In this document: piece after piece, positions 1 to 64,000 of the stretch
How positions within the stretch are numbered: position 1 is the first letter of the stretch
Layout: each line of letters starts with the position of its first letter
NCBI RefSeq assembly: GCF_031326345.1
Contig: NZ_CP133671.1
Location: 6,401,001 to 6,465,000, forward strand
DNA length: 64,000 nt
Reading direction: 5' to 3'
DNA from: Aureispira sp. CCB-E
GTDB taxonomy: Bacteria > Bacteroidota > Bacteroidia > Chitinophagales > Saprospiraceae
Translations under genes and position numbers: made by a program
Notes under the pieces: model-generated
What the model was told of the DNA's origin: nothing
The model's input: only the letters and a program-made list of their open reading frames with translations
Database searches by the model: none

Positions 1-295
1 TACGTACATAATTGATCGCTTTATCATGATATGCATTGCGAGCAATCCACATTTCTGACAATTCATGTTTTCCTTTTCCCATTCGCAACAACTCCGACTC
101 CAAAAAAGATAAAGCAGAGAACGTCCAACATGTTCCTGTTCTTCCTTGCGATTGCACAGGTGTTGCTTCCATATCTTTAAGTACAGTAAATTGATATTGA
201 CTTCCCTCCTTATTGGTTTCTTTTTCAGTTTCTTGCGCCATCACACCAAAAGAGGCTGCGGTCATTGCAAGTGAAAATAATACGGACTTATACAT
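1..295 (-). CDS. Aminopeptidase C / bleomycin hydrolase-type C1 peptidase (3' part outside window)
   Basis: This is the N-terminal 98 codons of a minus-strand gene that runs off the left edge. The protein starts MYKSVLFSLAMTAASFGVMA, a signal peptide ending at an alanine-rich cleavage site, so it is exported. About 55 residues in comes QSQGRTGTCWTFSALSFLES, the catalytic-cysteine motif of the C1B (PepC/bleomycin hydrolase) branch of papain-like peptidases, followed by the family-typical E(L/M)LRMGKGKHELSEMW stretch. Such enzymes trim amino acids from peptides; a periplasmic version is common in Bacteroidota. The catalytic His and Asn lie outside the window. A TAnnTTTG-type box lies about 70 bp upstream. 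It is distinct from the C1 protease at 31774. Confidence 0.85.
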   Translation of the reverse strand, partial: MYKSVLFSLAMTAASFGVMAQETEKETNKEGSQYQFTVLKDMEATPVQSQGRTGTCWTFSALSFLESELLRMGKGKHELSEMWIARNAYHDKAINYVR

Positions 296-366
296 ATTTA
301 ATTGTATTTTTAAAATTGTAATAAACGATTCTTGTTCCATCCTCTGGGATGTATTTTTTGCTAGGG

Positions 367-374
367 CAAAAATA
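367..374 (-). promoter_or_regulatory. Bacteroidota-type -7 box TATTTTTG
   Basis: Read on the minus strand the sequence is TATTTTTGCCC, a match to the TAnnTTTG box used by the primary sigma factor of Bacteroidota. It lies 72 bp upstream of the start codon of the C1B peptidase gene. No clear -33 TTG was found at the usual spacing, so this is a motif call only. Confidence 0.4.
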
Positions 375-887
375 CAAAAAAAGTAGAAGATATCCTTTGG
401 CAAAATATTTTTTCGACAAAATAGCTTGGAACATCTATGAATAATGGCGATCTTATTTATTGACTTATCTTTGTTCTTTTAAAGTTGCAGTACTACAATT
501 TCTCTTACTTAATACTTACTTAATATAGCCTATTTTACATTTATCACGAACTCTGCACTTCACACAAATCAATATAAATCAATCAATTAACACAAAAAAC
601 TTACCAAAGATAAACATATTAAAAGTCACTTTATATTTTTTTTACATTAACTATTGATATAATACTCCTATAATTTTATCAAAAGATTGTTGTATATTTA
701 AAGGCTAAGTAGATCATGAGCATTTGTAGAGCGTTAAGCCTTGAGACCAAACTAACCAAATAATTGAACCTTAATACTCATTTGTTCTAATCACTTCACC
801 TCCAATATTTCCCCAATATTATTGAACCGTATTTCAAAACTAAGAATGTATTTTTACTAAACAATAATTCGTTGAAACCAGAATCAA

Positions 888-1027
888 TAGTTCGTTGAAA
901 AACTTTATTAGTTTGATAATCAGCAAGTTGCACTTTTGTTGCGTTTTGCGTTAAAATTCTGATTATCAAACTAATATAAATGTGCTTTTTTATCTTTTTG
1001 GTAAAAAAGTAAAAAATCAACGAACTA
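888..1027. repeat. Nested inverted-repeat element, copy 1
   Basis: The outer arms are TAGTTCGTTGA at 888-898 and its exact reverse complement at 1017-1027. The inner arms are a perfect 16-bp pair, TTAGTTTGATAATCAG at 908-923 and its complement at 959-974, around a 35-bp loop. Downstream of the inner hairpin is a T-rich/A-rich segment that can form a second stem. Related copies are at about 8081-8289 and 58245-58442. The compact size and paired ends suggest a non-autonomous mobile repeat or a structured RNA element. Confidence 0.8.
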
Positions 1028-1272
1028 CTAAGAATACAACTGCATCGTTAATTCATCTGAAGGTCTTCTCAATTAAATAAGCTCCCTCAGCAATGTAACT
1101 CATACCATGCAGCAGCATAGTCAACAAATTACTAAACTAAAGTAAGTCGACAGAAAAGAATAAGTACTAGCCACATTGCTAATTACTAACGAGGTTGTAT
1201 GAGCGCACACTACTCATTCGTCGTTTTTATTCATTTTCTGAGCAATTATTTACCTTACACAAAACAATTTTC

Positions 1273-4200
1273 ATGAAACACTTTTTTTACATCTTACTCC
1301 TTTCCTGCCTATTAGAACCTACATGGGCAACTACTTTCGTAGTGACGAATTTAAATGACGCAGGCGCGGGCTCCTTGCGACAAGCTATCTTAGATGCCAA
1401 TGCAGATGGCTCTGCCACATCAGGCAGCCCGCATCTAATCAATTTTTCTGTAGCAGGACAAATCAACACGGCTTCAGCACTGCCCACGATTAGCAACCAT
1501 ATTACTATAACAGGTCAAACTTCGGGAAATACAATCTTTCGGGTTTCTACCAATCCCAATTACCGTTTGTTGCATATTAATGGTACCGTTACCGTCACTC
1601 TTAATCACCTAACGCTACAAGGAGGAGACTCTGGAGGATCAAATCCTGGTGGTGGTATTCTTAATGCGGGAGGAACATTAACCTTAAATAATTGTGTCCT
1701 AGAAGATAATCGTTCTGGCAACTCATCAGGAGCTCACGGTGGTGCCATTAGTCATTCAGGAACACTATTCATCAATAATTCTACTCTAAAAAACAATACT
1801 GCTGGATCTCTAGGTAGAGGTGGTGCCCTCAATATGGAATCGGGAACAGCAACGTTGACCAATTGCACCATTCATGGAAATGCAAGTGGCAATAATGGTG
1901 GAGGAATTTTTGCCAATAGCACCTCAACCTTAAATCTAATCAACTGTACAATTGTTGAAAACAACGCTTCTAGTAATGATGGCTTTTCAAGTGGTGGTGT
2001 GTATTATCATCAAGGAGTACTAAACATGACCAACACCATCTTGGCAAATAATACTTATACCGCATCGGGGACATTAAATAGAGATATTAATTCATTGGCA
2101 CCAACTTATACAGGAACCAACAATCAAAATATTGTCGAAGTTTGTGCAGGTTTCAATGCGAGCTTTTGTCCTTCTGTTAGCTTCTTTTCTAACGCAGATC
2201 CAAACTTGGCAGCCGTCAGTCAGTGTGGTTTGCAAGACGTTTTTCGTCCCAATACTGGTTCTAATGCCATTAACAATGGAACAACAGTAGGCGCACCGCC
2301 AAGTGATATTTGTGGTACAACTTGGTTTGGCAATCCTGAAATTGGAAGCGTAGAATCTGTCAATCCAGCAACGGCACTGGACTTTGATGGAACCAACGAT
2401 TTTGTCAATGTAAGCACTCCTTTTACTGCTTATACCAATGAAATTACAGTAGAAGCATGGATTAATGTACAGTCGATCACTGCTAGTGGTACTGGTTTGG
2501 GGCAAGCCACTGCTAACGTTGATAATATGAGTTCTAATGTTTGGCTTTTATCACTCAACCTAGACAATACGATTTCCTTTTTGATTAACGATGGAGGAAC
2601 ATTTAGGACAGCCAAATCAACTACTGCTATTAATGGAACAGGTTGGCATCATGTGGTCGGCGTTGCAAGCCCAACAGAAACGGCAATTTACGTTGATGGC
2701 AACAAAGAAGCTACGTCAACTGGTATTAGTACGGCTATTCAGAACAATGCTAGTGCTAGTTTGCATCTTGGAAAAGATGTCCGTTATTCAACAGGACGCT
2801 TTTTTGATGGACAATTGGATGAAGTCCGTATTTGGTCTGAGGCACTTTGTGCAGCCAAAGTTACAACTAGAAAAGACTGTCAGTTAATTGGTAATGAACC
2901 TAATTTGGTACATTACTACAACTTCAATCAGGGAGAAGCTGGTGGCGCTAATGGAGCAGAAACAACCTTATTCGATCGCCAAACTAATATTGGGGCTCAA
3001 AACGGCACTTTAAATGGCTTTGCACTAAACACTGCTACCTCTAACTGGATCGATGGTTCGTCTAATGGTGTTGCTGGAAATTGCTCTTCTGCTTTTCCCG
3101 AAATTGATGTTTTAGGAAATGGTGTATCTATTACCAACAACGATGCTACTCCTTCTTTAGCCGACCACACCGATTTTGGTGGTGCAGACCCTGCTTCGGG
3201 AACAGTCGTCAGAACGTTTACAATTGACAATACAACTGGTACAGGCACTTTGAATGTAAGCAGTATCTTCAACACCAATACAGGTGAATTTACAGTAGGG
3301 GGCATTACATTTCCTGCGGCTATTCCTGTTGGAGCATCGACCACGTTTACTGTTACTTTTGACCCTACTTCTTTGGGCTTAAAAAGTGCTACCTTAATTG
3401 TTGTTAATGATGATTGTGATGAAAATAATTACATCTATTCTATTCAAGGAACAGGAGTTGTTTTAGAAGAAATTGCGATTACTGAATGGTTGACCAATCC
3501 ATCAGGAACCAATACACAAGAGGAATGGATTGAAATTTACAACTATGGTAGTACTCCTGTTGATTTGCAAAATTGGCGCATCAAGGACGAAGATGGCAAT
3601 GATGCTGTTCTTACAACCTCTAGTTATGTTATCCCTGTTGGTGGCTATGTTGTTATTGCTAACAATAAAAGCAACTTTGAATCGCTATGGTTTAATGGTT
3701 GCTCTAAATCTGAAGTATTAGAAGTCGCCAATTTGGAATTAGACAACCTTAGTGATGAAATCATTTTAGAGAATAGTGCAGGTTCAATCATTTGGTCGGT
3801 CGCTTATAACAATGATGCTACAATAGGACGCGCAACATTTTATACAGAAAGTCCAACTTTTACAAATAGAACTTGGGGAAGCAAAGCGGCTCCTGGCATT
3901 GTCCGTAACGGAAACGATATTACAGGTTCATTAGGCTATCAATCCAATAACAACACTGCTGATCCAAATGTTTTTGCAGCCACAAATGGCGACATGGGAA
4001 GCCCACTTAACATCGTGGTTAATATCCCTGATTTAGTGCGAGGCAATACGTTATCTTTTGATGGAGTCGATGACTTTGTCGATATTCCTGATCATAATTT
4101 ATTTGATGTTACTGCCGTAACGATTGAAGCTTGGGTGTATTGGACAGGCTCAGGTACAGACGTTGAATTTATTACTGCCAAGGCTGGTGAAGAATTAGAA

Positions 4201-7200
4201 ATTCACACAGGAGGAGGAGCTGGAGCAAATTCTTTGCGTTTCATCCCGACATCTGCTGTTTATTTGGATGCCCCTACTGGAAGTTTTGTTCCCAATCAAT
4301 GGAACCACATTGCCTGTGTTTACGACCCTAGTGTTTCTTTTGGAGAAATTTATATCAATGGAATTGCAACAGGTGCGGTTAATAATGGTGCCAATCCCTT
4401 AAACTCTCCTATAACAACCAGTGCTACAAATTTTAGATTGGGTGCTCGTGCGAATAATTCAGCATTTTTAAATGGTCAAATTGACGAGGTTCGATTCTGG
4501 AATCGAGCACGCTCTGCAAGCGAAATTAGAGCGCAAATGCATTTAACCTTAACAGGCTGTGAAACAGGCATTCTTGCGTATTATCAAATGAATGAAACAA
4601 CAGGAAATACAACCTTATCCGATAAAATAACAGGCAATAATGGTACCTTAACGAATATGAATGCTGGAAGTGTATGGACAAGCTCTGGTGTGAATGTCGG
4701 CAATGATCTTGCGGGAAACTCTAACAGTCAAACCTTAAATGTTCCTGCTGGAGTTAGCAATCAGAATTTTGGAGCTGCTAATCTGAATATCAACTTTACA
4801 GCACACACTTCTAATGAGGATGTTACCGTTACTTATCAAGCCTTTAATCCCAATAGCATTGCCCCTGCAATAGGAACTGTTCACAGAAATCCAATGTGGA
4901 CAATCAATACCTCTACGAATACAACAAGCTATACAGGTGATTTACAATTTACCTATCCTGTCGCTACCTTATCTGCTGCCTACGCTTGTAATTTTAAATT
5001 ATACCATCGTCCAATGGGAAGTGATGGCAACTGGACAGAACTTAGCACAACAGTTAGTAGCTTCTCTCCGACTACTGTTACATTTGAAAATGTCTCTTTG
5101 ACAGGGCAATTTATGGTAGTCGAAACGGCTGACACGGATTTATCTAGAAACAATACATTAGAGTTTGATGGCACAGATGACTTTGTTAATGTACCTAACA
5201 ATAGCTTGTTTAATATACCTGCGGTTAGTATCGAAGCTTGGGTATATTGGACAGGCTCTGGTGCTGCGGTAGAGTTCATCACGGCTAAAGCCACTGAAGA
5301 ATTAGAAATTCATACAGGCGGTTCGGGGGCTAATTCCCTGCGGTTTATTCCTACTACAGCTGTATACTTAGATGCTCCTACAGGAAGCTTCCTTCCTAAT
5401 CAATGGAATCACATCGCCTGTGTCTACGACCCTAGTACGTCTTTGGGTGAAATTTATATCAATGGGATTGCAACAGGTGCGGTTAATAATGGCGCCAATC
5501 CTCTGACAACTCCTATTACAACTAGTGCCACTGACTTTAGATTAGGTGCTCGTTCTGATAATAGTTCGTTTTTTAATGGTCGATTGGAAGAACTTCGCTT
5601 GTGGAACCGAGCACTTTCACCTTCTGAGATTCGAGAACGAATGCACCTAACCTTAACAGGCTGCGAAAATGGCATTCAAGTTTATTTCCAAATGAATGAA
5701 GCTAGTGGAGCTAGTACTTTAACAGACAAAGTTGGCTTCAATGATGCCACCTTAACTAATTTTAATGTTGCTTCTGCTTGGGTTGGTTCTGATGTAAACG
5801 TAGGCAATGACTTGGCTAATAATTCTAACAGCCAAACTATTACAAATGCCAATACTGGGATTTTCAATTTTAATAATGCCAATCTAGAAATGGAAATTGT
5901 TGGGCATAGTGCCGCTGAAGACTTTACAGTTACGTATCAAAATTTTGCCCCCAATGCAGTCAGTGGAATAGATGGGGTTACCTTGTATCAAAATCCAATG
6001 TGGACAATTAACAAATCAACTGCCACCACAACCTTTTTAGCCAATTTAGAATTTAGATACCCTTCGGGAACATTTACTACAATAGATCCTAAAAAATATG
6101 CTCTATACTGGCGACCAATGCATGCAGGAGGCAATTGGACAAAACTAGATGTTGCTAGAGGAATGACAGCTTCTACCATTCGTTTTGGTAGTGTCGCATT
6201 GACAGGGCAATTTATGGTTGTTATGGAATCTGAAGCTTTAGTTTCTGATGTTCGTGGTAATATGTACGCTATTAGTGAAAATGGAGAACATATTTCTTGT
6301 CCTGGCGTTGATTTATCCAATACGTCTTTTACCATAGAACTTTGGGCTAAAAGAAATAGCACTACTACCGAAGATCACTTCTTTGGTCAAGGTACAGGAG
6401 CCTTGCGATCAGGACTTCATGCTCGTTATAATAACAATGGAACTATTTCGTTTGATTTCTTTTTGGACGACTTGACTCTGCCTACAACTGCTGCAACAGA
6501 TGGAGAATGGCATCATTTGGCCTTTGTTTATAATGCTGTAAGCCGTCAACGAGAAATCTTTGTCGATGGAATCTCTATTGGAACTGATATTGCTGGAGGC
6601 AACTTTAGTGGTGCTCTTGGAATGAATATAGGTGGTCATATTCCTACCGCTGCTGCTGGAAACAACTCTATGGATGGTGCTATCGACGAGTTTAGAATAT
6701 GGAATACCGTTCGTACGCAAGCAGAAATTCGAGAAAATAGACACCTAACGCTAAAAGGTAATGAAACAGGTTTATTATCTTATTATCAATTTAATAACGA
6801 TAATTTAGTCGGCACTGTTAATGGTGTCAAAGATGCTGTTGGTGGCAATCATGGTACTACTCAAAACATGACGGCAACAGATTATATAAAATCAGAAGTT
6901 GCGGTAGCAGGTGGAACCTCCGATCGCATTACTATTGGCGCAGGAGGTGTTTACACGTTTCCTAATACAGGGATTGAAATTGAATTTGGCGCAACCACCC
7001 CTAATGGTGAATTGGTTGTTTCTAGATTAGAAACTGAAGAGCCACATGGTGCGGGAACCCTATCTGGTGATGTTGATAATGAATATTTTATTATTAACAA
7101 CTATGGTAGTAATACAACGTTTAGTCCGTTGATTGATTTGACGCTCAACCGCATGAGTTATATTGCTCCTGTAGATGCTGCAGAGCCACAAGCTAGTTCT

Positions 7201-7947
7201 CCTTTACAATTGTACAAACGTCCTTCCAATGCTTTTGGAGGAACTTGGGGCGCAACTTTAGGTGGAGCAGATAATGTTACAGCGGGTTCTAATGGTTCTG
7301 TTGCTTATAATACTAGTAACAATATTACCAGTTTTTCTCAAATTGTTGTTCTGAATATAGGACCTAACTCTGATTTGCCAGTTGAATTAATCAGCTTTGA
7401 AGCGAAACGTATCAACGCAGAAGAAGTAAAATTAGATTGGACAACGGGTTCTGAAACGAATAATCAAGGCTTCGAGGTACAACGTATGTTTGAACATGAA
7501 AGTACTTTTAGTAAAGTTGCTTGGGTCGATGGTCAAGGAACTACGCCAAACACAACTCATTATGAATTAATAGACAACAACGATTATCAAAGTATTACTT
7601 ACTACCGTTTAAAACAACTCGATAGTGATGGTTCTATAGAATACTCAGAGATCAAAGCTGTTCGTGGTGTGGGTAATCATAGAGGTGAAATTAATATTGA
7701 TGTTTACCCGAACCCTGTTGACCAACAATTATCCATTTACTTTGAAATACTTCCTAAAGGTGTCAAAACCGCACAGATCAGTATTTTAGATGCTAGAGGG
7801 CAACAAATTTATCAATTGAACACAAATGTTTTGTCTTATCAAACCTTACCTTTAGATGTGGTAGAAGACTTAGCACCAGCAATTTATATGTTGTCGATCG
7901 AACTAGACAATGGAGAACAAGTAACCAAACGATTTATCAAACAATAG
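1273..7947 (+). CDS. Giant T9SS-secreted surface protein with beta-helix, LamG and lamin-tail domains
   Basis: The ATG at 1273 was chosen because a signal peptide begins there ([14 protein letters not shown], cleavage near ATT); the frame is open upstream but without a sensible N-terminus. The product is 2224 residues. In order: a right-handed beta-helix-like region rich in NN(C/S)T repeats (about 20-360, opening with the typical [13 protein letters not shown]); a LamG/concanavalin-like domain (about 368-560); a HYDIN/choice-of-anchor-like domain (about 606-720); a lamin-tail domain (about 731-870); LamG copies at about 926-1115, 1295-1480 and 1663-1840; an [11 protein letters not shown] module near 2034; and a C-terminal Por-secretion tail ([11 protein letters not shown] to RFIKQ). 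The tail implies T9SS export and surface attachment or release. Adhesion or glycan binding is inferred. LamG copies two and three are almost the same, which suggests recent internal duplication. Confidence 0.9.
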
Positions 7948-7982
7948 GTTATTACAACCTATTTCGCACGAATAGAAACGGC

Positions 7983-8020
7983 AAAGCCTACAACAATGAA
8001 TTTTTGTTGTAGGCTTTTTA
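7983..8020 (+). terminator. Rho-independent terminator of the giant surface protein gene
   Basis: A perfect stem AAAGCCTACAACAA / TTGTTGTAGGCTTT with a short loop is followed by a T run, 36 bp after the stop codon. Confidence 0.85.
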
Positions 8021-8080
8021 TTATCAACCATTACTCCATTGAAAAATCGTATTAGTTTACTTCGTGAGCGCTACGCTTTT

Positions 8081-8289
8081 AGTTAGCTTCGCTGCTACTA
8101 CGTGGTATTGCATGAGTGCTTCGCAGTTGATTATCAGCAAGATGTACTTTTATTGACTTTTATACTAAAAGACTGATAATCAAACTAATGCAAGATGCTT
8201 TTTTACGTTTTTCGTAGAAAAACTAAAAAATCAACGGAGTATTAATCAACAATACGTGCAATACCACGAAGTAGCAGCGCAGCTAAACT
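8081..8289. repeat. Nested inverted-repeat element, copy 2
   Basis: The outer arms (8081-8112 and 8257-8289) are near-perfect reverse complements and carry the 32-bp AGTTAGC..GCTGCTACTACGTGG module. The inner arms are TTGATTATCAG at 8127-8137 and CTGATAATCAA at 8173-8183. Between the inner hairpin and the right arm lies TTTTTTACGTTTTTC ... GAAAAACTAAAAAA, a second stem. Its paired sequence differs from copy 1 on both sides. The element lies between convergent genes. Confidence 0.75.
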
Positions 8290-8309
8290 AATCTTCTAAT
8301 TATCAACCC

Positions 8310-8861
8310 TTAATAACGCCAAAGATTTAGATACTTACGAAATATCTTTGCCAAATTAACAGCATCATCAATAGCTCGGTGCATGGTTCCTTCAAATTCA
8401 AACCCTTCTCTTTCCAAAGCTTTGTTCAAACCAATTGCTCGTCCTATGTTTTTAATTCTAGGATATTGGTCTTTCAAACTAATATGTTTTTTAGCCCACT
8501 GCCCATCTAATCGATGCAATTGACAATCTTTGACCAATGCACTCTTATCAAAAAATCCCCAAGAACATAATAAATACTCTTCTCCATCATTGAGTCCAAT
8601 CCAATCTTGAAAATCCTCAATAACCTCAGGAAATTTGTCTGCTTGATTGACATCTACTTGAGAAATCGTTGTCAAACGTTGGCAAAAATCGGATAACATT
8701 GGATATACAATAGGCTGCACAAAGCTTTCAAAACGACTCTTTATCGTTCCGTGTTCATCCATTAAAACGCCTCCTATTTCTATAATCTCCCTCTTTTTTC
8801 CCCTAGTCTCTATCTCTGTTTCCCAACAAGTAGCTTCTAAATCGTAGATGATATAGTTCAT
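8310..8861 (-). CDS. DEDDh 3'-5' exonuclease, ERI-1-like
   Basis: A 183-residue single-domain exonuclease. Exo I is near the N-terminus (YDLEATCW, metal-binding Asp and Glu at about 7 and 9). Exo II lies in the SWGFFDKSALVKDC stretch, and Exo III is GTMHRAIDDAVNLAKIF with the general-base His and the metal-binding Asp. The DLEATCW form is typical of the ERI-1/KapD branch, which trims RNA or DNA 3' ends. The start at 8861 (MNYIIYDLEATCW) matches the family N-terminus; an in-frame ATG eight codons upstream (8885) is the alternative. It lies 57-80 bp downstream of tsaD on the same strand and may share its transcript. The substrate is not evident. Confidence 0.85.
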   Translation of the reverse strand: MNYIIYDLEATCWETEIETRGKKREIIEIGGVLMDEHGTIKSRFESFVQPIVYPMLSDFCQRLTTISQVDVNQADKFPEVIEDFQDWIGLNDGEEYLLCSWGFFDKSALVKDCQLHRLDGQWAKKHISLKDQYPRIKNIGRAIGLNKALEREGFEFEGTMHRAIDDAVNLAKIFRKYLNLWRY

Positions 8862-8942
8862 AATTTCATTTTCATCACTTTGCATCAGTAGTAGCTCATT
8901 AATTCTTCATTATTAAGCTATTGACACGAATGTATTTTTTAA

Positions 8943-9941
8943 TTAAAACTCGTATCGAGCCAGTGGTGCCACCTCTTGCCCTACAAATTCTTTGTTTTGG
9001 TATTTGTAATACGCAGTCATAGCTATCATTGCTGCATTATCTGTACAATACTCAAACTTAGGTATAAACACTTCCCAACCTTTTTCGGTTCCCACTTCTT
9101 CCAAACGAGTTCTCAAACCAGAATTGGCAGACACGCCTCCAGCTATGGCTATTTGTTTGGTTCCTGTTTCTGCCGCAGCTTGAACTAATTTATTCAATAA
9201 AATAGACACAATTCTATCCTGTACAGAAGCACAAATATCAGCAAGATTTTCTGTAATAAATTCAGGATTTTGCCTTGTATTTTTTTGTAAAAATCGTAAG
9301 ATATTCGTTTTTAAACCACTAAAACTAAAATCTAGATTGGCAATATTAGGTTCTGTAAAATCAAATACTGGACGACCTTTTTGTGCCATTTTGTCAATAA
9401 TAGGTCCTGCAGGATAGTCCAAGCCTAACAATTTTCCTGTTTTGTCAAACGCTTCTCCCGCAGCATCATCAATTGTTGTCCCTAATATTTTCATAGACAA
9501 ATAATCTTCTACCAAAACTATCTGCGTATGTCCACCCGATACTGTCAAACACAAAAAAGGGAATTTAGGTTGCGGAGCATCTATAAAATGTGCTAATATA
9601 TGAGCTTGAATATGGTTTACCTCTATCATCGGAATATCCAAACTTAATGCTAGTCCTTTGGCAAAAGAAACACCAACCAATAAAGACCCCATCAACCCAG
9701 GACCTCGTGTAAAGGCAATTGCACTCAACTCTTTTTTATCAACTTCTGCCTTCCGCAATGCCATTTCCACTACTGGAACTATATTCGCTTGGTGGGCTCT
9801 CGAAGCAACCTCAGGAACCACACCACCATACTCTTTGTGTACACTTTGGCTAGCGACACAATTGGATAAAATTTTTCCATCTTTGAGGATGGATGCAGAG
9901 GTATCATCACAAGATGATTCAATAGCTAAAATTATTGTCAT
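8943..9941 (-). CDS. tsaD: tRNA N6-adenosine threonylcarbamoyltransferase TsaD
   Basis: TsaD transfers the threonylcarbamoyl group to A37 of ANN-decoding tRNAs, with TsaB/TsaE. The 332-residue length is normal for the family. Visible signatures are the ASKHA nucleotide-fold start ILAIESSCDDTSAS (1-17), the metal-binding HxxxH (His110 and His114 in VNHIQAHILAHF), SGGHTQIV near 160, and IAGGVSANSGLR towards the C-terminus. The ATG at 9941 gives the conserved N-terminus. It is divergent from tamB, an arrangement often seen in Bacteroidota. A TATCTTTG box on this strand lies far upstream at 10337-10344. Confidence 0.97.
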   Translation of the reverse strand: MTIILAIESSCDDTSASILKDGKILSNCVASQSVHKEYGGVVPEVASRAHQANIVPVVEMALRKAEVDKKELSAIAFTRGPGLMGSLLVGVSFAKGLALSLDIPMIEVNHIQAHILAHFIDAPQPKFPFLCLTVSGGHTQIVLVEDYLSMKILGTTIDDAAGEAFDKTGKLLGLDYPAGPIIDKMAQKGRPVFDFTEPNIANLDFSFSGLKTNILRFLQKNTRQNPEFITENLADICASVQDRIVSILLNKLVQAAAETGTKQIAIAGGVSANSGLRTRLEEVGTEKGWEVFIPKFEYCTDNAAMIAMTAYYKYQNKEFVGQEVAPLARYEF

Positions 9942-10438
9942 ATAGCATCTAATTTTTAAAGCAGTTCTAACGATCGTTGATCCCTAAAAGAACAAATGCT
10001 AGCCTAGCCCCTATCTAATTCTTAGGGATTTTTTTTATTCCTTAAAAAATAAATTTAATATCTTTATCCTTTCCTTTTTTTAAACCGTTTTATATAGAAA
10101 TGGTTTAGTTAATAGTTACTCTTATGTTAAGACTAATAAAGAAACTAAATCTAGCATAATAATAGTTAATAATTGAAGTAGCATCCGCCAATAATACACG
10201 AATTATTTTTAATAAGTAAATCACCAGAAAAAGAAAGGTATTTCGTTTTGCTGCTACGACAATAATTGGATACAACTTTTCAAAAAAATAAAGTCCTATT
10301 GGGTCTATATCTAGTATATTATTTAAAATAGGCTTGCAAAGATAACAATTATCCCTAAAAAAGACAGATAACATTAAGCATCAACCAGAACATACAAATC
10401 CTAAAGAGGAAACCATTGAAGCCAAACCTAAAAAAGGA
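9942..10438. other. Divergent tsaD/tamB spacer
   Basis: About 500 AT-rich bases. They hold a perfect minus-strand -7 box, TATCTTTGC, at 10337-10344, and a loose inverted repeat TCCCTAA...TTAGGGA followed by T8 near 9981-10045. The last 60 bases upstream of the first usable tamB start are in frame with tamB and have charged, coding-like composition (HQPEHTNPKEETIEAKPKKG) but no ATG. A minus-strand 89-codon frame at 10105-10374 begins upstream of the box and is not supported. Confidence 0.5.
10337..10344 (-). promoter_or_regulatory. Bacteroidota-type -7 box TATCTTTG
   Basis: Minus-strand TATCTTTGC fits TAnnTTTG exactly. If used, it would give tsaD a leader of about 390 bases, which is unusually long. 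It may instead serve an unrecognised small transcript. Confidence 0.35.
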
Positions 10439-13400
10439 TTGGGTCGACTTATCATTGGTCGAATTTGGAAAATCTTTACAGGCTTACTAAAAGCCACCAT
10501 TGCCATCATGTTAATTGTCTATCTATTGCTATGGATTCCTTGGGTACAAACTCAACTGGGGCATCTAGCTGCTAATCTTTTATCCAAAGCATGGGATACA
10601 ACCGTTCGAATAGAACGAGTAGAAATTACGCCTTTTTCCAATTTTAAGTTTTATGACGTATTTATTGCCGATCACTATCAAGACACACTAATTTACGCTA
10701 GTTCGGCCGAAGCGCAACGATATGATATTTTAGCGCTCCTAAATAAGGAAGTTAGTATTGGTAATATTATTGTTCGAGATGCTGTGTTCAAAGTACTCCG
10801 TCATCCTAAGGAAGAAAATTTTAACATTCACTTTTTAATCGACTTTTTTGAATCAGGAGAAGTTGTCGAACCTCGTCCCGAAAAATTTAAACTCTATTTT
10901 GGTGGCGCAGAACTGGTTAATGCAAGGGTACATTTGGCAGATACCGCCATTGGCACCGCTGCATTTGTGACCTGCGATACAGGATACGTTCATGGACATG
11001 ATACCGAGGGGGTAGACATGATTGGCAAAAAAGTTTGGGGTGACATTGCACACTTGTCCAATGCTAGTATTAAGGTGCATGTATTTGATAAAGTAGATAT
11101 TCCTGGTATTGACTCCTCCTTTTGGGAAGTTCCTGTTGATACCACAATTGCCGACTGGGATGTTGGTTGCGAAAAGCTTTTATTAAGTAATGTCAACTTT
11201 CGTCTAATCAATGAGCGAACAGGGATAACAATAGACACTTCTCTTTCTTTGGATTTTGCCAATCTTAACTTTAAGAACATCAACTTAGATGTGGATTCTT
11301 TCCGACTACAGCACGAAGTATTTACGGGGCATGTCAACAAGATTCATGGTTTGAATCATGGTGGTTTTGAACTAAAACATCTTTCTGGAGATGCCATTAT
11401 AAGCCCCCAAACCATTGCCCTAAGTAATTTCAAATTAGAAACAAACTCTAGTAATATTGGTCATGCATTGAAGTTAGAATACGATGCTTACAGGGATTTT
11501 TATCAATTCCCTGACAAGGTGAAAATTATTGGTACATTTGATAGTACTACGAGCATTACATTCAGAGATATAGCCGCTTTTGCTCCTGAAATTAAAAAGA
11601 ATGTCTTTATTGAAAACAACTTAGATAATCCAATAGCAATTAAAGGCAAATTTAGAGGAACGGTTAATAACTTTAGAGCCAGAGATGTTGATATTCAAGT
11701 GCATAATTCTAGAATCATTGGCAACCTTTCGATGAACGACATTACGGTTCCTGATGCGGCTTTTATGGATTTAAAGCTTAAGAAAGTTTCTACCGACTAT
11801 AAGGACTTAAAGCAAATCATCTCTTTTGTCAATCTTCCTCCCAATCTAGCCTCTCTAGGGCAAATGAACTTTGAAGGATCTTACACTGGCTTCTTCCAAG
11901 ATTTTGTTGCTTATGGGCAATTAGATACCAAATTGGGGCGCATCAACTCAGATTTGCAACTCAATTTGCGCAAGGGGCGTTCTGCGGCTGCTTACAATGG
12001 AGGCTTTCGGTTTAATAATTTTGATGTCGGCGCATTTATTGATAATGATGATGTCGGACAAATTACCCTGCAAACAGATGTAGAAGGAACGGGGTTGACC
12101 CTCGAAACCTTAGATGCAGAGCTAAAAAATGCTAAAATAGATAGTTTTACATTCAAAGAATATCAGTACGAAGATATTGCAATTGACGGGCTTTTCAAAC
12201 AAAAGAAATTTGATGGGGACATCATTTCCAAGGATACTAATATGAATGTTTTTATTCGTGGTATCGTTGACTTGAGTGGAGAATTACCTAGTGTTGATAT
12301 TTTGGGAAATGTTCAAAACATCGACTTTCATAAGGTCAACATATCTGAAGAGCTTATTGGACTACACTTAGATACCTTTGACATCAACGCCAAAGGAACC
12401 AATATTGATAATTTTGTTGGGAATTTGTTTATTCGTGGTATCAAAGGCTATAGAGGCAACGTTCATTCCGAATTGGATGAAATCAAGGTTAAAGCAGACA
12501 ATATTCCTAAAGATACCATTTATGTGGTTTCAGATGGCGATAGCACCATGTTTGTTCAGAACACCCGAACCATCAACCTAAAATCAGATATTGTCAGCAT
12601 TGACGTATTTGGGGAGTACGACGTAGTGAATTTGGTTCGTTCTATTGAGAATTTCATAAAAATCAATCACCCCAATTTGTACCAAGAACTCTACCAGCGG
12701 CAAGTTTTGCAAGTAGAAGATATCGAAGAAGTTGTAGAAGATAAGCCTTTAATGGATGTCATTGTGAATGTGGATAAGATAAGTATTGATACAATTCCTC
12801 ATCAAGATTTTAACATTATCATCTCTATTCCTCGAAACACAAAAAATATCACCCAGTTAATTGACAAGAACTTCAAATCTTTGGAAGATGTTTTTTTGAC
12901 TGGAGAATATGATGGGTCAGAAGGATACCTCACTATTAATGGAGAAGTTGGAAAAATTCATATAGGAAACATTGAGGTAGATAACATTCAATTGGATAGT
13001 GGGCAAGCATTGGGTTCTACCTTTGATGTATTAGGTTCTGTGGATACACTCCATATTGATGGAAAACCATTCATACCCAATATTAATCTTTCTTTAGATG
13101 CCGTGGGGGATTCTGTTCGATTTAATGTCCATGCAGATGCAGTGGGAGAAATTGCCCAACAATTGTCTATTAACGGTCAATTAGAAATCAAAGAAAAATT
13201 AATCGTCTTGAAGTTAGACACCTCTCGCCTATATATTTTGAATGAAAAGTGGACGATTAACGACAACAATCATATCAAAATTGGAGATAAGGTACTTGAT
13301 GTCCAAAATATAAAGCTTTCTAGTGGGAACAAATTGGTTGAATTGAGTTCTATTAACGATAACAAAGGTGCCAAAGTCGATTTTCAAAATATTAGCTTAG

Positions 13401-15658
13401 GTTGGTTGTACGGAATGATGGAACCGCTTCCTCAAATTGATATTAAAGGTATTTTTTCGGGGGAAGCCTCTATGCAAGACGTCTTCACTCAAAAAGGAAT
13501 CGATGCAGATGTTTTGATTGACACACTTATTATTAATGAAGATTATTGGGGGAGTAACTCTAGACTTTTAGTTCATGCCGATAGCCTAAAATCAACATTT
13601 AGAGGAGATTTTACGCATAGTAGTAATTTTGTAGATAGTTTGTATGCTTCTGCTAATTTTACACCTAAATTTGCAACGAAAGAAAAATACTTGCAAAATC
13701 TTTTAGATATTGACATCAATGCAGAAGGTGCCAAAGCCAAAATATTAGAATATTTCTTGCAAGATCAAATTTCTGAAACAGAAGGAAATGCCTTTGCACA
13801 AGCTAGAATATTTGGAAACATTGATGGTCCCAAAACAGTAATGAATATAGAAGGAGATGGTTTGTTAACAGGCGTCAAAACCAAAGTTAACTTTCTACAA
13901 ACCAAATATATTGTATCTGATGCTAAGATAAAAATTGACAACCAAGGATTTCATATAGATCCTCCTATTACTTACAATCGTTATAACGAATACCAATCGG
14001 GTGGGGTTCCTGTCCTTGTAGAAGGCGAGCCATCTGTAGCTTATCTTGAAGGCAGTTTGGTACACGATCACCTCAAAAATTTTGGCTTGGATGTTACCGC
14101 AATCCTAAACAACAACTTAGCAATGAACACCACCATAGAAGATAACAATACTTTCTATGGCAAAGTCTATGCTTCTGGTACCGTAGAGTTCAAAGGACCA
14201 TTTGAGCGATTAAAACTAAAATTGGATGTTGAAACAGAAGATAATAGTGTTTTCAACTTGCCGATTGGTGGTCCCATGGAGGTCACTGAGACCAATTATA
14301 TTAGCTTTTTTGATGCCAAAGCAAAAAAAGATTCTACAAATGAGAAAAGCATCAAAGATCAAGTGCTCACAGGATTAGACATTGAAATTATTGCCAAAAT
14401 CAAACCCAATGCGCTTGCTCGTTTGATTATCGATGAAAAAGCGGGCGATATCATCGAAGGAAGAGGTAGTAGTAATAATATGCGTGTCTACTATACCCCA
14501 ACAGGAGAACTTAAAATATTTGGAGACTATACCATTGAGAGTGGAGAATATCTATTTACATTTAAAAACTTAATTAATAAACCTCTCAAAGTTAGACAAG
14601 GAGGAACAATCACTTGGGGAGACAACGATGGCGACCCTTTTAAAGCAAAATTAGATATTCAAGCGGTCTATACGAAAGAGTTGGGAGTCGCCAACTTGGT
14701 CAAAGAATACATTGCTGGCAATCCAGGTCTTTCTAGCCTAGCCAACAAGCCTTATGAAGTCAATTTATTGATGGATTTAGAGGGCGAACTCTTTTCTCCT
14801 AATGTTGATTTTGAAATTCAGATTGAAAATGTAGATCCAGCTCTCCAAACCCCTGTACGACTAGCACTAGCAACCATTAATGCCGATAAGAATGAGTTGA
14901 ACCGCCAAGTATTTGGTATCATTGCTTTGCAACAGTTTTTGCCGTTGGGCAACGCTGGTAATCTTGATGTAGTTTCCTCTGGAATCAATACGGGTATTAG
15001 TACCTTGAGTGAATTGGTTTCTCAACAACTATCTCTTTATGTCAATGATTTATTGGAAGGAGTTATCAAAGATGTGGATTTTATTTCAAGCTTAGAGTTT
15101 GATTTTAATTTTAATATCAGAGATAACGAAAGCGCCAATATTCGTTCTACGACTTCTAATGTGCGTTTGGGTGGAAACATCAAATTTTTGGACGATCGCT
15201 TGACCGTATATGCGGGTACCAACATTGATATTGCAGGAGACGATCAGGTGGTTAATAATATCAATGCTAGTAGCAACAACTATGTTGGAGGTGACTTTAA
15301 GGTTGAATACTTTATTACGGAGGACGGTCGATTGAGAATTAAGGCTTATAATCGAACAGAATCCACTATTTTGGGACAAAGTATTCGAACGGGAATTGGT
15401 ATTTCTTTTAGAAAAGAATTTGATACGCTTCAGGATTTAATTGATGCAGCAAAAGCAAACAAAAAAAAGAATAAAAAAGAACGTTACACCAAACGTCGCG
15501 ACAAATTTACCGACAGAATAAAAGAGCTAAATAAAGAGATAGAACGTACTAAAGATAGCAAAAAGAAGGAACGTCTAGCCCAAAAGGTGGAGCGCTTGAA
15601 TAAAAAGTTGGAGAAGGCAAAAAATGATCTGAGCAGCTTACCTAAAGACAAAGAATAA
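10439..15658 (+). CDS. tamB: TamB-like translocation/assembly module protein (AsmA/DUF490 family)
   Basis: A 1739-residue protein with one N-terminal membrane anchor (LLKATIAIMLIVYLLLWIPWV, about 18-40), then a very long repetitive beta-rich region, and a C-terminal TamB domain (about 1300-1640, with ESGEYLFTFKNLINKPLKVRQGG). It ends in a Lys/Glu/Arg-rich coiled-coil tail (about 1660-1739). TamB-type proteins bridge the inner and outer membranes and support lipid transport or outer-membrane protein assembly. The given start is a TTG. In-frame upstream codons back to the stop at 10343-10345 contain no ATG, GTG or TTG, but ATT occurs at 10373 and, behind AGAGGA, at 10415. The true start may therefore be a rare ATT, adding about 8-22 residues. 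The adjacent tsaD supports the assignment. Confidence 0.9.
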   Translation: MGRLIIGRIWKIFTGLLKATIAIMLIVYLLLWIPWVQTQLGHLAANLLSKAWDTTVRIERVEITPFSNFKFYDVFIADHYQDTLIYASSAEAQRYDILALLNKEVSIGNIIVRDAVFKVLRHPKEENFNIHFLIDFFESGEVVEPRPEKFKLYFGGAELVNARVHLADTAIGTAAFVTCDTGYVHGHDTEGVDMIGKKVWGDIAHLSNASIKVHVFDKVDIPGIDSSFWEVPVDTTIADWDVGCEKLLLSNVNFRLINERTGITIDTSLSLDFANLNFKNINLDVDSFRLQHEVFTGHVNKIHGLNHGGFELKHLSGDAIISPQTIALSNFKLETNSSNIGHALKLEYDAYRDFYQFPDKVKIIGTFDSTTSITFRDIAAFAPEIKKNVFIENNLDNPIAIKGKFRGTVNNFRARDVDIQVHNSRIIGNLSMNDITVPDAAFMDLKLKKVSTDYKDLKQIISFVNLPPNLASLGQMNFEGSYTGFFQDFVAYGQLDTKLGRINSDLQLNLRKGRSAAAYNGGFRFNNFDVGAFIDNDDVGQITLQTDVEGTGLTLETLDAELKNAKIDSFTFKEYQYEDIAIDGLFKQKKFDGDIISKDTNMNVFIRGIVDLSGELPSVDILGNVQNIDFHKVNISEELIGLHLDTFDINAKGTNIDNFVGNLFIRGIKGYRGNVHSELDEIKVKADNIPKDTIYVVSDGDSTMFVQNTRTINLKSDIVSIDVFGEYDVVNLVRSIENFIKINHPNLYQELYQRQVLQVEDIEEVVEDKPLMDVIVNVDKISIDTIPHQDFNIIISIPRNTKNITQLIDKNFKSLEDVFLTGEYDGSEGYLTINGEVGKIHIGNIEVDNIQLDSGQALGSTFDVLGSVDTLHIDGKPFIPNINLSLDAVGDSVRFNVHADAVGEIAQQLSINGQLEIKEKLIVLKLDTSRLYILNEKWTINDNNHIKIGDKVLDVQNIKLSSGNKLVELSSINDNKGAKVDFQNISLGWLYGMMEPLPQIDIKGIFSGEASMQDVFTQKGIDADVLIDTLIINEDYWGSNSRLLVHADSLKSTFRGDFTHSSNFVDSLYASANFTPKFATKEKYLQNLLDIDINAEGAKAKILEYFLQDQISETEGNAFAQARIFGNIDGPKTVMNIEGDGLLTGVKTKVNFLQTKYIVSDAKIKIDNQGFHIDPPITYNRYNEYQSGGVPVLVEGEPSVAYLEGSLVHDHLKNFGLDVTAILNNNLAMNTTIEDNNTFYGKVYASGTVEFKGPFERLKLKLDVETEDNSVFNLPIGGPMEVTETNYISFFDAKAKKDSTNEKSIKDQVLTGLDIEIIAKIKPNALARLIIDEKAGDIIEGRGSSNNMRVYYTPTGELKIFGDYTIESGEYLFTFKNLINKPLKVRQGGTITWGDNDGDPFKAKLDIQAVYTKELGVANLVKEYIAGNPGLSSLANKPYEVNLLMDLEGELFSPNVDFEIQIENVDPALQTPVRLALATINADKNELNRQVFGIIALQQFLPLGNAGNLDVVSSGINTGISTLSELVSQQLSLYVNDLLEGVIKDVDFISSLEFDFNFNIRDNESANIRSTTSNVRLGGNIKFLDDRLTVYAGTNIDIAGDDQVVNNINASSNNYVGGDFKVEYFITEDGRLRIKAYNRTESTILGQSIRTGIGISFRKEFDTLQDLIDAAKANKKKNKKERYTKRRDKFTDRIKELNKEIERTKDSKKKERLAQKVERLNKKLEKAKNDLSSLPKDKE

Positions 15659-15804
15659 GGGTATACTAGAATATTATATAGTGCTACGCTAAATTGCAGA
15701 AAATCAATTGACTCTATTCGGAAAACGAACTTATGACAATTCTCATTGCTCACTAACGTTCATTAGTAGACTATTTTATATTAAACAGACTCAATCTATC
15801 TCTT

Positions 15805-16284
15805 ATGTTAGCAGAAATAGAAGCCATTAAGAAGTATCTTCAACAGAGTGTACTTTGCTGGTTGGCGACCAGTTCCCCCGATTATATTCCCAACGTATCT
15901 CCTAAGGAAATTTTCACCCTTTATCAAGACAAATACCTTTTAATTGCTAATATCGCTTCGCCTCAAACTGTTCGAAATTTAGAACAAAATCCCAATGTAT
16001 GTGTTAGTTTTATAGATGTCTTCGTTCAAAAAGGCTATCAATTAAAAGGAACCGCTACTGTTATTCCAACATCCAATCCTGAATTTCAACTATTGGAACC
16101 GTTCTTATTAGAGTTAACAAAAGGACTATTTCCTTTTCAAAGTATTATTAAAATCAAAATTAATACTAGTAAAAAAATTCTAGCACCTCGATACTTACTC
16201 TACCCAGATACAACGGAAGCAGAACAGATCAAGCGTGCCCAGGATACATACAATAAGGGCTTGCCTCCTTTTACAAAAGGTTAG
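15805..16284 (+). CDS. Pyridoxamine 5'-phosphate oxidase-like FMN-binding split-barrel protein
   Basis: A 159-residue protein with the split-barrel pattern LCWLATSSPDYIPNVSPKEI near the N-terminus, then KYLLIANIASPQTVRNLEQNPNVCVSFID, in which the conserved S/T-x-x-N-L motif lines the flavin site. Close relatives are annotated as pyridoxamine 5'-phosphate oxidase family proteins. Most are not vitamin B6 enzymes but small FMN or F420-type reductases of unknown substrate. There is no signal peptide, so it is cytoplasmic. The permease gene follows 42 bp later in the same direction and could be cotranscribed. Confidence 0.8.
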   Translation: MLAEIEAIKKYLQQSVLCWLATSSPDYIPNVSPKEIFTLYQDKYLLIANIASPQTVRNLEQNPNVCVSFIDVFVQKGYQLKGTATVIPTSNPEFQLLEPFLLELTKGLFPFQSIIKIKINTSKKILAPRYLLYPDTTEAEQIKRAQDTYNKGLPPFTKG

Positions 16285-16326
16285 ATAAACATCGAGCTCA
16301 TCACCTAAGGTTTTCACGTTATCACT

Positions 16327-17367
16327 ATGGCCAATACACCTAAAATAACCATCGCTCCAAAAAATTTTGTCATTGCAATTCTAGTTTTTATAGGAATTGC
16401 AATAATGCTTTACTTAGGTGCATCACTCTTGCTTCCTTTGTTGGTTGCGGCATTGTTTGCCACTGCCTTGAATGGTCCTACAGAAAAATTAAAAAACTTA
16501 GGGCTTCCCAAAGGAGTAGCAATTACTATTGTGATGATCTTATTAATTAGTTTGTTTTCTATTATTTTTATCATCATCTCTTGGCAAATCAACATTATTG
16601 TCAGTGATTGGGCTGAAATACAAAACAAAGCCTCTCAAAAAATCACCGAACTCAACCAATGGTTTTCAAAATCTTTTGGTATCAATCCTTTTCGATATTT
16701 GTCTGAGTCTGATTTTACGAATAAGAAAATGCGTTCGTTTGCAACAGGTATGCTTGGGTCTGCCATGACCTTTGCTTCTCAAGCTTTGATAACCTTAATT
16801 TATATTATTCTTTTTCTACTCCAAAAAGAAATGTTTCACAATTTTTTCAAAAAGCTTGTTCGAAAAGAAGAAGAAGCAACCATCTGTGTCATGTTGGAAG
16901 AGTCTAGCTCTATTGTTAACAAATATCTTATTGGGAAAGGCAAAATTATGTTGATCTTATTTGTAGCCTACTATATTGGCTTTTTATTAGGAAGTGTTCC
17001 TTACGCCTTATTTTTGGCAATTTTTGCGGCTCTATTTTCTATTATCCCTTATATTGGTAATTTAATTGGTGGAGGGGCAGCCATGATACTAGCCTATCTA
17101 TACTCTGGTGCTTTTGCTGGTATTATGGTATTTGTAGTTGTTTCGGTTGCTCAATTTGTAGAAAGCTATTTATTAACACCTTGGATTGTAGGCGATGAAA
17201 TTGACCTAAATCCATTTATGACCATTTTTGGGGTCATTGTATTTTCGAGTTTGTGGGGTGCGCCAGGTGCCATTGTAGCATTGCCTACGGTGGGTACTAT
17301 GAAGGTTTTATTTAAGCATATCGAAGGGTTAGAACCTTATGCTTTTTTATTTGAGAAACATAGTTAA
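16327..17367 (+). CDS. AI-2E family transporter (TqsA/PerM-like permease)
   Basis: A 346-residue polytopic membrane protein. Two hydrophobic helices lie at the N-terminus (FVIAILVFIGIAIMLYLGAS and LLPLLVAALFATAL), one near 60-85, a soluble middle section (about 90-140), then more helices. The C-terminal half has the family signature PYIGNLIGGGAAMILAYLYSG and LTPWIVGDEIDLNPFMTIFGV. The family includes the putative autoinducer-2 exporter TqsA but also sodium/proton antiporters and permeases of unknown cargo, so the substrate should not be assumed. It sits downstream of the split-barrel gene and converges on clpS, with a shared terminator between. Confidence 0.85.
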   Translation: MANTPKITIAPKNFVIAILVFIGIAIMLYLGASLLLPLLVAALFATALNGPTEKLKNLGLPKGVAITIVMILLISLFSIIFIIISWQINIIVSDWAEIQNKASQKITELNQWFSKSFGINPFRYLSESDFTNKKMRSFATGMLGSAMTFASQALITLIYIILFLLQKEMFHNFFKKLVRKEEEATICVMLEESSSIVNKYLIGKGKIMLILFVAYYIGFLLGSVPYALFLAIFAALFSIIPYIGNLIGGGAAMILAYLYSGAFAGIMVFVVVSVAQFVESYLLTPWIVGDEIDLNPFMTIFGVIVFSSLWGAPGAIVALPTVGTMKVLFKHIEGLEPYAFLFEKHS

Positions 17368-17391
17368 TAGTAGTTAGCTAACTATAATCAT

Positions 17392-17431
17392 AAAATAAGG
17401 GAAGTATCATTCATGATATTTCCCTTATTTT
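17392..17431. terminator. Bidirectional terminator between permease and clpS
   Basis: Stem AAAATAAGGGAA / TTCCCTTATTTT, extended inwards by ATCATtcATGAT, with T-rich tails on both strands. It suits both convergent genes. Confidence 0.8.
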
Positions 17432-17453
17432 CCTATAAATTCTTCTGTAATAC

Positions 17454-17750
17454 TTAATCCTCGATAACAGCAGATAAGCCTCTATCTACTAGAGCATCTT
17501 TAATTGGTTTTAATTCTTTTTTTGACCCTGTTTTAACAGTAGCCTTTCCTTTAAAATGAATCAAATAGCTCAATTGTTCTGCTTGTGCAGGATTATGACG
17601 GCAAACCTCAACAAAGGATTCTATTACCCAATCAAAGGTATTGTGATCATCATTGTAAACAATTACTTTCGAATGATTACCAATCAATTCTTGGAGGGCA
17701 ATTTCTTCTTCTTTGTCTTGCCAAGACATGTGATGTGTGTGCTCCAACAT
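17454..17750 (-). CDS. clpS: ATP-dependent Clp protease adaptor ClpS
   Basis: With the ATG at 17750 the protein has 98 residues. It delivers N-degron substrates to ClpAP or ClpCP. The binding-pocket signature is VIVYNDDHNTFDWVIESF (Asn33, Asp34, Asp35) and the second contact is His65 in YLIHFKGKA, positions that match the known N-degron contacts Asn34, Asp35 and His66 of the E. coli protein. The reading frame is open for 35 more codons upstream (to 17855), but that extension does not resemble the family, so the internal ATG is preferred. It is convergent with the permease gene. Confidence 0.92.
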   Translation of the reverse strand: MLEHTHHMSWQDKEEEIALQELIGNHSKVIVYNDDHNTFDWVIESFVEVCRHNPAQAEQLSYLIHFKGKATVKTGSKKELKPIKDALVDRGLSAVIED

Positions 17751-18011
17751 AGTTTTTTTTAGTTTGATTTGATCGTGTTTATTGATCTCTAACTCTAATA
17801 ATAGTTTATTAACTTTTGTTCTTAAAAGCAATAAGCCATTACTTCTAATATACAAAATTATAATAAGCTTACATAATTAAGCCCTAATAAGTTCATAAAA
17901 ATATGAAAATTTTAACGGTCAAAATTATTTTTCATCTTTTCTTAAAGAATAAACTCTTTAGAATCTAAATCCCTTGAGACTAGATCATCATAGCTAAATA
18001 GGCACTTACTA

Positions 18012-18025
18012 TTGGACTAGTCCAA
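18012..18025. promoter_or_regulatory. Possible operator palindrome TTGGACTAGTCCAA
   Basis: A perfect 14-bp palindrome lies 57 bp upstream of the -7 box of the lipoprotein gene. No known regulator is recognised from it. Confidence 0.25.
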
Positions 18026-18081
18026 AGAGTAAACTTAAAGGAATTATTAGCTATTTTAAGATTAGGTTCTTATAAATAGCG

Positions 18082-18089
18082 TATCTTTG
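18082..18089 (+). promoter_or_regulatory. Bacteroidota-type -7 box TATCTTTG
   Basis: An exact TAnnTTTG match followed by CG, 79 bp before the ATG of the lipoprotein gene at 18168. The -33 element is not obvious. Confidence 0.5.
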
Positions 18090-18167
18090 CGACATTATAA
18101 TAATCAATTCTACAAGCTGCTTTCTCACCTGATAGAAAGCAATTGTATACAACTATATTTCACTATC

Positions 18168-18896
18168 ATGCGTATTTTATTCCTCCTAATTTCTATCTCG
18201 ATCTTATTGGCAAGCTGTTGGGATTTACAAGCAGACACTGCTATCGAAGGTTTTGCTCCCGGTACATGGCGAGGCGTTTTTAAATTAGAAGACCAAGCCG
18301 TCCCTGTTATTTATGAAATCAAGAACTCTAATAATGACAAGCCCATTGAGTTTATTTTTAAAACGGAAAAGCACGATGTAGCTGCCGATAGTGCCATTAT
18401 TTTTGGAGACACCCTATTTGCTTACTTTGGTGCTGCCAATACCTATCTAAAGATTATTCACCAAGTTGACCAGATGGATGGCTTTTTGTATGATAATACA
18501 GGAGAAGAGTATGCCATTCCATTTGCAGGCATTTATGGTATTCAGCAGCGTTTCCCTGATGTTCGTAAAACACCTAAAGCTAACTTGACAGGAGAATGGA
18601 AGTTAGTAGCAACAATTGACCAAGATTCGACCTTAGAAGGAACCCTTCGCATTTCTACTGATGGTAAAAACAAAGCTGCCGCAAGCCTACAGTTTCCTAC
18701 CTATCCCAAACAATTACATTTAGAAGGCACTGTTCAAGATTCCAAAATTTATTTATCAGGTTTTGATGGGAAGACAGTTTGCTGGATTAGTGCCAATATT
18801 GAAAACTCTAAACAACTAACACAAGGTAATTTGAAACTAAACAACAAAGGCTACTTTTGGGAAGCAGAAAGTCGTGCTGGCATGATGTCAGAGTAA
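18168..18896 (+). CDS. Lipoprotein with the N-terminal domain of TlpA-like thioredoxin lipoproteins
   Basis: The ATG at 18168 gives MRILFLLISISILLASCWDL, a type II signal peptide with lipobox LLASC. The frame is open upstream to 18087 but that part is not signal-like. The mature protein (about 225 residues) has two related beta-rich halves opening with GTWRGVFKLEDQAVPV and GEWKLVATIDQDSTLEG and containing LHLEGTVQDSKIYLSGFDGK. The same architecture forms the N-terminal half of the thioredoxin-fold lipoprotein at 61975-63237 (GIWRGVLNIGND, KRWKVTFSPNTENS, YLEGALNGKELKLSCFDGAH), but here the redox domain is absent. It is probably anchored in the outer or inner membrane facing the periplasm. A substrate-presenting role is a guess; function is unknown. 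Confidence 0.8.
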   Translation: MRILFLLISISILLASCWDLQADTAIEGFAPGTWRGVFKLEDQAVPVIYEIKNSNNDKPIEFIFKTEKHDVAADSAIIFGDTLFAYFGAANTYLKIIHQVDQMDGFLYDNTGEEYAIPFAGIYGIQQRFPDVRKTPKANLTGEWKLVATIDQDSTLEGTLRISTDGKNKAAASLQFPTYPKQLHLEGTVQDSKIYLSGFDGKTVCWISANIENSKQLTQGNLKLNNKGYFWEAESRAGMMSE

Positions 18897-18913
18897 GCTC
18901 TATAGATCAAAAA

Positions 18914-18947
18914 AACAGGGTAAGGTCTTTTAAGTCCCTACCCTGTT
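18914..18947. terminator. Bidirectional terminator
   Basis: Stem AACAGGGTAAGG / CTACCCTGTT with a 12-base loop lies between convergent genes. There is an A run on the left side, which gives a T run on the minus strand. Confidence 0.75.
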
Positions 18948-18967
18948 CCATAAATATTGTATCTTCT

Positions 18968-20773
18968 TTATTTTCTTAACTTAAACGAAGCCTCTCTATA
19001 GCCTGGTCGCATTGGAGAAGTTTCCGTACCATCAAATCGGTTGTGTATCGCAATCAATTCTGAAGGCACAAACAAGAATACATACGGTTGTTCCTCATAG
19101 ATAATATCTTGTACTTTCAAATAGAGCTCTTTGCGCACTTCGGGATCTAGAGTAACACGAATTTCGTCAATCAATTTGTCTGACTCCGCTGTTCCAAACC
19201 CTACTCGATTGGCACCACCTTCTTTGTCGGCTGCGGTATGCCACACTTGTTTCATATCATCCAACCCAGGCGTTTTGACCCAAGCCAAAGCAACCATATC
19301 AAAATTACGCTTATCAGCATCTTCCAATAAAGTCGAAAAATCAACAGGCGTTAGATTTACCTCAATACCAACTCGTGATGCTTCATCTTTTAGCAATTGA
19401 CCAATATTCTTGCGAACAATATTTCCTTGTTGGTACTTGTATTCTACACTAAAGCGAACTTGTTTCCCATCAATCTTTTTATCCATAATATTGTCGCCAT
19501 CGGCATCTGCCCACCCTGCTTCTTTCAACAATTCCTTTGCTTTTTCAATATTGTATTCAATATCAGGCATATTCTTATTGTAATAAGGTTTCTTAGGATT
19601 GATTGGACCATTCGTTTTAATCGCCATTCCCTCAAATATAGATTCAATCATTTCATCTCGATCAATTAAATGCGCAATAGCTCGACGCACCCTTTTGTCT
19701 CTAAATTGAGGTTTTTTCATATTAAAACCAATATAGTAATAGGCAAATTGGTCAGGAGTACTCAAATCGAAGTTACTACTAAATTTAGGGTCGTCTTTTA
19801 AGTCGATGAATTTGGTTGGTTGAATACTTCTAATAACGTCTACCTGACCATCTTTAGCATTCGTAATTGCTGCTGTCAAGTCAGGAATTGTTTTATAGAT
19901 AATTTTAGGAGGATAAGCCTCTAACATTTTATTGCCTTTTACTTTATCACCCCACCAATCTTTTTTGCGCTCCAACACAACACGTTGTCCAGTTGTCCAT
20001 TCTACAAACTGATAAGGACCACTCCCAACAACTGCCTCAGGCACTCTTTTAAACTTAGGCGCATTAAACTGCTCTGCAAAACGCATAATTTTTTGATCTT
20101 TCATCAAAGCATCCATTTGTTCAGGGTCACTCAACTGTTCAATTGTAAACTGGCTCATCAACCCTTCTGAGTCGTAGTGATACTCTGGTAATATAAATGG
20201 CTCCTGCCCCGATGACTCTTCTGCTCTAAAATAACGCTCTTTAGAGTAAACTGTAAATTTTTTGTTATTTGTTGGGTCAATTTCCACCTTATCCATAAAC
20301 TCAAAGTAGGGACGGATTTGTGCACTATTTACCCTTGGATTTTTAATCACCTTGATGGTAAAGATATAATCCTCTGCCGTAATTGGCGTACCATTATCCC
20401 AAGTAGCTTCAGGATGGATTTCATACGTCAAAGACATACCACCTGCATATTCTCCGTCTTCCAAAGCTTTAATTTCTGGACGACCAACCGCTAATTGTGG
20501 ACTTAATTCTAGTGTTTGCTGATCGTACACCAACAATTTAGAATAAATGTTGTTTTGAATATAAAGAGCATTAGCCGCATTGGAAATAATGGGGTTCATT
20601 CCATCTGGGTCAGATATTTCATGGATCGTTAATTCAGCATTCCCCTCAGTAGTTTCTTGCTTTTCTTCTGTTGTCTTGTCCTCTGGTTTATCCGAAGGAG
20701 TTTCACAAGCAACGGTCATGGACAAGAAGCCTATTGCAAATCCTAGATTTTTTAAGGTTTTGGAGATTCTCAT
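18968..20773 (-). CDS. Oligopeptide/dipeptide ABC transporter substrate-binding lipoprotein (family 5)
   Basis: A 601-residue lipoprotein (MRISKTLKNLGFAIGFLSMTVACETP, lipobox VAC) followed by a low-complexity acidic linker with many Thr and Glu. The body is a family 5 extracellular solute-binding protein: YSKLLVYDQQTLELSPQLA, then ATWDNGTPITAEDYIFTIK, the VVGSGPYQFVEWTTGQRVVL segment, and the VRRAIAHLIDRDEMIESIF signature near the middle. Such proteins capture peptides, or in some cases nickel or opines, and pass them to a Dpp/Opp-type permease. No permease or ATPase genes lie nearby, so it is an orphan binding protein here. It is convergent with the lipoprotein gene and divergent from the epimerase gene. 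Confidence 0.9.
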   Translation of the reverse strand: MRISKTLKNLGFAIGFLSMTVACETPSDKPEDKTTEEKQETTEGNAELTIHEISDPDGMNPIISNAANALYIQNNIYSKLLVYDQQTLELSPQLAVGRPEIKALEDGEYAGGMSLTYEIHPEATWDNGTPITAEDYIFTIKVIKNPRVNSAQIRPYFEFMDKVEIDPTNNKKFTVYSKERYFRAEESSGQEPFILPEYHYDSEGLMSQFTIEQLSDPEQMDALMKDQKIMRFAEQFNAPKFKRVPEAVVGSGPYQFVEWTTGQRVVLERKKDWWGDKVKGNKMLEAYPPKIIYKTIPDLTAAITNAKDGQVDVIRSIQPTKFIDLKDDPKFSSNFDLSTPDQFAYYYIGFNMKKPQFRDKRVRRAIAHLIDRDEMIESIFEGMAIKTNGPINPKKPYYNKNMPDIEYNIEKAKELLKEAGWADADGDNIMDKKIDGKQVRFSVEYKYQQGNIVRKNIGQLLKDEASRVGIEVNLTPVDFSTLLEDADKRNFDMVALAWVKTPGLDDMKQVWHTAADKEGGANRVGFGTAESDKLIDEIRVTLDPEVRKELYLKVQDIIYEEQPYVFLFVPSELIAIHNRFDGTETSPMRPGYREASFKLRK

Positions 20774-20994
20774 AGAATTAATTCTTTTATTAAAAAAAAG
20801 TCGACGTGGTGTTTTTATCTCTTGTGTTAATTAACTCATTATTATCATTCTAATAATAAAAAAGTACGTACAAGTGAAAGAGTTTTTATTTCAGTAACAA
20901 TTCAAACAAATATAATTAATTATTTAGCAATCTCAACAAATAAAATGTCGAATATTGACCTTTTTTTGAGACATATTTTTTTTATATAAATATC

Positions 20995-21906
20995 ATGAAA
21001 ACCATACTAATTACTGGCGGCACTGGGCTATTAGGAATGCGCATCAGTTTCTTATTGACAGAACAAGGCATGCATGTTCGACATTTGAGCAGAACCGAAA
21101 ACTTAAAGGCTACTTATCCTGCTTACAAGTGGGATTTAGACGCCCAAACCATTGATCCCAAAGCGTTGGAAAACGTGGATGGTATTATACATTTAGCTGG
21201 AGCAGGAATTGCCGATGCTCGTTGGACAAAAAGTAGAAAAAAAGAAATTTTAAAAAGTCGTATCGACTCATCCAGACTATTAACTAAAGCCCTAAGCGAA
21301 CGCAAGGATCAACCAGAGGTTTTTGTTGCCTGTTCTGCGGTGGGCTACTATGGCAATAGAAAAGAGGAAGTTTTGGATGAAAATGCAAGCTCTGGAACTG
21401 GTTTCATGAGTGAAGTATGCGTAAAATGGGAACAATCCGTAGAAGGCATTCGAGCAATGGGGATTCGTACCCCAATCATCCGTGTTGGTATTGTTTTGTC
21501 GACACAAGGCGGTGCTCTTCCCAAGCTAAATATGACCTATCCTTTTCGAATCGGCTCTTATTTTGGCAATGGGCAACAATATTATCCTTGGATTCATTTA
21601 GATGATATTTGTCAGATTTTTATCAAGGCGTTGCAAAAAGAAACAATGACTGGTATATATAATGGAACGGCTCCTATCCCCACTACCAACAAAAATTTAG
21701 CACAAGCATTAGCTAAAGCACACGACCAAAAAACACTCTTGGTTCCTGCCCCTCCTTGTGCCATCAAAATGCTGTTAGGAGAAATGTCAGCAGTTGTCTT
21801 AAATAGTACTAGAGCGATACCTCAAGCTTTGCAAAAAATGCAGCATGACTTCCAATTTCCTGATTTGGTTCCTGCTTTGGAAGATTTATTCAAACGAAAA
21901 ATCTAA
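20995..21906 (+). CDS. TIGR01777 family NAD-dependent epimerase-like protein (YfcH type)
   Basis: A 303-residue short-chain-dehydrogenase-fold protein. It starts with the Rossmann motif ILITGGTGLLGMRIS (GxxGxxG), then the family motif IIHLAGAGIADARWTKSRKKEIL and SRIDSSRLL. The active-site region is SAVGYYGNRKEEVLDE, and IPIIRVGIVLSTQGGALPK-like and PWIHLDDI segments follow. A C-terminal DUF1731-like region (PPCAIKMLLGEMSAVVLNSTRAIP) completes the family architecture. The substrate is unknown for the whole family. It is often listed as a sugar-nucleotide epimerase, which is not demonstrated. Confidence 0.9.
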   Translation: MKTILITGGTGLLGMRISFLLTEQGMHVRHLSRTENLKATYPAYKWDLDAQTIDPKALENVDGIIHLAGAGIADARWTKSRKKEILKSRIDSSRLLTKALSERKDQPEVFVACSAVGYYGNRKEEVLDENASSGTGFMSEVCVKWEQSVEGIRAMGIRTPIIRVGIVLSTQGGALPKLNMTYPFRIGSYFGNGQQYYPWIHLDDICQIFIKALQKETMTGIYNGTAPIPTTNKNLAQALAKAHDQKTLLVPAPPCAIKMLLGEMSAVVLNSTRAIPQALQKMQHDFQFPDLVPALEDLFKRKI

Positions 21907-21942
21907 ACATAGAACAAAATGCTGCTTTTAGAGCTGAAACAC

Positions 21943-21974
21943 ACTGTCTGCTAACTAGCGATCGAGCAGGCAGT
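21943..21974. terminator. Bidirectional terminator
   Basis: Stem ACTGTCTGCT / AGCAGGCAGT around the loop AACTAGCGATCG, followed by CTTTCT. It lies between the epimerase gene and the convergent dipeptidase-like gene. Confidence 0.7.
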
Positions 21975-21997
21975 CTTTCTCTGTTATAATTGATCAT

Positions 21998-23590
21998 TTA
22001 CTGCTTCTTTATATTACCAATATGACGGCTAATAAAGTTGTACGCATTTAAACTCATGATTTTACCTGTAATTTCGGTAGGCGTTAAATCAAACATCAAC
22101 TCTCGAATATCTTCCTCCGAAAACAAATCGTTGATAGATTCTGGGCGCTCTAAAAATCGTTGAATATCGACTGCTAGTTGAGGTAAATCTTCTGCTGTTT
22201 GATAAGGATCCAAAGGTTCTACCATTTCATCAAAATCAGAACCAATAGCAATATGGTCCCATGCAGCAGCATCGTTAATGGTTTGAATTACCGTCAAAAT
22301 ATTTGCCATCAATAATTTTACACAAGCCTTTCGCTTTTGAACCGTATTGGGTAACGTTTCATTAATTTGCGTCAAAGCTGTTTGTCCCCCTAGCACCGTT
22401 TTATCCAAGGTAATACCAATCAAACCTTTGGACAAAAAAATCTTGCCAATATCCTCAAACGATAAGTTTTGCTGCCAGTGATTTAGATAGTAGTTATTGT
22501 TCTTAGAATCTTCATCTTTCTTCTTGTACAATGCATTTCTTTTGGACAAACCGCTAATTCCACAATGACTACAGACAACGGGAATACCATCTCCTAAAAT
22601 TTCTGATCGTTCTATAGTCTTGTAGTATCTTGTTCTGAACTCCAAGCTCATATGCTTAATATCAATCAATATTCTACGGCCTTTATCTTTAGAGATTAAA
22701 CGCTCAATTACTTCTACCCCCAGCTTTGTTTCCTTAGCATTCAAGCCTTCAGGCTTAGCATAGATACTCTGTTGTGCTTTATTAAGCGAATTGGCGTTCC
22801 CTCCAAGACCATTGCTATAACTTTTGGCTAAGGAAATCCAAAGAATAGGAACATCTAAATAAATATCAGATCCATCAATCAAAGGTCGAGAACCTTTCAA
22901 TCGTTCTACATTTTCCAAAACCAAGGTTTGATATTCTTCTAGGTTCGTAATTTTATCATTGATATAAATAGAATGTCCCAAAGAATGTCCTCCCTCTACG
23001 GTTAGTACCATTCCTACCCGATTGTTATCTTGCGCAATTTCTTCTAGTTGTTTTTGGTTTCGAATCAAAGAGAATTGATACTCAAAGCCATTCACCATAT
23101 ATGGTTTATTCTCAAAACGTTCAATAAAGTTAATATTCTCTACCAAATCTTTGAAGTAGTCAATTTCTTTTCGTCGCAAAAACAATTGGTTCGCATTTAC
23201 TCCAGAAACACACGAAATTGTTTTTTTCTTATTCTTGTCCGTCAAGGCACTATTTGTTCCGATAAAAGGCTGCTCGATGGGCGACAAGTTCATACATGCA
23301 ATCCGAGTATTTCCTTTTACCAGTGCCTCTAAATGGGATTGAGATTGTTTGGGGACAACCTCGCCTATGTTTTGCATAACCGTCTTAGAACGCTGTTCTT
23401 CTGTCCCACATTCGTGAAACATGGGTTCCCACAAACCATATTGGAGACCAATAGAACGGGAATTAAATGGCTTTTTACTAGTATTCACATGAATATCTAT
23501 AAAAGTCTTGTTTTCATTTTGCCCATTTGTCATTGTCACCAAAAACAGGGAACAAATTGTACCAACTATAAAGGTTCTATAATTCTTCAT
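21998..23590 (-). CDS. Membrane dipeptidase (peptidase M19) homologue, exported
   Basis: A 530-residue protein with signal peptide MKNYRTFIVGTICSLFLVTMTNG. Landmarks of the M19 renal-dipeptidase fold are the first metal-site region FIDIHVNTSKKPF, MVLTVEGGHSLGHSIY around 190-205 (bridging Glu), LIDIKHMSLEFRTRYY, PVVCSHCGISGL (metal His) and the C-terminal HIAIGSDFDEMVEPLDP. In typical M19 enzymes the first motif is HxD, or CHP in Bacteroidota relatives; here it reads H-V-N, so one metal ligand may be changed. It probably hydrolyses dipeptides or related compounds in the periplasm, but activity is uncertain. It sits 227 bp upstream of a peptidoglycan hydrolase gene on the same strand. Confidence 0.8.
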   Translation of the reverse strand: MKNYRTFIVGTICSLFLVTMTNGQNENKTFIDIHVNTSKKPFNSRSIGLQYGLWEPMFHECGTEEQRSKTVMQNIGEVVPKQSQSHLEALVKGNTRIACMNLSPIEQPFIGTNSALTDKNKKKTISCVSGVNANQLFLRRKEIDYFKDLVENINFIERFENKPYMVNGFEYQFSLIRNQKQLEEIAQDNNRVGMVLTVEGGHSLGHSIYINDKITNLEEYQTLVLENVERLKGSRPLIDGSDIYLDVPILWISLAKSYSNGLGGNANSLNKAQQSIYAKPEGLNAKETKLGVEVIERLISKDKGRRILIDIKHMSLEFRTRYYKTIERSEILGDGIPVVCSHCGISGLSKRNALYKKKDEDSKNNNYYLNHWQQNLSFEDIGKIFLSKGLIGITLDKTVLGGQTALTQINETLPNTVQKRKACVKLLMANILTVIQTINDAAAWDHIAIGSDFDEMVEPLDPYQTAEDLPQLAVDIQRFLERPESINDLFSEEDIRELMFDLTPTEITGKIMSLNAYNFISRHIGNIKKQ

Positions 23591-23708
23591 CCTGAAAGGA
23601 TATTTTTTGTAAAATTCCTAGAAATTATTTCAAGCAATTCTTGATCATTTGACCAAAAACAAATGTGTTTTCTATTTTAGTAGACGTCTAATGAACATTT
23701 AAGTCATC

Positions 23709-23740
23709 GTTAGTTACGCTGCTACTACGTGGTTTCAACA
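23709..23740. repeat. 32-bp palindromic intergenic module, isolated copy
   Basis: The sequence closely matches the arms of the repeat at 8081-8289 (TTAG, then GCTGCTACTACGTGG, then TTTCAACA). It lies in the 227-bp gap between two minus-strand genes. Confidence 0.6.
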
Positions 23741-23817
23741 AACCATTGTTATACAGAAGCCTGCTTTCTCTTATTCTAACATCATTCCAAGCCAACAAAC
23801 AACCTTTGTTTTATCAA

Positions 23818-25569
23818 TTATTTAACAGGAATTTTTAGAACACTGCCTACATTCAATACTGTACTTGTCAAATTATTAGCTTGCTGAATAGATTCAACAG
23901 AAACTTTATAATTTTTATGCAATCGATAAAGCGTTTCTCCTTTTTGAACTACATGTGTAATGAATCGAGTTGTTGTCGGAGTAGTCACCGTTGTAGTTGT
24001 AGAAGTGGTTGTATTTCCTTTTTGATAATCTTTTGTACTGCCATAATTAGAACTATTACCAGTACTGTTTCCATTATAAACGGTCGTTGTATTTGATGTT
24101 GTATTTGTCGTTGTATTATGGTCAGAATTATTGGTATTGGTTGTTCCTTTTGTTGTTGTTGTTGTTGTTGTGCTAGGAAACAACGCATCTGGATTCGTCC
24201 TATTTCCAGATGTATGTGTATGTGTTGAGTTAGAACCGTTAGAGGTAGGACGAGGGCGTCTAATAACGGTGTTGGTTGAACTTGACCCTGTATTGTTTGT
24301 TGTAGAGCTTCCCCCAGCACTTATGTTAACATTCAAAAACTCTTTGTCTTTAGATTTTGATGTATTGATTTTGGTGGTGTCTGCATATACCGTATTATCG
24401 TATGTAGGCGTATTGATAACAATATCCTGTGGTTTAGGACGCTCTACTTTTGGAACAACGACCTTTGTAGGCAATTTAGTCGTTGATTTAACAGGCGACT
24501 TCAATTTTTTAGCTTTTTCATCATCAATATAAGGCGATGGTAATAAATCCACATGGTTTTTAGGTCTCAGCTTAGGTTTTGTCAACGCTTTCTCTTTGAG
24601 TAAGATTAACTCCCCATTTTCAGGTTCCTCTCCTTTCTCAAGCAAGTTCATCTCCAACAAACTAGACAATTTAATTCCAAACTCTTGGGCAATCTCATAC
24701 ATTGTAATATCTTTTTCTACTCGATAAAACGTCTCCTCTCCCTTATAAACCGAGCGCTTGGGTTGAATATAAGCTGGTTGGTAATCCAGTAAATTATCAC
24801 CATCTTCCAAATCATTAAACTTCAAAAAACGCTTATAAGGAATGCCAAATCTTTTGGCTACAGCCAACGCAGACTCTCCTTTTCTAGAAATAGCATAAGT
24901 AGCCCCATTGATTCTATAAAACCCTGGTTTATAAGATTTAAAGAAAAAAGATCTAGGTTTGGTTCTATGTTTTCCTGAAGATGCGTAAATCGGCAAATTT
25001 TTAATCCCTTTAACATTAGAAGTATCATAGGTCAAGATACCCGTTGCCTTATCATATTCTGCTAATTTATACTTTTCGATGGTCTTGATCAACTTATCAG
25101 GATACTTGGGATCGGTTGCATAACCTGCTTTTTTTAATCCTTTAGCCCAACGCTTATAATCACTTCTATCGTAATCAAATAGAAAAGCATAATGCTTCCG
25201 ATTTAATAAAAAATCGGTATGATCTACATAAGAATCATCGGCAGAGACATATACCCTAAAACAAGATTTGCGTGCTTCGTCGTCCCATTTGTATTCTTTT
25301 TTGCCTTCCCAATCGCTAGTACACTTGATCCCAAAGTGGTTGTTTGCCGATTTTGCCAAACGACTATTGCCATAGGCAGATTCATGAATTCCCTGTGCTA
25401 GTGTAATGCTAGCAGGAATTCCACTCCGTTCCATTTCTTGGATTGCAATATCCTTATATTTGCTAATATACTCGTCAACAGTTAACTCTCCTTTGTCCAA
25501 ATTTTGCGCAAAAAGGAAGTTGGATAAACTCGCTAAAATAGCCAGTATAAAATATGTGTTTCGTTGCAT
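23818..25569 (-). CDS. Glucosaminidase with LysM repeats and a Thr/Ser/Asn-rich linker
   Basis: A secreted peptidoglycan hydrolase of 583 residues; the ATG at 25569 (MQRNTYFILAILASLSNFLFA) gives the best signal peptide, with a second ATG six codons earlier. The catalytic GH73-type domain (about 30-175) has MERSGIPASITLAQGIHESA with the catalytic Glu, then NNHFGIKCTSDWEGK, DSYVDHTDFLLNRKHYAFLF and KKAGYATDPKYPDKLIKTIE. Two or three LysM-like segments follow (about 210-330), then a low-complexity linker rich in Thr, Asn and Ser (about 400-535), and a terminal LysM (VVQKGETLYRLHKNYKVSVE). It cleaves glycan strands during cell growth or division (inferred). It is a paralogue of the next upstream gene. 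Confidence 0.92.
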   Translation of the reverse strand: MQRNTYFILAILASLSNFLFAQNLDKGELTVDEYISKYKDIAIQEMERSGIPASITLAQGIHESAYGNSRLAKSANNHFGIKCTSDWEGKKEYKWDDEARKSCFRVYVSADDSYVDHTDFLLNRKHYAFLFDYDRSDYKRWAKGLKKAGYATDPKYPDKLIKTIEKYKLAEYDKATGILTYDTSNVKGIKNLPIYASSGKHRTKPRSFFFKSYKPGFYRINGATYAISRKGESALAVAKRFGIPYKRFLKFNDLEDGDNLLDYQPAYIQPKRSVYKGEETFYRVEKDITMYEIAQEFGIKLSSLLEMNLLEKGEEPENGELILLKEKALTKPKLRPKNHVDLLPSPYIDDEKAKKLKSPVKSTTKLPTKVVVPKVERPKPQDIVINTPTYDNTVYADTTKINTSKSKDKEFLNVNISAGGSSTTNNTGSSSTNTVIRRPRPTSNGSNSTHTHTSGNRTNPDALFPSTTTTTTTKGTTNTNNSDHNTTTNTTSNTTTVYNGNSTGNSSNYGSTKDYQKGNTTTSTTTTVTTPTTTRFITHVVQKGETLYRLHKNYKVSVESIQQANNLTSTVLNVGSVLKIPVK

Positions 25570-25949
25570 GCAATTGATAGGTTTCACCTAATAATAATAG
25601 CCCATGAATAGTGGTGTTTCTCTTGGATTGATCTCCAAACTACTCAATAAATGCTAATGGTTTAAAATCAAAAATGGTTGCTTTTAACAGGTTGCTAATC
25701 ATTAAATTTGATAACAATAAGTATCATTGTAAACTACATTATAATGCCTGTACGAAGCAACACGATAAAAAAATTCCCACAAAATGGCATCTTTTTATAA
25801 AAAAATAGAGCTTACGAGCTTAATTTTTATAAAAATAGAACGTTTTACCCATCCTATACAGGTATTTCAGTTTAGTTAAAAATATAAAAAAAAGATGCAA
25901 AACTATAGTTTTGCATCTTTTTCTTATGATTGTTATAGTTTATTCTAGA
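25570..25949. other. Spacer between glucosaminidase paralogues
   Basis: This AT-rich gap contains only the terminator of the upstream gene (25889-25923). No gene or repeat is recognised in the rest. Confidence 0.5.
25889..25923. terminator. Perfect palindromic terminator
   Basis: AAAGATGCAAAACTATAGTTTTGCATCTTT (25891-25920 in two halves of 15) is an exact 30-bp palindrome flanked by A and T runs. It terminates the minus-strand glucosaminidase gene at 25950-27353. Confidence 0.85.
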
Positions 25950-27353
25950 CTACTTTCCTCTAGTTCCTCCGCCACCAAACTTAGAATCAAAGTTGTTTTG
26001 AGTAGGAGTTTCTTTTAATTTAGGTTGTTTTTCACTCGTCTTGTTCAAAAAGATAAACTCACCTGATTTTGGCTCGTCTCCTTTCTTCAAATGGTTGCGT
26101 TGGTACAATTTAGAAGCTTTAATTCCATAACGTTGAGAAATTGTATGGATGGTTTCTCCTATAGCTACTTGATGAGGTGCTGTTTGATTTTTCACGTAAT
26201 TTGCTTTAGGCTCAATAAAAACATAATACCCATCTGGCAAATCAGAATCATTTTCCAAATCGTTGTATCTCAACAAATCTTTGAATGAAATATTATATTC
26301 TTCAGCAATCTCAAATAGATTTCTATCTTTTGAAGCAATAGTAGCTTTTCGTCCACTTTGATAAAAAATACCTTCGTTGTTCATTTGGCGAACAGGGAAA
26401 ACGCGCACTTGATTTTTTGGAGTGCCATCAGCATTAAAATATCCCATCAAAGGGTCAGATTTAATCATATCTTGCTGAATATTTTCCACTCGCTGTAATC
26501 TACGCTGTAGATTGGCAATCATATCGTATTGCACCGCAAGATTATTATCTAAGATAGATATTTTCTCATTGAGTTGTCTTCTTAGATCCTCTTGCTTGAC
26601 CTTAAGATTAGTTACTTCTTGTTGTTTAGCACTCAAACATTCTTTTAATTCCAACTTGTACAACTCTGTTTGAGATAGAATAGACTCTAAGGTTTGAATT
26701 CTTCTTTTGAGCGCATGCAAATCTTCTTTATATTCTAACTCTTCTGTAGAATTATTAAATGCTAAAATTGTATTGGTATGTTTATCGTATTTATTTAGGT
26801 TATAATTTTCTATTGTTGTCATGAGCTTATTAGCATAAGAAGGATCTGTTGCATAACCACCTTTTAATAAGCCTTCTGCCCAAAATTTGTAATCAGTCGT
26901 ATTAGCTAGGAATAATTCGGAATAGTTAGATCGGGACGCCAAAAAATCAGAATGATCGGCATAAGATTCCTCTACCGTTCCATAAGAACGAAAACAAGAC
27001 TTACGAGCAATCATAGAACCATTTGCATTCTCGCTACTTCTGTGTGTATACGTCTCCCCAACCCATCCTTTGTGGCATTTGATACCAAAATGATTATTTG
27101 CATGCTTCGCCAATTCACTTGTTCCATATCCAGACTCCAACATGCCTTGGGCTAATGTAATACTTGCAGGAATAGAGGTTCGTTCCATTTCTGCAACTGC
27201 CAAACTATAGTGTTCTTTGATGTATTTCTCCGCAAGAGGAGCGTAATCTTCCGAGGTTAACAATTTTGTCGAAGTGATTGGGGTGCTACCAACAACAACA
27301 TTGTTAACAAGCAATAGGGGGATTGCTAATAATAAAATTGGTCTTAATGTCAT
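25950..27353 (-). CDS. Glucosaminidase with coiled coil and LysM repeats
   Basis: A 467-residue paralogue of the neighbouring hydrolase, with signal peptide MTLRPILLLAIPLLLVNNVV. The GH73-type domain (about 40-200) carries MERTSIPASITLAQGMLESG, NNHFGIKCHKGWVGE, ESYADHSDFLASRSNYSELF and LKGGYATDPSYANKLMTTIE. A coiled coil follows (about 215-300, LKRRIQTLESILSQTELYKL onward), which the neighbour lacks. Two LysM-like modules come next (GRKATIASKDRNLFEIAEEY and QVAIGETIHTISQRYGIKAS). The C-terminus is Lys/Asn/Gly-rich. The coiled coil suggests self-association or tethering to a division complex, which is inferred. It ends in its own terminator, so the two paralogues appear to be separate transcripts. 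Confidence 0.92.
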   Translation of the reverse strand: MTLRPILLLAIPLLLVNNVVVGSTPITSTKLLTSEDYAPLAEKYIKEHYSLAVAEMERTSIPASITLAQGMLESGYGTSELAKHANNHFGIKCHKGWVGETYTHRSSENANGSMIARKSCFRSYGTVEESYADHSDFLASRSNYSELFLANTTDYKFWAEGLLKGGYATDPSYANKLMTTIENYNLNKYDKHTNTILAFNNSTEELEYKEDLHALKRRIQTLESILSQTELYKLELKECLSAKQQEVTNLKVKQEDLRRQLNEKISILDNNLAVQYDMIANLQRRLQRVENIQQDMIKSDPLMGYFNADGTPKNQVRVFPVRQMNNEGIFYQSGRKATIASKDRNLFEIAEEYNISFKDLLRYNDLENDSDLPDGYYVFIEPKANYVKNQTAPHQVAIGETIHTISQRYGIKASKLYQRNHLKKGDEPKSGEFIFLNKTSEKQPKLKETPTQNNFDSKFGGGGTRGK

Positions 27354-28119
27354 CCTGAATAATATTTTGCTAAGTTCGTCTACAAAACTAAAGAAGTTTT
27401 GCGTAATCAGAAAAAAATACGCCTTTATATTTTGTCAAAGCGCAAAAAAACCAATTAAAAATCAGGCTTTAAGGAGAAAATCCCTTAAAAAAGCTCTCAA
27501 TTGATTTTTCTTTTTTATTCAAACCAACACTACTTAAAAGTTAGGAATAAGTGTTTGATTTGAAAAATAAAGGTTGTGAGTATACCCTTTCCATGCAAAA
27601 TTAGAGCAAATATATATATTAGTTAAAGTAATTCCAAGCGATCCGAAGAAATTATTTTATTTTTTTATTATAATAGTACCCTATATGATTTTCCAAAACT
27701 TAGTTTTTGAGTGTTTTCTTGATGCATAGTGTTTCTTGGTACACATCAAAGCTTTTGATAATTTAAACTAGTTTTTTCAACATCCAATATATAGAAATAT
27801 AGTACATTAAACAAAAATGCTACTCTATTTTGCTGTATAAAACTTTATACTCTACTAAATACAAAAAATTAAGTGTGATTGTTGTCTGTTTCCTAAAAAA
27901 CACCCAAAATTAACAATTAAGAGTTAATTAGATATTAGTGAACTAGAAACAAAACCTTCTATTTATCAATCAATTAACATAATAATACAAATAAAAAATT
28001 CAAAATTCAAATTTTGTATACGTTGAAAATTTGAACAGAGCTTTGTTCCCTAAATGCTAAGGACAACAACAACGCCAATGGGGGGTACCAATAACTACTC
28101 TATTCTATGATTCTGTTAC
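27354..28119. other. AT-rich intergenic region without recognised genes
   Basis: About 770 bp. A minus-strand TATATTTGC (27607-27614) resembles a -7 box and would give the glucosaminidase gene a leader of about 250 bases. A weak hairpin TTTAAGG/CCTTAAA lies in that leader. No reading frame has coding-like composition. Confidence 0.5.
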
Positions 28120-28758
28120 TCAAACTACCTCTATTAGCATGAGTCCGTCTCGCAGGGGAAGCAAGACATTATTTACACGAGGATCATCGGTTACTTTTTG
28201 ATTAAAAAGTGCCAAAGCACTAGCTCTTTTTTCTCGACTACCTTCTGGAACTTTTCCATGCCACAACACATTATCAGCAATAATAACAGCACCCGATTTT
28301 AAGTTGGGTAACAATAAATCATAGTAATTGCTATAATTGATTTTATCAGCATCCAAAAAGACGAGATCCCAATTTTCGTTTAATTGTGGAATAATCTGCA
28401 TAGCATCTCCTTGATGTTGTTGAATAGAACTTACCAATCCAGATTCTTGTATAAATTGAGTTGCAATAGTCTCCAATTCTTCATTAACATCAATGGTATG
28501 CAACATTCCTCCTTCCTCTAGACCTTGTGCCAAACAAATAGCAGAATACCCCGTATAAGTACCAATTTCCAAGATTCTCTTGGGCTTTTTCATTCGACTA
28601 AAAAAAGCTAAAAACTGACCTTGCAAATAACCAGAGAGCATTTGCGGGCGCATCACTTCCAAATGTGTTTTGCGTTCCAATCTATCTAATACGTCCGATT
28701 CATATACTTTAGTATGCTGTTGAGCATATTCTTCAATATATTCTGGTGTCATTTTCAT
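28120..28758 (-). CDS. Class I SAM-dependent O-methyltransferase (family 3)
   Basis: A 212-residue enzyme of the catechol/caffeoyl-CoA O-methyltransferase type. After an N-terminal helix region (YAQQHTKVYESDVLDRLERK) comes the SAM motif ILEIGTYTGYSAICLAQGL (about 62-80). The acidic motif II is HTIDVNEELE, and the metal-binding region is WDLVFLDADKINYSNYYDLL (about 130-150) with IIADNVLWHGKV. Length and motifs are standard. The substrate cannot be deduced; family members act on catechols, CoA thioesters or other small hydroxylated molecules. It stands alone, with long gaps on both sides. Confidence 0.92.
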   Translation of the reverse strand: MKMTPEYIEEYAQQHTKVYESDVLDRLERKTHLEVMRPQMLSGYLQGQFLAFFSRMKKPKRILEIGTYTGYSAICLAQGLEEGGMLHTIDVNEELETIATQFIQESGLVSSIQQHQGDAMQIIPQLNENWDLVFLDADKINYSNYYDLLLPNLKSGAVIIADNVLWHGKVPEGSREKRASALALFNQKVTDDPRVNNVLLPLRDGLMLIEVV

Positions 28759-29380
28759 TGATTCAATTTACTTTTTATATTTTTAGCACCCCAATTTTAT
28801 TTGTTTGTGAGTGTTTTCTACTTTTTAAACGACTATAATTATAAACTCAACAAAGCAAAGTTTAACATATTTAGAGTTAAACAGTAACAAAATTCACTTT
28901 TTTTTTATTAAAAAGAATCATTCTTTGAGCATAAAAGCATAATAAATCTAACTCAAAGAAAGTTTATTTTAGAGTACAGTCGTCTCAATTTTCATGAACA
29001 CCTATTCCCTCTTTTTTTATTTCTGTTTTGGGCAAATTGCATACCAAACACATGTTGATGCAAGCAGGATTTTTGAGTATTTAGACAAAGTACTTGATTG
29101 TCCAATAACGTTCAATGGTTTATAAAAAACAGGTTGGCATAGTTCTAGATTATTGTATACTTAAAATAAACTTCGTGCGATTCATTTTTAGTAGTTCGTT
29201 GATGAACTACCTACAGTACTGTTTCGTAATAGTTCGTGACACACATGACTATTGCCATTTTGACAAAGTACTATATTTTATTTTAAATAGAATTCTCACG
29301 AAACACTGATGTAGGATAACTGGGAATTATTCTAATGTTTTAATCTTGTTTCTTTTTTTTCAGCAAAATATCGGTCCTCT
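28759..29380. other. Intergenic region with remnants of a repeat
   Basis: About 620 bp between divergent genes. TAGTTCGTTGATGAACTA (29192-29209) repeats the outer-arm sequence of the nested inverted repeat as a tight palindrome, and another TAGTTCGTGA follows at about 29231. No gene is supported; the small plus-strand frame at 29115-29309 overlaps this remnant. Confidence 0.5.
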
Positions 29381-31621
29381 ATGAAAACGAAACTTTTTTT
29401 GATACTCCAAGTCTTTTTTCTTTTAGAATTAACGACATCAATACAAGCACAAAACAATACTTGGTGTGCGGTTATGATGGAAGGCAATTATGCCCAAACT
29501 TATGACAACAATCCTGAATTTCCTGCTGCATTTATCAAAACTCAATGGAATAAAGGGCAATACATTACCGACCTTACTTACAGTAAGGGAGAATGGTATG
29601 TTGTAACAAGTGCTACGTCCTACTCACAACAAGCTTATTACAAAGACAAAAAATTTCCAGGAGATTGGGTAGAAAAAAAATGGAAAGAAGGATTTGACAT
29701 TACCAAAGTAGCTTATGGTTCCGATGTATGGGTAGTGGTCATGTCCAAAGGAGCTGGTTTGACTAACGAAAGCTGGGGCAAACGAGGAAACTTTGAAGGA
29801 ATAAAGGAGTTTATTTTAGGAAAATGGAATGACGGAAAAGATATTATTGATATTTCATTTGGAAATGGAGAATGGGTTGCTGTATTAGCTAAAGGCGCTG
29901 ATTATCACAAACAAGTTTACAATTGGGGCAGTCAGTTCCCGACGGATTGGGTGAATGCCAAATATAAAGAAGGAAAACACATCACCTCCTTGGCTTATGG
30001 AGAAGGGCTTTGGGTGGTTGTTATGTCTGAATATAGTAACAACAAAAGCGAGCGATACATCGTCTCTTCTGAATTCCCTAAGGATTTTGTACAATATCAA
30101 TGGGATAATAAAAAACGCATCAAAGCTATTCTCTTTAATTACGAACGAGATTTAACCAAGTCCTTTGATGAGTATTTTAATGCTGGATTAGCTGCAGCAA
30201 ACAAAAACAATCAAGATCTTGCGATTTATTATTATACAGAAGCCCTAAAAATAAATCCCAACCACGCAACTGCTTACAACAATAGAGCATGGGCAAAATA
30301 TTTAAATGGTCAATGCTTGGGTGCCTTAGGAGATGTGAATAAATCGATTAACTTATCCCCCACTGAATATAGTTATCATACTCGTGGAGCTATTTATAAT
30401 TGCTTAGGTCGTTGTAGAGAAGCTTTGAGTGATTTTAATGCTACTATCAATGTCACTAATGATAAAAAGGGATACTATTATGCAGATCGTGCCAAGGCTA
30501 GAGTTTGTTTAGGTAATATCGAAGATGCTATTGCGGACTATGACAAAGCAATAGCATTGGATGCTAGCAATAGCTCTAGCTATCGCACAGAAAAAGCTAA
30601 ACTAGTCAAAAAACAAGGAGAACAAGAAAAACCTACCATCACTTGGGATTATCCTTATAATGCTTTTGTATCTAGCACAGAACCTACTTATAATGTCAAA
30701 GCCTGCATTCATTCTAATGTCGAAATCAAAAGCATTCAATTGTATTTAAATGGTCAAACCTTTACTTCTAGAGGTTTTGGAGTTGATACGGACTGTACTG
30801 AAAGTGTGAATGAGTCGGTTAAGTTACAAAATGGAAAAAATGAGTTGGAGATTGTTGTTGAAACGCCTTACACAACCGTACGTTCTGAAAAACGTATTAT
30901 TGAGTACAAATCTAGTGGCGGTGGTCATTATCACGCTCTATTAATTGGTGTTGAAAACTATGATGATTTTGCCATCAATGACTTAGAAAAACCTATTGAT
31001 GATTGTCAAGCACTAGAAAGCACCTTGGTAAATGACTATACCTTTGAAAAAAACGATGTGCATGTTTTAAAAAATCCAACCAAGGAGCAAATTTTAGAGA
31101 AATTAATCTACCTGCAAGAACGCTTGACAAAACAAGATCAACTACTCATCTTTTACTCAGGGCATGGGGTAGTCAAAAACGAAATTGGTTATTGGTTGCC
31201 ATCGGATGCTAAAAAAGATAATCGTCTAAAATGGTTCTCTAATTCTGAACTAAGAGATTATGTCAACAGTATTCAAACTCAACATACCTTAGTAATTGCT
31301 GATGCTTGTTTCAGTGGTTCTATTTTTACAGGAGGCTATCGAGATGTCACCGAATTTGCCTGTGCGGAAATGGAAAAAATTCCTAGTCGTCGTGCCATGA
31401 CAAGTGGTGCCAATACGGTGGTTCCTGACAACAGCGTCTTTTTCAAATATTTGCTAAAAAAACTAAGAGAGAACAATACCAGTTGCTTGTCCGCTGAAAC
31501 GCTTTATTCCAAAGTAAAACCAGCAGTCATTTACAACAGTCCAAACAATCATATTCCTCAATTTGGAGTAATGCCACAAACTGGCGATGAAGGAGGAAAC
31601 TTTATTTTTAGAAAACGATAA
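29381..31621 (+). CDS. Exported caspase-family (C14) protease with N-terminal repeats and TPRs
   Basis: A 746-residue protein with signal peptide MKTKLFLILQVFFLLELTTSIQA. Five repeats of about 45 residues follow (about 25-260), each with W(V/C)xVM, an FPxxW(V/I) block and (I)TxLxY; this resembles DUF7477 and could be a small beta-propeller (inference). Tetratricopeptide repeats span about 265-410 and an Ig-like beta domain about 420-510. The C-terminal caspase-like p20 fold has HYHALLIGVENYDDFAINDL, the catalytic His in LLIFYSGHGVV and the catalytic Cys in VIADACFSGSIF (Cys near 645). Bacterial members usually cut after Arg or Lys and act in stress, immunity or processing of surface proteins. 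A papain-type protease gene follows 152 bp later on the same strand. Confidence 0.9.
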   Translation: MKTKLFLILQVFFLLELTTSIQAQNNTWCAVMMEGNYAQTYDNNPEFPAAFIKTQWNKGQYITDLTYSKGEWYVVTSATSYSQQAYYKDKKFPGDWVEKKWKEGFDITKVAYGSDVWVVVMSKGAGLTNESWGKRGNFEGIKEFILGKWNDGKDIIDISFGNGEWVAVLAKGADYHKQVYNWGSQFPTDWVNAKYKEGKHITSLAYGEGLWVVVMSEYSNNKSERYIVSSEFPKDFVQYQWDNKKRIKAILFNYERDLTKSFDEYFNAGLAAANKNNQDLAIYYYTEALKINPNHATAYNNRAWAKYLNGQCLGALGDVNKSINLSPTEYSYHTRGAIYNCLGRCREALSDFNATINVTNDKKGYYYADRAKARVCLGNIEDAIADYDKAIALDASNSSSYRTEKAKLVKKQGEQEKPTITWDYPYNAFVSSTEPTYNVKACIHSNVEIKSIQLYLNGQTFTSRGFGVDTDCTESVNESVKLQNGKNELEIVVETPYTTVRSEKRIIEYKSSGGGHYHALLIGVENYDDFAINDLEKPIDDCQALESTLVNDYTFEKNDVHVLKNPTKEQILEKLIYLQERLTKQDQLLIFYSGHGVVKNEIGYWLPSDAKKDNRLKWFSNSELRDYVNSIQTQHTLVIADACFSGSIFTGGYRDVTEFACAEMEKIPSRRAMTSGANTVVPDNSVFFKYLLKKLRENNTSCLSAETLYSKVKPAVIYNSPNNHIPQFGVMPQTGDEGGNFIFRKR

Positions 31622-31676
31622 TTTGGCTTTAAGTTTGCCTATTATATAAATAATGGAGTTGTTGGGCTTATTCATA

Positions 31677-31728
31677 TAGTTAGCTGCGCTCACGAAGCAC
31701 CACGAAGTAGCAGCGTAGCTAACTACTA
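31677..31728. repeat. Palindromic intergenic module, inverted pair
   Basis: TAGTTAGCTGCGCT at 31677-31690 and AGCAGCGTAGCTAACTA at 31709-31725 are inverted relative to each other with one mismatch. Between them is the CACGAAG segment also found in the copy at 8257-8289. It lies between the two protease genes. Confidence 0.6.
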
Positions 31729-31773
31729 GCTACAGCTCCTCTATTTATAAAAACGAATAGAACACATAATACA

Positions 31774-33210
31774 ATGAGAGACAAGGTAGCATTAATCGGA
31801 ATTGGTATTTTACTGAGTGTTCATGCTTGGGCACAACCCGAAAACTTTAAATTTGGAATGGGCATTCCTGAGGGTCCTGACGCAGAGTATGACAATTTGC
31901 CTATCAAAGCAAAATTGACAAACGAAAGCTATAGAGCAGTAGACACAAAAGCATCCTTAGAAAAATATGCTCCTACAGCAAAAAGCCAAGGTCAATATGG
32001 TACTTGTACGGCTTGGGCAGCTGGTTATTGCGGTCGAACGATTTTAGAAGCACAACGACAAGGGTGGGAATCGCAATCTAAGATTGATGAGCATGCTTTT
32101 TCACCTGGTTTTATCTATCGAGTTACTACTCCTAAAACTAGTTGTAATGGGGCATTTGTATCTGAATGTGTCAAAAACATCCAAACAATTGGGATTCCAA
32201 AGTTAAGTGATTATGATGAAGATTGTCCACAGACAGCCATTCCCAAAAGTGTTTACAAAAAGGCAGAACCTTATAAAATGACAGGCTATGCGACCTTATG
32301 GAATACCGCCAATCCTCTAACAGAAAAAGCACGGGTGCAGGCTCTCAAAAAAAGTATTGATGAAGGCAACCCTGTTGTTATTGCCATGTATGTTCCCAAC
32401 TCTTTTTGTTATAGCAAGGGACCTACTTGGATAAAGAAAAGTACTGATATTGCTGATGGTAATCAAGGACATGCCCACGGTCGCCATGCTATGTGCCTTA
32501 TTGGTTATGATGATGAACAAGATGGTGGGGCTTTTAGAGTTCAGAACAGTTGGGGACCTGCTTGGGCTGACAATGGCTTTATTTGGGTAAAGTATGAAGA
32601 TGCTGCTGAGTTTATTTATCAAGCAGTAGAAATGTTCAAAATGCCTTCTATTGCCAAAAAGGATGAAAAAAATAAATTGGCAGGTTCTCTACAATTAGTC
32701 GAAAATACAGGACAAGAAATGAAAGCCAGTTTAAAGGGGGGAAATTATTATGAAATGAATAAGGCGTATCGTTCTGGTACTCGCTTTAGAATTTACTTAA
32801 ACAACAATCAACCAGCCTATGTTTATGCTTTAGGTTCTGATAATAGTAATAAGATTTATCAAGTATTTCCCCATAAAAAGGGCGTTAGCCCTGCCTTGAA
32901 TTATAGCAAAAATAGTGTTCCGATTCCTAGTGAAACACAACACGTTCGTATGGACGGCAATGTTGGCACCGACTACCTTTGTGTGATTTACTCCAAACTG
33001 CCTTTGAATTTGGAAGACATCAAAAAATCAATCAGTAGACAAAGTAGTCGCTATAGCTTCCAAGAAAAAGTACAACGGGTTTTAGGTAGTCAATTAATGT
33101 CAGGCGATGAAATAGTTTATAATGCTCAAGATGGTAAAATGAGCTTCAAAGCAGAAGCAACAGGAAAATCTATTGCTACTTTATTTGTGCAATTGGAACA
33201 CATTGACTAA
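31774..33210 (+). CDS. Exported papain-type (C1) cysteine protease with DUF4384 domain
   Basis: A 478-residue protein with signal peptide MRDKVALIGIGILLSVHAWA. The protease domain (about 55-290) has the catalytic Cys in KSQGQYGTCTAWAAGYCGRT (Cys near 78), the catalytic His in HGRHAMCLIGYDDEQDGGAF (near 238) and the Asn in FRVQNSWGPAWADNGFIWV. The C-terminal part (about 325-440: YRSGTRFRIYLNNNQPAYVY, QVFPHKKGVSP) resembles DUF4384, a domain often joined to proteases and TPR proteins in bacteria. There is no inhibitory propeptide of the classic papain type. It follows the caspase-type gene on the same strand with no terminator between, so a shared transcript and linked role are plausible. Its own terminator lies 29 bp after the stop. 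Confidence 0.88.
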   Translation: MRDKVALIGIGILLSVHAWAQPENFKFGMGIPEGPDAEYDNLPIKAKLTNESYRAVDTKASLEKYAPTAKSQGQYGTCTAWAAGYCGRTILEAQRQGWESQSKIDEHAFSPGFIYRVTTPKTSCNGAFVSECVKNIQTIGIPKLSDYDEDCPQTAIPKSVYKKAEPYKMTGYATLWNTANPLTEKARVQALKKSIDEGNPVVIAMYVPNSFCYSKGPTWIKKSTDIADGNQGHAHGRHAMCLIGYDDEQDGGAFRVQNSWGPAWADNGFIWVKYEDAAEFIYQAVEMFKMPSIAKKDEKNKLAGSLQLVENTGQEMKASLKGGNYYEMNKAYRSGTRFRIYLNNNQPAYVYALGSDNSNKIYQVFPHKKGVSPALNYSKNSVPIPSETQHVRMDGNVGTDYLCVIYSKLPLNLEDIKKSISRQSSRYSFQEKVQRVLGSQLMSGDEIVYNAQDGKMSFKAEATGKSIATLFVQLEHID

Positions 33211-33238
33211 AGAGCTTTCCATACAAACAGAATAATTT

Positions 33239-33280
33239 AAGCGTCTAAGAGATATTCGTTCTTAGACGCTTATTATTTTT
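33239..33280 (+). terminator. Rho-independent terminator
   Basis: Perfect 12-bp stem AAGCGTCTAAGA / TCTTAGACGCTT with a 9-base loop, followed by ATTATTTTT, just after the papain-type protease gene. Confidence 0.85.
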
Positions 33281-33420
33281 GTTATGAGTCCATACAATTT
33301 AATCTAAGCCCCTCTACTAAAAGTCATCTCATTTTTTTTGACACTTTACTTTTAATTCTTACGCCCTATTTATATCTTGCATCCTATATCACATTATACC
33401 ACAAACATCAAAAATCGACA

Positions 33421-33921
33421 ATGAAAACCTTTCGTCCAATTTTCATTTTTATCGTTGCTTTATGCACACTACTTCCTGTTTTTTTATTTGGGCAACATAT
33501 TGAACCACCAACCCACCAAGCCGATGGACATCACAACAGTCTTATTTTTGAGATTTTAGAATGGGTAGAATTTATAGTCGACTTAGTTGGGATTACAATT
33601 CTAATCGTTGGCTTTATCAAAGGGATTTTGGTTTTCATAAAATGGGAAATTGACAATCTTAAAGGGGGCGACATCTACGATGACATCATGGCACTTCGCA
33701 GTACATTGGGTTGGTACATCATACTTTCTTTAGATTTCTTAATTATTTCTGACATTCTCCACTCTGTCATCAAACCAGAATTTAATGATTTGGTAAACTT
33801 AGGTATCATTGTTATTCTTAGAACATCTATAGGATATTTCTTAGGTCGTGAGTTGATGGAATTACGACACGCCGAACAAGAAGAAAAACGCCTTCATGAA
33901 GCCGAAAACTCAAACCATTAG
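33421..33921 (+). CDS. DUF1622 family membrane protein
   Basis: A 166-residue protein. The first 25 residues (MKTFRPIFIFIVALCTLLPVFLFG) are a signal peptide or first membrane helix. The DUF1622 core contains VEFIVDLVGITILIVGFIKG, then a short loop KGGDIYDDIMALRSTLGWYI, and ILSLDFLIISDILHSVIKP, NLGIIVILRTSIGYFLGREL. The arrangement of three to four helices is that of the family, whose function is unknown. The C-terminal tail is charged. Its last 26 bases overlap the start of the VanZ-like gene, which suggests translational coupling. Confidence 0.85.
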   Translation: MKTFRPIFIFIVALCTLLPVFLFGQHIEPPTHQADGHHNSLIFEILEWVEFIVDLVGITILIVGFIKGILVFIKWEIDNLKGGDIYDDIMALRSTLGWYIILSLDFLIISDILHSVIKPEFNDLVNLGIIVILRTSIGYFLGRELMELRHAEQEEKRLHEAENSNH

Positions 33922-34294
33922 ACATATTTCATTGAGATTCATTCCTGTTGTAGGCTTCTTTTTATTTCTAATTTGGATTATTGTTGATGCCGATTTAGGA
34001 ACTCAAAACTTTTTTGTGAATTTTGCTCATAGCATCCCTTTAGGAGATAAAATAGGGCACCTGTGCATATTTGGTAGCTTGACATTATTGTTCAATTATG
34101 CCCTTCGCTGTACCACTATTCAGTTATTTGGATTTAACGTTTTAAAAGGGAGTTTTGGGGTTTTAATCTTTGCATTAGTAGAAGAAGCCTCGCAGCTGTT
34201 CTTTCCCACTAGAACATTTGATAGCCTAGACATCCTCAGCGATATCATAGGCATCTTAATGGCTTCTATTCTTGTAGAACGTTTTAATCGTTAA
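33896..34294 (+). CDS. VanZ-like membrane protein
   Basis: A 132-residue protein with four hydrophobic helices: FIPVVGFFLFLIWIIVD, a second around GHLCIFGSLTLLFNYAL, a third at GSFGVLIFALVEEASQLF and a last at LDILSDIIGILMASILV. The GDKIGHL and EEASQLFFPTRTFDSLDILSD segments are the VanZ-family core. The family is named after a teicoplanin-resistance protein, but most members, including short ones like this, have no demonstrated role in resistance. It starts inside the end of the DUF1622 gene and is likely translated with it. Confidence 0.82.
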   Translation: MKPKTQTIRHISLRFIPVVGFFLFLIWIIVDADLGTQNFFVNFAHSIPLGDKIGHLCIFGSLTLLFNYALRCTTIQLFGFNVLKGSFGVLIFALVEEASQLFFPTRTFDSLDILSDIIGILMASILVERFNR

Positions 34295-34347
34295 CAATCA
34301 ATCCCCTTGCAGCTTCTTCTTACCTTATAAGAAAGATGTCACCACTC

Positions 34348-34596
34348 CTACTTCACCATTCCTTTAGGAAACAAAGAAGTTCTCCCGCGTTTAGCAGCTT
34401 TAGGACTCAAAGCAGCTTTTTTTCGTGCCTCAATATCTGCCTTGTTATTTTCTTTAGCACGAGCAGCATTGTTGGGATTGTACCCATAATCTTTTGTGTT
34501 GTGCACACTATTGTACGCAGGACAGGCAGGTCCTTGGTTACAAGCAGAAAAAGATAACATTCCAAACAACAAGAAGCACAGAGCAAGTAATTTCAT
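34348..34596 (-). CDS. Small lipoprotein, Lys/Ala-rich
   Basis: An 82-residue protein starting at the ATG at 34596 (MKLLALCFLLFGMLSFSACN, lipobox FSAC). The frame is open a further 30 codons upstream but that part is not signal-like. The mature part begins NQGPACPAYNSVHNTKDYGY and ends in a basic stretch (EARKKAALSPKAAKRGRTSL FPKGMVK, split here for clarity). The CPAY segment recalls small lipoproteins of unknown function seen in Bacteroidota. The signal peptide argues against a chance frame. It is convergent with the VanZ-like gene. Confidence 0.7.
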   Translation of the reverse strand: MKLLALCFLLFGMLSFSACNQGPACPAYNSVHNTKDYGYNPNNAARAKENNKADIEARKKAALSPKAAKRGRTSLFPKGMVK

Positions 34597-34969
34597 AATA
34601 AAATAATTATAATATTTAATTAGTAGGCTAACATCAGTCCGCTTAAAAATTGTATTCATTGAATCATACAAGATGATTGACTTCATCAGATCGCTTTGCT
34701 TAATTTGCTGCGCTGCTTCTGTGTGATTTCAACAGAGTAATGTTTAATTAAAGTTACAAAAAAAAAGCTAGAACCCACAATTAGTATACGATCAACCTAA
34801 GTAATTGTTGTTCTTACCATTGAGAATAACATCTTTTTAACAGCTAATATTAAACCTTTTGAGGTTTCAAGGTCTAAGCTTTTAACTTTTAAGGCTTGCT
34901 ATTTCGTGTTTAAAATTGTAATTTAATAGTTTGAATCCGAACTTACCTCACCAAACAACATTATGCTTT
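34597..34969. other. Divergent spacer with one repeat module
   Basis: It holds a diverged copy of the palindromic module (34702-34733). The remainder is AT-rich and without recognised genes. Confidence 0.5.
34702..34733. repeat. Diverged copy of the 32-bp palindromic module
   Basis: AATTTGCTGCGCTGC then TTCTGTGTGATTTCAAC aligns with the module at 58251-58283 read on the other strand, with about four differences. Confidence 0.5.
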
Positions 34970-36562
34970 ATGAAAAAAAGTTACTTACTTATAAGCCTTT
35001 TACTCCTATTAACAGGACAATCTATGGCACAAACCTATGCCGATGATGTCGCTCAAATTATCTTTGACAACTGTACGTCATGCCATCACGCAGGAGGAAT
35101 TGCACCATTCTCATTAATGACTTACTCGGATGTCTTCGGCATGGCATCTTCGATCCAAACAGAAGTAAACAATGGCAATATGCCTCCTTGGTCTCCAGAT
35201 GATAATTATTCGGAGTTTGCGCATGCACGAAGTCTTACTTCTACTGAAATTGCTACAATTAATAATTGGGTCAATGCTGGCGCACCACAAGGAAATCCAC
35301 AAAACACGCCCGCTGCCCCAGTATACAATCCTAACAACTGGCAATTGGGCACACCAGATATGAGTGTCCGCATTCCTGATTATGTGAGTAAAGCCACCTT
35401 TGGAAATGACGATTATGTTTGCTTTTCGATTCCAACCAATTGGCCTACTTCTGAAACCATCCAAGCAATTGAAGTCATCCCTGGCAATGCTTCTATCGTA
35501 CATCATGTCTTAGTTTACATCGATGCCAACAATACTTATGGGACAGATACAAGCAGTCATAATTGCGGTGGTCCTACTAATTTGCCTTTGATAGCAGGAT
35601 TTGCGCCAGGTAGTTCTCCTGCTCAATTTCCAAACACTGCAAATCTTAAAATGGGAATTAATTTACCCGCCAATTCAAGAATTATATTTGCAATGCACTA
35701 TCCCGAAGGTAGCCAAGGAATACTAGACAGTACCCGCATCAACTTTCACTTCTACCCACAAGGAACAAGTGGTGTTCGCCAAGTTACCGCCAACCCCGTT
35801 TTATCCGATTATTCTTTTAGCATCAATGCCAATACTGTAGATAGCGTCGATGCTTGGTTCCCTCCTGGTGGCAACTTGCCAATGTCTACCAATTTATCCT
35901 TATTCAGTATTTTTCCTCATGCCCATCTATTAGGGCAAAGCTTTATTGTTTATGCTGTTAATCACTCCCCTCCATACGACAGAATTCCATTAATTCACAT
36001 TCCAAAATGGGACTTTGATTGGCAAGGCTTTTATGTGTTCAAATACCTACAAAAACTACCTGTAGGCTACAAATTATATGGGAAAGCCATTTATGACAAT
36101 ACAACCAATAACCCATTTAACCCCAACAATCCTCCTCAAAATATAAGTTTTGGGTTAAATACAACAGATGAAATGTTTTTGGTCTACTTTCAGTATATGA
36201 ATTATCAACAAGGAGATGAGTTAATTAATATTGATAGTTTGCTACAATTGCAAACACCAACAGGAACAGAACCTATTGCAATCAATGAAGGAGGATTGTT
36301 TTTAACCTCTTACCCCAACCCATCTAATGACTTGACAATGCTTCAGTATTATTTGCAACACACAACAGACATCTCTTTAGGCATTTATGACTTACAAGGA
36401 AAATTGGTAAAGCAACTGATTGTAGGAAATACTCCCAAAGGGGAACATTACACCTCTTGGGATGGCACCAATGATGCTGGAACCAAGGTACCTACAGGCA
36501 TTTATATTAGCCAACTCCAAGTCAATGGAAAAACGATCACGAATAAGATCATAAGGAATTAA
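34970..36562 (+). CDS. T9SS-exported cytochrome c / copper type II monooxygenase-like protein
   Basis: The ATG at 34970 gives MKKSYLLISLLLLLTGQSMA, a clear signal peptide; the upstream TTG frame is less likely. The product has 530 residues. A cytochrome-c-like domain (about 20-115) carries the haem motif CTSCHH and a possible axial Met in NGNMPPWSPD. The middle (about 130-420) resembles the copper type II ascorbate-dependent monooxygenase fold, with SIVHHVLVYIDAN, MHYPEG and the HAHLLGQSF copper-ligand motif. A C-terminal T9SS sorting domain (YPNPSNDLTMLQYYL to NKIIRN) follows. It is likely a secreted or surface redox enzyme. Its substrate is unknown. An IS element begins 28 bp after the stop codon. 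Confidence 0.87.
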   Translation: MKKSYLLISLLLLLTGQSMAQTYADDVAQIIFDNCTSCHHAGGIAPFSLMTYSDVFGMASSIQTEVNNGNMPPWSPDDNYSEFAHARSLTSTEIATINNWVNAGAPQGNPQNTPAAPVYNPNNWQLGTPDMSVRIPDYVSKATFGNDDYVCFSIPTNWPTSETIQAIEVIPGNASIVHHVLVYIDANNTYGTDTSSHNCGGPTNLPLIAGFAPGSSPAQFPNTANLKMGINLPANSRIIFAMHYPEGSQGILDSTRINFHFYPQGTSGVRQVTANPVLSDYSFSINANTVDSVDAWFPPGGNLPMSTNLSLFSIFPHAHLLGQSFIVYAVNHSPPYDRIPLIHIPKWDFDWQGFYVFKYLQKLPVGYKLYGKAIYDNTTNNPFNPNNPPQNISFGLNTTDEMFLVYFQYMNYQQGDELINIDSLLQLQTPTGTEPIAINEGGLFLTSYPNPSNDLTMLQYYLQHTTDISLGIYDLQGKLVKQLIVGNTPKGEHYTSWDGTNDAGTKVPTGIYISQLQVNGKTITNKIIRN

Positions 36563-36589
36563 ATCAATTGTCCCCACAATATTTTTTTT

Positions 36590-38063
36590 CAAACATGAGT
36601 CATCCCGAATTTTCTAAAGCACATTGACAAAATAAAAATGTTAAGATAAAATGGATGGCTTTTCTAAGTCTGTAAATCGGCATCGAAGTCTTTCGGTGCC
36701 GATTTCCTGTTCTAGGACACCAAATATTAATGATAGTAGTCATAGTTGCTCTAAAGTTCCTCAACATCCGAAACAAAAAATCCATTACCAAAGTAACTAA
36801 CATCAACATTTTAAGACGATTTTCAAAGAACCAAAGCCTAGGAGACTCCATACCCAACTCTGATTTTCCATATCTAAAAACCTGTTCAATATCCCATCGT
36901 TTCATATAAGAATAGAACATTTCCCATGCTTTGCCACAAGTGTCAATTACTTCATTGGTTAGCAAGTACATAGGAGAAGTGCCTTTGCGTTTATCACGAA
37001 CAATAACGAGGTATAAATCTGTTTGGGGAAACCATGGATGAGCTACTTTTCGGTAGAGTATTTTGACGCTTCTCGTTTCTTTCCGAATATTATCCCATAT
37101 TAGGCGATGATCCTTAGCTTTTTGTCCCAGAGAAAGACGATAGGTATTTTTCTTCACTCCATTTTCATCAATCAAATTATTAAGCTTTTTCCAACGAACT
37201 AGAAACTTTGCTTTAAAGTTGAGCATACGTTCTACAAAAACACCATTGGCATAACCTCTATCAAAGACATGAAGCACATCCGCTTGTGTAGATGCTACAC
37301 GTTTATTTAGAGCATTAAACATCCGATAAAATATCTCCGAACTTTCCTCTTTATGTTTACCTCTTGTGGCAAACCAACGCATTTTAGATATTTGAGGAAC
37401 TTCCTTCGCATGCAAGGAGGTTAAAACTGCACCCGACCACTCAAATCCAGGAACACAAATACGTTTATGCTTATCATAATAACCTGGTTTTATTCGTGTT
37501 AACCGTTGACTCTTCTTACTGTGTACTGGGCTTAGCCCTTCACTAAACCAACTTTCGGGCTTTTCTAGTACACTATCATCCCAGAGCATCAACCAACTTT
37601 TTCCTAATTCTTGCTTATCTTCCAATCTAGCAACAAACTCTTCTTCTAAATGTTGATCTATTATTTGGTAATCCCATTTCTTACTGCGAAATAAATTACT
37701 CACACGTTTTACTCCTGCTTTAGCTTTTTTAGGACCAAGAACTAAGGCGCCTAACTCGGTCAATAGCAAGGCATCTGAACGATTTCTTGACATTAAAACT
37801 GCTATAAATACATTATAAAATGTACGCACCAAACGTTTATCTAAATCTTCATCTAGTTTTAAGAGTAATTTAGACAAGTATTGATGTGAGCGATGTAAAA
37901 TTGTCCATCCTGCTCCATTCTCTTTATTGATATTTTCTGTATCTTGTAGTTTATTATAATACATAGGAATCTCTAATTTTTTGTGGTAATTAAATCTAGT
38001 AGATTCCTATCTTTTTTCCAAAAAAAAAGTCATCGCCGAAAAATTCGGGATGACTCATGTTTG
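36590..38063 (-). mobile_element. IS4-type insertion sequence
   Basis: A 1474-bp element bounded by a perfect 24-bp terminal inverted repeat: 36590-36613 (CAAACATGAGTCATCCCGAA then TTTT) and its complement at 38040-38063. It holds one transposase gene filling almost all of its length. No target-site duplication is visible in the flanks (left ends in T8; right begins TAATAATGTG). Confidence 0.9.
36600..37964 (-). CDS. IS4-family DDE transposase
   Basis: A 454-residue transposase. The catalytic triad of the IS4/DDE_Tnp_1 fold is visible: first Asp in SWLMLWDDSVLEKP (about 130), second in DVLHVFDRGYANGVFVERML (about 230), and Glu in the Y-(2)-R-(3)-E-(6)-K signature YMKRWDIEQVFRYGKSELGM (about 370). 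The reading frame is uninterrupted and the stop codon lies next to the left inverted repeat, so the element may still be active. The start ATG at 37964 lies 75 bp inside the right inverted repeat. It is transcribed towards the preceding T9SS gene. Confidence 0.93.
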   Translation of the reverse strand: MYYNKLQDTENINKENGAGWTILHRSHQYLSKLLLKLDEDLDKRLVRTFYNVFIAVLMSRNRSDALLLTELGALVLGPKKAKAGVKRVSNLFRSKKWDYQIIDQHLEEEFVARLEDKQELGKSWLMLWDDSVLEKPESWFSEGLSPVHSKKSQRLTRIKPGYYDKHKRICVPGFEWSGAVLTSLHAKEVPQISKMRWFATRGKHKEESSEIFYRMFNALNKRVASTQADVLHVFDRGYANGVFVERMLNFKAKFLVRWKKLNNLIDENGVKKNTYRLSLGQKAKDHRLIWDNIRKETRSVKILYRKVAHPWFPQTDLYLVIVRDKRKGTSPMYLLTNEVIDTCGKAWEMFYSYMKRWDIEQVFRYGKSELGMESPRLWFFENRLKMLMLVTLVMDFLFRMLRNFRATMTTIINIWCPRTGNRHRKTSMPIYRLRKAIHFILTFLFCQCALENSG

Positions 38064-38237
38064 TAATAATGTGCGCTTTTTTCTTAATTTAAATTATCTA
38101 TTAGGCAAATGTCTATCATACACCCTAAACTTATCTAACAAAAAAAATGTTATCCATTTGTTTTTCTAACAATAACTAGCTGTGCTGTTATTGTTACAAT
38201 CCTTCAAAAAATAAAAATCTAACTAACCTAAATTTAT

Positions 38238-39212
38238 ATGAAAAAAATAGCCGTTTTTACTTCTGGAGGCGATGCTCCTGGAATGAATGCCTGTATTCGT
38301 GCCGTTGTTCGTGCTGCCATTCATTATAACATCGAAGTGGTCGGCATTCGCAGAGGCTACAAAGGCATGATTAACGATGATTTTATTCCAATGAATTCCA
38401 AATCTGTAAGCTATATCTTGCACAAAGGAGGAACCATTTTAGGTTCTGCTCGGAGCGATGAGTTTAGAACCGCTATGGGACGAAAAAAAGCCTATAACAA
38501 CCTAAAAAAACATGGTATTGACGGAATTGTTGCTATTGGTGGCGATGGAACGTTTACAGGAGCCAATATATTTATGCAAGAATATCCCGATATCGCCATA
38601 GTAGGGACGCCAGGAACAATTGACAACGATCTGTACGGAACCGATTTTACGATAGGTTACGATACCGCAATCAATACCGCTATGGAAGCTATTGATAAAA
38701 TCAAAGATACTGCCGACTCTCACGACCGATTGTTTTTTGTAGAAGTAATGGGACGTGATGTTGGGTTTATTGCTGCTCGTGCAGGAATTGCAGCAGGTGC
38801 CAAAGCCATTCTTATTCCTGAAAGTAAAACCAACATTGATGAATTGGTTCAACAACTACTAGACAATGCTGCCAAGAAGAAGTTGTCAAATATTGTGGTG
38901 GTTGCAGAGGGGGATGATGAAGGAGGTGCTTTAGAAATTTCTAAAAAAGTAAAAGCTCAAACAGATATTTTTGATATTCGTGTTACCATTTTGGGGCATA
39001 TGCAACGTGGGGGCTCTCCCACTTGTATGGACCGGGTTTTGGCAAGTAGAGTTGGCGTTGCTGCTGTAGAAGCACTCAAAAAAGGGCAAAAAGGAGTTAT
39101 GTTAGGGCAATTGCACCGAGAAATTCACGCTACTCCTTTTGAAAAAGCAATTAAACACCACAAGAAAATGAGCACTGTTTTGGAAGATTTATCCAAAATT
39201 TTAGCTTTTTAA
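38238..39212 (+). CDS. pfkA: 6-phosphofructokinase, ATP-dependent type
   Basis: A 324-residue glycolytic enzyme that phosphorylates fructose 6-phosphate. Signatures are KKIAVFTSGGDAPGMNACIR at the N-terminus, GIVAIGGDGTFTGANIF (the GGDG form, about 96-112), and the active-site TPGTIDNDLYGTDFTIGYDT with catalytic Asp. VEVMGRDVGFIAARAGIA and LGHMQRGGSPTCMDRVLASR follow. GGDGT and PGTIDND are typical of ATP-using rather than pyrophosphate-using enzymes. Length is that of bacterial short PFK. A strong terminator follows 6 bp after the stop. The IS ends 174 bp upstream and may lie within or near the promoter region. Confidence 0.97.
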   Translation: MKKIAVFTSGGDAPGMNACIRAVVRAAIHYNIEVVGIRRGYKGMINDDFIPMNSKSVSYILHKGGTILGSARSDEFRTAMGRKKAYNNLKKHGIDGIVAIGGDGTFTGANIFMQEYPDIAIVGTPGTIDNDLYGTDFTIGYDTAINTAMEAIDKIKDTADSHDRLFFVEVMGRDVGFIAARAGIAAGAKAILIPESKTNIDELVQQLLDNAAKKKLSNIVVVAEGDDEGGALEISKKVKAQTDIFDIRVTILGHMQRGGSPTCMDRVLASRVGVAAVEALKKGQKGVMLGQLHREIHATPFEKAIKHHKKMSTVLEDLSKILAF

Positions 39213-39217
39213 AAAAT

Positions 39218-39256
39218 AAGCCTTGCTCCTTAATTTCTGAGCAAGGCTTTGTTTTT
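39218..39256. terminator. Bidirectional terminator between pfkA and hmp
   Basis: Perfect 11-bp stem AAGCCTTGCTC / GAGCAAGGCTT with a 10-base loop and a T run on the right; A-rich DNA on the left suits the convergent hmp. Confidence 0.85.
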
Positions 39257-39282
39257 TTATTAATATACGAATACTTTTTGCT

Positions 39283-40491
39283 CTAAATATTAGCTGCTTC
39301 TAACTCTTCTGCTGGACCGAAAAACTCATAATGAATATTCTCTGCCTCAATCCCCCAATTGTCTAACAGCTGAAGTGTCTTGGCCATAAATGGTGTAGGT
39401 CCGCAGAAATAAATAGCACTCTCTTTCAAATTTGGAATAGATGCCAAAATACTCATATCTAAGTAACCTTTATGGTCAAAATCTTTCCCTAGTTCATCCG
39501 TCGCCAAAGGCTGATCATACACCAATACTGTATTTACTTTCTTGCTCTTTCCTGCTTCAATTTCGCCGCCAAAAGCACGCACGTCACTGTTCAAAGCACA
39601 CTGAACCAAAGTAACAGTTCTATCTGTTTGGCGAGTCAAATAATGATACATACTCATTAAAGGGGTAATCCCCACTCCACCAGCAATCAATACAACAGGC
39701 TTTTCTTCTGCTTGGAGCACAAATTCACCAGAAGGCATTCCGATACTCAATGTGGCTCCTTCTTCTATATGATCGTGCAAATAAACAGAAGCAATTCCGT
39801 CTGGAGTTCCCGTTTCCTTCTTCACGCTAATTCTCAAATAATCCTTGCAATTACAATCTGACAAACTATAATTTCGAGTATGTAAGTGATCTGTACCAGG
39901 AATATTTAGAGTTAATCCAATATATTGACCAGGTAAAAATTTAGGGACGGTCGTTCCATCTTTGCGTTGTAAATAAAATGAAGTCACAACAGCACTTTCT
40001 TTTACTTTTTTGATTACTACAAAGTCTTCCTGACCTCTAAATCCTCCTTTATCTTGCGCTCTATTCGCATACAAGTCTTCTTCTCTATTAATCAAAATAT
40101 CAGCCAAAGCCTGATAAGCCTCTGCCCAAGCATTGACAATTTCAGGAGTGGCAGCCTCTCCTAGTACTTCTCCTATTGCAGCCAATAAATTTTCACCAAC
40201 AATAGGATACATATCTGGTGTGATATACAAACTAGCATGTTTTTGAGCGATTGACTCTACTGCTCCCCCCAATACCTCTAATTGATCAATATACTTAGCA
40301 TACATAAAAATCGCATTAGCCAGTACTTTTGGCTGTGATCCTTTCTTTTGATGCGTCATGTTAAAGATATTCTTTAGTTCTGGATGTCTAGCAAACATAC
40401 GCTTATAAAAGACTTTTGTAATAGATTCTCCGTGTTCTGCTAATACTGGCGCTGTTGACTTTACGATTTCTATCGTTTTATCTGCAATCAT
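39283..40491 (-). CDS. hmp: Flavohaemoglobin (nitric oxide dioxygenase)
   Basis: A 402-residue protein that oxidises nitric oxide to nitrate. The globin domain (about 1-140) includes the proximal His in VESIAQKHASLYIT. The FAD domain (about 150-260) has the RNYSLSD motif. The NAD domain (about 265-395) has VVLIAGGVGITPLMSMYHYL and IYFCGPTPFMAKTLQLLD. Length and order are standard. Its gene is divergent from a Crp/Fnr-type regulator gene. The 112-bp spacer carries two identical-form palindromes, which points to regulation by that protein in response to nitric oxide or related stress (inference). Confidence 0.96.
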   Translation of the reverse strand: MIADKTIEIVKSTAPVLAEHGESITKVFYKRMFARHPELKNIFNMTHQKKGSQPKVLANAIFMYAKYIDQLEVLGGAVESIAQKHASLYITPDMYPIVGENLLAAIGEVLGEAATPEIVNAWAEAYQALADILINREEDLYANRAQDKGGFRGQEDFVVIKKVKESAVVTSFYLQRKDGTTVPKFLPGQYIGLTLNIPGTDHLHTRNYSLSDCNCKDYLRISVKKETGTPDGIASVYLHDHIEEGATLSIGMPSGEFVLQAEEKPVVLIAGGVGITPLMSMYHYLTRQTDRTVTLVQCALNSDVRAFGGEIEAGKSKKVNTVLVYDQPLATDELGKDFDHKGYLDMSILASIPNLKESAIYFCGPTPFMAKTLQLLDNWGIEAENIHYEFFGPAEELEAANI

Positions 40492-40511
40492 TTCTCTTAT
40501 TTTTATATACG

Positions 40512-40525
40512 ATGATTTTCATCAT
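40512..40525. promoter_or_regulatory. Operator-like palindrome ATGAT-TTTC-ATCAT (site 1)
   Basis: A perfect 5-4-5 palindrome, 20 bp upstream of the hmp start codon. The layout matches Crp/Fnr-type sites (FNR uses TTGAT-N4-ATCAA). The minus-strand -7 box predicts that this site lies just downstream of the hmp start of transcription. Confidence 0.65.
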
Positions 40526-40550
40526 AATTATTAAATTGTCCTTATACTTG

Positions 40551-40558
40551 CAAATATA
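40551..40558 (-). promoter_or_regulatory. -7 box TATATTTG of hmp
   Basis: An exact TAnnTTTG match on the minus strand, followed by C. It would start transcription at about 40545, giving a leader of about 55 bases. A weaker TATACTTG lies at 40543-40550 on the plus strand for the regulator gene. Confidence 0.5.
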
Positions 40559-40581
40559 CTTCAAGTGTTAGGAGAAAACTT

Positions 40582-40595
40582 ATGATTCAAATCAT
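40582..40595. promoter_or_regulatory. Operator-like palindrome ATGAT-TCAA-ATCAT (site 2)
   Basis: The same half-sites and spacing as site 1, with centres 70 bp apart. It is centred about 42-43 bp upstream of the predicted hmp transcription start, the usual place for a class II Crp/Fnr activator site, and ends 8 bp before the regulator ATG. Confidence 0.65.
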
Positions 40596-40603
40596 ATAGA
40601 ACA

Positions 40604-41200
40604 ATGATAGATCGACAGATTTTACAACAATACCCGTTTAAAATAATCAATTATAAAAAAGGAGCCTATATATTTGAAAAAGGCAATACCCCAAGGTATT
40701 ACTTCCAAATTATTTCAGGCGGAATTAAAATGAGCTATTACAACGATAAAGGCAATGAGTTTATACAAGGGATTTTTGGCAAGAATAAAAGTTTTGGAGA
40801 ACCTCCTTTGATTGCCAATTTGAAATACCCTGCCAATGCTATTGCTCTAAGCAAATCTTCTATCATTCAAATCCCTAAAAGCAGTTTTGAGCAACTACTA
40901 ACCGACCACCACTCGATCCACTTAAACATTACCAAAATGCTTTCCAAACGTCTATACTTTAAAGCAGTGATGGCAAATGGGATTACCTCCAACTCGGCAG
41001 AGGAAGCAATCATTTCTTTATTCAACTACATCAAATTTAATGTCTATAACCAAACAGAAGATTTTAGTTGTCGAATCGATTTGACACGCAAGAACATTGC
41101 AGGATTGACAGGCTTAACTACCGAAACGACGATTCGAAAAATAAAAGAAATGGAAAGTCAAGCTCGTCTAAAGATTATTGATGGAAAAGTGTATTATTAA
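40604..41200 (+). CDS. Crp/Fnr family transcriptional regulator
   Basis: A 198-residue protein. An N-terminal cyclic-nucleotide-binding fold (about 1-115) has KKGAYIFEKGNTPRYYFQII and the GKNKSFGEPPLIANLKYPAN segment. A C-terminal winged helix (about 140-198) has SCRIDLTRKNIAGLTGLTTE with recognition helix TTETTIRKIKEM. No FNR-type N-terminal cysteine cluster is present, so it is not an oxygen-sensing iron-sulphur FNR. Being divergent from hmp, it is probably the nitric oxide or redox-responsive regulator of hmp and of itself (inference). A five-codon ATG frame behind AGGAG precedes it and overlaps site 2. Confidence 0.9.
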   Translation: MIDRQILQQYPFKIINYKKGAYIFEKGNTPRYYFQIISGGIKMSYYNDKGNEFIQGIFGKNKSFGEPPLIANLKYPANAIALSKSSIIQIPKSSFEQLLTDHHSIHLNITKMLSKRLYFKAVMANGITSNSAEEAIISLFNYIKFNVYNQTEDFSCRIDLTRKNIAGLTGLTTETTIRKIKEMESQARLKIIDGKVYY

Positions 41201-41219
41201 CTAGTATTTCTAAAAAAGC

Positions 41220-41260
41220 ATACTACACAAACTACTTTCGAGTACTTTGTGTAGTATTTA
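41220..41260. terminator. Bidirectional terminator
   Basis: Stem ATACTACACAAA / TTTGTGTAGTAT with an inner loop, between the regulator gene and the convergent cysQ. Confidence 0.75.
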
Positions 41261-41306
41261 TAATTTATAGCATTTCAATAATCCTCTGGGAGAGAAAACA
41301 CTTTTC

Positions 41307-42089
41307 CTACTCTTCCAAATTTGCATAAGCAACAAAGTAAGGATTGAGCATATTCTCTTTGTTGTAAACAACTGGATCGGTTGTATTATACTGCAATACC
41401 TTGCCTCCTGCTTCTTCCAAAACAATTTGAGCCGCCGCTGTATCCCACTCCATGGTAGGAGCTACACGAGGATATAAGTGTGCTTTTCCTGTTGCTAATA
41501 ACAAAAACTTAAGCGAACTCCCTTTAGAAACCATATTAGGTTCGTCCAACGCCTCTATGAATGCCTTTGTTTCATCATTTAAGTGCGAACGAGAACAAAC
41601 CACATTGATTCCTTTGTCCTGCATAGTAAATGTAGGGGCTTGGATTTCTTGCGTTTGGCCATCTTTTTTCAAAAATGCACCATCACCAATAGAAGCCCAA
41701 TACAATTCGTCGAGCACAGGAGCATATACAATTCCCATGACTACTTTGCCAGCATGAACCAAAGCAATATTTACCGTAAACTCACCATTGCGTTTGATAA
41801 ATTCCTTTGTACCGTCCAAGGGATCTACCAACCAATAATACTCGTATTGGCTGCGTTCTGCATAAGCCACCGCCTTGTTTTCTTCAGAAATAATAGGATA
41901 CTGTATTGGCAATGCCTCTAGCCCTTTGCAAATAACGGCATTAGAAGCTTGATCAGCAGCTGTTAGAGGAGAGTCGTCTGCTTTTTTGATAATTTCGATT
42001 CCTTCGCAGTCTTTATAAATTTCCAAAATAGCCGCTCCTGCATCAACAGCAATATCACATAAGGCAGGAATTAATTCTTTATAAGTCAT
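41307..42089 (-). CDS. cysQ: 3'(2'),5'-bisphosphate nucleotidase CysQ
   Basis: A 260-residue inositol-monophosphatase-fold enzyme that removes the 3'-phosphate from PAP or PAPS in sulphur metabolism. Metal-binding motifs are DSPLTAADQASN, the PIISEEN glutamate, WLVDPLDGTKEFIKRNGEF (DPxDGT) and MEWDTAAAQIVLEEAGGKV (WD). The FI(K/R)RNGEF segment is typical of CysQ rather than SuhB. The ATG at 42089 was chosen because the family starts with a helix like MTYKELIPALCDIAVDAGAA; the frame is open for 27 codons upstream. It lies 109 bp downstream of the helicase gene on the same strand. Confidence 0.93.
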   Translation of the reverse strand: MTYKELIPALCDIAVDAGAAILEIYKDCEGIEIIKKADDSPLTAADQASNAVICKGLEALPIQYPIISEENKAVAYAERSQYEYYWLVDPLDGTKEFIKRNGEFTVNIALVHAGKVVMGIVYAPVLDELYWASIGDGAFLKKDGQTQEIQAPTFTMQDKGINVVCSRSHLNDETKAFIEALDEPNMVSKGSSLKFLLLATGKAHLYPRVAPTMEWDTAAAQIVLEEAGGKVLQYNTTDPVVYNKENMLNPYFVAYANLEE

Positions 42090-42197
42090 TATTCTTTTTA
42101 TAGTTTTAATTTTAAGCAATTTATGCTCTAACGTCACTCCGCTTGCACCTTTCCTTCTGACTACTAACAAGATACACTCTTGACAAACAAGCGACTC

Positions 42198-43571
42198 TTA
42201 TCTTTTTTTGTGGCGTCCTTTTTTAGACGTACTTTTTTTCCCTTTATTCGCTTTTGAAATATACCCTGAATTGGATTTTCCAGTATATTTTTTAGGGCGT
42301 TTGCTTTTCTTATTCTTAATCTTAGTAATATGACTCTTTTTCTCATGAAATGCGCCTTTATAATCAGGATTTTCCTTGTGCTTTTGTGCGTCAATTTCAC
42401 GTTCCATTTCTTGATTTTCAAAAAATGGGGTTTCGGTCACCTCTACCTCTTCAGGTAAGTTACATATTGGAATAGACATTCTAATCTTTTTCTCTATTTT
42501 ATCAATATGATAAACTTCTGCCTTTGTGAAAAAGGTAATCGCTGCACCGGTTCTAAAAGCACGCCCAGTCCGTCCTATTCGATGAACATAATCTTCATAA
42601 ATTCTAGGAACATCAAAATTAATAACATGACTGACATCTTTAATATCAATCCCTCTAGCCATAACATCTGTGGCTACTAAAATGCGTATAGCACCATTTT
42701 TAAAATCTTGAAACGCATTAATTCTCGTATTTTGCCCCTTGTTAGAATGAATCAAGCGAATGTTGTCTTTCCCATACTTTTGTAGTCGGTCAAAAATTAA
42801 GTTTGCGGACTGTTTGGTTCTAACAAAAATAATAATTCGATGAAATGCCTCTTCATCTTTTAACAGATGCGCTAATAAATTCAACTTTGTTAGAAAATTT
42901 GGCACGGCATAACGTGTTTGTTCTACCGTTTCTACAGGCGTTGCCTCAGGCGTAATCTCAATTTTGATGGGAAAATCCATAAAATTCCAACTCAATTCTT
43001 CTACTTTTGGAGAGAAGGTTGCAGAAAACAAAAGATTTTGTTTTTTGGTAGGCACTACTTCTAAAATAGTGTTTATCTGTCCCATAAACCCCATATCCAT
43101 CATTCTATCTGCCTCATCTAAGACCATTATTTCTACCTTATTCAGTTTGATATTCTCCTTTTGATACAGTTCGAGAATTCGTCTTGGAGTTGTAATAATA
43201 AGATCTACTCCATCCTGAATTGCTTTTGCTTGGGATTTGCGCCCAACACCACCATAGATGCCCTGGTAGCGAAGATCTGTATATTTTGCCAACTCAGCGA
43301 CTTGTTGTGTCACTTGCACAACCAACTCTTTGGTTGGGACCACAATAATACACCTTGCCGCTATGCCTTGTGCATAACTCAACCGTTGTAATATCGGTAG
43401 CACATAAGCGGCTGTTTTCCCTGTTCCTGTTTGAGCAATACCAATAACGTGTTGCCCTGATCGAATAGCAGGAATAGCCTTAATTTGAATTGGAGTTGCT
43501 TGTTCAAATCCCAAATCATCCAAGGCATTGATGTATTGTCTCGTTAGTTTTAATTCTTCAAAACTTACCAT
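42198..43571 (-). CDS. DEAD-box ATP-dependent RNA helicase (RhlE-like)
   Basis: A protein of about 457 residues with all helicase motifs: Q motif GFEQATPIQIKAIPAI, Walker A GIAQTGTGKTAAYVLPIL, Ia VVPTKELVVQ, II VLDEADRMMDMGF, III LLFSATFSP, IV IIIFVRTKQSANLIFDRLQK, V VATDVMARGIDI and VI DYVHRIGRTGRAFRTG. A Lys/Arg-rich tail (about 385-457, with repeated KNKKSKRPKK-like segments) should bind RNA. It probably unwinds RNA during ribosome assembly or decay, especially in the cold. The ATG at 43571 (MVSFEELKL) fits the family; another in-frame ATG lies five codons upstream at 43586. Confidence 0.95.
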   Translation of the reverse strand: MVSFEELKLTRQYINALDDLGFEQATPIQIKAIPAIRSGQHVIGIAQTGTGKTAAYVLPILQRLSYAQGIAARCIIVVPTKELVVQVTQQVAELAKYTDLRYQGIYGGVGRKSQAKAIQDGVDLIITTPRRILELYQKENIKLNKVEIMVLDEADRMMDMGFMGQINTILEVVPTKKQNLLFSATFSPKVEELSWNFMDFPIKIEITPEATPVETVEQTRYAVPNFLTKLNLLAHLLKDEEAFHRIIIFVRTKQSANLIFDRLQKYGKDNIRLIHSNKGQNTRINAFQDFKNGAIRILVATDVMARGIDIKDVSHVINFDVPRIYEDYVHRIGRTGRAFRTGAAITFFTKAEVYHIDKIEKKIRMSIPICNLPEEVEVTETPFFENQEMEREIDAQKHKENPDYKGAFHEKKSHITKIKNKKSKRPKKYTGKSNSGYISKANKGKKSTSKKGRHKKR

Positions 43572-43805
43572 ATCTCTTGTATTCACAGTCTGTTTATTGA
43601 TACCAACAAAGGTAAGGCTTTATTGTTAGAGTTGCACTGTGTTTAAAGATTCTTTCTTGTATTTGCTCATTTGTAATTTGTCTGCACCTCTTTTGCTTCT
43701 AGCCGCCCCTCCAAAAGAACCATAAATTGCCCAACTACTTAATTGATGATTCAGAAAGAATTGCGTATATTGCTTATTATCATTAACTACCAAACCAAAT
43801 ACATC

Positions 43806-44486
43806 ATGAAGACACTTCCTGTAACACTACTACTTTGTTGCTTTTCTTTTTGGGCAACATCTTCTGTTCAGGCTCAAGCTATTATAGATTATTACAACCT
43901 ATTAGCAGACTACGATGATGATATAAAAATACATCCTATTGTATCCAAAGATGGAAAATGGATTGTCCAAAGTGTGGAGTCTAGCAATGCGACAGTTTTT
44001 GTCGATGAAAAAAACAATTTTATTGAGATAAAAGACAAGGCATTTGGCGATATTTTTACGTTACAAGTGAGTTTATTGAAGAAATCTAATGGAGAAACAA
44101 TTGCTGCAGTTGTAAAAAATCACATGGACATTTTCCTTCATGGTGAAATTCATATTCTCAAACTCCGTAATGGTCGATGGAATGATATAACAGAACAAGT
44201 TGTTCCCGAATTGACATATAGAGATTTTTCAGAACAAACCATGGGTTTGGCAGCCGCAGCATTCAACCCTGCTCTAAACCATCATTTAGAGTTTGGTTAT
44301 CAACTGCCTCGAACGGGAAGTACGGCTTCTGCTCAAATGCAAACTCAAATATTAAAAGAAAAGTGCCAAAACAATGACCCCTCAGTAAGAGAATACTGCG
44401 GTTCGCTTCACGAGATCACCTACTCTTCTATTCAGTTGTTGTGGAATCCTATAGAAGGGAAATTTTCAATTGGAGACAAAAAATAA
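43806..44486 (+). CDS. Exported protein of unknown function
   Basis: A 226-residue protein starting at the ATG at 43806 (MKTLPVTLLLCCFSFWATSSVQA, clear signal peptide); the longer frame from 43743 adds a non-signal-like extension. The mature part starts QAIIDYYNLLADYDDDIKIH and contains KDGKWIVQSVESSNATVFVD, a TLQVSLLKKSNGETIAAVVK strand pair, and two Cys (CQNNDPSVREYC) that could form a disulphide. Hydrophobicity fits a soluble periplasmic or secreted protein. No family was recognised. It stands alone with its own terminator. Confidence 0.75.
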   Translation: MKTLPVTLLLCCFSFWATSSVQAQAIIDYYNLLADYDDDIKIHPIVSKDGKWIVQSVESSNATVFVDEKNNFIEIKDKAFGDIFTLQVSLLKKSNGETIAAVVKNHMDIFLHGEIHILKLRNGRWNDITEQVVPELTYRDFSEQTMGLAAAAFNPALNHHLEFGYQLPRTGSTASAQMQTQILKEKCQNNDPSVREYCGSLHEITYSSIQLLWNPIEGKFSIGDKK

Positions 44487-44934
44487 AGCAATAACTTTGC
44501 TAAGTATATAGAAGACCAACGCTAGTATTGGTCTTCTTTTTTTTAAGACAAAACTAATATTTTTAAAAACAATTTGTCGACTAACTTGTTATAATAGTAT
44601 AGTTTTTAAGACAATCGTTTAGAAAGACTATTCCATAGATTCTAGCTTTCTGTTACACCAACATGTAAGCAAAAGTAGTGTCCTGTTCTTTGCGTTTTAG
44701 CAATTGTTTGTACAGTATTTGATACTATTGATAATTCCATATATCCTTTAGTTTAAATAACTTTTATCTCCTTCAAATATAGAAGCCTAAGCGATAGTAG
44801 GGTCATTCTATTAGACACAAAGCCATAAGTGGTAGGGCTAGTCTATGCCATAAAGGATGTATGTGCCTTGCCACAGATTAATCCGATAGAATCTATGCAT
44901 CATTTTCAAAAAAATACAAAATATATATTTACAA
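44487..44934. other. Intergenic region
   Basis: Apart from the terminator at 44510-44544 the region is AT-rich, without recognised gene or repeat. Confidence 0.5.
44510..44544 (+). terminator. Rho-independent terminator
   Basis: Perfect 10-bp stem AGAAGACCAA / TTGGTCTTCT, 8-base loop, then T7, following the exported protein gene. Confidence 0.88.
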
Positions 44935-45939
44935 ATGGACGAAAAAATAACCGATCAATTCCAAGATCAAATGACTTCCTCTTGGGACAAAATTATGGAT
45001 AAGTTGGCTCACTGGGTCGATGCGATTATATTAAACTTACCCAATTTAATTTTAGCAATTCTTATTTTTACAATTGCTTATTGGTTGTCAACATATGTCA
45101 AAAATTGGGTAAACAAATTGCTTAGGAAACCCATAAAAGAAGCGTCTATTAGAGGCTTAATTTCAAATATTGCATCTATTGTGTTTATTACATTAGGGCT
45201 GATCTTAGCTTTAAATGTATTAAATCTAAATGATGTTTTAACATCTATTCTAGCAGGGGCAGGGGTAGCCGGTCTTGCTGTAGGTTTGGCTCTACAAGGA
45301 ACTCTAGCCAATACATTTTCTGGAATATTCTTAGCTGTTAGGGACGTCATTAGTGTTGGCGACTGGGTAGAGACCAATGGCTATTCAGGATCTATTGTAG
45401 AAATTGATTTAAGAAATACAAAGCTGAAAGAAGCAGATAATAATATTGTTGTCATTCCCAATCAAATGATTTTAGACAATCCTTTTAAAAATTACGGATT
45501 AACAACCAAAATTCGATCTACAATCAAATGTGGCGTAGCGTATGGCTCCGACCTTGAAGCGGTTCAAGAAATAGCTAAGGAAGCCATCAAAGAACTTTAC
45601 CCACCTCAAGGAGGACAAGAAATAGAATTTCATTATTTGGAATTTGGGGGTAGTTCTATTGATTTTCAGCTGCGTTTCTGGGTGAATGCAACGAAGAAAT
45701 TAACAGCTTTAGAAGCCAAAAGTAAAGCCATGATTGCTTTGAAGAAAGCCTTTGATGCCAATAATATAGATATACCATTCCCTATTCGAACACTTTATGT
45801 TCCTAAAATAGAAGACAAGGTGCCAGATATTGCTGGAGATCAGGAAGAAAAATGTGAGGAAGAACCCGAAAAAGTTCCTGAGAAAAAAGCCAGTGAAAAA
45901 TGGTTGGAGCGAGAAATTTTCAACCGAGATAAGCATTAA
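44935..45939 (+). CDS. Small-conductance mechanosensitive channel (MscS family)
   Basis: A 334-residue inner-membrane protein. Three helices lie in the N-terminal third: ILNLPNLILAILIFTIAYWL, ISNIASIVFITLGLILALNV and the pore-lining ILAGAGVAGLAVGLALQGTL, which has the Gly/Ala packing of TM3. The cytoplasmic beta domain starts at FSGIFLAVRDVISVGDWVE (the GDWV motif) with VVIPNQMILDNPFKNY, followed by the alpha/beta cage. The C-terminal 45 residues are Glu/Lys-rich and look disordered. MscS channels release solutes on osmotic downshock. It stands alone between long gaps. Confidence 0.95.
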   Translation: MDEKITDQFQDQMTSSWDKIMDKLAHWVDAIILNLPNLILAILIFTIAYWLSTYVKNWVNKLLRKPIKEASIRGLISNIASIVFITLGLILALNVLNLNDVLTSILAGAGVAGLAVGLALQGTLANTFSGIFLAVRDVISVGDWVETNGYSGSIVEIDLRNTKLKEADNNIVVIPNQMILDNPFKNYGLTTKIRSTIKCGVAYGSDLEAVQEIAKEAIKELYPPQGGQEIEFHYLEFGGSSIDFQLRFWVNATKKLTALEAKSKAMIALKKAFDANNIDIPFPIRTLYVPKIEDKVPDIAGDQEEKCEEEPEKVPEKKASEKWLEREIFNRDKH

Positions 45940-45952
45940 TATAAACATCCAT

Positions 45953-45994
45953 AAAAAATCGGTCTGTCATGTAGAATGGCAGACCGATTTTTTT
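45953..45994. terminator. Bidirectional terminator
   Basis: Long stem AAAAAATCGGTCTGTCAT / ATGGCAGACCGATTTTTTT with a 5-base loop. It serves both the MscS gene and the convergent isomerase gene. Confidence 0.9.
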
Positions 45995-46019
45995 ATGGAT
46001 AAAAGTATGTTTTCAAATC

Positions 46020-47972
46020 CTATTTAACCATACTTTTTAATACTTCCTCATTAATTTCAACAGTAAATTTCTCTTTTAATTTTTTAATGAGTTCTTTTTC
46101 CAAGCTATCTTGATAATCAGCAACAACATAGCCTCTTGCCTCATCTAATGTCTTAATAGATGGCTCGATAATCTCTTCTATTTTTGTAAAATACGTTGAT
46201 CCATCTTTGCTATACCCTTTGCTAACCGTTCCAGCTTTCCATTTCAATTTATCCAACTCCATGTTTTTGCCCTTCTCGTAAACGCCACTAGTTGTTTGCA
46301 CAATTTCACGATCTTTGTTAAACATAGCTTTTAAGCTCTCTGCACTTTTCTTTTTCGCTTTGGACTGGATTTTTTTAACCATTTTTTTATCATCTGTACG
46401 AAGTGTATAAAACGTTACGTTGGCACGTTGCTTCCATTTATAATTTTCTTTGTTCTCCTCATAAAATTTCTTCAAACCATCTTCATCGCTAGATGCCTTG
46501 TCCCATACCAGTTGTTTTTTTACTTCAAACAACAAAATTCCTTCTTCATATTCACGCATCAAGGCCTTGAACTCAGGATAACGTTTGTCCAACTGTGTTT
46601 CCTCGTAAGCCAAACATTTTTGGATGGCCAATTTCTTGATGATACGATCTACAGCAGCCTCAATCGTACGAGGTTGCTCGTTCATTCGCTCACTATGAGC
46701 ACGTTGAGCAATAGACATAAACTCGCGAACAGTTCCTTTCAAGTTTCCAACTGTAAACAAAGCCTTGTTTTCTAGGTCTTGATTTTTTTCTGCTTTCCAT
46801 TTGTAAGTCAAGAACGTATTATCTTTTTTCAACAGATCAATCAATTCTTTTTTCACAGCCTCATTCTCTTGATAATTTCCTTCTTTTTTGATATCCGCTA
46901 CCAAAGCATCTTGTATAATTTGGAAACGAGGCTTGCGCTTGATTTTATTAGTAATTTCTGACTTTACATCTTGATATTTAGGATTTTTGATTCCTTGATA
47001 ACGCTTTAGAATATGCCAACCTGCTTCAGTTTTTATTGGTTTAGAAATATTTCCATCTTGCTCCAATGCAAAAATTTCTTTTTCGAAGTCTTGTGCATAA
47101 TTGTTAATTCCAATCCATCCCAATTGTCCTCCTCTATTCTTAGTCGCATTATCTTGAGAATATTTACTAGCCAATTCTTCGAACTTACCACCCTCTTTTA
47201 ACACATTATACAACGAGTCTACTAGAGTTTTCGCACGGTCAGGATTTTTCTTTGTTCTTAGTAAAATGTGCGCTACTTTAATTCTTCCGTAAGCAGGGCG
47301 TACATCATCGACACGTACAATGTGGTACCCTTTGTCTGTCGTCACAATTTCCGAAAACGCTCCTTTTTTGGTTTCATACATTGCTGTTTCTAAACCATAA
47401 GGCAATTGCAAAGCTGTGAACCAACCTAAATTTCCTCCCTTTGCATTACTATATTGATCATCAGAATACTGCTTGGCCAAATCATTAAAGTTTTGAGCTG
47501 TCAATTCACTTTTAATTTTTTTAGCACGTTCAAAAGCTTCTCTTTTTACTTTTTCATCTGCATTTTGGTCCGCAGCAATAAAAATGTGGCTAATTTTACG
47601 ATCCTCTTTGCTTCTTTCGTATGCTTCTCGAACTAACTTTTCGGTAATTTCACGATCTGTCAAATATGTACTTGCCAATTGGCGTTTATATTGATCTTGC
47701 TCACGTTTTACTTCTGGCTTATCATTCAAACCAATATCAATACCTTCGGCAACTTGAAGTTTAAAGTTTACATACAAATCCAAGTACTCTTTAAGCGACT
47801 TTTCACTGTAATCTGCCTTTTCACCATTTGTTTTATTGTAAATATATTTGAACTCAGAAACATGAACTTCTTTGTCATTTACTTTAAACAGTACTGGGTC
47901 ATCTTGTGCTTGAATATTAGAAGTAAGCAATAACGCTACAGCCATAAAAATGGCACCTATACGATTGAGCAT
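46020..47972 (-). CDS. Periplasmic peptidyl-prolyl isomerase with two parvulin domains (SurA-like)
   Basis: A 650-residue exported protein (signal peptide MLNRIGAIFMAVALLLTSNIQA). An N-terminal helical chaperone-like region (about 23-120) opens with VLFKVNDKEVHVSEFKYIYN. Two parvulin domains follow: about 125-225 (ISHIFIAADQ, NAKGGNLGWFTALQLPYGLE, GYHIVRVDDVRP) and about 230-325 (VAHILLRTKKNP, NRGGQLGWIGINNYAQDFEK, GWHILKRYQG). A long helical C-terminal region (about 330-650) completes it. It probably helps fold outer-membrane proteins during passage through the periplasm. The C-terminal extension is much longer than in E. coli SurA but common in Bacteroidota. Confidence 0.93.
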   Translation of the reverse strand: MLNRIGAIFMAVALLLTSNIQAQDDPVLFKVNDKEVHVSEFKYIYNKTNGEKADYSEKSLKEYLDLYVNFKLQVAEGIDIGLNDKPEVKREQDQYKRQLASTYLTDREITEKLVREAYERSKEDRKISHIFIAADQNADEKVKREAFERAKKIKSELTAQNFNDLAKQYSDDQYSNAKGGNLGWFTALQLPYGLETAMYETKKGAFSEIVTTDKGYHIVRVDDVRPAYGRIKVAHILLRTKKNPDRAKTLVDSLYNVLKEGGKFEELASKYSQDNATKNRGGQLGWIGINNYAQDFEKEIFALEQDGNISKPIKTEAGWHILKRYQGIKNPKYQDVKSEITNKIKRKPRFQIIQDALVADIKKEGNYQENEAVKKELIDLLKKDNTFLTYKWKAEKNQDLENKALFTVGNLKGTVREFMSIAQRAHSERMNEQPRTIEAAVDRIIKKLAIQKCLAYEETQLDKRYPEFKALMREYEEGILLFEVKKQLVWDKASSDEDGLKKFYEENKENYKWKQRANVTFYTLRTDDKKMVKKIQSKAKKKSAESLKAMFNKDREIVQTTSGVYEKGKNMELDKLKWKAGTVSKGYSKDGSTYFTKIEEIIEPSIKTLDEARGYVVADYQDSLEKELIKKLKEKFTVEINEEVLKSMVK

Positions 47973-48435
47973 ATCTGTCTATTTAATTTTTGAGTTAATT
48001 GTAAAATAATTTTTTCCTTTAGTTATGTAATTATCTACCAATAGCTGGTACGTCGCTCTATTTTTAGTAGATTGTCAGACATAAAGTATGAAAATATAAT
48101 TGGTTTCTTCGCTCATACTTATTTACAAACTGGTTCATAAACGCATTTCATAATAATATCTATTGCTGTAGAAGCATTAAAAAGCAAACTACAACACATT
48201 ATTAACGAAAGGAATTTGTTTTTTCGTTAAAACAGTGCAAAAATATAGAAATTATACTAAAGCCCCTATTTTATAAGTCTAATAATCTAGACCAAATTAT
48301 ATTGTTTTACAAGATTATGGACAAATCTTGGTCATTAGTCTACCAAAAATAATGCTAAAGAAACAAAAGTAACAACACATCTTGTAGAAATTCTGTATAT
48401 TTAGGCCTCATAAAACTACTAAAATAAAGGTTAAT
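47973..48435. other. Divergent intergenic region
   Basis: AT-rich, about 460 bp, between the isomerase and lipoprotein genes. A TATATTTA (about 48393-48400) resembles a degenerate -7 box for the lipoprotein gene. Nothing else is recognised. Confidence 0.45.
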
Positions 48436-49149
48436 ATGATTACTAATTGGAAGCATTCTATTCAATATTTTTTTAAAATACTCTTTGGAGCTTTAGTAGT
48501 GGGATACATTACGAGCTGTGGTCCTATCAACTCCTCTCCATCTACACCTGATAAGTATGCATTTTCTAAGATCAATTGTTATGTTCGTTATCTGCAACAG
48601 ACAAGAGAACTAAAAGCAGATATGACATTCCGAACGGACTCTACCCAAGCCATTGAAGGAGAAGTTTTTTTGAACGATATGCCTTTAATTTTCAGAAAAC
48701 GCCCTGAAGTTGGTTTGCAATACAGCCTAACCAAGAACTCTGTGCCATTTGAAAATCAATATACCTTTAGTTATACCGAGAAAGACGGAAGTACAGTTAA
48801 GTTGCCAATCAAACTGAATTCTTTTGATAGCCTTAAAATTGCTTCTGATGGTGTTAGTAAAACGAAAGGGGGCTTACTCACTTGGAAGGGACCAGCACTT
48901 GGGTCAGAAGATGGCTTGGTGCTTATCTTTACCGATTCTAAAGGAAATACATTTTCTATCAATCACAGCGGCATTAGCCGAGGCAACAAATTCCAGATTA
49001 TCCCTGAACATGCTAATCGACTAGAGTTGGGCACGGCTACTGTACTTGCTACTCGAAAAAGAACGGTTATCAAACAAGAAAATAAGCTTACTCAAATGCT
49101 TACCATTGAATATTATACTGCACCTATTAAATTTGAAGTAAAAGAATAA
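48436..49149 (+). CDS. Lipoprotein of unknown function
   Basis: A 237-residue protein. The N-terminus MITNWKHSIQYFFKILFGALVVGYITSCGPINSS has a longer than usual n-region, a hydrophobic stretch and the lipobox YITSC. The mature part is beta-rich, with RELKADMTFRTDSTQAIEGE, the FENQYTFSYTEKDGSTVKLP strands and GLVLIFTDSKGNTFSINHSG. No known family was recognised; the pattern suggests an Ig-like or jelly-roll envelope protein. The next gene begins two bases after its stop codon, so the pair is almost certainly cotranscribed and may be coupled in translation. Confidence 0.75.
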   Translation: MITNWKHSIQYFFKILFGALVVGYITSCGPINSSPSTPDKYAFSKINCYVRYLQQTRELKADMTFRTDSTQAIEGEVFLNDMPLIFRKRPEVGLQYSLTKNSVPFENQYTFSYTEKDGSTVKLPIKLNSFDSLKIASDGVSKTKGGLLTWKGPALGSEDGLVLIFTDSKGNTFSINHSGISRGNKFQIIPEHANRLELGTATVLATRKRTVIKQENKLTQMLTIEYYTAPIKFEVKE

Positions 49150-49151
49150 TT

Positions 49152-49748
49152 ATGTTAATCATTGATAGTAAAGTCATCTCTCCCGAAATTTTTAACGAAG
49201 AATTTGTTTGTAACTTAAATGCTTGCAAAGGAGCTTGCTGTTGGGAAGGGGACTATGGTGCACCTTTGGAAACAGAAGAATTGGAAGTGTTGGAAAATAT
49301 TTATGAAAAAGTCAAACCCTTTCTAACCTCCGAAGGCATTAAAGCCATTGAAGAGCAAGGTGTCGCTGTTTATGTCCCACAAGAGCAAGAATTTGGAACA
49401 ACCTTAATTGACAACGCTGCCTGTGCTTATATGACGTATGAAGACAACGGGGTGGCTAAATGTGGTATCGAAAAAGCCTATGAAGCGGGTGCTGTTGATT
49501 ACCCCAAACCTATTTCTTGCCACCTCTACCCTATTCGAGTAGAACAATTAAACAATTCTAGTTTTGAGAAGTTGGACTATGATCGTTGGGATATTTGCTC
49601 TGCTGCTTGTGACAATGGTGCCAAATTGGGGGTACCCATCTATAAGTTTGTAAAAGGACCTCTCATTCGAAAATATGGAGCTGATTTTTATGAACAATTA
49701 GAACATATGGCAGATCACTTAGGCAACTCTGAAACACCTGATTTTTAG
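49152..49748 (+). CDS. DUF3109 family cysteine-rich protein
   Basis: A 198-residue cytoplasmic protein with the cysteine pattern of DUF3109, related to YkgJ-type metal-chelating proteins: FVCNLNACKGACCWEGDYGA at the N-terminus, then NAACAYMTYEDNGVAKCGIE, PISCHLYPIRVE and WDICSAACDNGAKLGVPIY. Eight to nine Cys are placed as in the family, consistent with binding an iron-sulphur or zinc centre (inference). The gene is widespread in Bacteroidota and its role is unknown. It follows a lipoprotein gene with a 2-bp gap. Confidence 0.9.
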   Translation: MLIIDSKVISPEIFNEEFVCNLNACKGACCWEGDYGAPLETEELEVLENIYEKVKPFLTSEGIKAIEEQGVAVYVPQEQEFGTTLIDNAACAYMTYEDNGVAKCGIEKAYEAGAVDYPKPISCHLYPIRVEQLNNSSFEKLDYDRWDICSAACDNGAKLGVPIYKFVKGPLIRKYGADFYEQLEHMADHLGNSETPDF

Positions 49749-49949
49749 CTTTAGACAAATATTCTTTGGTCTTGCACAAGGGCGATACTTAATAGAACTA
49801 TACTCGTGTTCTGCTGTTTTTAGTGGACTGCTACCATTCTAATGCTTGGTTGCTTCCTGTTGTACTAATGCCGTCCTTGTATTCTCCCTCCATAAAACCT
49901 CGTGGAGTCATTTTATAAAAAAATCTACCAATCAAAATTCTCGCTCCAT

Positions 49950-52631
49950 ATGTATCTACGTACTGCTTTATCCAAAAACAAAGCTACTGTTAAGGATATT
50001 TCTATTAATAATTATAGAGATGGAGGCATCAAAAATCACCAATTATCAGAAGAAATATACACCTTCACGGCTCTAGAAAAATTGTATATTTCTGGTGACT
50101 TTGTATCCTTAAGCCCCAAAATTTCAAACTTACAACAATTAGAACATTTAAGTATAGAATCCAATCTACTGACAGAACTTCCTGAAGAAATTGGAACACT
50201 CAAAAATTTACGCTATTTGTCTATTAAAGGCAACGTACTCTCTAAATTACCTGAGAGCCTATCCAATTTAGTTCATTTAAAAAGTCTTAGCATTTGGCGT
50301 TCTCCCAATATTACCAAACTGCCTGCTAGTATTAGTCAACTGCCTCTTTTAACTAGTATTTCTATATACTGGGGCAATATGACAGATTTAACAGCCCTTC
50401 GCCATGGCTTTAAAGCCTTAAAGGAATTTTATATCACAGAGAATCCACTAGATGATCAAACTGCTTCACCAATATGGGAACTTGAGCATTTAACTAAGTT
50501 AACGGTAACCAACAGTTTTCTTTCGAACATTCCCCAAAAAGTATTACGACTTAAACAACTACAAAATCTTGTTCTCTCTAATAATAGGCTAAAAACAATC
50601 CCTGACTTTTTGGCACAACTGCCCAAGCTAAAAGTTCTCAATTTTGAAAATAACCAAGTAGAAAAATTTCCTGTTTTTCTAGCACAGATGCCCTCTATTC
50701 AGCATATCGGTTGGAAAGATAATTCCTTTGGAAAATACGATCAAGCATTACTCCTTTTTCCTACCAATGTAACCAACCCGCACACGAAAACTAATGCATC
50801 TAAGCAATATGAGCATTTTATAAGCCGTGTCCGAAAGCAAAAATTTACTCCGAAAGCGCAAAAACTTTTTTTTGATATTCAGTCTCAACAGCCCTTAAAA
50901 ACAGGAGCATTTGAACGCTCTGATTTTCTAGAAATTCTATCCTTTGAGGACAAAACATTTCGCTCTACAGTTATTAACCAATTGCTAGATTACGAAAAAA
51001 AACGATTCGATAAGAACGGTTTAAGCTCTGGCGACACCTTGGTTGCTTTGGGTAAAGCTACACTTCCTAAAAATGAAATACGTAGCATTCTGAAAGAAAA
51101 TGGGGTTAATTATCAAACTAAAATAGACGCTCAAACCACACATATACTAGTTGGCAATTCAGGAATAACAGACTATAGTCTCTTATCAGACAAAGAACAT
51201 ACTTTAGTTAGCCAACAGGCTTTTCAACAGTATGTTAATACCATAAAAAAACCTTATTTGTTGGAACAAGAAAACAAGAACAGTTTCGACCATCTTTCAA
51301 GTTTGCTATTGAGTCAAAATCTAGAAAATCAAAGTTTAGGAATTGAATTATTACAGGGAGGAGGGACTCCAAAAGAATTGTTGACTGAATTGTTTATTGT
51401 CTTTAAGTTCTCCGAAGACAAAAAAATAGCTGCTAAAGCTAAAAAATTGTTAAGTGCAAATGCTTCAAAAGAAATATTAGAAAAACTAAAACTAAGAATT
51501 AATCTAAAAATTGTAAAAGATCACTACAAAACAGAAAATAAATTAGAACGCCTTACAGAAGGTACTAGCTTAGAAGTTTGGAAAATCGCACAGTATGCTT
51601 ATCGATATCGTCCTAAAGTATGGGCACCGAAAGTCCCTTTAGGACTAAAAAATGCCCCTAAAGATATAGCCATTAACTTTTTAGTGGAAGTCGTTCGTGC
51701 AATGTCCTCCAATTCTTATACTATTGAACCAAATCTACTTCCTCATATTCAACTACTGTATCAAAACTGTACCTTCTTAAAAGACATAAAATTCCATCGG
51801 ATTGCTCAAAACATTGATGGCATTTCGAGTTTGACACAATTAGAAAAAATTACCTATTATTTTGTCAAAGATGCGCATATTCCCAACGATTTATACTTGC
51901 TGCCAAATTTAAAATCAATTCGTTTGACTCAAACTTATAGCAAGAATTGGGCAAGCTTATTGACTCAACTTAGTCAAATTACAACGTTTAAAAAACTATC
52001 CATTTGGCACTCTATGGAAACAGGCTTGCACCCAGACATTTCCAAAATACAGCAGTTGGAACATTTTGTTTGCAATCGCACCCTATTATCTACCCAAAGT
52101 ATCGCCGTACTTGCACAACTTCCTCATCTAAAATACCTAAATTTAGATACTACTTCTGAGCACTTAGATGACCGCTACTTAGCTTTAGAAAATCTCGAAG
52201 CATTGTCTTTTCACAATGAAACTATTTATCAAGTCACCCCACGTATTGCGGAGTTCAAATACTTAAAATCATTGCGTTTGACAGGAGCACTCGTACTACC
52301 TGATACCATTCCTCCCATGCCTCAATTAGAGTCACTTTTTATCAAAACGAGTTACCATGCTCCTTCCCCTATCCAGTATACTCAGCTACAGAATTTGACT
52401 CATTTAAAAAAAATGACCATTAACGGCAATGTCACTAATCTAAAATCAATGCTGCCTCATTTCAAGCATTTAGAGTATTTAGAATTGTCCTTTAATAATA
52501 TTGAACTTCAGGATCTAATTACTGCCTTACAACAATTACCTAAGTTAAAAAAGCTCAAGCGCTACCTTTCTACTCAGGAACTACTTACACTACAAAAAGC
52601 ACATCCTCATTTAGAGATTTTAATTTCATAA
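49950..52631 (+). CDS. Leucine-rich-repeat protein with a central BRCT-like domain
   Basis: The ATG at 49950 gives 893 residues; a GTG 16 codons upstream (49902) is the alternative. No signal peptide is present, so it is cytoplasmic. Two arrays of leucine-rich repeats flank a central region. The N-terminal array (about 30-260) has repeats such as LEHLSIESNLLTELPEEIGT and LQNLVLSNNRLKTIPDFLAQ. A BRCT-like segment (about 365-435) reads LVALGKATLPKNEIRSILKE NGVNYQTKIDAQTTHILVG in two parts, the typical DNA-repair BRCT opening. A helical section follows (about 440-620), then a more diverged leucine-rich array (about 620-890). BRCT domains usually bind phosphopeptides or DNA ends, and LRRs bind proteins, so a scaffold is likely. 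The partner is unknown. Confidence 0.82.
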   Translation: MYLRTALSKNKATVKDISINNYRDGGIKNHQLSEEIYTFTALEKLYISGDFVSLSPKISNLQQLEHLSIESNLLTELPEEIGTLKNLRYLSIKGNVLSKLPESLSNLVHLKSLSIWRSPNITKLPASISQLPLLTSISIYWGNMTDLTALRHGFKALKEFYITENPLDDQTASPIWELEHLTKLTVTNSFLSNIPQKVLRLKQLQNLVLSNNRLKTIPDFLAQLPKLKVLNFENNQVEKFPVFLAQMPSIQHIGWKDNSFGKYDQALLLFPTNVTNPHTKTNASKQYEHFISRVRKQKFTPKAQKLFFDIQSQQPLKTGAFERSDFLEILSFEDKTFRSTVINQLLDYEKKRFDKNGLSSGDTLVALGKATLPKNEIRSILKENGVNYQTKIDAQTTHILVGNSGITDYSLLSDKEHTLVSQQAFQQYVNTIKKPYLLEQENKNSFDHLSSLLLSQNLENQSLGIELLQGGGTPKELLTELFIVFKFSEDKKIAAKAKKLLSANASKEILEKLKLRINLKIVKDHYKTENKLERLTEGTSLEVWKIAQYAYRYRPKVWAPKVPLGLKNAPKDIAINFLVEVVRAMSSNSYTIEPNLLPHIQLLYQNCTFLKDIKFHRIAQNIDGISSLTQLEKITYYFVKDAHIPNDLYLLPNLKSIRLTQTYSKNWASLLTQLSQITTFKKLSIWHSMETGLHPDISKIQQLEHFVCNRTLLSTQSIAVLAQLPHLKYLNLDTTSEHLDDRYLALENLEALSFHNETIYQVTPRIAEFKYLKSLRLTGALVLPDTIPPMPQLESLFIKTSYHAPSPIQYTQLQNLTHLKKMTINGNVTNLKSMLPHFKHLEYLELSFNNIELQDLITALQQLPKLKKLKRYLSTQELLTLQKAHPHLEILIS

Positions 52632-52642
52632 TTATAACGGAA

Positions 52643-52688
52643 AAAGTCCTTTGACTCAATACTAGTTGGTATGAATCAAAGGACTTTC
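52643..52688. terminator. Bidirectional terminator
   Basis: Perfect 12-bp stem AAAGTCCTTTGA / TCAAAGGACTTT with a 21-base loop, between the LRR gene and the convergent RNase G gene. Confidence 0.75.
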
Positions 52689-52731
52689 TTAAAATAACTC
52701 TATAAGTTTCTATTGTTGATAACACAAGTTG

Positions 52732-54324
52732 TTAATTCAAGCGAATTTCATCATCATTTTCATCAAAGAAACAATATTTCATCATGTGATACTTATTGTC
52801 GACTGTCACACGAATCCAACGGCGATATTCTTTTCTCCATTGCATGAGCAAACTCCATAAAAAGCCTTTTTTGAGATAAGCATTCACAAAAGGATGCACA
52901 TGAATTGTTAACTTATTAGGGCTTTGAGATTTGATAATAAATTCCAAATCTCTTTTGATATCGTCCAATAATAAAATGGAAGGGTTAATCTTTCCTGTTC
53001 CAGTACAAACAGGACACTGCTCGGCTGTTGAAATCGTTACAGCAGGGCGAACTCGCTCTCGTGTAATTTGCATCAAGCCAAATTTACTCAAAGGCAAAAT
53101 GGTATGCTTAGCATTATCCTCTGACATAAACTGCTTCATAGCATGAAACAATTTCACTTTATTTTCATTCTTGCGAACATCAATAAAATCGATAATGATA
53201 ATTCCCCCAATATCTCTCAAACGCAATTGACGGGCAATTTCTTCAGCAGATTCTAGATTAACACGAAGCGCATTTTCCTCTTGATCATTGCTCACCATTT
53301 TGTGACCGCTATTAACATCAATCACATGCATGGCTTCCGTGCTTTCAATAACCAAGTATGCCCCTGAAGCCATTGTCGCAGTCTTGCCAAATGAAGATTT
53401 TATCTGCTTAGTAATTCCGAACTGGTCAAAAATAGGTCTTGAGCCAGAATAATGTTTGACAATATCTACTTTTTTAGGAGCTACTTTTTTGATCTCGCTA
53501 ACAACCTCTTCTTGTACTTTTCGGTCATTGACAATCACCCTAGAGAAAGACTCGTTCCAAAAATCACGAATCAAGCTCTTTGTTTTATTAAGTTCGCTCA
53601 AACATTTGATTGGTGCAGATGCTTGATATAACTCTTTGTAAATTTTTTCCCATTTATTGACTAATTCAGTGATATCATCGTGCAATTCTGCCACTCGTTT
53701 TCCTTCGGCAGCTGTACGTACAATAAAGCCAAAATTTTTAGGTCGAATACTTTCCATCAAACGTCTTAAACGCTCTCTTTCTTCATCGCTAGTAACTTTT
53801 TTAGAAACAGCAATGACATTTGTAAAAGGAGTTAAGACAACGTAACGTCCTGCAATTGTAATTTCACAACACAGACGAGGACCTTTGGTTGATATGGGTT
53901 CTTTGAGTACTTGCACCAAAACATTTTGACCTTTGGTCAATACTTGGTTGATTTTTCCTTTTTTCAAGATATCGGACTCTATATTAAATCCTTTCAAAAG
54001 ATGCGTGGGCAAGCTCCCTTCTATGGCTCCATTTGTAAATTTAATCAGAGATTTTAGCTTGGGACCTAGATCTGTATAATGCAAAAAAGCATCCTTTTTG
54101 GAGTGACCAATGTTTACAAATGCAGCATTTAAGCCTGGCAGTAATTTGGTTACTCGCCCAAGGTAAATATCACCAACAATTAAGTTGTTTTTAAGGGACT
54201 GGTTATGCAACTCTACCAATTTTTTATTTTCAATTAATGCTAACTGAATTTCTTTTTGGTTCGAGTTAATGATTAATTCTTTTTCCAAAGCTTTATTATT
54301 CTTTTTTCGTAAGAGTTTCTTCAA
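52732..54324 (-). CDS. rng: Ribonuclease E/G family endoribonuclease
   Basis: A 530-residue RNase G-like enzyme that processes rRNA and starts mRNA decay. The S1-like RNA-binding domain (about 45-130) contains GDIYLGRVTKLLPGLNAAFV. The catalytic DNase I-like domain has the two metal-binding Asp in EAMHVIDVNSGHKMVSNDQE and IGGIIIIDFIDVRKNENKVK. The zinc-link is CPVCTGTGK (about 440), where the family dimerises. The C-terminus is short, without the RNase E scaffold. Next upstream is a long gap and then the HU operon on the same strand. Confidence 0.95.
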   Translation of the reverse strand: MKKLLRKKNNKALEKELIINSNQKEIQLALIENKKLVELHNQSLKNNLIVGDIYLGRVTKLLPGLNAAFVNIGHSKKDAFLHYTDLGPKLKSLIKFTNGAIEGSLPTHLLKGFNIESDILKKGKINQVLTKGQNVLVQVLKEPISTKGPRLCCEITIAGRYVVLTPFTNVIAVSKKVTSDEERERLRRLMESIRPKNFGFIVRTAAEGKRVAELHDDITELVNKWEKIYKELYQASAPIKCLSELNKTKSLIRDFWNESFSRVIVNDRKVQEEVVSEIKKVAPKKVDIVKHYSGSRPIFDQFGITKQIKSSFGKTATMASGAYLVIESTEAMHVIDVNSGHKMVSNDQEENALRVNLESAEEIARQLRLRDIGGIIIIDFIDVRKNENKVKLFHAMKQFMSEDNAKHTILPLSKFGLMQITRERVRPAVTISTAEQCPVCTGTGKINPSILLLDDIKRDLEFIIKSQSPNKLTIHVHPFVNAYLKKGFLWSLLMQWRKEYRRWIRVTVDNKYHMMKYCFFDENDDEIRLN

Positions 54325-55214
54325 TCCATCCGATTAACATTATAACAAGAACAGCATAATTCACAACAAATTATTTCTGGTTCTAAAATGTTTAGATACT
54401 CTTTAGTGTTTAGCTTATAAACACTCTTATATTTTTAATATTTTTTTCAATCTCATAAATATGCGTGTATATCCATACACTCCAATTTATATATCCCTTC
54501 TATTAAGTGGATAGGTACAATTTGGAAATTTGATTGGTGTATTTTTTTTGTTGGTACAAAAAATCAAATTGCATCATCTTCATCTTGCTTCTAAGTATTT
54601 AGTATATCGTCAAATACTTGTTATTATCAAGAAGAATAAAGCCAATACTTACTAGTAACTGTTCATTGTTAGTTTCATACACAGTTACCTAAATCATTTA
54701 ACTATAGAATATGTTATTATCACCGTTGATAAGAACTATCAAAAAATCATTAGCTGGTGAACGGTACCAACTGTTGGTTGATATCAATTATGGCTACATA
54801 TCAAAGAGCCTAAATACAGCACTTTCTAGCCAAAAAAATTCCATTCCCCCTTTTGTAGACCCAAAGGAAGTTAAATAATTATAGTACAAGATGAACATGT
54901 AAAACATGTTCAGATTAATAGTTTTAAAAAACATCTAAAACCATCAATCAAAAAGAGAATAGGAGAGAATAATAGAAGCGAATTAGTAAAACCAATTCAT
55001 TTTTTGAGTATTGGGCATCTAGTTTTTGGACTTTCAAAGTAGTCTTATTGTATTTAACTGGAGACTACTTTTAATAATATTCCAAGTTTTTTTGCTATTA
55101 GCAGCAGCAGCAAAGCAATTATTTGCTTTATCTTTTGCTCATAGCCCTATACAAACACAGGGCAAGTAAATTACTTTGCCCTTGTGTTTTTATATAGTTA
55201 TCACTTAAAAGAAA
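54325..55214. other. Long intergenic region with hairpins
   Basis: About 890 bp with no credible coding frame. Inverted repeats are GAACATGTAAAACATGTTC (54893-54911), AAAGTAGTC / GACTACTTT around an 18-base loop (55038-55073), and the terminator-like stem at 55153-55191. The rest is AT-rich. Confidence 0.5.
55153..55191. terminator. Terminator-like hairpin
   Basis: ACACAGGGCAAGTAA / TTACTTTGCCCTTGTGT pairs with two bulges; there is a T5 run on the plus side. It may end the minus-strand operon that includes the 30-residue basic protein, or a plus-strand transcript from the gap. Confidence 0.55.
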
Positions 55215-55307
55215 TTACTTCTTCTTCTTGTGACGATTCTTGCGCAATCTTTTCTTACGTTTGTGAGTTGCTATTTTATGTCTTTTACGTTTTTTTCCAC
55301 AAGGCAT
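55215..55307 (-). CDS. AURKAIP1/COX24-like small basic ribosome-associated protein
   Basis: A 30-residue protein, MPCGKKRKRHKIATHKRKKR followed by LRKNRHKKKK; almost half of it is Lys or Arg. This is the short protein found throughout Bacteroidota and listed as an AURKAIP1/COX24-domain protein, related to mitochondrial ribosomal protein mS38. It is believed to be a ribosomal subunit protein in this phylum (recalled from ribosome structures, not shown here). Its stop lies 24 bp beyond the terminator-like hairpin. The TPR gene ends 25 bp upstream and HU lies further upstream on the same strand. It is too short for most gene-finding cut-offs. Confidence 0.88.
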   Translation of the reverse strand: MPCGKKRKRHKIATHKRKKRLRKNRHKKKK

Positions 55308-55331
55308 ATTCTTGATATTTTACGTTTGTTA

Positions 55332-56225
55332 TTAATTATTATTTATATAATTTTGTTTTGCTCGAATCATTTGCTCCTGCATAGAAGGCTTAGGAGCACT
55401 CAAACGAATGGTGTTATCATAATGGAACAAAACTTTTTCTTTATTATTTTCTGCTTTATAACAATCAATTAGGAAGTAATTTGCTTCTAGCAAGATTTCA
55501 CTTGAAACCGTTTTCTTTTCTGCTATCTCCAATACTTTCTCTAATCTTGGTTTTGCTTTTGCAAGGTCACCAGAACGAGTAACCGATAATCGTGCCAATG
55601 TCATATTAACCATCACATTGTCTGGAAACTGCTTGTCCAAATCTTGAAGCATTCGTACCCCTTTCATTGGCATAACCGTTGCATCTACAGCGCTTAGTTC
55701 TAAATACATCAACCCCTCGTTTAGGGCGTGTTGCAACGTATCAGGTTCTAATTCTTGAGCTTTTTGTAAAGCTGCAATTGCCTGACGAGCAGCAAGAATT
55801 TTTTCATCATTTTTTGCACTGGTTTTAAAACCCATACCGTACGTTGTACCGGCAATTCCCCAGGCTTCTCCAGTATCTAATAATTCAGCCACTTTACGTG
55901 CATAATACCCACTGACAATATAATTGCCATACTCAAACCAGGTTCTTGAAATAAGTTTCAGAACCTCTGCCTCTTTAATTGTTGTCGCTGCTTGTGCCTT
56001 CTCTTTATCCAATTCTGCCAACCAAACGGTTTGCGAAGAATCCAATGCATTTCTAGCTTCTGCCAGCACAATTTCTTCTGTTAATAATTCTTTAGGTTCA
56101 TCCCCTGTTGTTTCACCCTTTTTTGTTTTAGGCACAGTATATCCCATTTGTCCTAAAACAACTAAGCTCAACAATAACACCAAAGAACTGGTGAGAACAC
56201 CAATTTGTAATTTAGATAAGTTCAT
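55332..56225 (-). CDS. Membrane-anchored TPR-like protein
   Basis: A 297-residue protein. One N-terminal membrane anchor (LQIGVLTSSLVLLLSLVVLGQM) is followed by a linker rich in Lys and Glu. Helical repeats then span about 60-290, such as ISRTWFEYGNYIVSGYYARK, AIAALQKAQELEPDTLQHAL, QFPDNVMVNMTLARLSVTRS and ILLEANYFLIDCYKAENNKE, in tetratricopeptide spacing. It should face the periplasm or cytoplasm from the inner membrane and bind partner proteins. The gene lies between HU (67 bp upstream) and the COX24-like gene, an order that recurs in Bacteroidota and suggests an operon. Function is unknown. Confidence 0.85.
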   Translation of the reverse strand: MNLSKLQIGVLTSSLVLLLSLVVLGQMGYTVPKTKKGETTGDEPKELLTEEIVLAEARNALDSSQTVWLAELDKEKAQAATTIKEAEVLKLISRTWFEYGNYIVSGYYARKVAELLDTGEAWGIAGTTYGMGFKTSAKNDEKILAARQAIAALQKAQELEPDTLQHALNEGLMYLELSAVDATVMPMKGVRMLQDLDKQFPDNVMVNMTLARLSVTRSGDLAKAKPRLEKVLEIAEKKTVSSEILLEANYFLIDCYKAENNKEKVLFHYDNTIRLSAPKPSMQEQMIRAKQNYINNN

Positions 56226-56292
56226 AAAGTATTTCTAACAAAGACAGAGATTCTGAAATTTTGTCATAAGAGTTGTTATAAAAGAAAGGCTA

Positions 56293-56595
56293 TTACTTAG
56301 CTGTTTCTTCTACTTCAACTTGGTCTTTAACTTTGTTAACAAACGCTTTAGCAGGCTTAAAAGCAGGGATATAATGTGCAGGAATCACGATCGCTTTATT
56401 TTGCTTAATGTTACGACCAATTTTCTTTGCACGTTTTTTAGCTATAAAGCTACCAAATCCACGAATGTAAACATTTTCCTTGTTCGCTAAGCTTTCTTTA
56501 ACTTCAGAGAAAAAGTTTTCCAAAGTCATTAATACATCAACCTTAGGAACGCCTGTCTTTTCAGCAATTCGAGAAACCAAATCAGCTTTTCTCAT
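56293..56595 (-). CDS. HU-family DNA-binding protein
   Basis: A 100-residue histone-like protein. The helical N-terminus RKADLVSRIAEKTGVPKVDV, the beta-arm region VYIRGFGSFIAKKRAKKIGR NIKQNK (in two parts) and the IPAHYIPAFKPAKAF segment are those of HU/IHF proteins. The PAHYIPAFKPAK form with a Pro in the arm indicates DNA bending. It is a nucleoid protein dimer. A hairpin with a TTTG-containing loop lies 55 bp upstream (56649-56678). Confidence 0.96.
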   Translation of the reverse strand: MRKADLVSRIAEKTGVPKVDVLMTLENFFSEVKESLANKENVYIRGFGSFIAKKRAKKIGRNIKQNKAIVIPAHYIPAFKPAKAFVNKVKDQVEVEETAK

Positions 56596-56648
56596 TTGTA
56601 TATTATTTCGTTTTAAAGTGTAAATAAACTAATTATGCTCTTACTCAT

Positions 56649-56678
56649 AAAGTGAGGCAAAGGTCTCACTTTTTTTTT
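56649..56678 (+). terminator. Terminator-like hairpin upstream of HU
   Basis: AAAGTGAG / CTCACTTT with loop GCAAAGGT and a T10 run on the plus strand. No plus-strand gene is known to need it. On the minus strand its loop reads ACCTTTGC, close to a -7 box for HU, so it may be part of the HU promoter instead. Confidence 0.4.
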
Positions 56679-56761
56679 TAAAAGAGAAATTGAGTATGTT
56701 TTTTTTGTACATTTTTTGAAAAAAATAACATATAAACGCTTATTAATGAAGTCTAAAGCCC

Positions 56762-57259
56762 TTATTTTAACAAAAAAGTAATTATAAAAAAAAGTAGCGA
56801 ACCAAAAAAATATCCTGCTAGTACATCAACTAGAAAGTGTTTCTTTAAAAATACGCGTGAATACCCAACTACTACTATAACAATTAAAAACACTGGCACA
56901 ATCAACAAATTCCCTGCCATATACTGTATATAAGACAACGATAAATAAACAAAAGAGATTCTAGAGGAATGGATGCTAGGAAAGCTTCCTGCATCTATCT
57001 TTTCAAATCCATTTTTAAATTTTTGTCCATTAGGTCTTGGTTTGTGCCAAAAATATTTAATTGCAGAGCAAACTATTTCGTTCAAGAAAAAGCCTGCCAA
57101 CAAAATGGGAAAATAAGTTTTGAATTGAGGGTGACTTGATAGAGTTGCTAAGGTTACTAGCAACAACAAAAAGGGATTTCCTATTGCCGTAAAATCACGA
57201 ATATACTCTGCATATTTGGTCTTCTTCAAAGACACCTGTTCTACTTCCTTATCTTCCAT
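56762..57259 (-). CDS. PAP2-family membrane phosphatase
   Basis: A 165-residue membrane protein. The phosphatase motifs are present: I in KYFWHKPRPNGQKF (KxxxxxxRP), II in SFPSIHSSRISFVY (PSxH form), and III in GYSRVFLKKHFLVDVLAGYF (SRxxxxxHxxxD). Hydrophobic helices lie at IGNPFLLLLVTLATL, TYFPILLAGFFLNEIV, LLIVPVFLIVIVVV and FGSLLFFIITFLL. It removes phosphate from a lipid such as phosphatidic acid, PGP or undecaprenyl pyrophosphate; which one is not clear. It is near pgsA, which would fit a phospholipid role. Confidence 0.9.
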   Translation of the reverse strand: MEDKEVEQVSLKKTKYAEYIRDFTAIGNPFLLLLVTLATLSSHPQFKTYFPILLAGFFLNEIVCSAIKYFWHKPRPNGQKFKNGFEKIDAGSFPSIHSSRISFVYLSLSYIQYMAGNLLIVPVFLIVIVVVGYSRVFLKKHFLVDVLAGYFFGSLLFFIITFLLK

Positions 57260-57492
57260 TGTATAATCGATTTTGAAAAGTATATATTAAAATAACTTTT
57301 CTTCGTGGCAAAATCGCATTAATCTTTCATCAAAAAAAACCTAAAAAGTTGCTAATCAACCACAAAGCACTCACTACACCAACTGCTGCAAAAGTACTTT
57401 TTTTATTTTTTTGCAAAAAACGAAAAAATCCACGAAATATTAATATAAGTAATGTTATGAATTTGTCAAAAAAAATTTAGGCAATGCGTTTG

Positions 57493-58089
57493 CTATTCAT
57501 AGGTTGTTACTTCCTTAACGGCCTTCCAGTTTTTCATAAAGAAACGCAACCCCGAACCTACCGTCAAAGCCAAAGAAGCCAAAATCATTAAATGCATCAA
57601 CCACCACATAATAGCAGGAGTTCCGACAGGATTGGCTTCAGGATACAGATTAAACATTAGATAAAAATAAGCACATGGTAATGTAATCATTTGCATCACT
57701 GTCTTGGCTTTTCCTGACCAAGATGCTGCTACAACAATAGGCTTTTTTCTGAGCAAAAATATGAGTCGATAAACTGTAATCACCACTTCCCTTAAAAAGA
57801 TGGGGACAATCCACCATATCGAATACATATTCTCAAAAAAAACATTGGACAAAGCGACAAAACTCCCCAATACAATTATTTTATCTGCTATGGGGTCCAA
57901 AATTTTACCTAATTTTGTAATCAAATTATAACGCCTAGCATACCAGCCATCTAACCAATCTGTAAATGCTGCAATTGCAAATAAAATTGCAGCCCACATA
58001 CGAATATTAAAATTTCCTTTCACCATCATATAAGGCACAATGAATCCCAATATAATTCGTAGTATGGTCAATGAATTTGGTACATTCAT
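57493..58089 (-). CDS. pgsA: CDP-diacylglycerol-glycerol-3-phosphate 3-phosphatidyltransferase (PgsA-like)
   Basis: A 198-residue inner-membrane enzyme. The ATG at 58089 (MNVPNSLTILRIILGFIVPY) gives the family N-terminus; the longer frame to 58209 does not fit. The CDP-alcohol phosphotransferase signature D-G-x2-A-R-x8-G-x3-D-x3-D is met by DGWYARRYNLITKLGKILDP IADK (in two parts). Several hydrophobic helices follow. PgsA makes phosphatidylglycerol phosphate. The motif cannot separate PgsA from phosphatidylserine synthase relatives with full certainty, but the NVPNxLTxLRI start is typical of PgsA. Confidence 0.9.
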   Translation of the reverse strand: MNVPNSLTILRIILGFIVPYMMVKGNFNIRMWAAILFAIAAFTDWLDGWYARRYNLITKLGKILDPIADKIIVLGSFVALSNVFFENMYSIWWIVPIFLREVVITVYRLIFLLRKKPIVVAASWSGKAKTVMQMITLPCAYFYLMFNLYPEANPVGTPAIMWWLMHLMILASLALTVGSGLRFFMKNWKAVKEVTTYE

Positions 58090-58571
58090 AAGATATAAGT
58101 TCTTGTTAGAAAGTAAATGGTCCGCAATAGTATAGTTAACAGAGATTTGCTCTTTACCAATTGTTCTGTAATAGCAAGTTGTTTTATAAGCAAAACCCCA
58201 TACTCCCATTTATACAACAATACTTTGTTCTTTATTTTAAGCAATAGTTCGTTGAAACCACGCAGTAGCAGCGCAGCTAAACTTTATTAATTTGATAATC
58301 AACAAATTGTAGATTTGTTGTTTTTTTTTTGTTATAATTTTGATTATCAAACTAATATAAATGTGTTTTTTTATCTTTTTGGTAAAAAAGTAAAAAACTA
58401 AGCTTGCGCCCTCATGAGCGTAGCGAACTAATCAACGAACTACTATTTAATAATAGCCTTCCTTTCTAAACTTTATTAGATAAGAAGTTTTATAAAAAAC
58501 AAAGCCCCATTATAAGGTACAAAATTAATCAATTCTATTAGAAGCACCTTATTTTTCTCTAAAAATGCACC
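58090..58571. other. Spacer between pgsA and rnhB holding a repeat
   Basis: The gap is mostly the nested inverted-repeat copy 3 (58245-58442). The remainder is AT-rich without recognised genes. Confidence 0.6.
58245..58442. repeat. Nested inverted-repeat element, copy 3
   Basis: The outer arms TAGTTCGTTGA (58245-58255) and TCAACGAACTA (58432-58442) are exact complements and identical to copy 1. The inner arms at 58287-58302 and 58340-58355 pair over 16 bp with one mismatch. The stretch after the inner hairpin (about 58345-58398) is nearly identical to copy 1. Compared with copy 1 it carries two extra insertions: the 32-bp palindromic module at 58251-58283 and a segment near the right arm. 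That module arrangement suggests a mosaic mobile repeat. Confidence 0.8.
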
Positions 58572-59186
58572 TTATTTTTTTTTGTCAACAGAGACTAAGT
58601 CTAAATCATCTGTTTTGAGGCGAAAGGTTTTGCGATGGTATTGGGTATAACCATGGTCAACGAGTGCTTGACGATGCGCTTTGGTGGGATAGCCTTTGTT
58701 TTTTTTCCATTCATATGCTGCGTGTTTTTCATGCAAGGCAAGCATATAATCATCTCGGTACGTTTTTGCCAAAATAGAAGCAGCGGCAATAGACATGTAT
58801 TTGCTGTCTCCTTTTACGATACAATCGTGTGTTAGTTTTTTATAAGGCTTAAAACGGTTGCCATCAATAAGCAAGTGTTCGGGCTGCACAGACAACTGCT
58901 CTACAGCTCGATGCATTGCCAAAAAAGAAGCGTTTAAAATATTGATTTCATCAATTTCTGCTTCATCAACAACCCCTACTGCCCAAGCTACAGCTTCGTT
59001 TTCAATAATCGTTCGCAGCTTGTAACGATCCTTTTCTTTTATTTTTTTCGAATCATTTAGCAATGGGCATTCAAAGTCAGGCGGTAAGATTACGGCGGCG
59101 GCATACACTGCCCCAGCCAAACACCCTCGTCCTGCTTCGTCACATCCTGCTTCTATCTTATCTTTGTGTAAATAATTTAACAGCAA
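58572..59186 (-). CDS. rnhB: Ribonuclease HII
   Basis: A 204-residue enzyme that cuts RNA in RNA-DNA hybrids and single ribonucleotides in DNA. The signature [20 protein letters not shown] carries the catalytic Asp and Glu; the other acidic residues are in HLLIDGNRF and [38 protein letters not shown] and the terminal HRKTF segment are conserved. The gene starts one base after the stop codon of the DinB-like gene (reading on the minus strand), so the two are coupled. Confidence 0.96.
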
Positions 59187-59187
59187 C

Positions 59188-59643
59188 TTATAATAATTTT
59201 TTGAGTGCTAACAAATAGCCATAATGAATTCCTTCGTGTACATTATTAAAACGAACCGTATCTTCTATAGAGGTAAGATGAGTTCCAAAACCTACTGTAT
59301 AAGGCTTGAATGTCTGAAACTTTCCTTCTTCTAAATCTTTTTCTAACAAATCGACTGATTTTAGTAACATTTCCTTTAACCAGTCAACCTCCTCTTGAGT
59401 TACAGGTGCTTCAGGGGCACTCCCTTTTTTATATTTTATCCCTATTGATTTATCCACATAAGGGGTAAGATTGGACAACCCATAGCACAATAATTGTTGC
59501 ACAACCAAGCAATGACCAATATTCCAAACAATATTGTTCTTGTGACTCTCTGGAATATAGTTTAATTGTTCCAAGCTCAAACCATCAAGCTCTTTGACTA
59601 AGGTAGTTCTAATTTGTCGAAGTAATTGAATGTGTTCTTTCAT
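59188..59643 (-). CDS. DinB-family four-helix protein
   Basis: A 151-residue protein with DinB/YfiT features: [20 protein letters not shown] as helix 1, the metal-ligand motif [20 protein letters not shown] in helix 2, and [19 protein letters not shown] in helix 4 with the second His pair (HxxxH). The metal-binding His are in place, so it may be a metal-dependent hydrolase or thiol transferase; the family is functionally mixed. It is cotranscribed with rnhB (1-bp gap) and lies 61 bp downstream of ruvB. Confidence 0.85.
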
Positions 59644-59703
59644 CGTTTATTTTACTTTTGAATTGTAATCTCTTAGATCATACTAAAAACCTTCTAAAGA
59701 TAA

Positions 59704-60741
59704 TTAGAAAAGCGAGCCTTGTGAACCATCATTGTTTTGTTTGGGCGCAATTCCCAAATGTTCGTACGCTTTAAGTGTTGTTTCTCTTCCTCTAGGCGTC
59801 CGCTTCAAATAACCTTGTTGGATTAAGTAAGGCTCATGTACATCTTCAACGGTTCCTGGCTCTTCACCAACTGCGGTAGCGATAGTCGTTAAACCAACGG
59901 GACCGCCTCCAAAGCTTTCGATAATCGTTCTAAGAATCTTATTGTCCATCTCGTCTAGTCCTCTATCGTCAACATTCAAGGCATCCAAACCATATTTAGC
60001 AATATTAGAGTCAATCGTCCCATTGCCTTTTATTTGGGCAAAATCGCGAACTCGGCGTAGTAAAGCATTGGCAATACGAGGCGTTCCTCTACTTCTTCTC
60101 GCGATCTCCTCGGCCCCATCTTGTGTAATTGGCACATTTAGGATATTAGCAGAACGTTTGATAATGTTGACTAATGTCTCTATATCATAATAATTGAGCA
60201 AACAAGTAATACCAAAACGAGCACGCATAGGAGAAGTCAACAGTCCCATTCGAGTGGTAGCGCCTACTAATGTAAATGGATTTAATGCAATCTGAATAGT
60301 ACGAGCATTAGGACCAGAATCTATCATAATATCAATTCTATAATCCTCCATAGCAGAGTAAAGGTATTCCTCAACGACTGTATTTAATCGGTGAATCTCA
60401 TCTATAAATAAGACATCGTTCTCGCCCAAGTTGGTTAGTAAACCCGCCAAATCGCCTGCTTTCTCCAAAACAGGACCTGAAGTCATTTTGATATCTGCTC
60501 CCAATTCATTGGCGATAATCAACGACAAGGTAGTCTTACCCAAACCAGGAGGTCCATGCAACAACACATGATCTAATGCTTCTTCTCGCATTTTAGCAGC
60601 CTCAATAAATACCTTAAGGTTTTCAACCAATTTTTTTTGCCCACTAAAGTCTTCCAGCATTTTGGGACGCAGTGCTTTTTCAACTGCCAATTCGCTGTTA
60701 TCATAATTCTCATTAGTAGGATCTAAATGTTCGTTCTTCAT
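59704..60741 (-). CDS. ruvB: Holliday junction branch-migration helicase subunit RuvB
   Basis: A 345-residue AAA+ ATPase that drives Holliday-junction branch migration with RuvA. Motifs: [20 protein letters not shown] at the N-terminus, Walker [21 protein letters not shown] (about 65-84), Walker [12 protein letters not shown], sensor [21 protein letters not shown], arginine finger and sensor II in [21 protein letters not shown] winged-helix C-terminus ([32 protein letters not shown]) completes it. Length is standard. Reading on its own strand it comes first in a run with the DinB-like and rnhB genes. A TATGTTTG box ends only 4 bp before the ATG, so its transcript might be leaderless (low confidence). 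Confidence 0.97.
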
Positions 60742-60832
60742 AATTCAAACATACAAAAAAGCAAACAAATTGTTTTAGTTTTTTTATAAATTTTACGGTA
60801 TTGTCCTCTGCTATTTTTTAGTTTTCACAAAA

Positions 60833-61066
60833 AAAGGGACTACTCAATTTAATGAGCAGTCCCCCACGCAATAGTTTTACCCTATATAAAACTATCTTCT
60901 TGAGTCGCGATATGCGAGCATGCAGGAGCCTCCTACACTTCCGACATGCTCCTATACCATTAGGATAGCCTACCAAAATGTGGTATTTTCTTAAAAGAGA
61001 GCCGCGACCAAACGGCTCTCCAAGGCAATTGTTTCGCTCGCAGCAAAACAAGTTTTATTTATTTTC
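60833..61066 (-). ncRNA. Candidate structured non-coding RNA
   Basis: On the minus strand, six hairpins follow within about 210 bases: GAGAGCCG / CGGCTCTC (61012-61019 with 60997-61004), TACC / GGTA, TCCTA / TAGGA, GAGCATG / CATGCTC enclosing AGGAGGCTCCT, ATAGTTTTA / TAAAACTAT, and the terminator GGGACTGCTCA / TTGAGTAGTCCC followed by T7. The block is visibly richer in G and C than its surroundings and has no supported protein. The 5' end is not certain; additional pairing (ATCAAC / GTTGAT with GCAC-AAAA-GTGC inside, about 61110-61165) suggests a start near 61175. Signature motifs of tmRNA, RNase P RNA and SRP RNA were looked for and not found. Confidence 0.6.
60834..60866 (-). terminator. 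Terminator of the candidate ncRNA
   Basis: On the minus strand GGGACTGCTCATTAA / ATTGAGTAGTCCC, then TTTTTTT. It is a strong intrinsic terminator, oriented away from the TlpA-like gene. Confidence 0.85.
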
Positions 61067-61779
61067 GCCTCTGTCTTATTCAATTACCACTTCGTAGATT
61101 AGTTTGCTATATATATCAACAGCACTTTTGTGCCACCAACACGAACGTACTCGAAGCGTTGATTCAACTGACTCGGCAATATTTTTTTTATAAAAATGGA
61201 AATGTTACATAAGTAGATTGGTATCAAGCCATCACTCGTGATGACAAACAGCTTACTTAAGTTTGTATAGGATTATACTTTGACAAAAACAACGTTATGT
61301 CTCAGGCTACTTATACACGTTCCATTACTCATTTTAGAGTGGTTTATTATTTTCTGAATAGTAAAAAATAAAATCGTGTAAAGTTTTTGCATAAATAAGA
61401 AGTATTAAAATAATTTGTTGTTGTTTTTGTTGTTCATTTATAATTATCTCAAAATAAAGTTGAGTAATTATTCTTGTGAATAGAAAATTTCACATTGGAA
61501 TACTAGCAATACGAAGGGAAATCTGAATATGCTGCTTCCTTTTTAATTTTTTTGTAATTTTTTTTAAAAGTTTTTTGCCATGCTATGTGCGCACGTCCAT
61601 TCTCTCTACTTCTTATAAGTTCTTCAAAAGAAAAATTCACACTTGCTCTAGCCCTCCCTTTTAAGTACTGAACTATGATTATCAAATATTTGATGTAATT
61701 ATTTTTGTTCCAATCAGTACTTTTGGCAGTCAACAAACATAAATATCCAAACATGTACATATCTTTATATAACTATTTG

Positions 61780-61787
61780 TATCTTTG
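61780..61787 (+). promoter_or_regulatory. Bacteroidota-type -7 box TATCTTTG
   Basis: TATCTTTGCCC fits TAnnTTTG exactly and is directed at the TlpA-like gene, giving a leader of about 180 bases. Confidence 0.5.
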
Positions 61788-61974
61788 CCCAAGATTTGAA
61801 ATTTTAGAGAAAATTTCGCTTATTCTCATCCCCACTATCCACACCTAGTGTTGGATTTTTACACCGTACCTAACCACCTTTAATTACTGACACGACCAAA
61901 GTAATTAAATCAATTGCTTCTAACGTAAAAGTACTAGAAGTTCATATTTACATTTGCACACTAAAAAATCAATC

Positions 61975-63237
61975 ATGAAACACTTTTTATACTTTGTCGC
62001 ATGCCTGCTTATTGGTTTCTATGCTTGCAGCTCACCCACCACCGTCAACCTTGATTCACAGTCCATTTTAAACCTAACAGAAGGAATTTGGCGAGGTGTT
62101 TTGAATATAGGAAATGATACCAATCCTTTAGAAATCCCATTTAATTTTGAAGTTGTTAATGATCAAAAAATTGTCATTCACAACGGAGATGAGCACATAG
62201 AAGTAACGGACATTAATTATAATGAGAAGAACAATAGCTTCTCTATCAAAATGCCTGTTTTTGGGTCAGAATTTAAGTTAGTTAATCACCAAAATAGATG
62301 GGAAGGAGAATGGTATAATTACAATAAAAAAGATTACAAAATTCCATTTGAAGCCATCAATAATACGCCTGAACGTTTTCAAAGTACTGGTACCTCTACC
62401 GAAGTTATAGCTTTAGAAAAAAGATGGAAAGTAACATTTAGCCCCAATACAGAAAATAGTTATCCTGCTATTGGTCTGTTTAATATTTTAGAAAATGGAA
62501 AAGCAACGGGGACGTTTTTAACTCAAACAGGTGATTATCGTTATTTGGAAGGTGCTTTAAATGGCAAGGAATTAAAACTATCTTGCTTTGACGGTGCACA
62601 CGCCTTTTTATTCAAAGCAACTCTGCAAGATGACGGGAGTTTGAAAGGTGATTTTTGGTCTGGCAATCACTGGCACGAACCATGGGTAGCTGTGCCTGAC
62701 GAAACTTTCGAGTTGGTCCCAATGAACCAATTAACTTATCTCAAAGAAGGCTATGACAAACTAGCGTTTCGTTTTCCAACAATCAATGGGGACACTATAA
62801 GCTTAGAAGACGAACGTTTTCAAGGAAAGCCAACTATTGTTCAAATTACAGGAACTTGGTGCCCTAACTGCATGGATGAAACGCGCTTTTTGGTGGATGT
62901 TTACAAAAAATATCAACATAAAGGCTTGGAAATTATTGCTATTGACTACGAAGTTGTCAATGATTTTAACACCTTTCAAAAGAATGCAACTCGCATAAAA
63001 AAACATCTTGGCATTGAGTATCCTATTGTATTTGGAGGACCTGCCAAAAAATCAGAAGCAGTCAAAACATTGCCCATGTTGAATCACATCATGTCTTATC
63101 CTACGGCCATTTTTATTGATAAAAATGGGGTTATCAAAGAAATTCATACGGGCTTCTCTGGTCCTGGAACAGGTGATTTATATCAAGAATATGTAGACAA
63201 AACGATTGCACTAGTAGAAAAAATGCTTGCGGAGTAG
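61975..63237 (+). CDS. TlpA-like thioredoxin-fold lipoprotein
   Basis: The ATG at 61975 gives MKHFLYFVACLLIGFYACSS with lipobox FYAC; a TTG seven codons upstream is the alternative. The product has 420 residues. The N-terminal half (about 35-260) matches the stand-alone lipoprotein at 18168 (GIWRGVLNIGND; KRWKVTFSPN; YLEGALNGKELKLSCFDGAH; GDFWSGNHWHEPW). The C-terminal half (about 270-415) is a thioredoxin-like TlpA domain with the redox motif GTWCPNCMDETRFLVDVYKK and the cis-Pro region MSYPTAIFIDKNGVIKEIHT. It should be a membrane-anchored periplasmic thiol-disulphide oxidoreductase; partner proteins are unknown. Confidence 0.9.
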   Translation: MKHFLYFVACLLIGFYACSSPTTVNLDSQSILNLTEGIWRGVLNIGNDTNPLEIPFNFEVVNDQKIVIHNGDEHIEVTDINYNEKNNSFSIKMPVFGSEFKLVNHQNRWEGEWYNYNKKDYKIPFEAINNTPERFQSTGTSTEVIALEKRWKVTFSPNTENSYPAIGLFNILENGKATGTFLTQTGDYRYLEGALNGKELKLSCFDGAHAFLFKATLQDDGSLKGDFWSGNHWHEPWVAVPDETFELVPMNQLTYLKEGYDKLAFRFPTINGDTISLEDERFQGKPTIVQITGTWCPNCMDETRFLVDVYKKYQHKGLEIIAIDYEVVNDFNTFQKNATRIKKHLGIEYPIVFGGPAKKSEAVKTLPMLNHIMSYPTAIFIDKNGVIKEIHTGFSGPGTGDLYQEYVDKTIALVEKMLAE

Positions 63238-63299
63238 TTGGCAACAAACAACACTTTAGTTATCATGTGTTGATGATGTCTTTGCTCGTTCAAAAAATG

Positions 63300-63334
63300 A
63301 AAGCAATTTCAGTTGACCTTGAAATTGCTTTTTG
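63300..63334 (+). terminator. Rho-independent terminator
   Basis: Stem AAAGCAATTTCA / TGAAATTGCTTT with an 8-base loop and T5, after the TlpA-like gene. Confidence 0.85.
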
Positions 63335-63426
63335 TTTTCCAATCATTCTCATTCTAACACTAGTTCACTTACTCAGCCTATAAATAAAAATAAAACCCAA
63401 TGGGTTTTTAAATATTCTTAATTGGA

Positions 63427-63434
63427 TACCTTTG
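63427..63434 (+). promoter_or_regulatory. Bacteroidota-type -7 box TACCTTTG
   Basis: An exact TAnnTTTG match followed by CACC, 53 bp before the ATG of the MATE gene. An ATTGG lies just upstream but at the wrong distance for a -33 element. Confidence 0.55.
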
Positions 63435-63487
63435 CACCAAAGTAGCCATAGTGGTATTCCAAAACTATCTTATCATCGACATTTCTC

Positions 63488-64000
63488 ATGAAACTTAACA
63501 AAGAGATATTACAACTCGCAATTCCCAATATTATCAGCAATATTTCTGTTCCTCTAATTAGTTCTGTAGATACCGGTTTGATGGGTAGTTTGTCTGCCTT
63601 ACACATTGGTGCCGTTGGCTTGGGATCAATGATCTTTAATTTTATTTATTGGAATTTTGGTTTTCTGAGAATGGGAACTACAGGCATGACCGCGCAAGCC
63701 TATGGCAAGAACAATACTGCTGCAATGATTCATACATGGGGACGGGCTTTATTAATTGCGCTGCTGCTAAGTGCCGTTATTTTACTCCTTCAACAACCAT
63801 TGGCTAGTTTAGGTTTTTCATTAATGAATGTCTCCCATGATCAATACGATTTAGTTGCTACGTATTTTAACATAAGAATTTGGGCAGCTCCCGCAAGTTT
63901 GGTTCTTGTCGTCATGATGGGTTGGTTTTTTGGGATGCAGAATGCGATTTACCCACTTATACTAACCATTATCATTAACGTTGCCAATATTCTAGCCAGC
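63488..64000 (+). CDS. MATE-family efflux transporter (3' part outside window)
   Basis: The first 171 codons of a multidrug and toxin extrusion-type transporter; the gene leaves the right edge. The N-terminus reads MKLNKEILQLAIPNIISNIS, followed by VPLISSVDTGLMGSLSALHI, where the Asp of VDTGLMG is the conserved ion-coupling residue of DinF-type members, and IGAVGLGSMIFNFIYWNFGF LRMGTTGMTAQAYGKNN (in two parts). Four to five helices are visible. The VDTAVMG-like motif and the MTAQAYGxxN loop fit the DinF branch. The substrate is unknown. A good -7 box lies just upstream. Confidence 0.9.
   Translation, partial: MKLNKEILQLAIPNIISNISVPLISSVDTGLMGSLSALHIGAVGLGSMIFNFIYWNFGFLRMGTTGMTAQAYGKNNTAAMIHTWGRALLIALLLSAVILLLQQPLASLGFSLMNVSHDQYDLVATYFNIRIWAAPASLVLVVMMGWFFGMQNAIYPLILTIIINVANILAS

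Follow-up and report, generated by a model that had tools for sequence, protein, structure and literature searches.

A structured RNA of approximately 125 nt, ending in its own intrinsic terminator and encoded on the minus strand upstream of ruvB (element B), has been predicted in four species of Aureispira. Comparison of these species makes it very likely that B is a real RNA, and equally that it is a lineage-restricted structured RNA missing from Rfam 15, with a second element, A, as an adjoining terminator unit. The best reading of the data is a lineage-specific structured sRNA or a 3'-end module, and not a leader of ruvB; as for the function, action in trans as an sRNA is the most likely choice, with roughly even chances.

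Materials compared

The window is a 64-kb stretch of a 7.39-Mb Aureispira genome (G000). It was compared with a genome of the same species (G060) and with three other Aureispira species (G006, G001, and G003, "the relatives" below). Around a 20-base word of B, the sequence of strain CCB-QB1 agrees with the window at every one of 150 bases.

Layout of the locus

The block under study lies on the minus strand between ruvB and a thioredoxin-like gene of the opposite orientation (Table 1). A sequence-only reading of this DNA had placed it at 60833–61175, downstream of ruvB; as ruvB itself is on the minus strand, the block is in fact upstream. The predicted minus-strand series of hairpins closed by a strong intrinsic terminator is indeed observed (terminator stem 60865–60834), and the whole block, 60825–61185, folds with z –5.2, none of 100 shuffles being equally stable. 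The proposed extent holds for 60829–61052 and fails for the upstream remainder: 61059–61175 has no conservation in the alignment with the relatives, and the fold of 61059–61185 is little better than chance (z –1.8; 10 of 200 shuffles equally stable). The suggested GC-richness of the block (0.43 at 60833–61060) is retained relative to intergenic DNA (0.29 at 61176–61950 and 0.22 at 60742–60832) and only to it, since ruvB has a similar content of 0.41.

The idea of a single RNA of 340 nt had to be abandoned, as in all three relatives A and B stand apart as distinct elements, their matches in the DNA search being separated by 650–738 bases. The only open reading frame over the block, of 77 codons (60818–61051), runs from A into B across their junction and therefore cannot be a conserved gene; a 77-codon protein was thus rejected, and the earlier opinion that this is a chance frame is supported.

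Table 1. Features of the ruvB upstream region, in window coordinates
Feature	Position	Strand	Basis
ruvB	59704..60741	minus	TIGR00635, E 6e-138
TATGTTTG, –7-type box, separated by 4 nt from the start of ruvB	60746..60753	minus	TAnnTTTG at this site in 7 of 8 Aureispira genomes
Element B, structured RNA of ~125–130 nt with its own intrinsic terminator at the end	60829..60958	minus	Fold, pair conservation, identity
B, terminator hairpin and T-run	60829..60865	minus	Both sides changed in 2 of 11 pairs, all cells (100%) paired
B, helix 2, 11-bp hairpin with AUAGG loop	60872..60896	minus	Nearly invariant sequence, compensatory changes absent, a single cell unpaired
B, helix 1, long imperfect hairpin with apical GUAGGAGG segment	60909..60958	minus	Both sides changed in 3 of 18 pairs, a single cell unpaired
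A–B junction; site of a 207–215 aa lipoprotein-like gene in three relatives	60959..60992	minus	Comparison with G006, G001, G003
Element A, hairpin followed by GAGAGCCG..CGGCTCTC hairpin with short T-run, terminator-like	60993..61052	minus	Identity, fold
Possible 39-codon frame (MQKLYTILFFTIQ...), upstream of A	61276..61392	minus	Kept in the window species, G006, G001
Thioredoxin-like gene, other flank of the block	61954..63237	plus	

Structure of element B

Conservation in related genomes, on which the original proposal had been made to depend, is observed for both elements: the window sequence is 88–95% identical to the relatives in B and 84–98% in A. The minus-strand fold of B has z –7.1 in the window, –4.7 in G006, and –5.9 in G003 (the three species folded), compared to –4.7 for the plus strand of B in the window. 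Stable folds as such are not rare in this DNA. In a scan of the window with 130-nt tiles on both strands (20 shuffles each, tiles not fitted to the ends of B), 29 of 1966 tiles reach z –4 or below, and the block's best minus-strand tile (60971, z –4.3) comes only 21st; it is conservation that sets B apart. The lowest z in the same scan, –7.9, belongs to 45891–46020 on the plus strand, where a long hairpin of the terminator type separates two convergent frames.

In the four-species alignment of B, 98.8% of 168 pair cells are standard and two are not paired. Substitutions on both sides are seen in five pairs (helix 1, three; terminator, two), compared to a mean of 1.5 in shuffled alignments (one of 500 shuffles is as high) and to 0–2 for slid structures. 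By another measure, the count of further pair types, the alignment does not surpass its shuffles (236 of 500 reach the same value). The covariation is thin, as just four species are available and helix 2 shows none. Insertions or deletions of one and two bases in B of G003 mean that no reading frame has been kept through it. B thus combines features by which intergenic sRNAs are recognized, that is, an intrinsic terminator, as read from the sequence, and non-coding character with conserved structure (frame-breaking indels and covariation); in the three relatives its position is moreover that of a 3'UTR-derived sRNA, at the 3' end of a coding gene with which it has the terminator in common.

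Element A and a lipoprotein-like gene

Element A also folds stably (z –4.0 in the window and –4.5 in G003). In the relatives, A and B are separated by a gene for a lipoprotein-like protein, so called from an N-terminal signal with Cys read by eye; no family is hit except for a sub-threshold DUF3108-like match of one of the two proteins scanned. Helix 1 of B begins at the final base of this gene's stop codon in G006 and G001, and at most about 10 nt beyond it in G003. Neither the window genome nor G060 has a match to the lipoprotein-like protein.

The protein (gene loci L031:1534–2157, L032, and L033:2312–2959) is only 29–40% identical among the relatives, compared to 93–98% for their RuvB. For example, between G006 and G001 the identities are 40% and 98%, respectively, pointing either to very rapid evolution or to allelic replacement between flanks that are conserved.

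The gene seems to have been lost in the window's species rather than gained elsewhere: judging by identities in four species, A and B diverge most in G003, which still has the gene, so that one loss is simpler than two gains. With the gene missing, A and B are now adjacent and resemble one long RNA.

Both elements have changed far less than the DNA around them. Between the window and G006, 6 of 122 positions differ in B and 1 of 57 in A, compared to 58% of 132 four-fold degenerate sites of ruvB. If only the sites where the other three species agree are considered, the window branch has one change at 148 sites of A and B (1/101 in B and 0/47 in A) against 11 at 33 four-fold sites of ruvB (p 2e-8 in Fisher's test, which treats sites as independent). 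The contrast recurs on the other branches, with counts of 2/149 and 5/27 for the G006 branch, 3/150 and 5/27 for G001, and 17/164 and 13/35 for G003. Therefore, no drop in constraint is visible where the lipoprotein gene is missing, although, if the loss was very recent, the window branch would be uninformative about a function independent of the gene.

Taxonomic distribution

A DNA search in 60 related genomes yields matches with E below 1e-8 only in the three relatives and the window's own genome, all from one genus; 42 of the 60 have some match at E up to 1, and the next best one consists of 33 terminator bases (E 3e-4, G022). A covariance model of B (R1), built from the same four sequences as the alignment, scores 137–155 bits in five of the nine Aureispira genomes (G000, G060, G001, G003, and G006) and at best 27.7 bits in the remaining four. 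The model of A (R2) scores 80–100 bits in the same five genomes, followed by 30.3 bits for a 45-nt match in G002. Reading the DNA by eye, we do not see A or B upstream of ruvB in G005, G002, or G007, and in G005 and G007 no structured replacement is found there (z +0.96 and –0.72). In G004 no ruvB match was found; eight Aureispira genomes have one.

In a family-wide draw of 199 genomes, which did not contain the three relatives and used stricter filters losing some weak matches, the model of B scores high only in the window's genome and the same-species one (147.8 bits). Hits are present in 48 of the 199, and the 46 genomes outside the window's species score just 16–28 bits; among the 16 non-own loci listed, the readable ones are, by eye, generic terminator hairpins. 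Wide conservation was rejected on these scores. A repeat family was rejected as well, no second copy being found in the genome above noise; an exact 19-bp match at G000:C1:2963372 is, by eye, in an unrelated context. Phage origin was rejected because one exact 20-base pattern is absent from the viral contigs searched.

Comparison with known RNA families

At gathering thresholds, Rfam models have no match over the whole 64-kb window, and the best of six matches in 60700–61500 has E 0.42 and is on the opposite strand. The known-family hit that was to speak against a new RNA is thus absent, and the suggestion of a structured ncRNA new to Rfam holds for B, by its fold, covariation, constraint, and lack of a family match, although not for the block as one unit. 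tmRNA or tRNA at the block was rejected, none being detected there. tmRNA and RNase P, which the earlier reading likewise had not recognized in the block, are located elsewhere in the genome, at C1:1895440 and C1:7061193, respectively.

A 6S RNA has the form of a single long hairpin with a central bubble. Both 6S and 6S-Flavo are structured, as is B, and the 6S-Flavo model, of 108 positions, is similar to it in length; they differ from B in that neither model matches it and in that B is patchy within the genus. RF00013 (6S) finds nothing in the nine genomes, its control giving a signal in 5 of 14 cases, and RF01685 (6S-Flavo) finds nothing either, but its control is silent; 6S and other Rfam families were rejected for want of a model match. 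The small SRP RNA model, RF00169, has no hit in the window or elsewhere in the window's genome; its control was positive in 11 of 14, not including Bacteroides, and since the latter was silent too, this model may miss the phylum.

Candidate promoters

The TAnnTTTG motif is the sigma-A –7 element of Bacteroidota, according to two reports (PMC7366714, PMC9723704). The box preceding ruvB (Table 1) reads TATATTTG in G001, is missing in G002, and is present in G005 and G007, which have neither A nor B. In the four species, the 500 nt preceding A and those preceding B contain no exact TAnnTTTG box; imperfect boxes with an upstream TTG are seen in the window and in G003, and are not common to both.

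Possible function of element B

As no common promoter-like box is found near B, transcription from upstream is favored, with B then released or kept as the 3' end of the transcript. Its action in trans would rely on stretches that are invariant and for the most part unpaired, namely the linker GCGACUCAA and the loop AUAGG. Their retention where the gene is gone would favor a role beyond termination. A would be a separate hairpin-terminator unit upstream of B, and loss of the lipoprotein gene in the window's species would have brought the two side by side. The comparison shows conservation, adjacency, terminator-like ends, a predicted structure, and the lack of a match to the gene in the window genome; transcription, processing, trans action, and loss as opposed to gain are all inferred. 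A more specific version, that B is a 3'UTR-born regulatory RNA that has outlived its parent gene, is made by read-through of terminator A, and acts in trans, is conceivable, although we hold it only tentatively.

The main rival of a trans-acting sRNA is a 3'-end module acting in cis, in which the terminator and stabilizing hairpins end the upstream transcript and shield ruvB from read-through, with no function in trans. This is a serious minority possibility, and it agrees well with the location of B 0–10 nt beyond a stop codon in the relatives, with paired changes preserving the terminator, with the conserved –7-type box belonging to ruvB itself, and with the lack of a common box near B. What it would not account for is the invariance of linker and loop, which termination should not need, and the persistence of constraint where the parental gene is missing. 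The same persistence (a single change at 148 sites of A and B in the window lineage, as opposed to 11 at 33 neutral-like sites) makes it highly improbable that A and B are functionless leftovers, the leader and terminator of the lost lipoprotein gene, even though this gene has no match in the window genome and G060, and identities, with the more divergent G003 retaining it, point to loss.

We consider it unlikely that B, alone or together with A, is a ruvB leader, an attenuator or riboswitch governing read-through into ruvB. The layout of a terminator-type riboswitch is present, upstream of ruvB, on the same strand, and with a terminator at the end, but TAnnTTTG immediately precedes ruvB in most genomes, including two that have neither element, B adjoins the stop codon of another gene in the relatives, and antiterminator pairing is not evident in the single folds examined. 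It is hardly credible that B serves this lineage as its missing 6S RNA or as some other housekeeping RNA. Rfam models do find neither 6S nor the small SRP RNA in the window genome; however, strong matches to B in just five of nine Aureispira genomes argue against any housekeeping RNA, and against the earlier label "6S-like" in particular, as 6S should be distributed more widely. Moreover, tmRNA and RNase P are located elsewhere, and B does not have the 6S form described above. For B, our best guess is a lineage-specific regulatory RNA, probably of a novel, if unremarkable, kind among the small RNAs of bacteria.

Similar RNAs have been described in the phylum. In Bacteroides thetaiotaomicron, 27 of 49 high-confidence intergenic or 3'UTR sRNAs are called strain-specific (PMC7366714), and, lineage-specific sRNAs being so common, the existence of one more is only moderately surprising. 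The B. thetaiotaomicron sRNAs, e.g., GibS, are short, located outside genes, and equipped with Rho-independent terminators, as is B, which is also lineage-restricted like those 27 and differs in being known from DNA alone (PMC7366714). Rfp18 of Flavobacterium psychrophilum is also a strongly folded sRNA conserved between species of one Bacteroidota genus; unlike B, it is known to be expressed, and its deletion lowered two metalloprotease mRNAs (PMC9723704). A limited literature search yielded nothing relevant on Aureispira or Saprospira RNAs or on a ruvB-linked RNA. If our reading is true, Aureispira, for which we found no prior RNA work, gains a structured RNA backed by comparison of species, and B would be a natural case of an RNA kept past the loss of the gene for which it had been the 3' end. 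With such a retained RNA, now without its parent gene, functions in cis and in trans could be told apart with no need for a mutant.

Other features of the region

The possible 39-codon frame upstream of A is 77–79% identical among the window species, G006, and G001; in G003 only the alignment reveals a counterpart, a weaker one, which the protein search misses; substitution counts made by eye are not clearly in favor of coding. In G060, approximately 190 extra bases are seen by eye near window position 61425–61440, with a CACGAAGTAGCACCGCAG-like stretch resembling the sequence near G000:C1:5808399.
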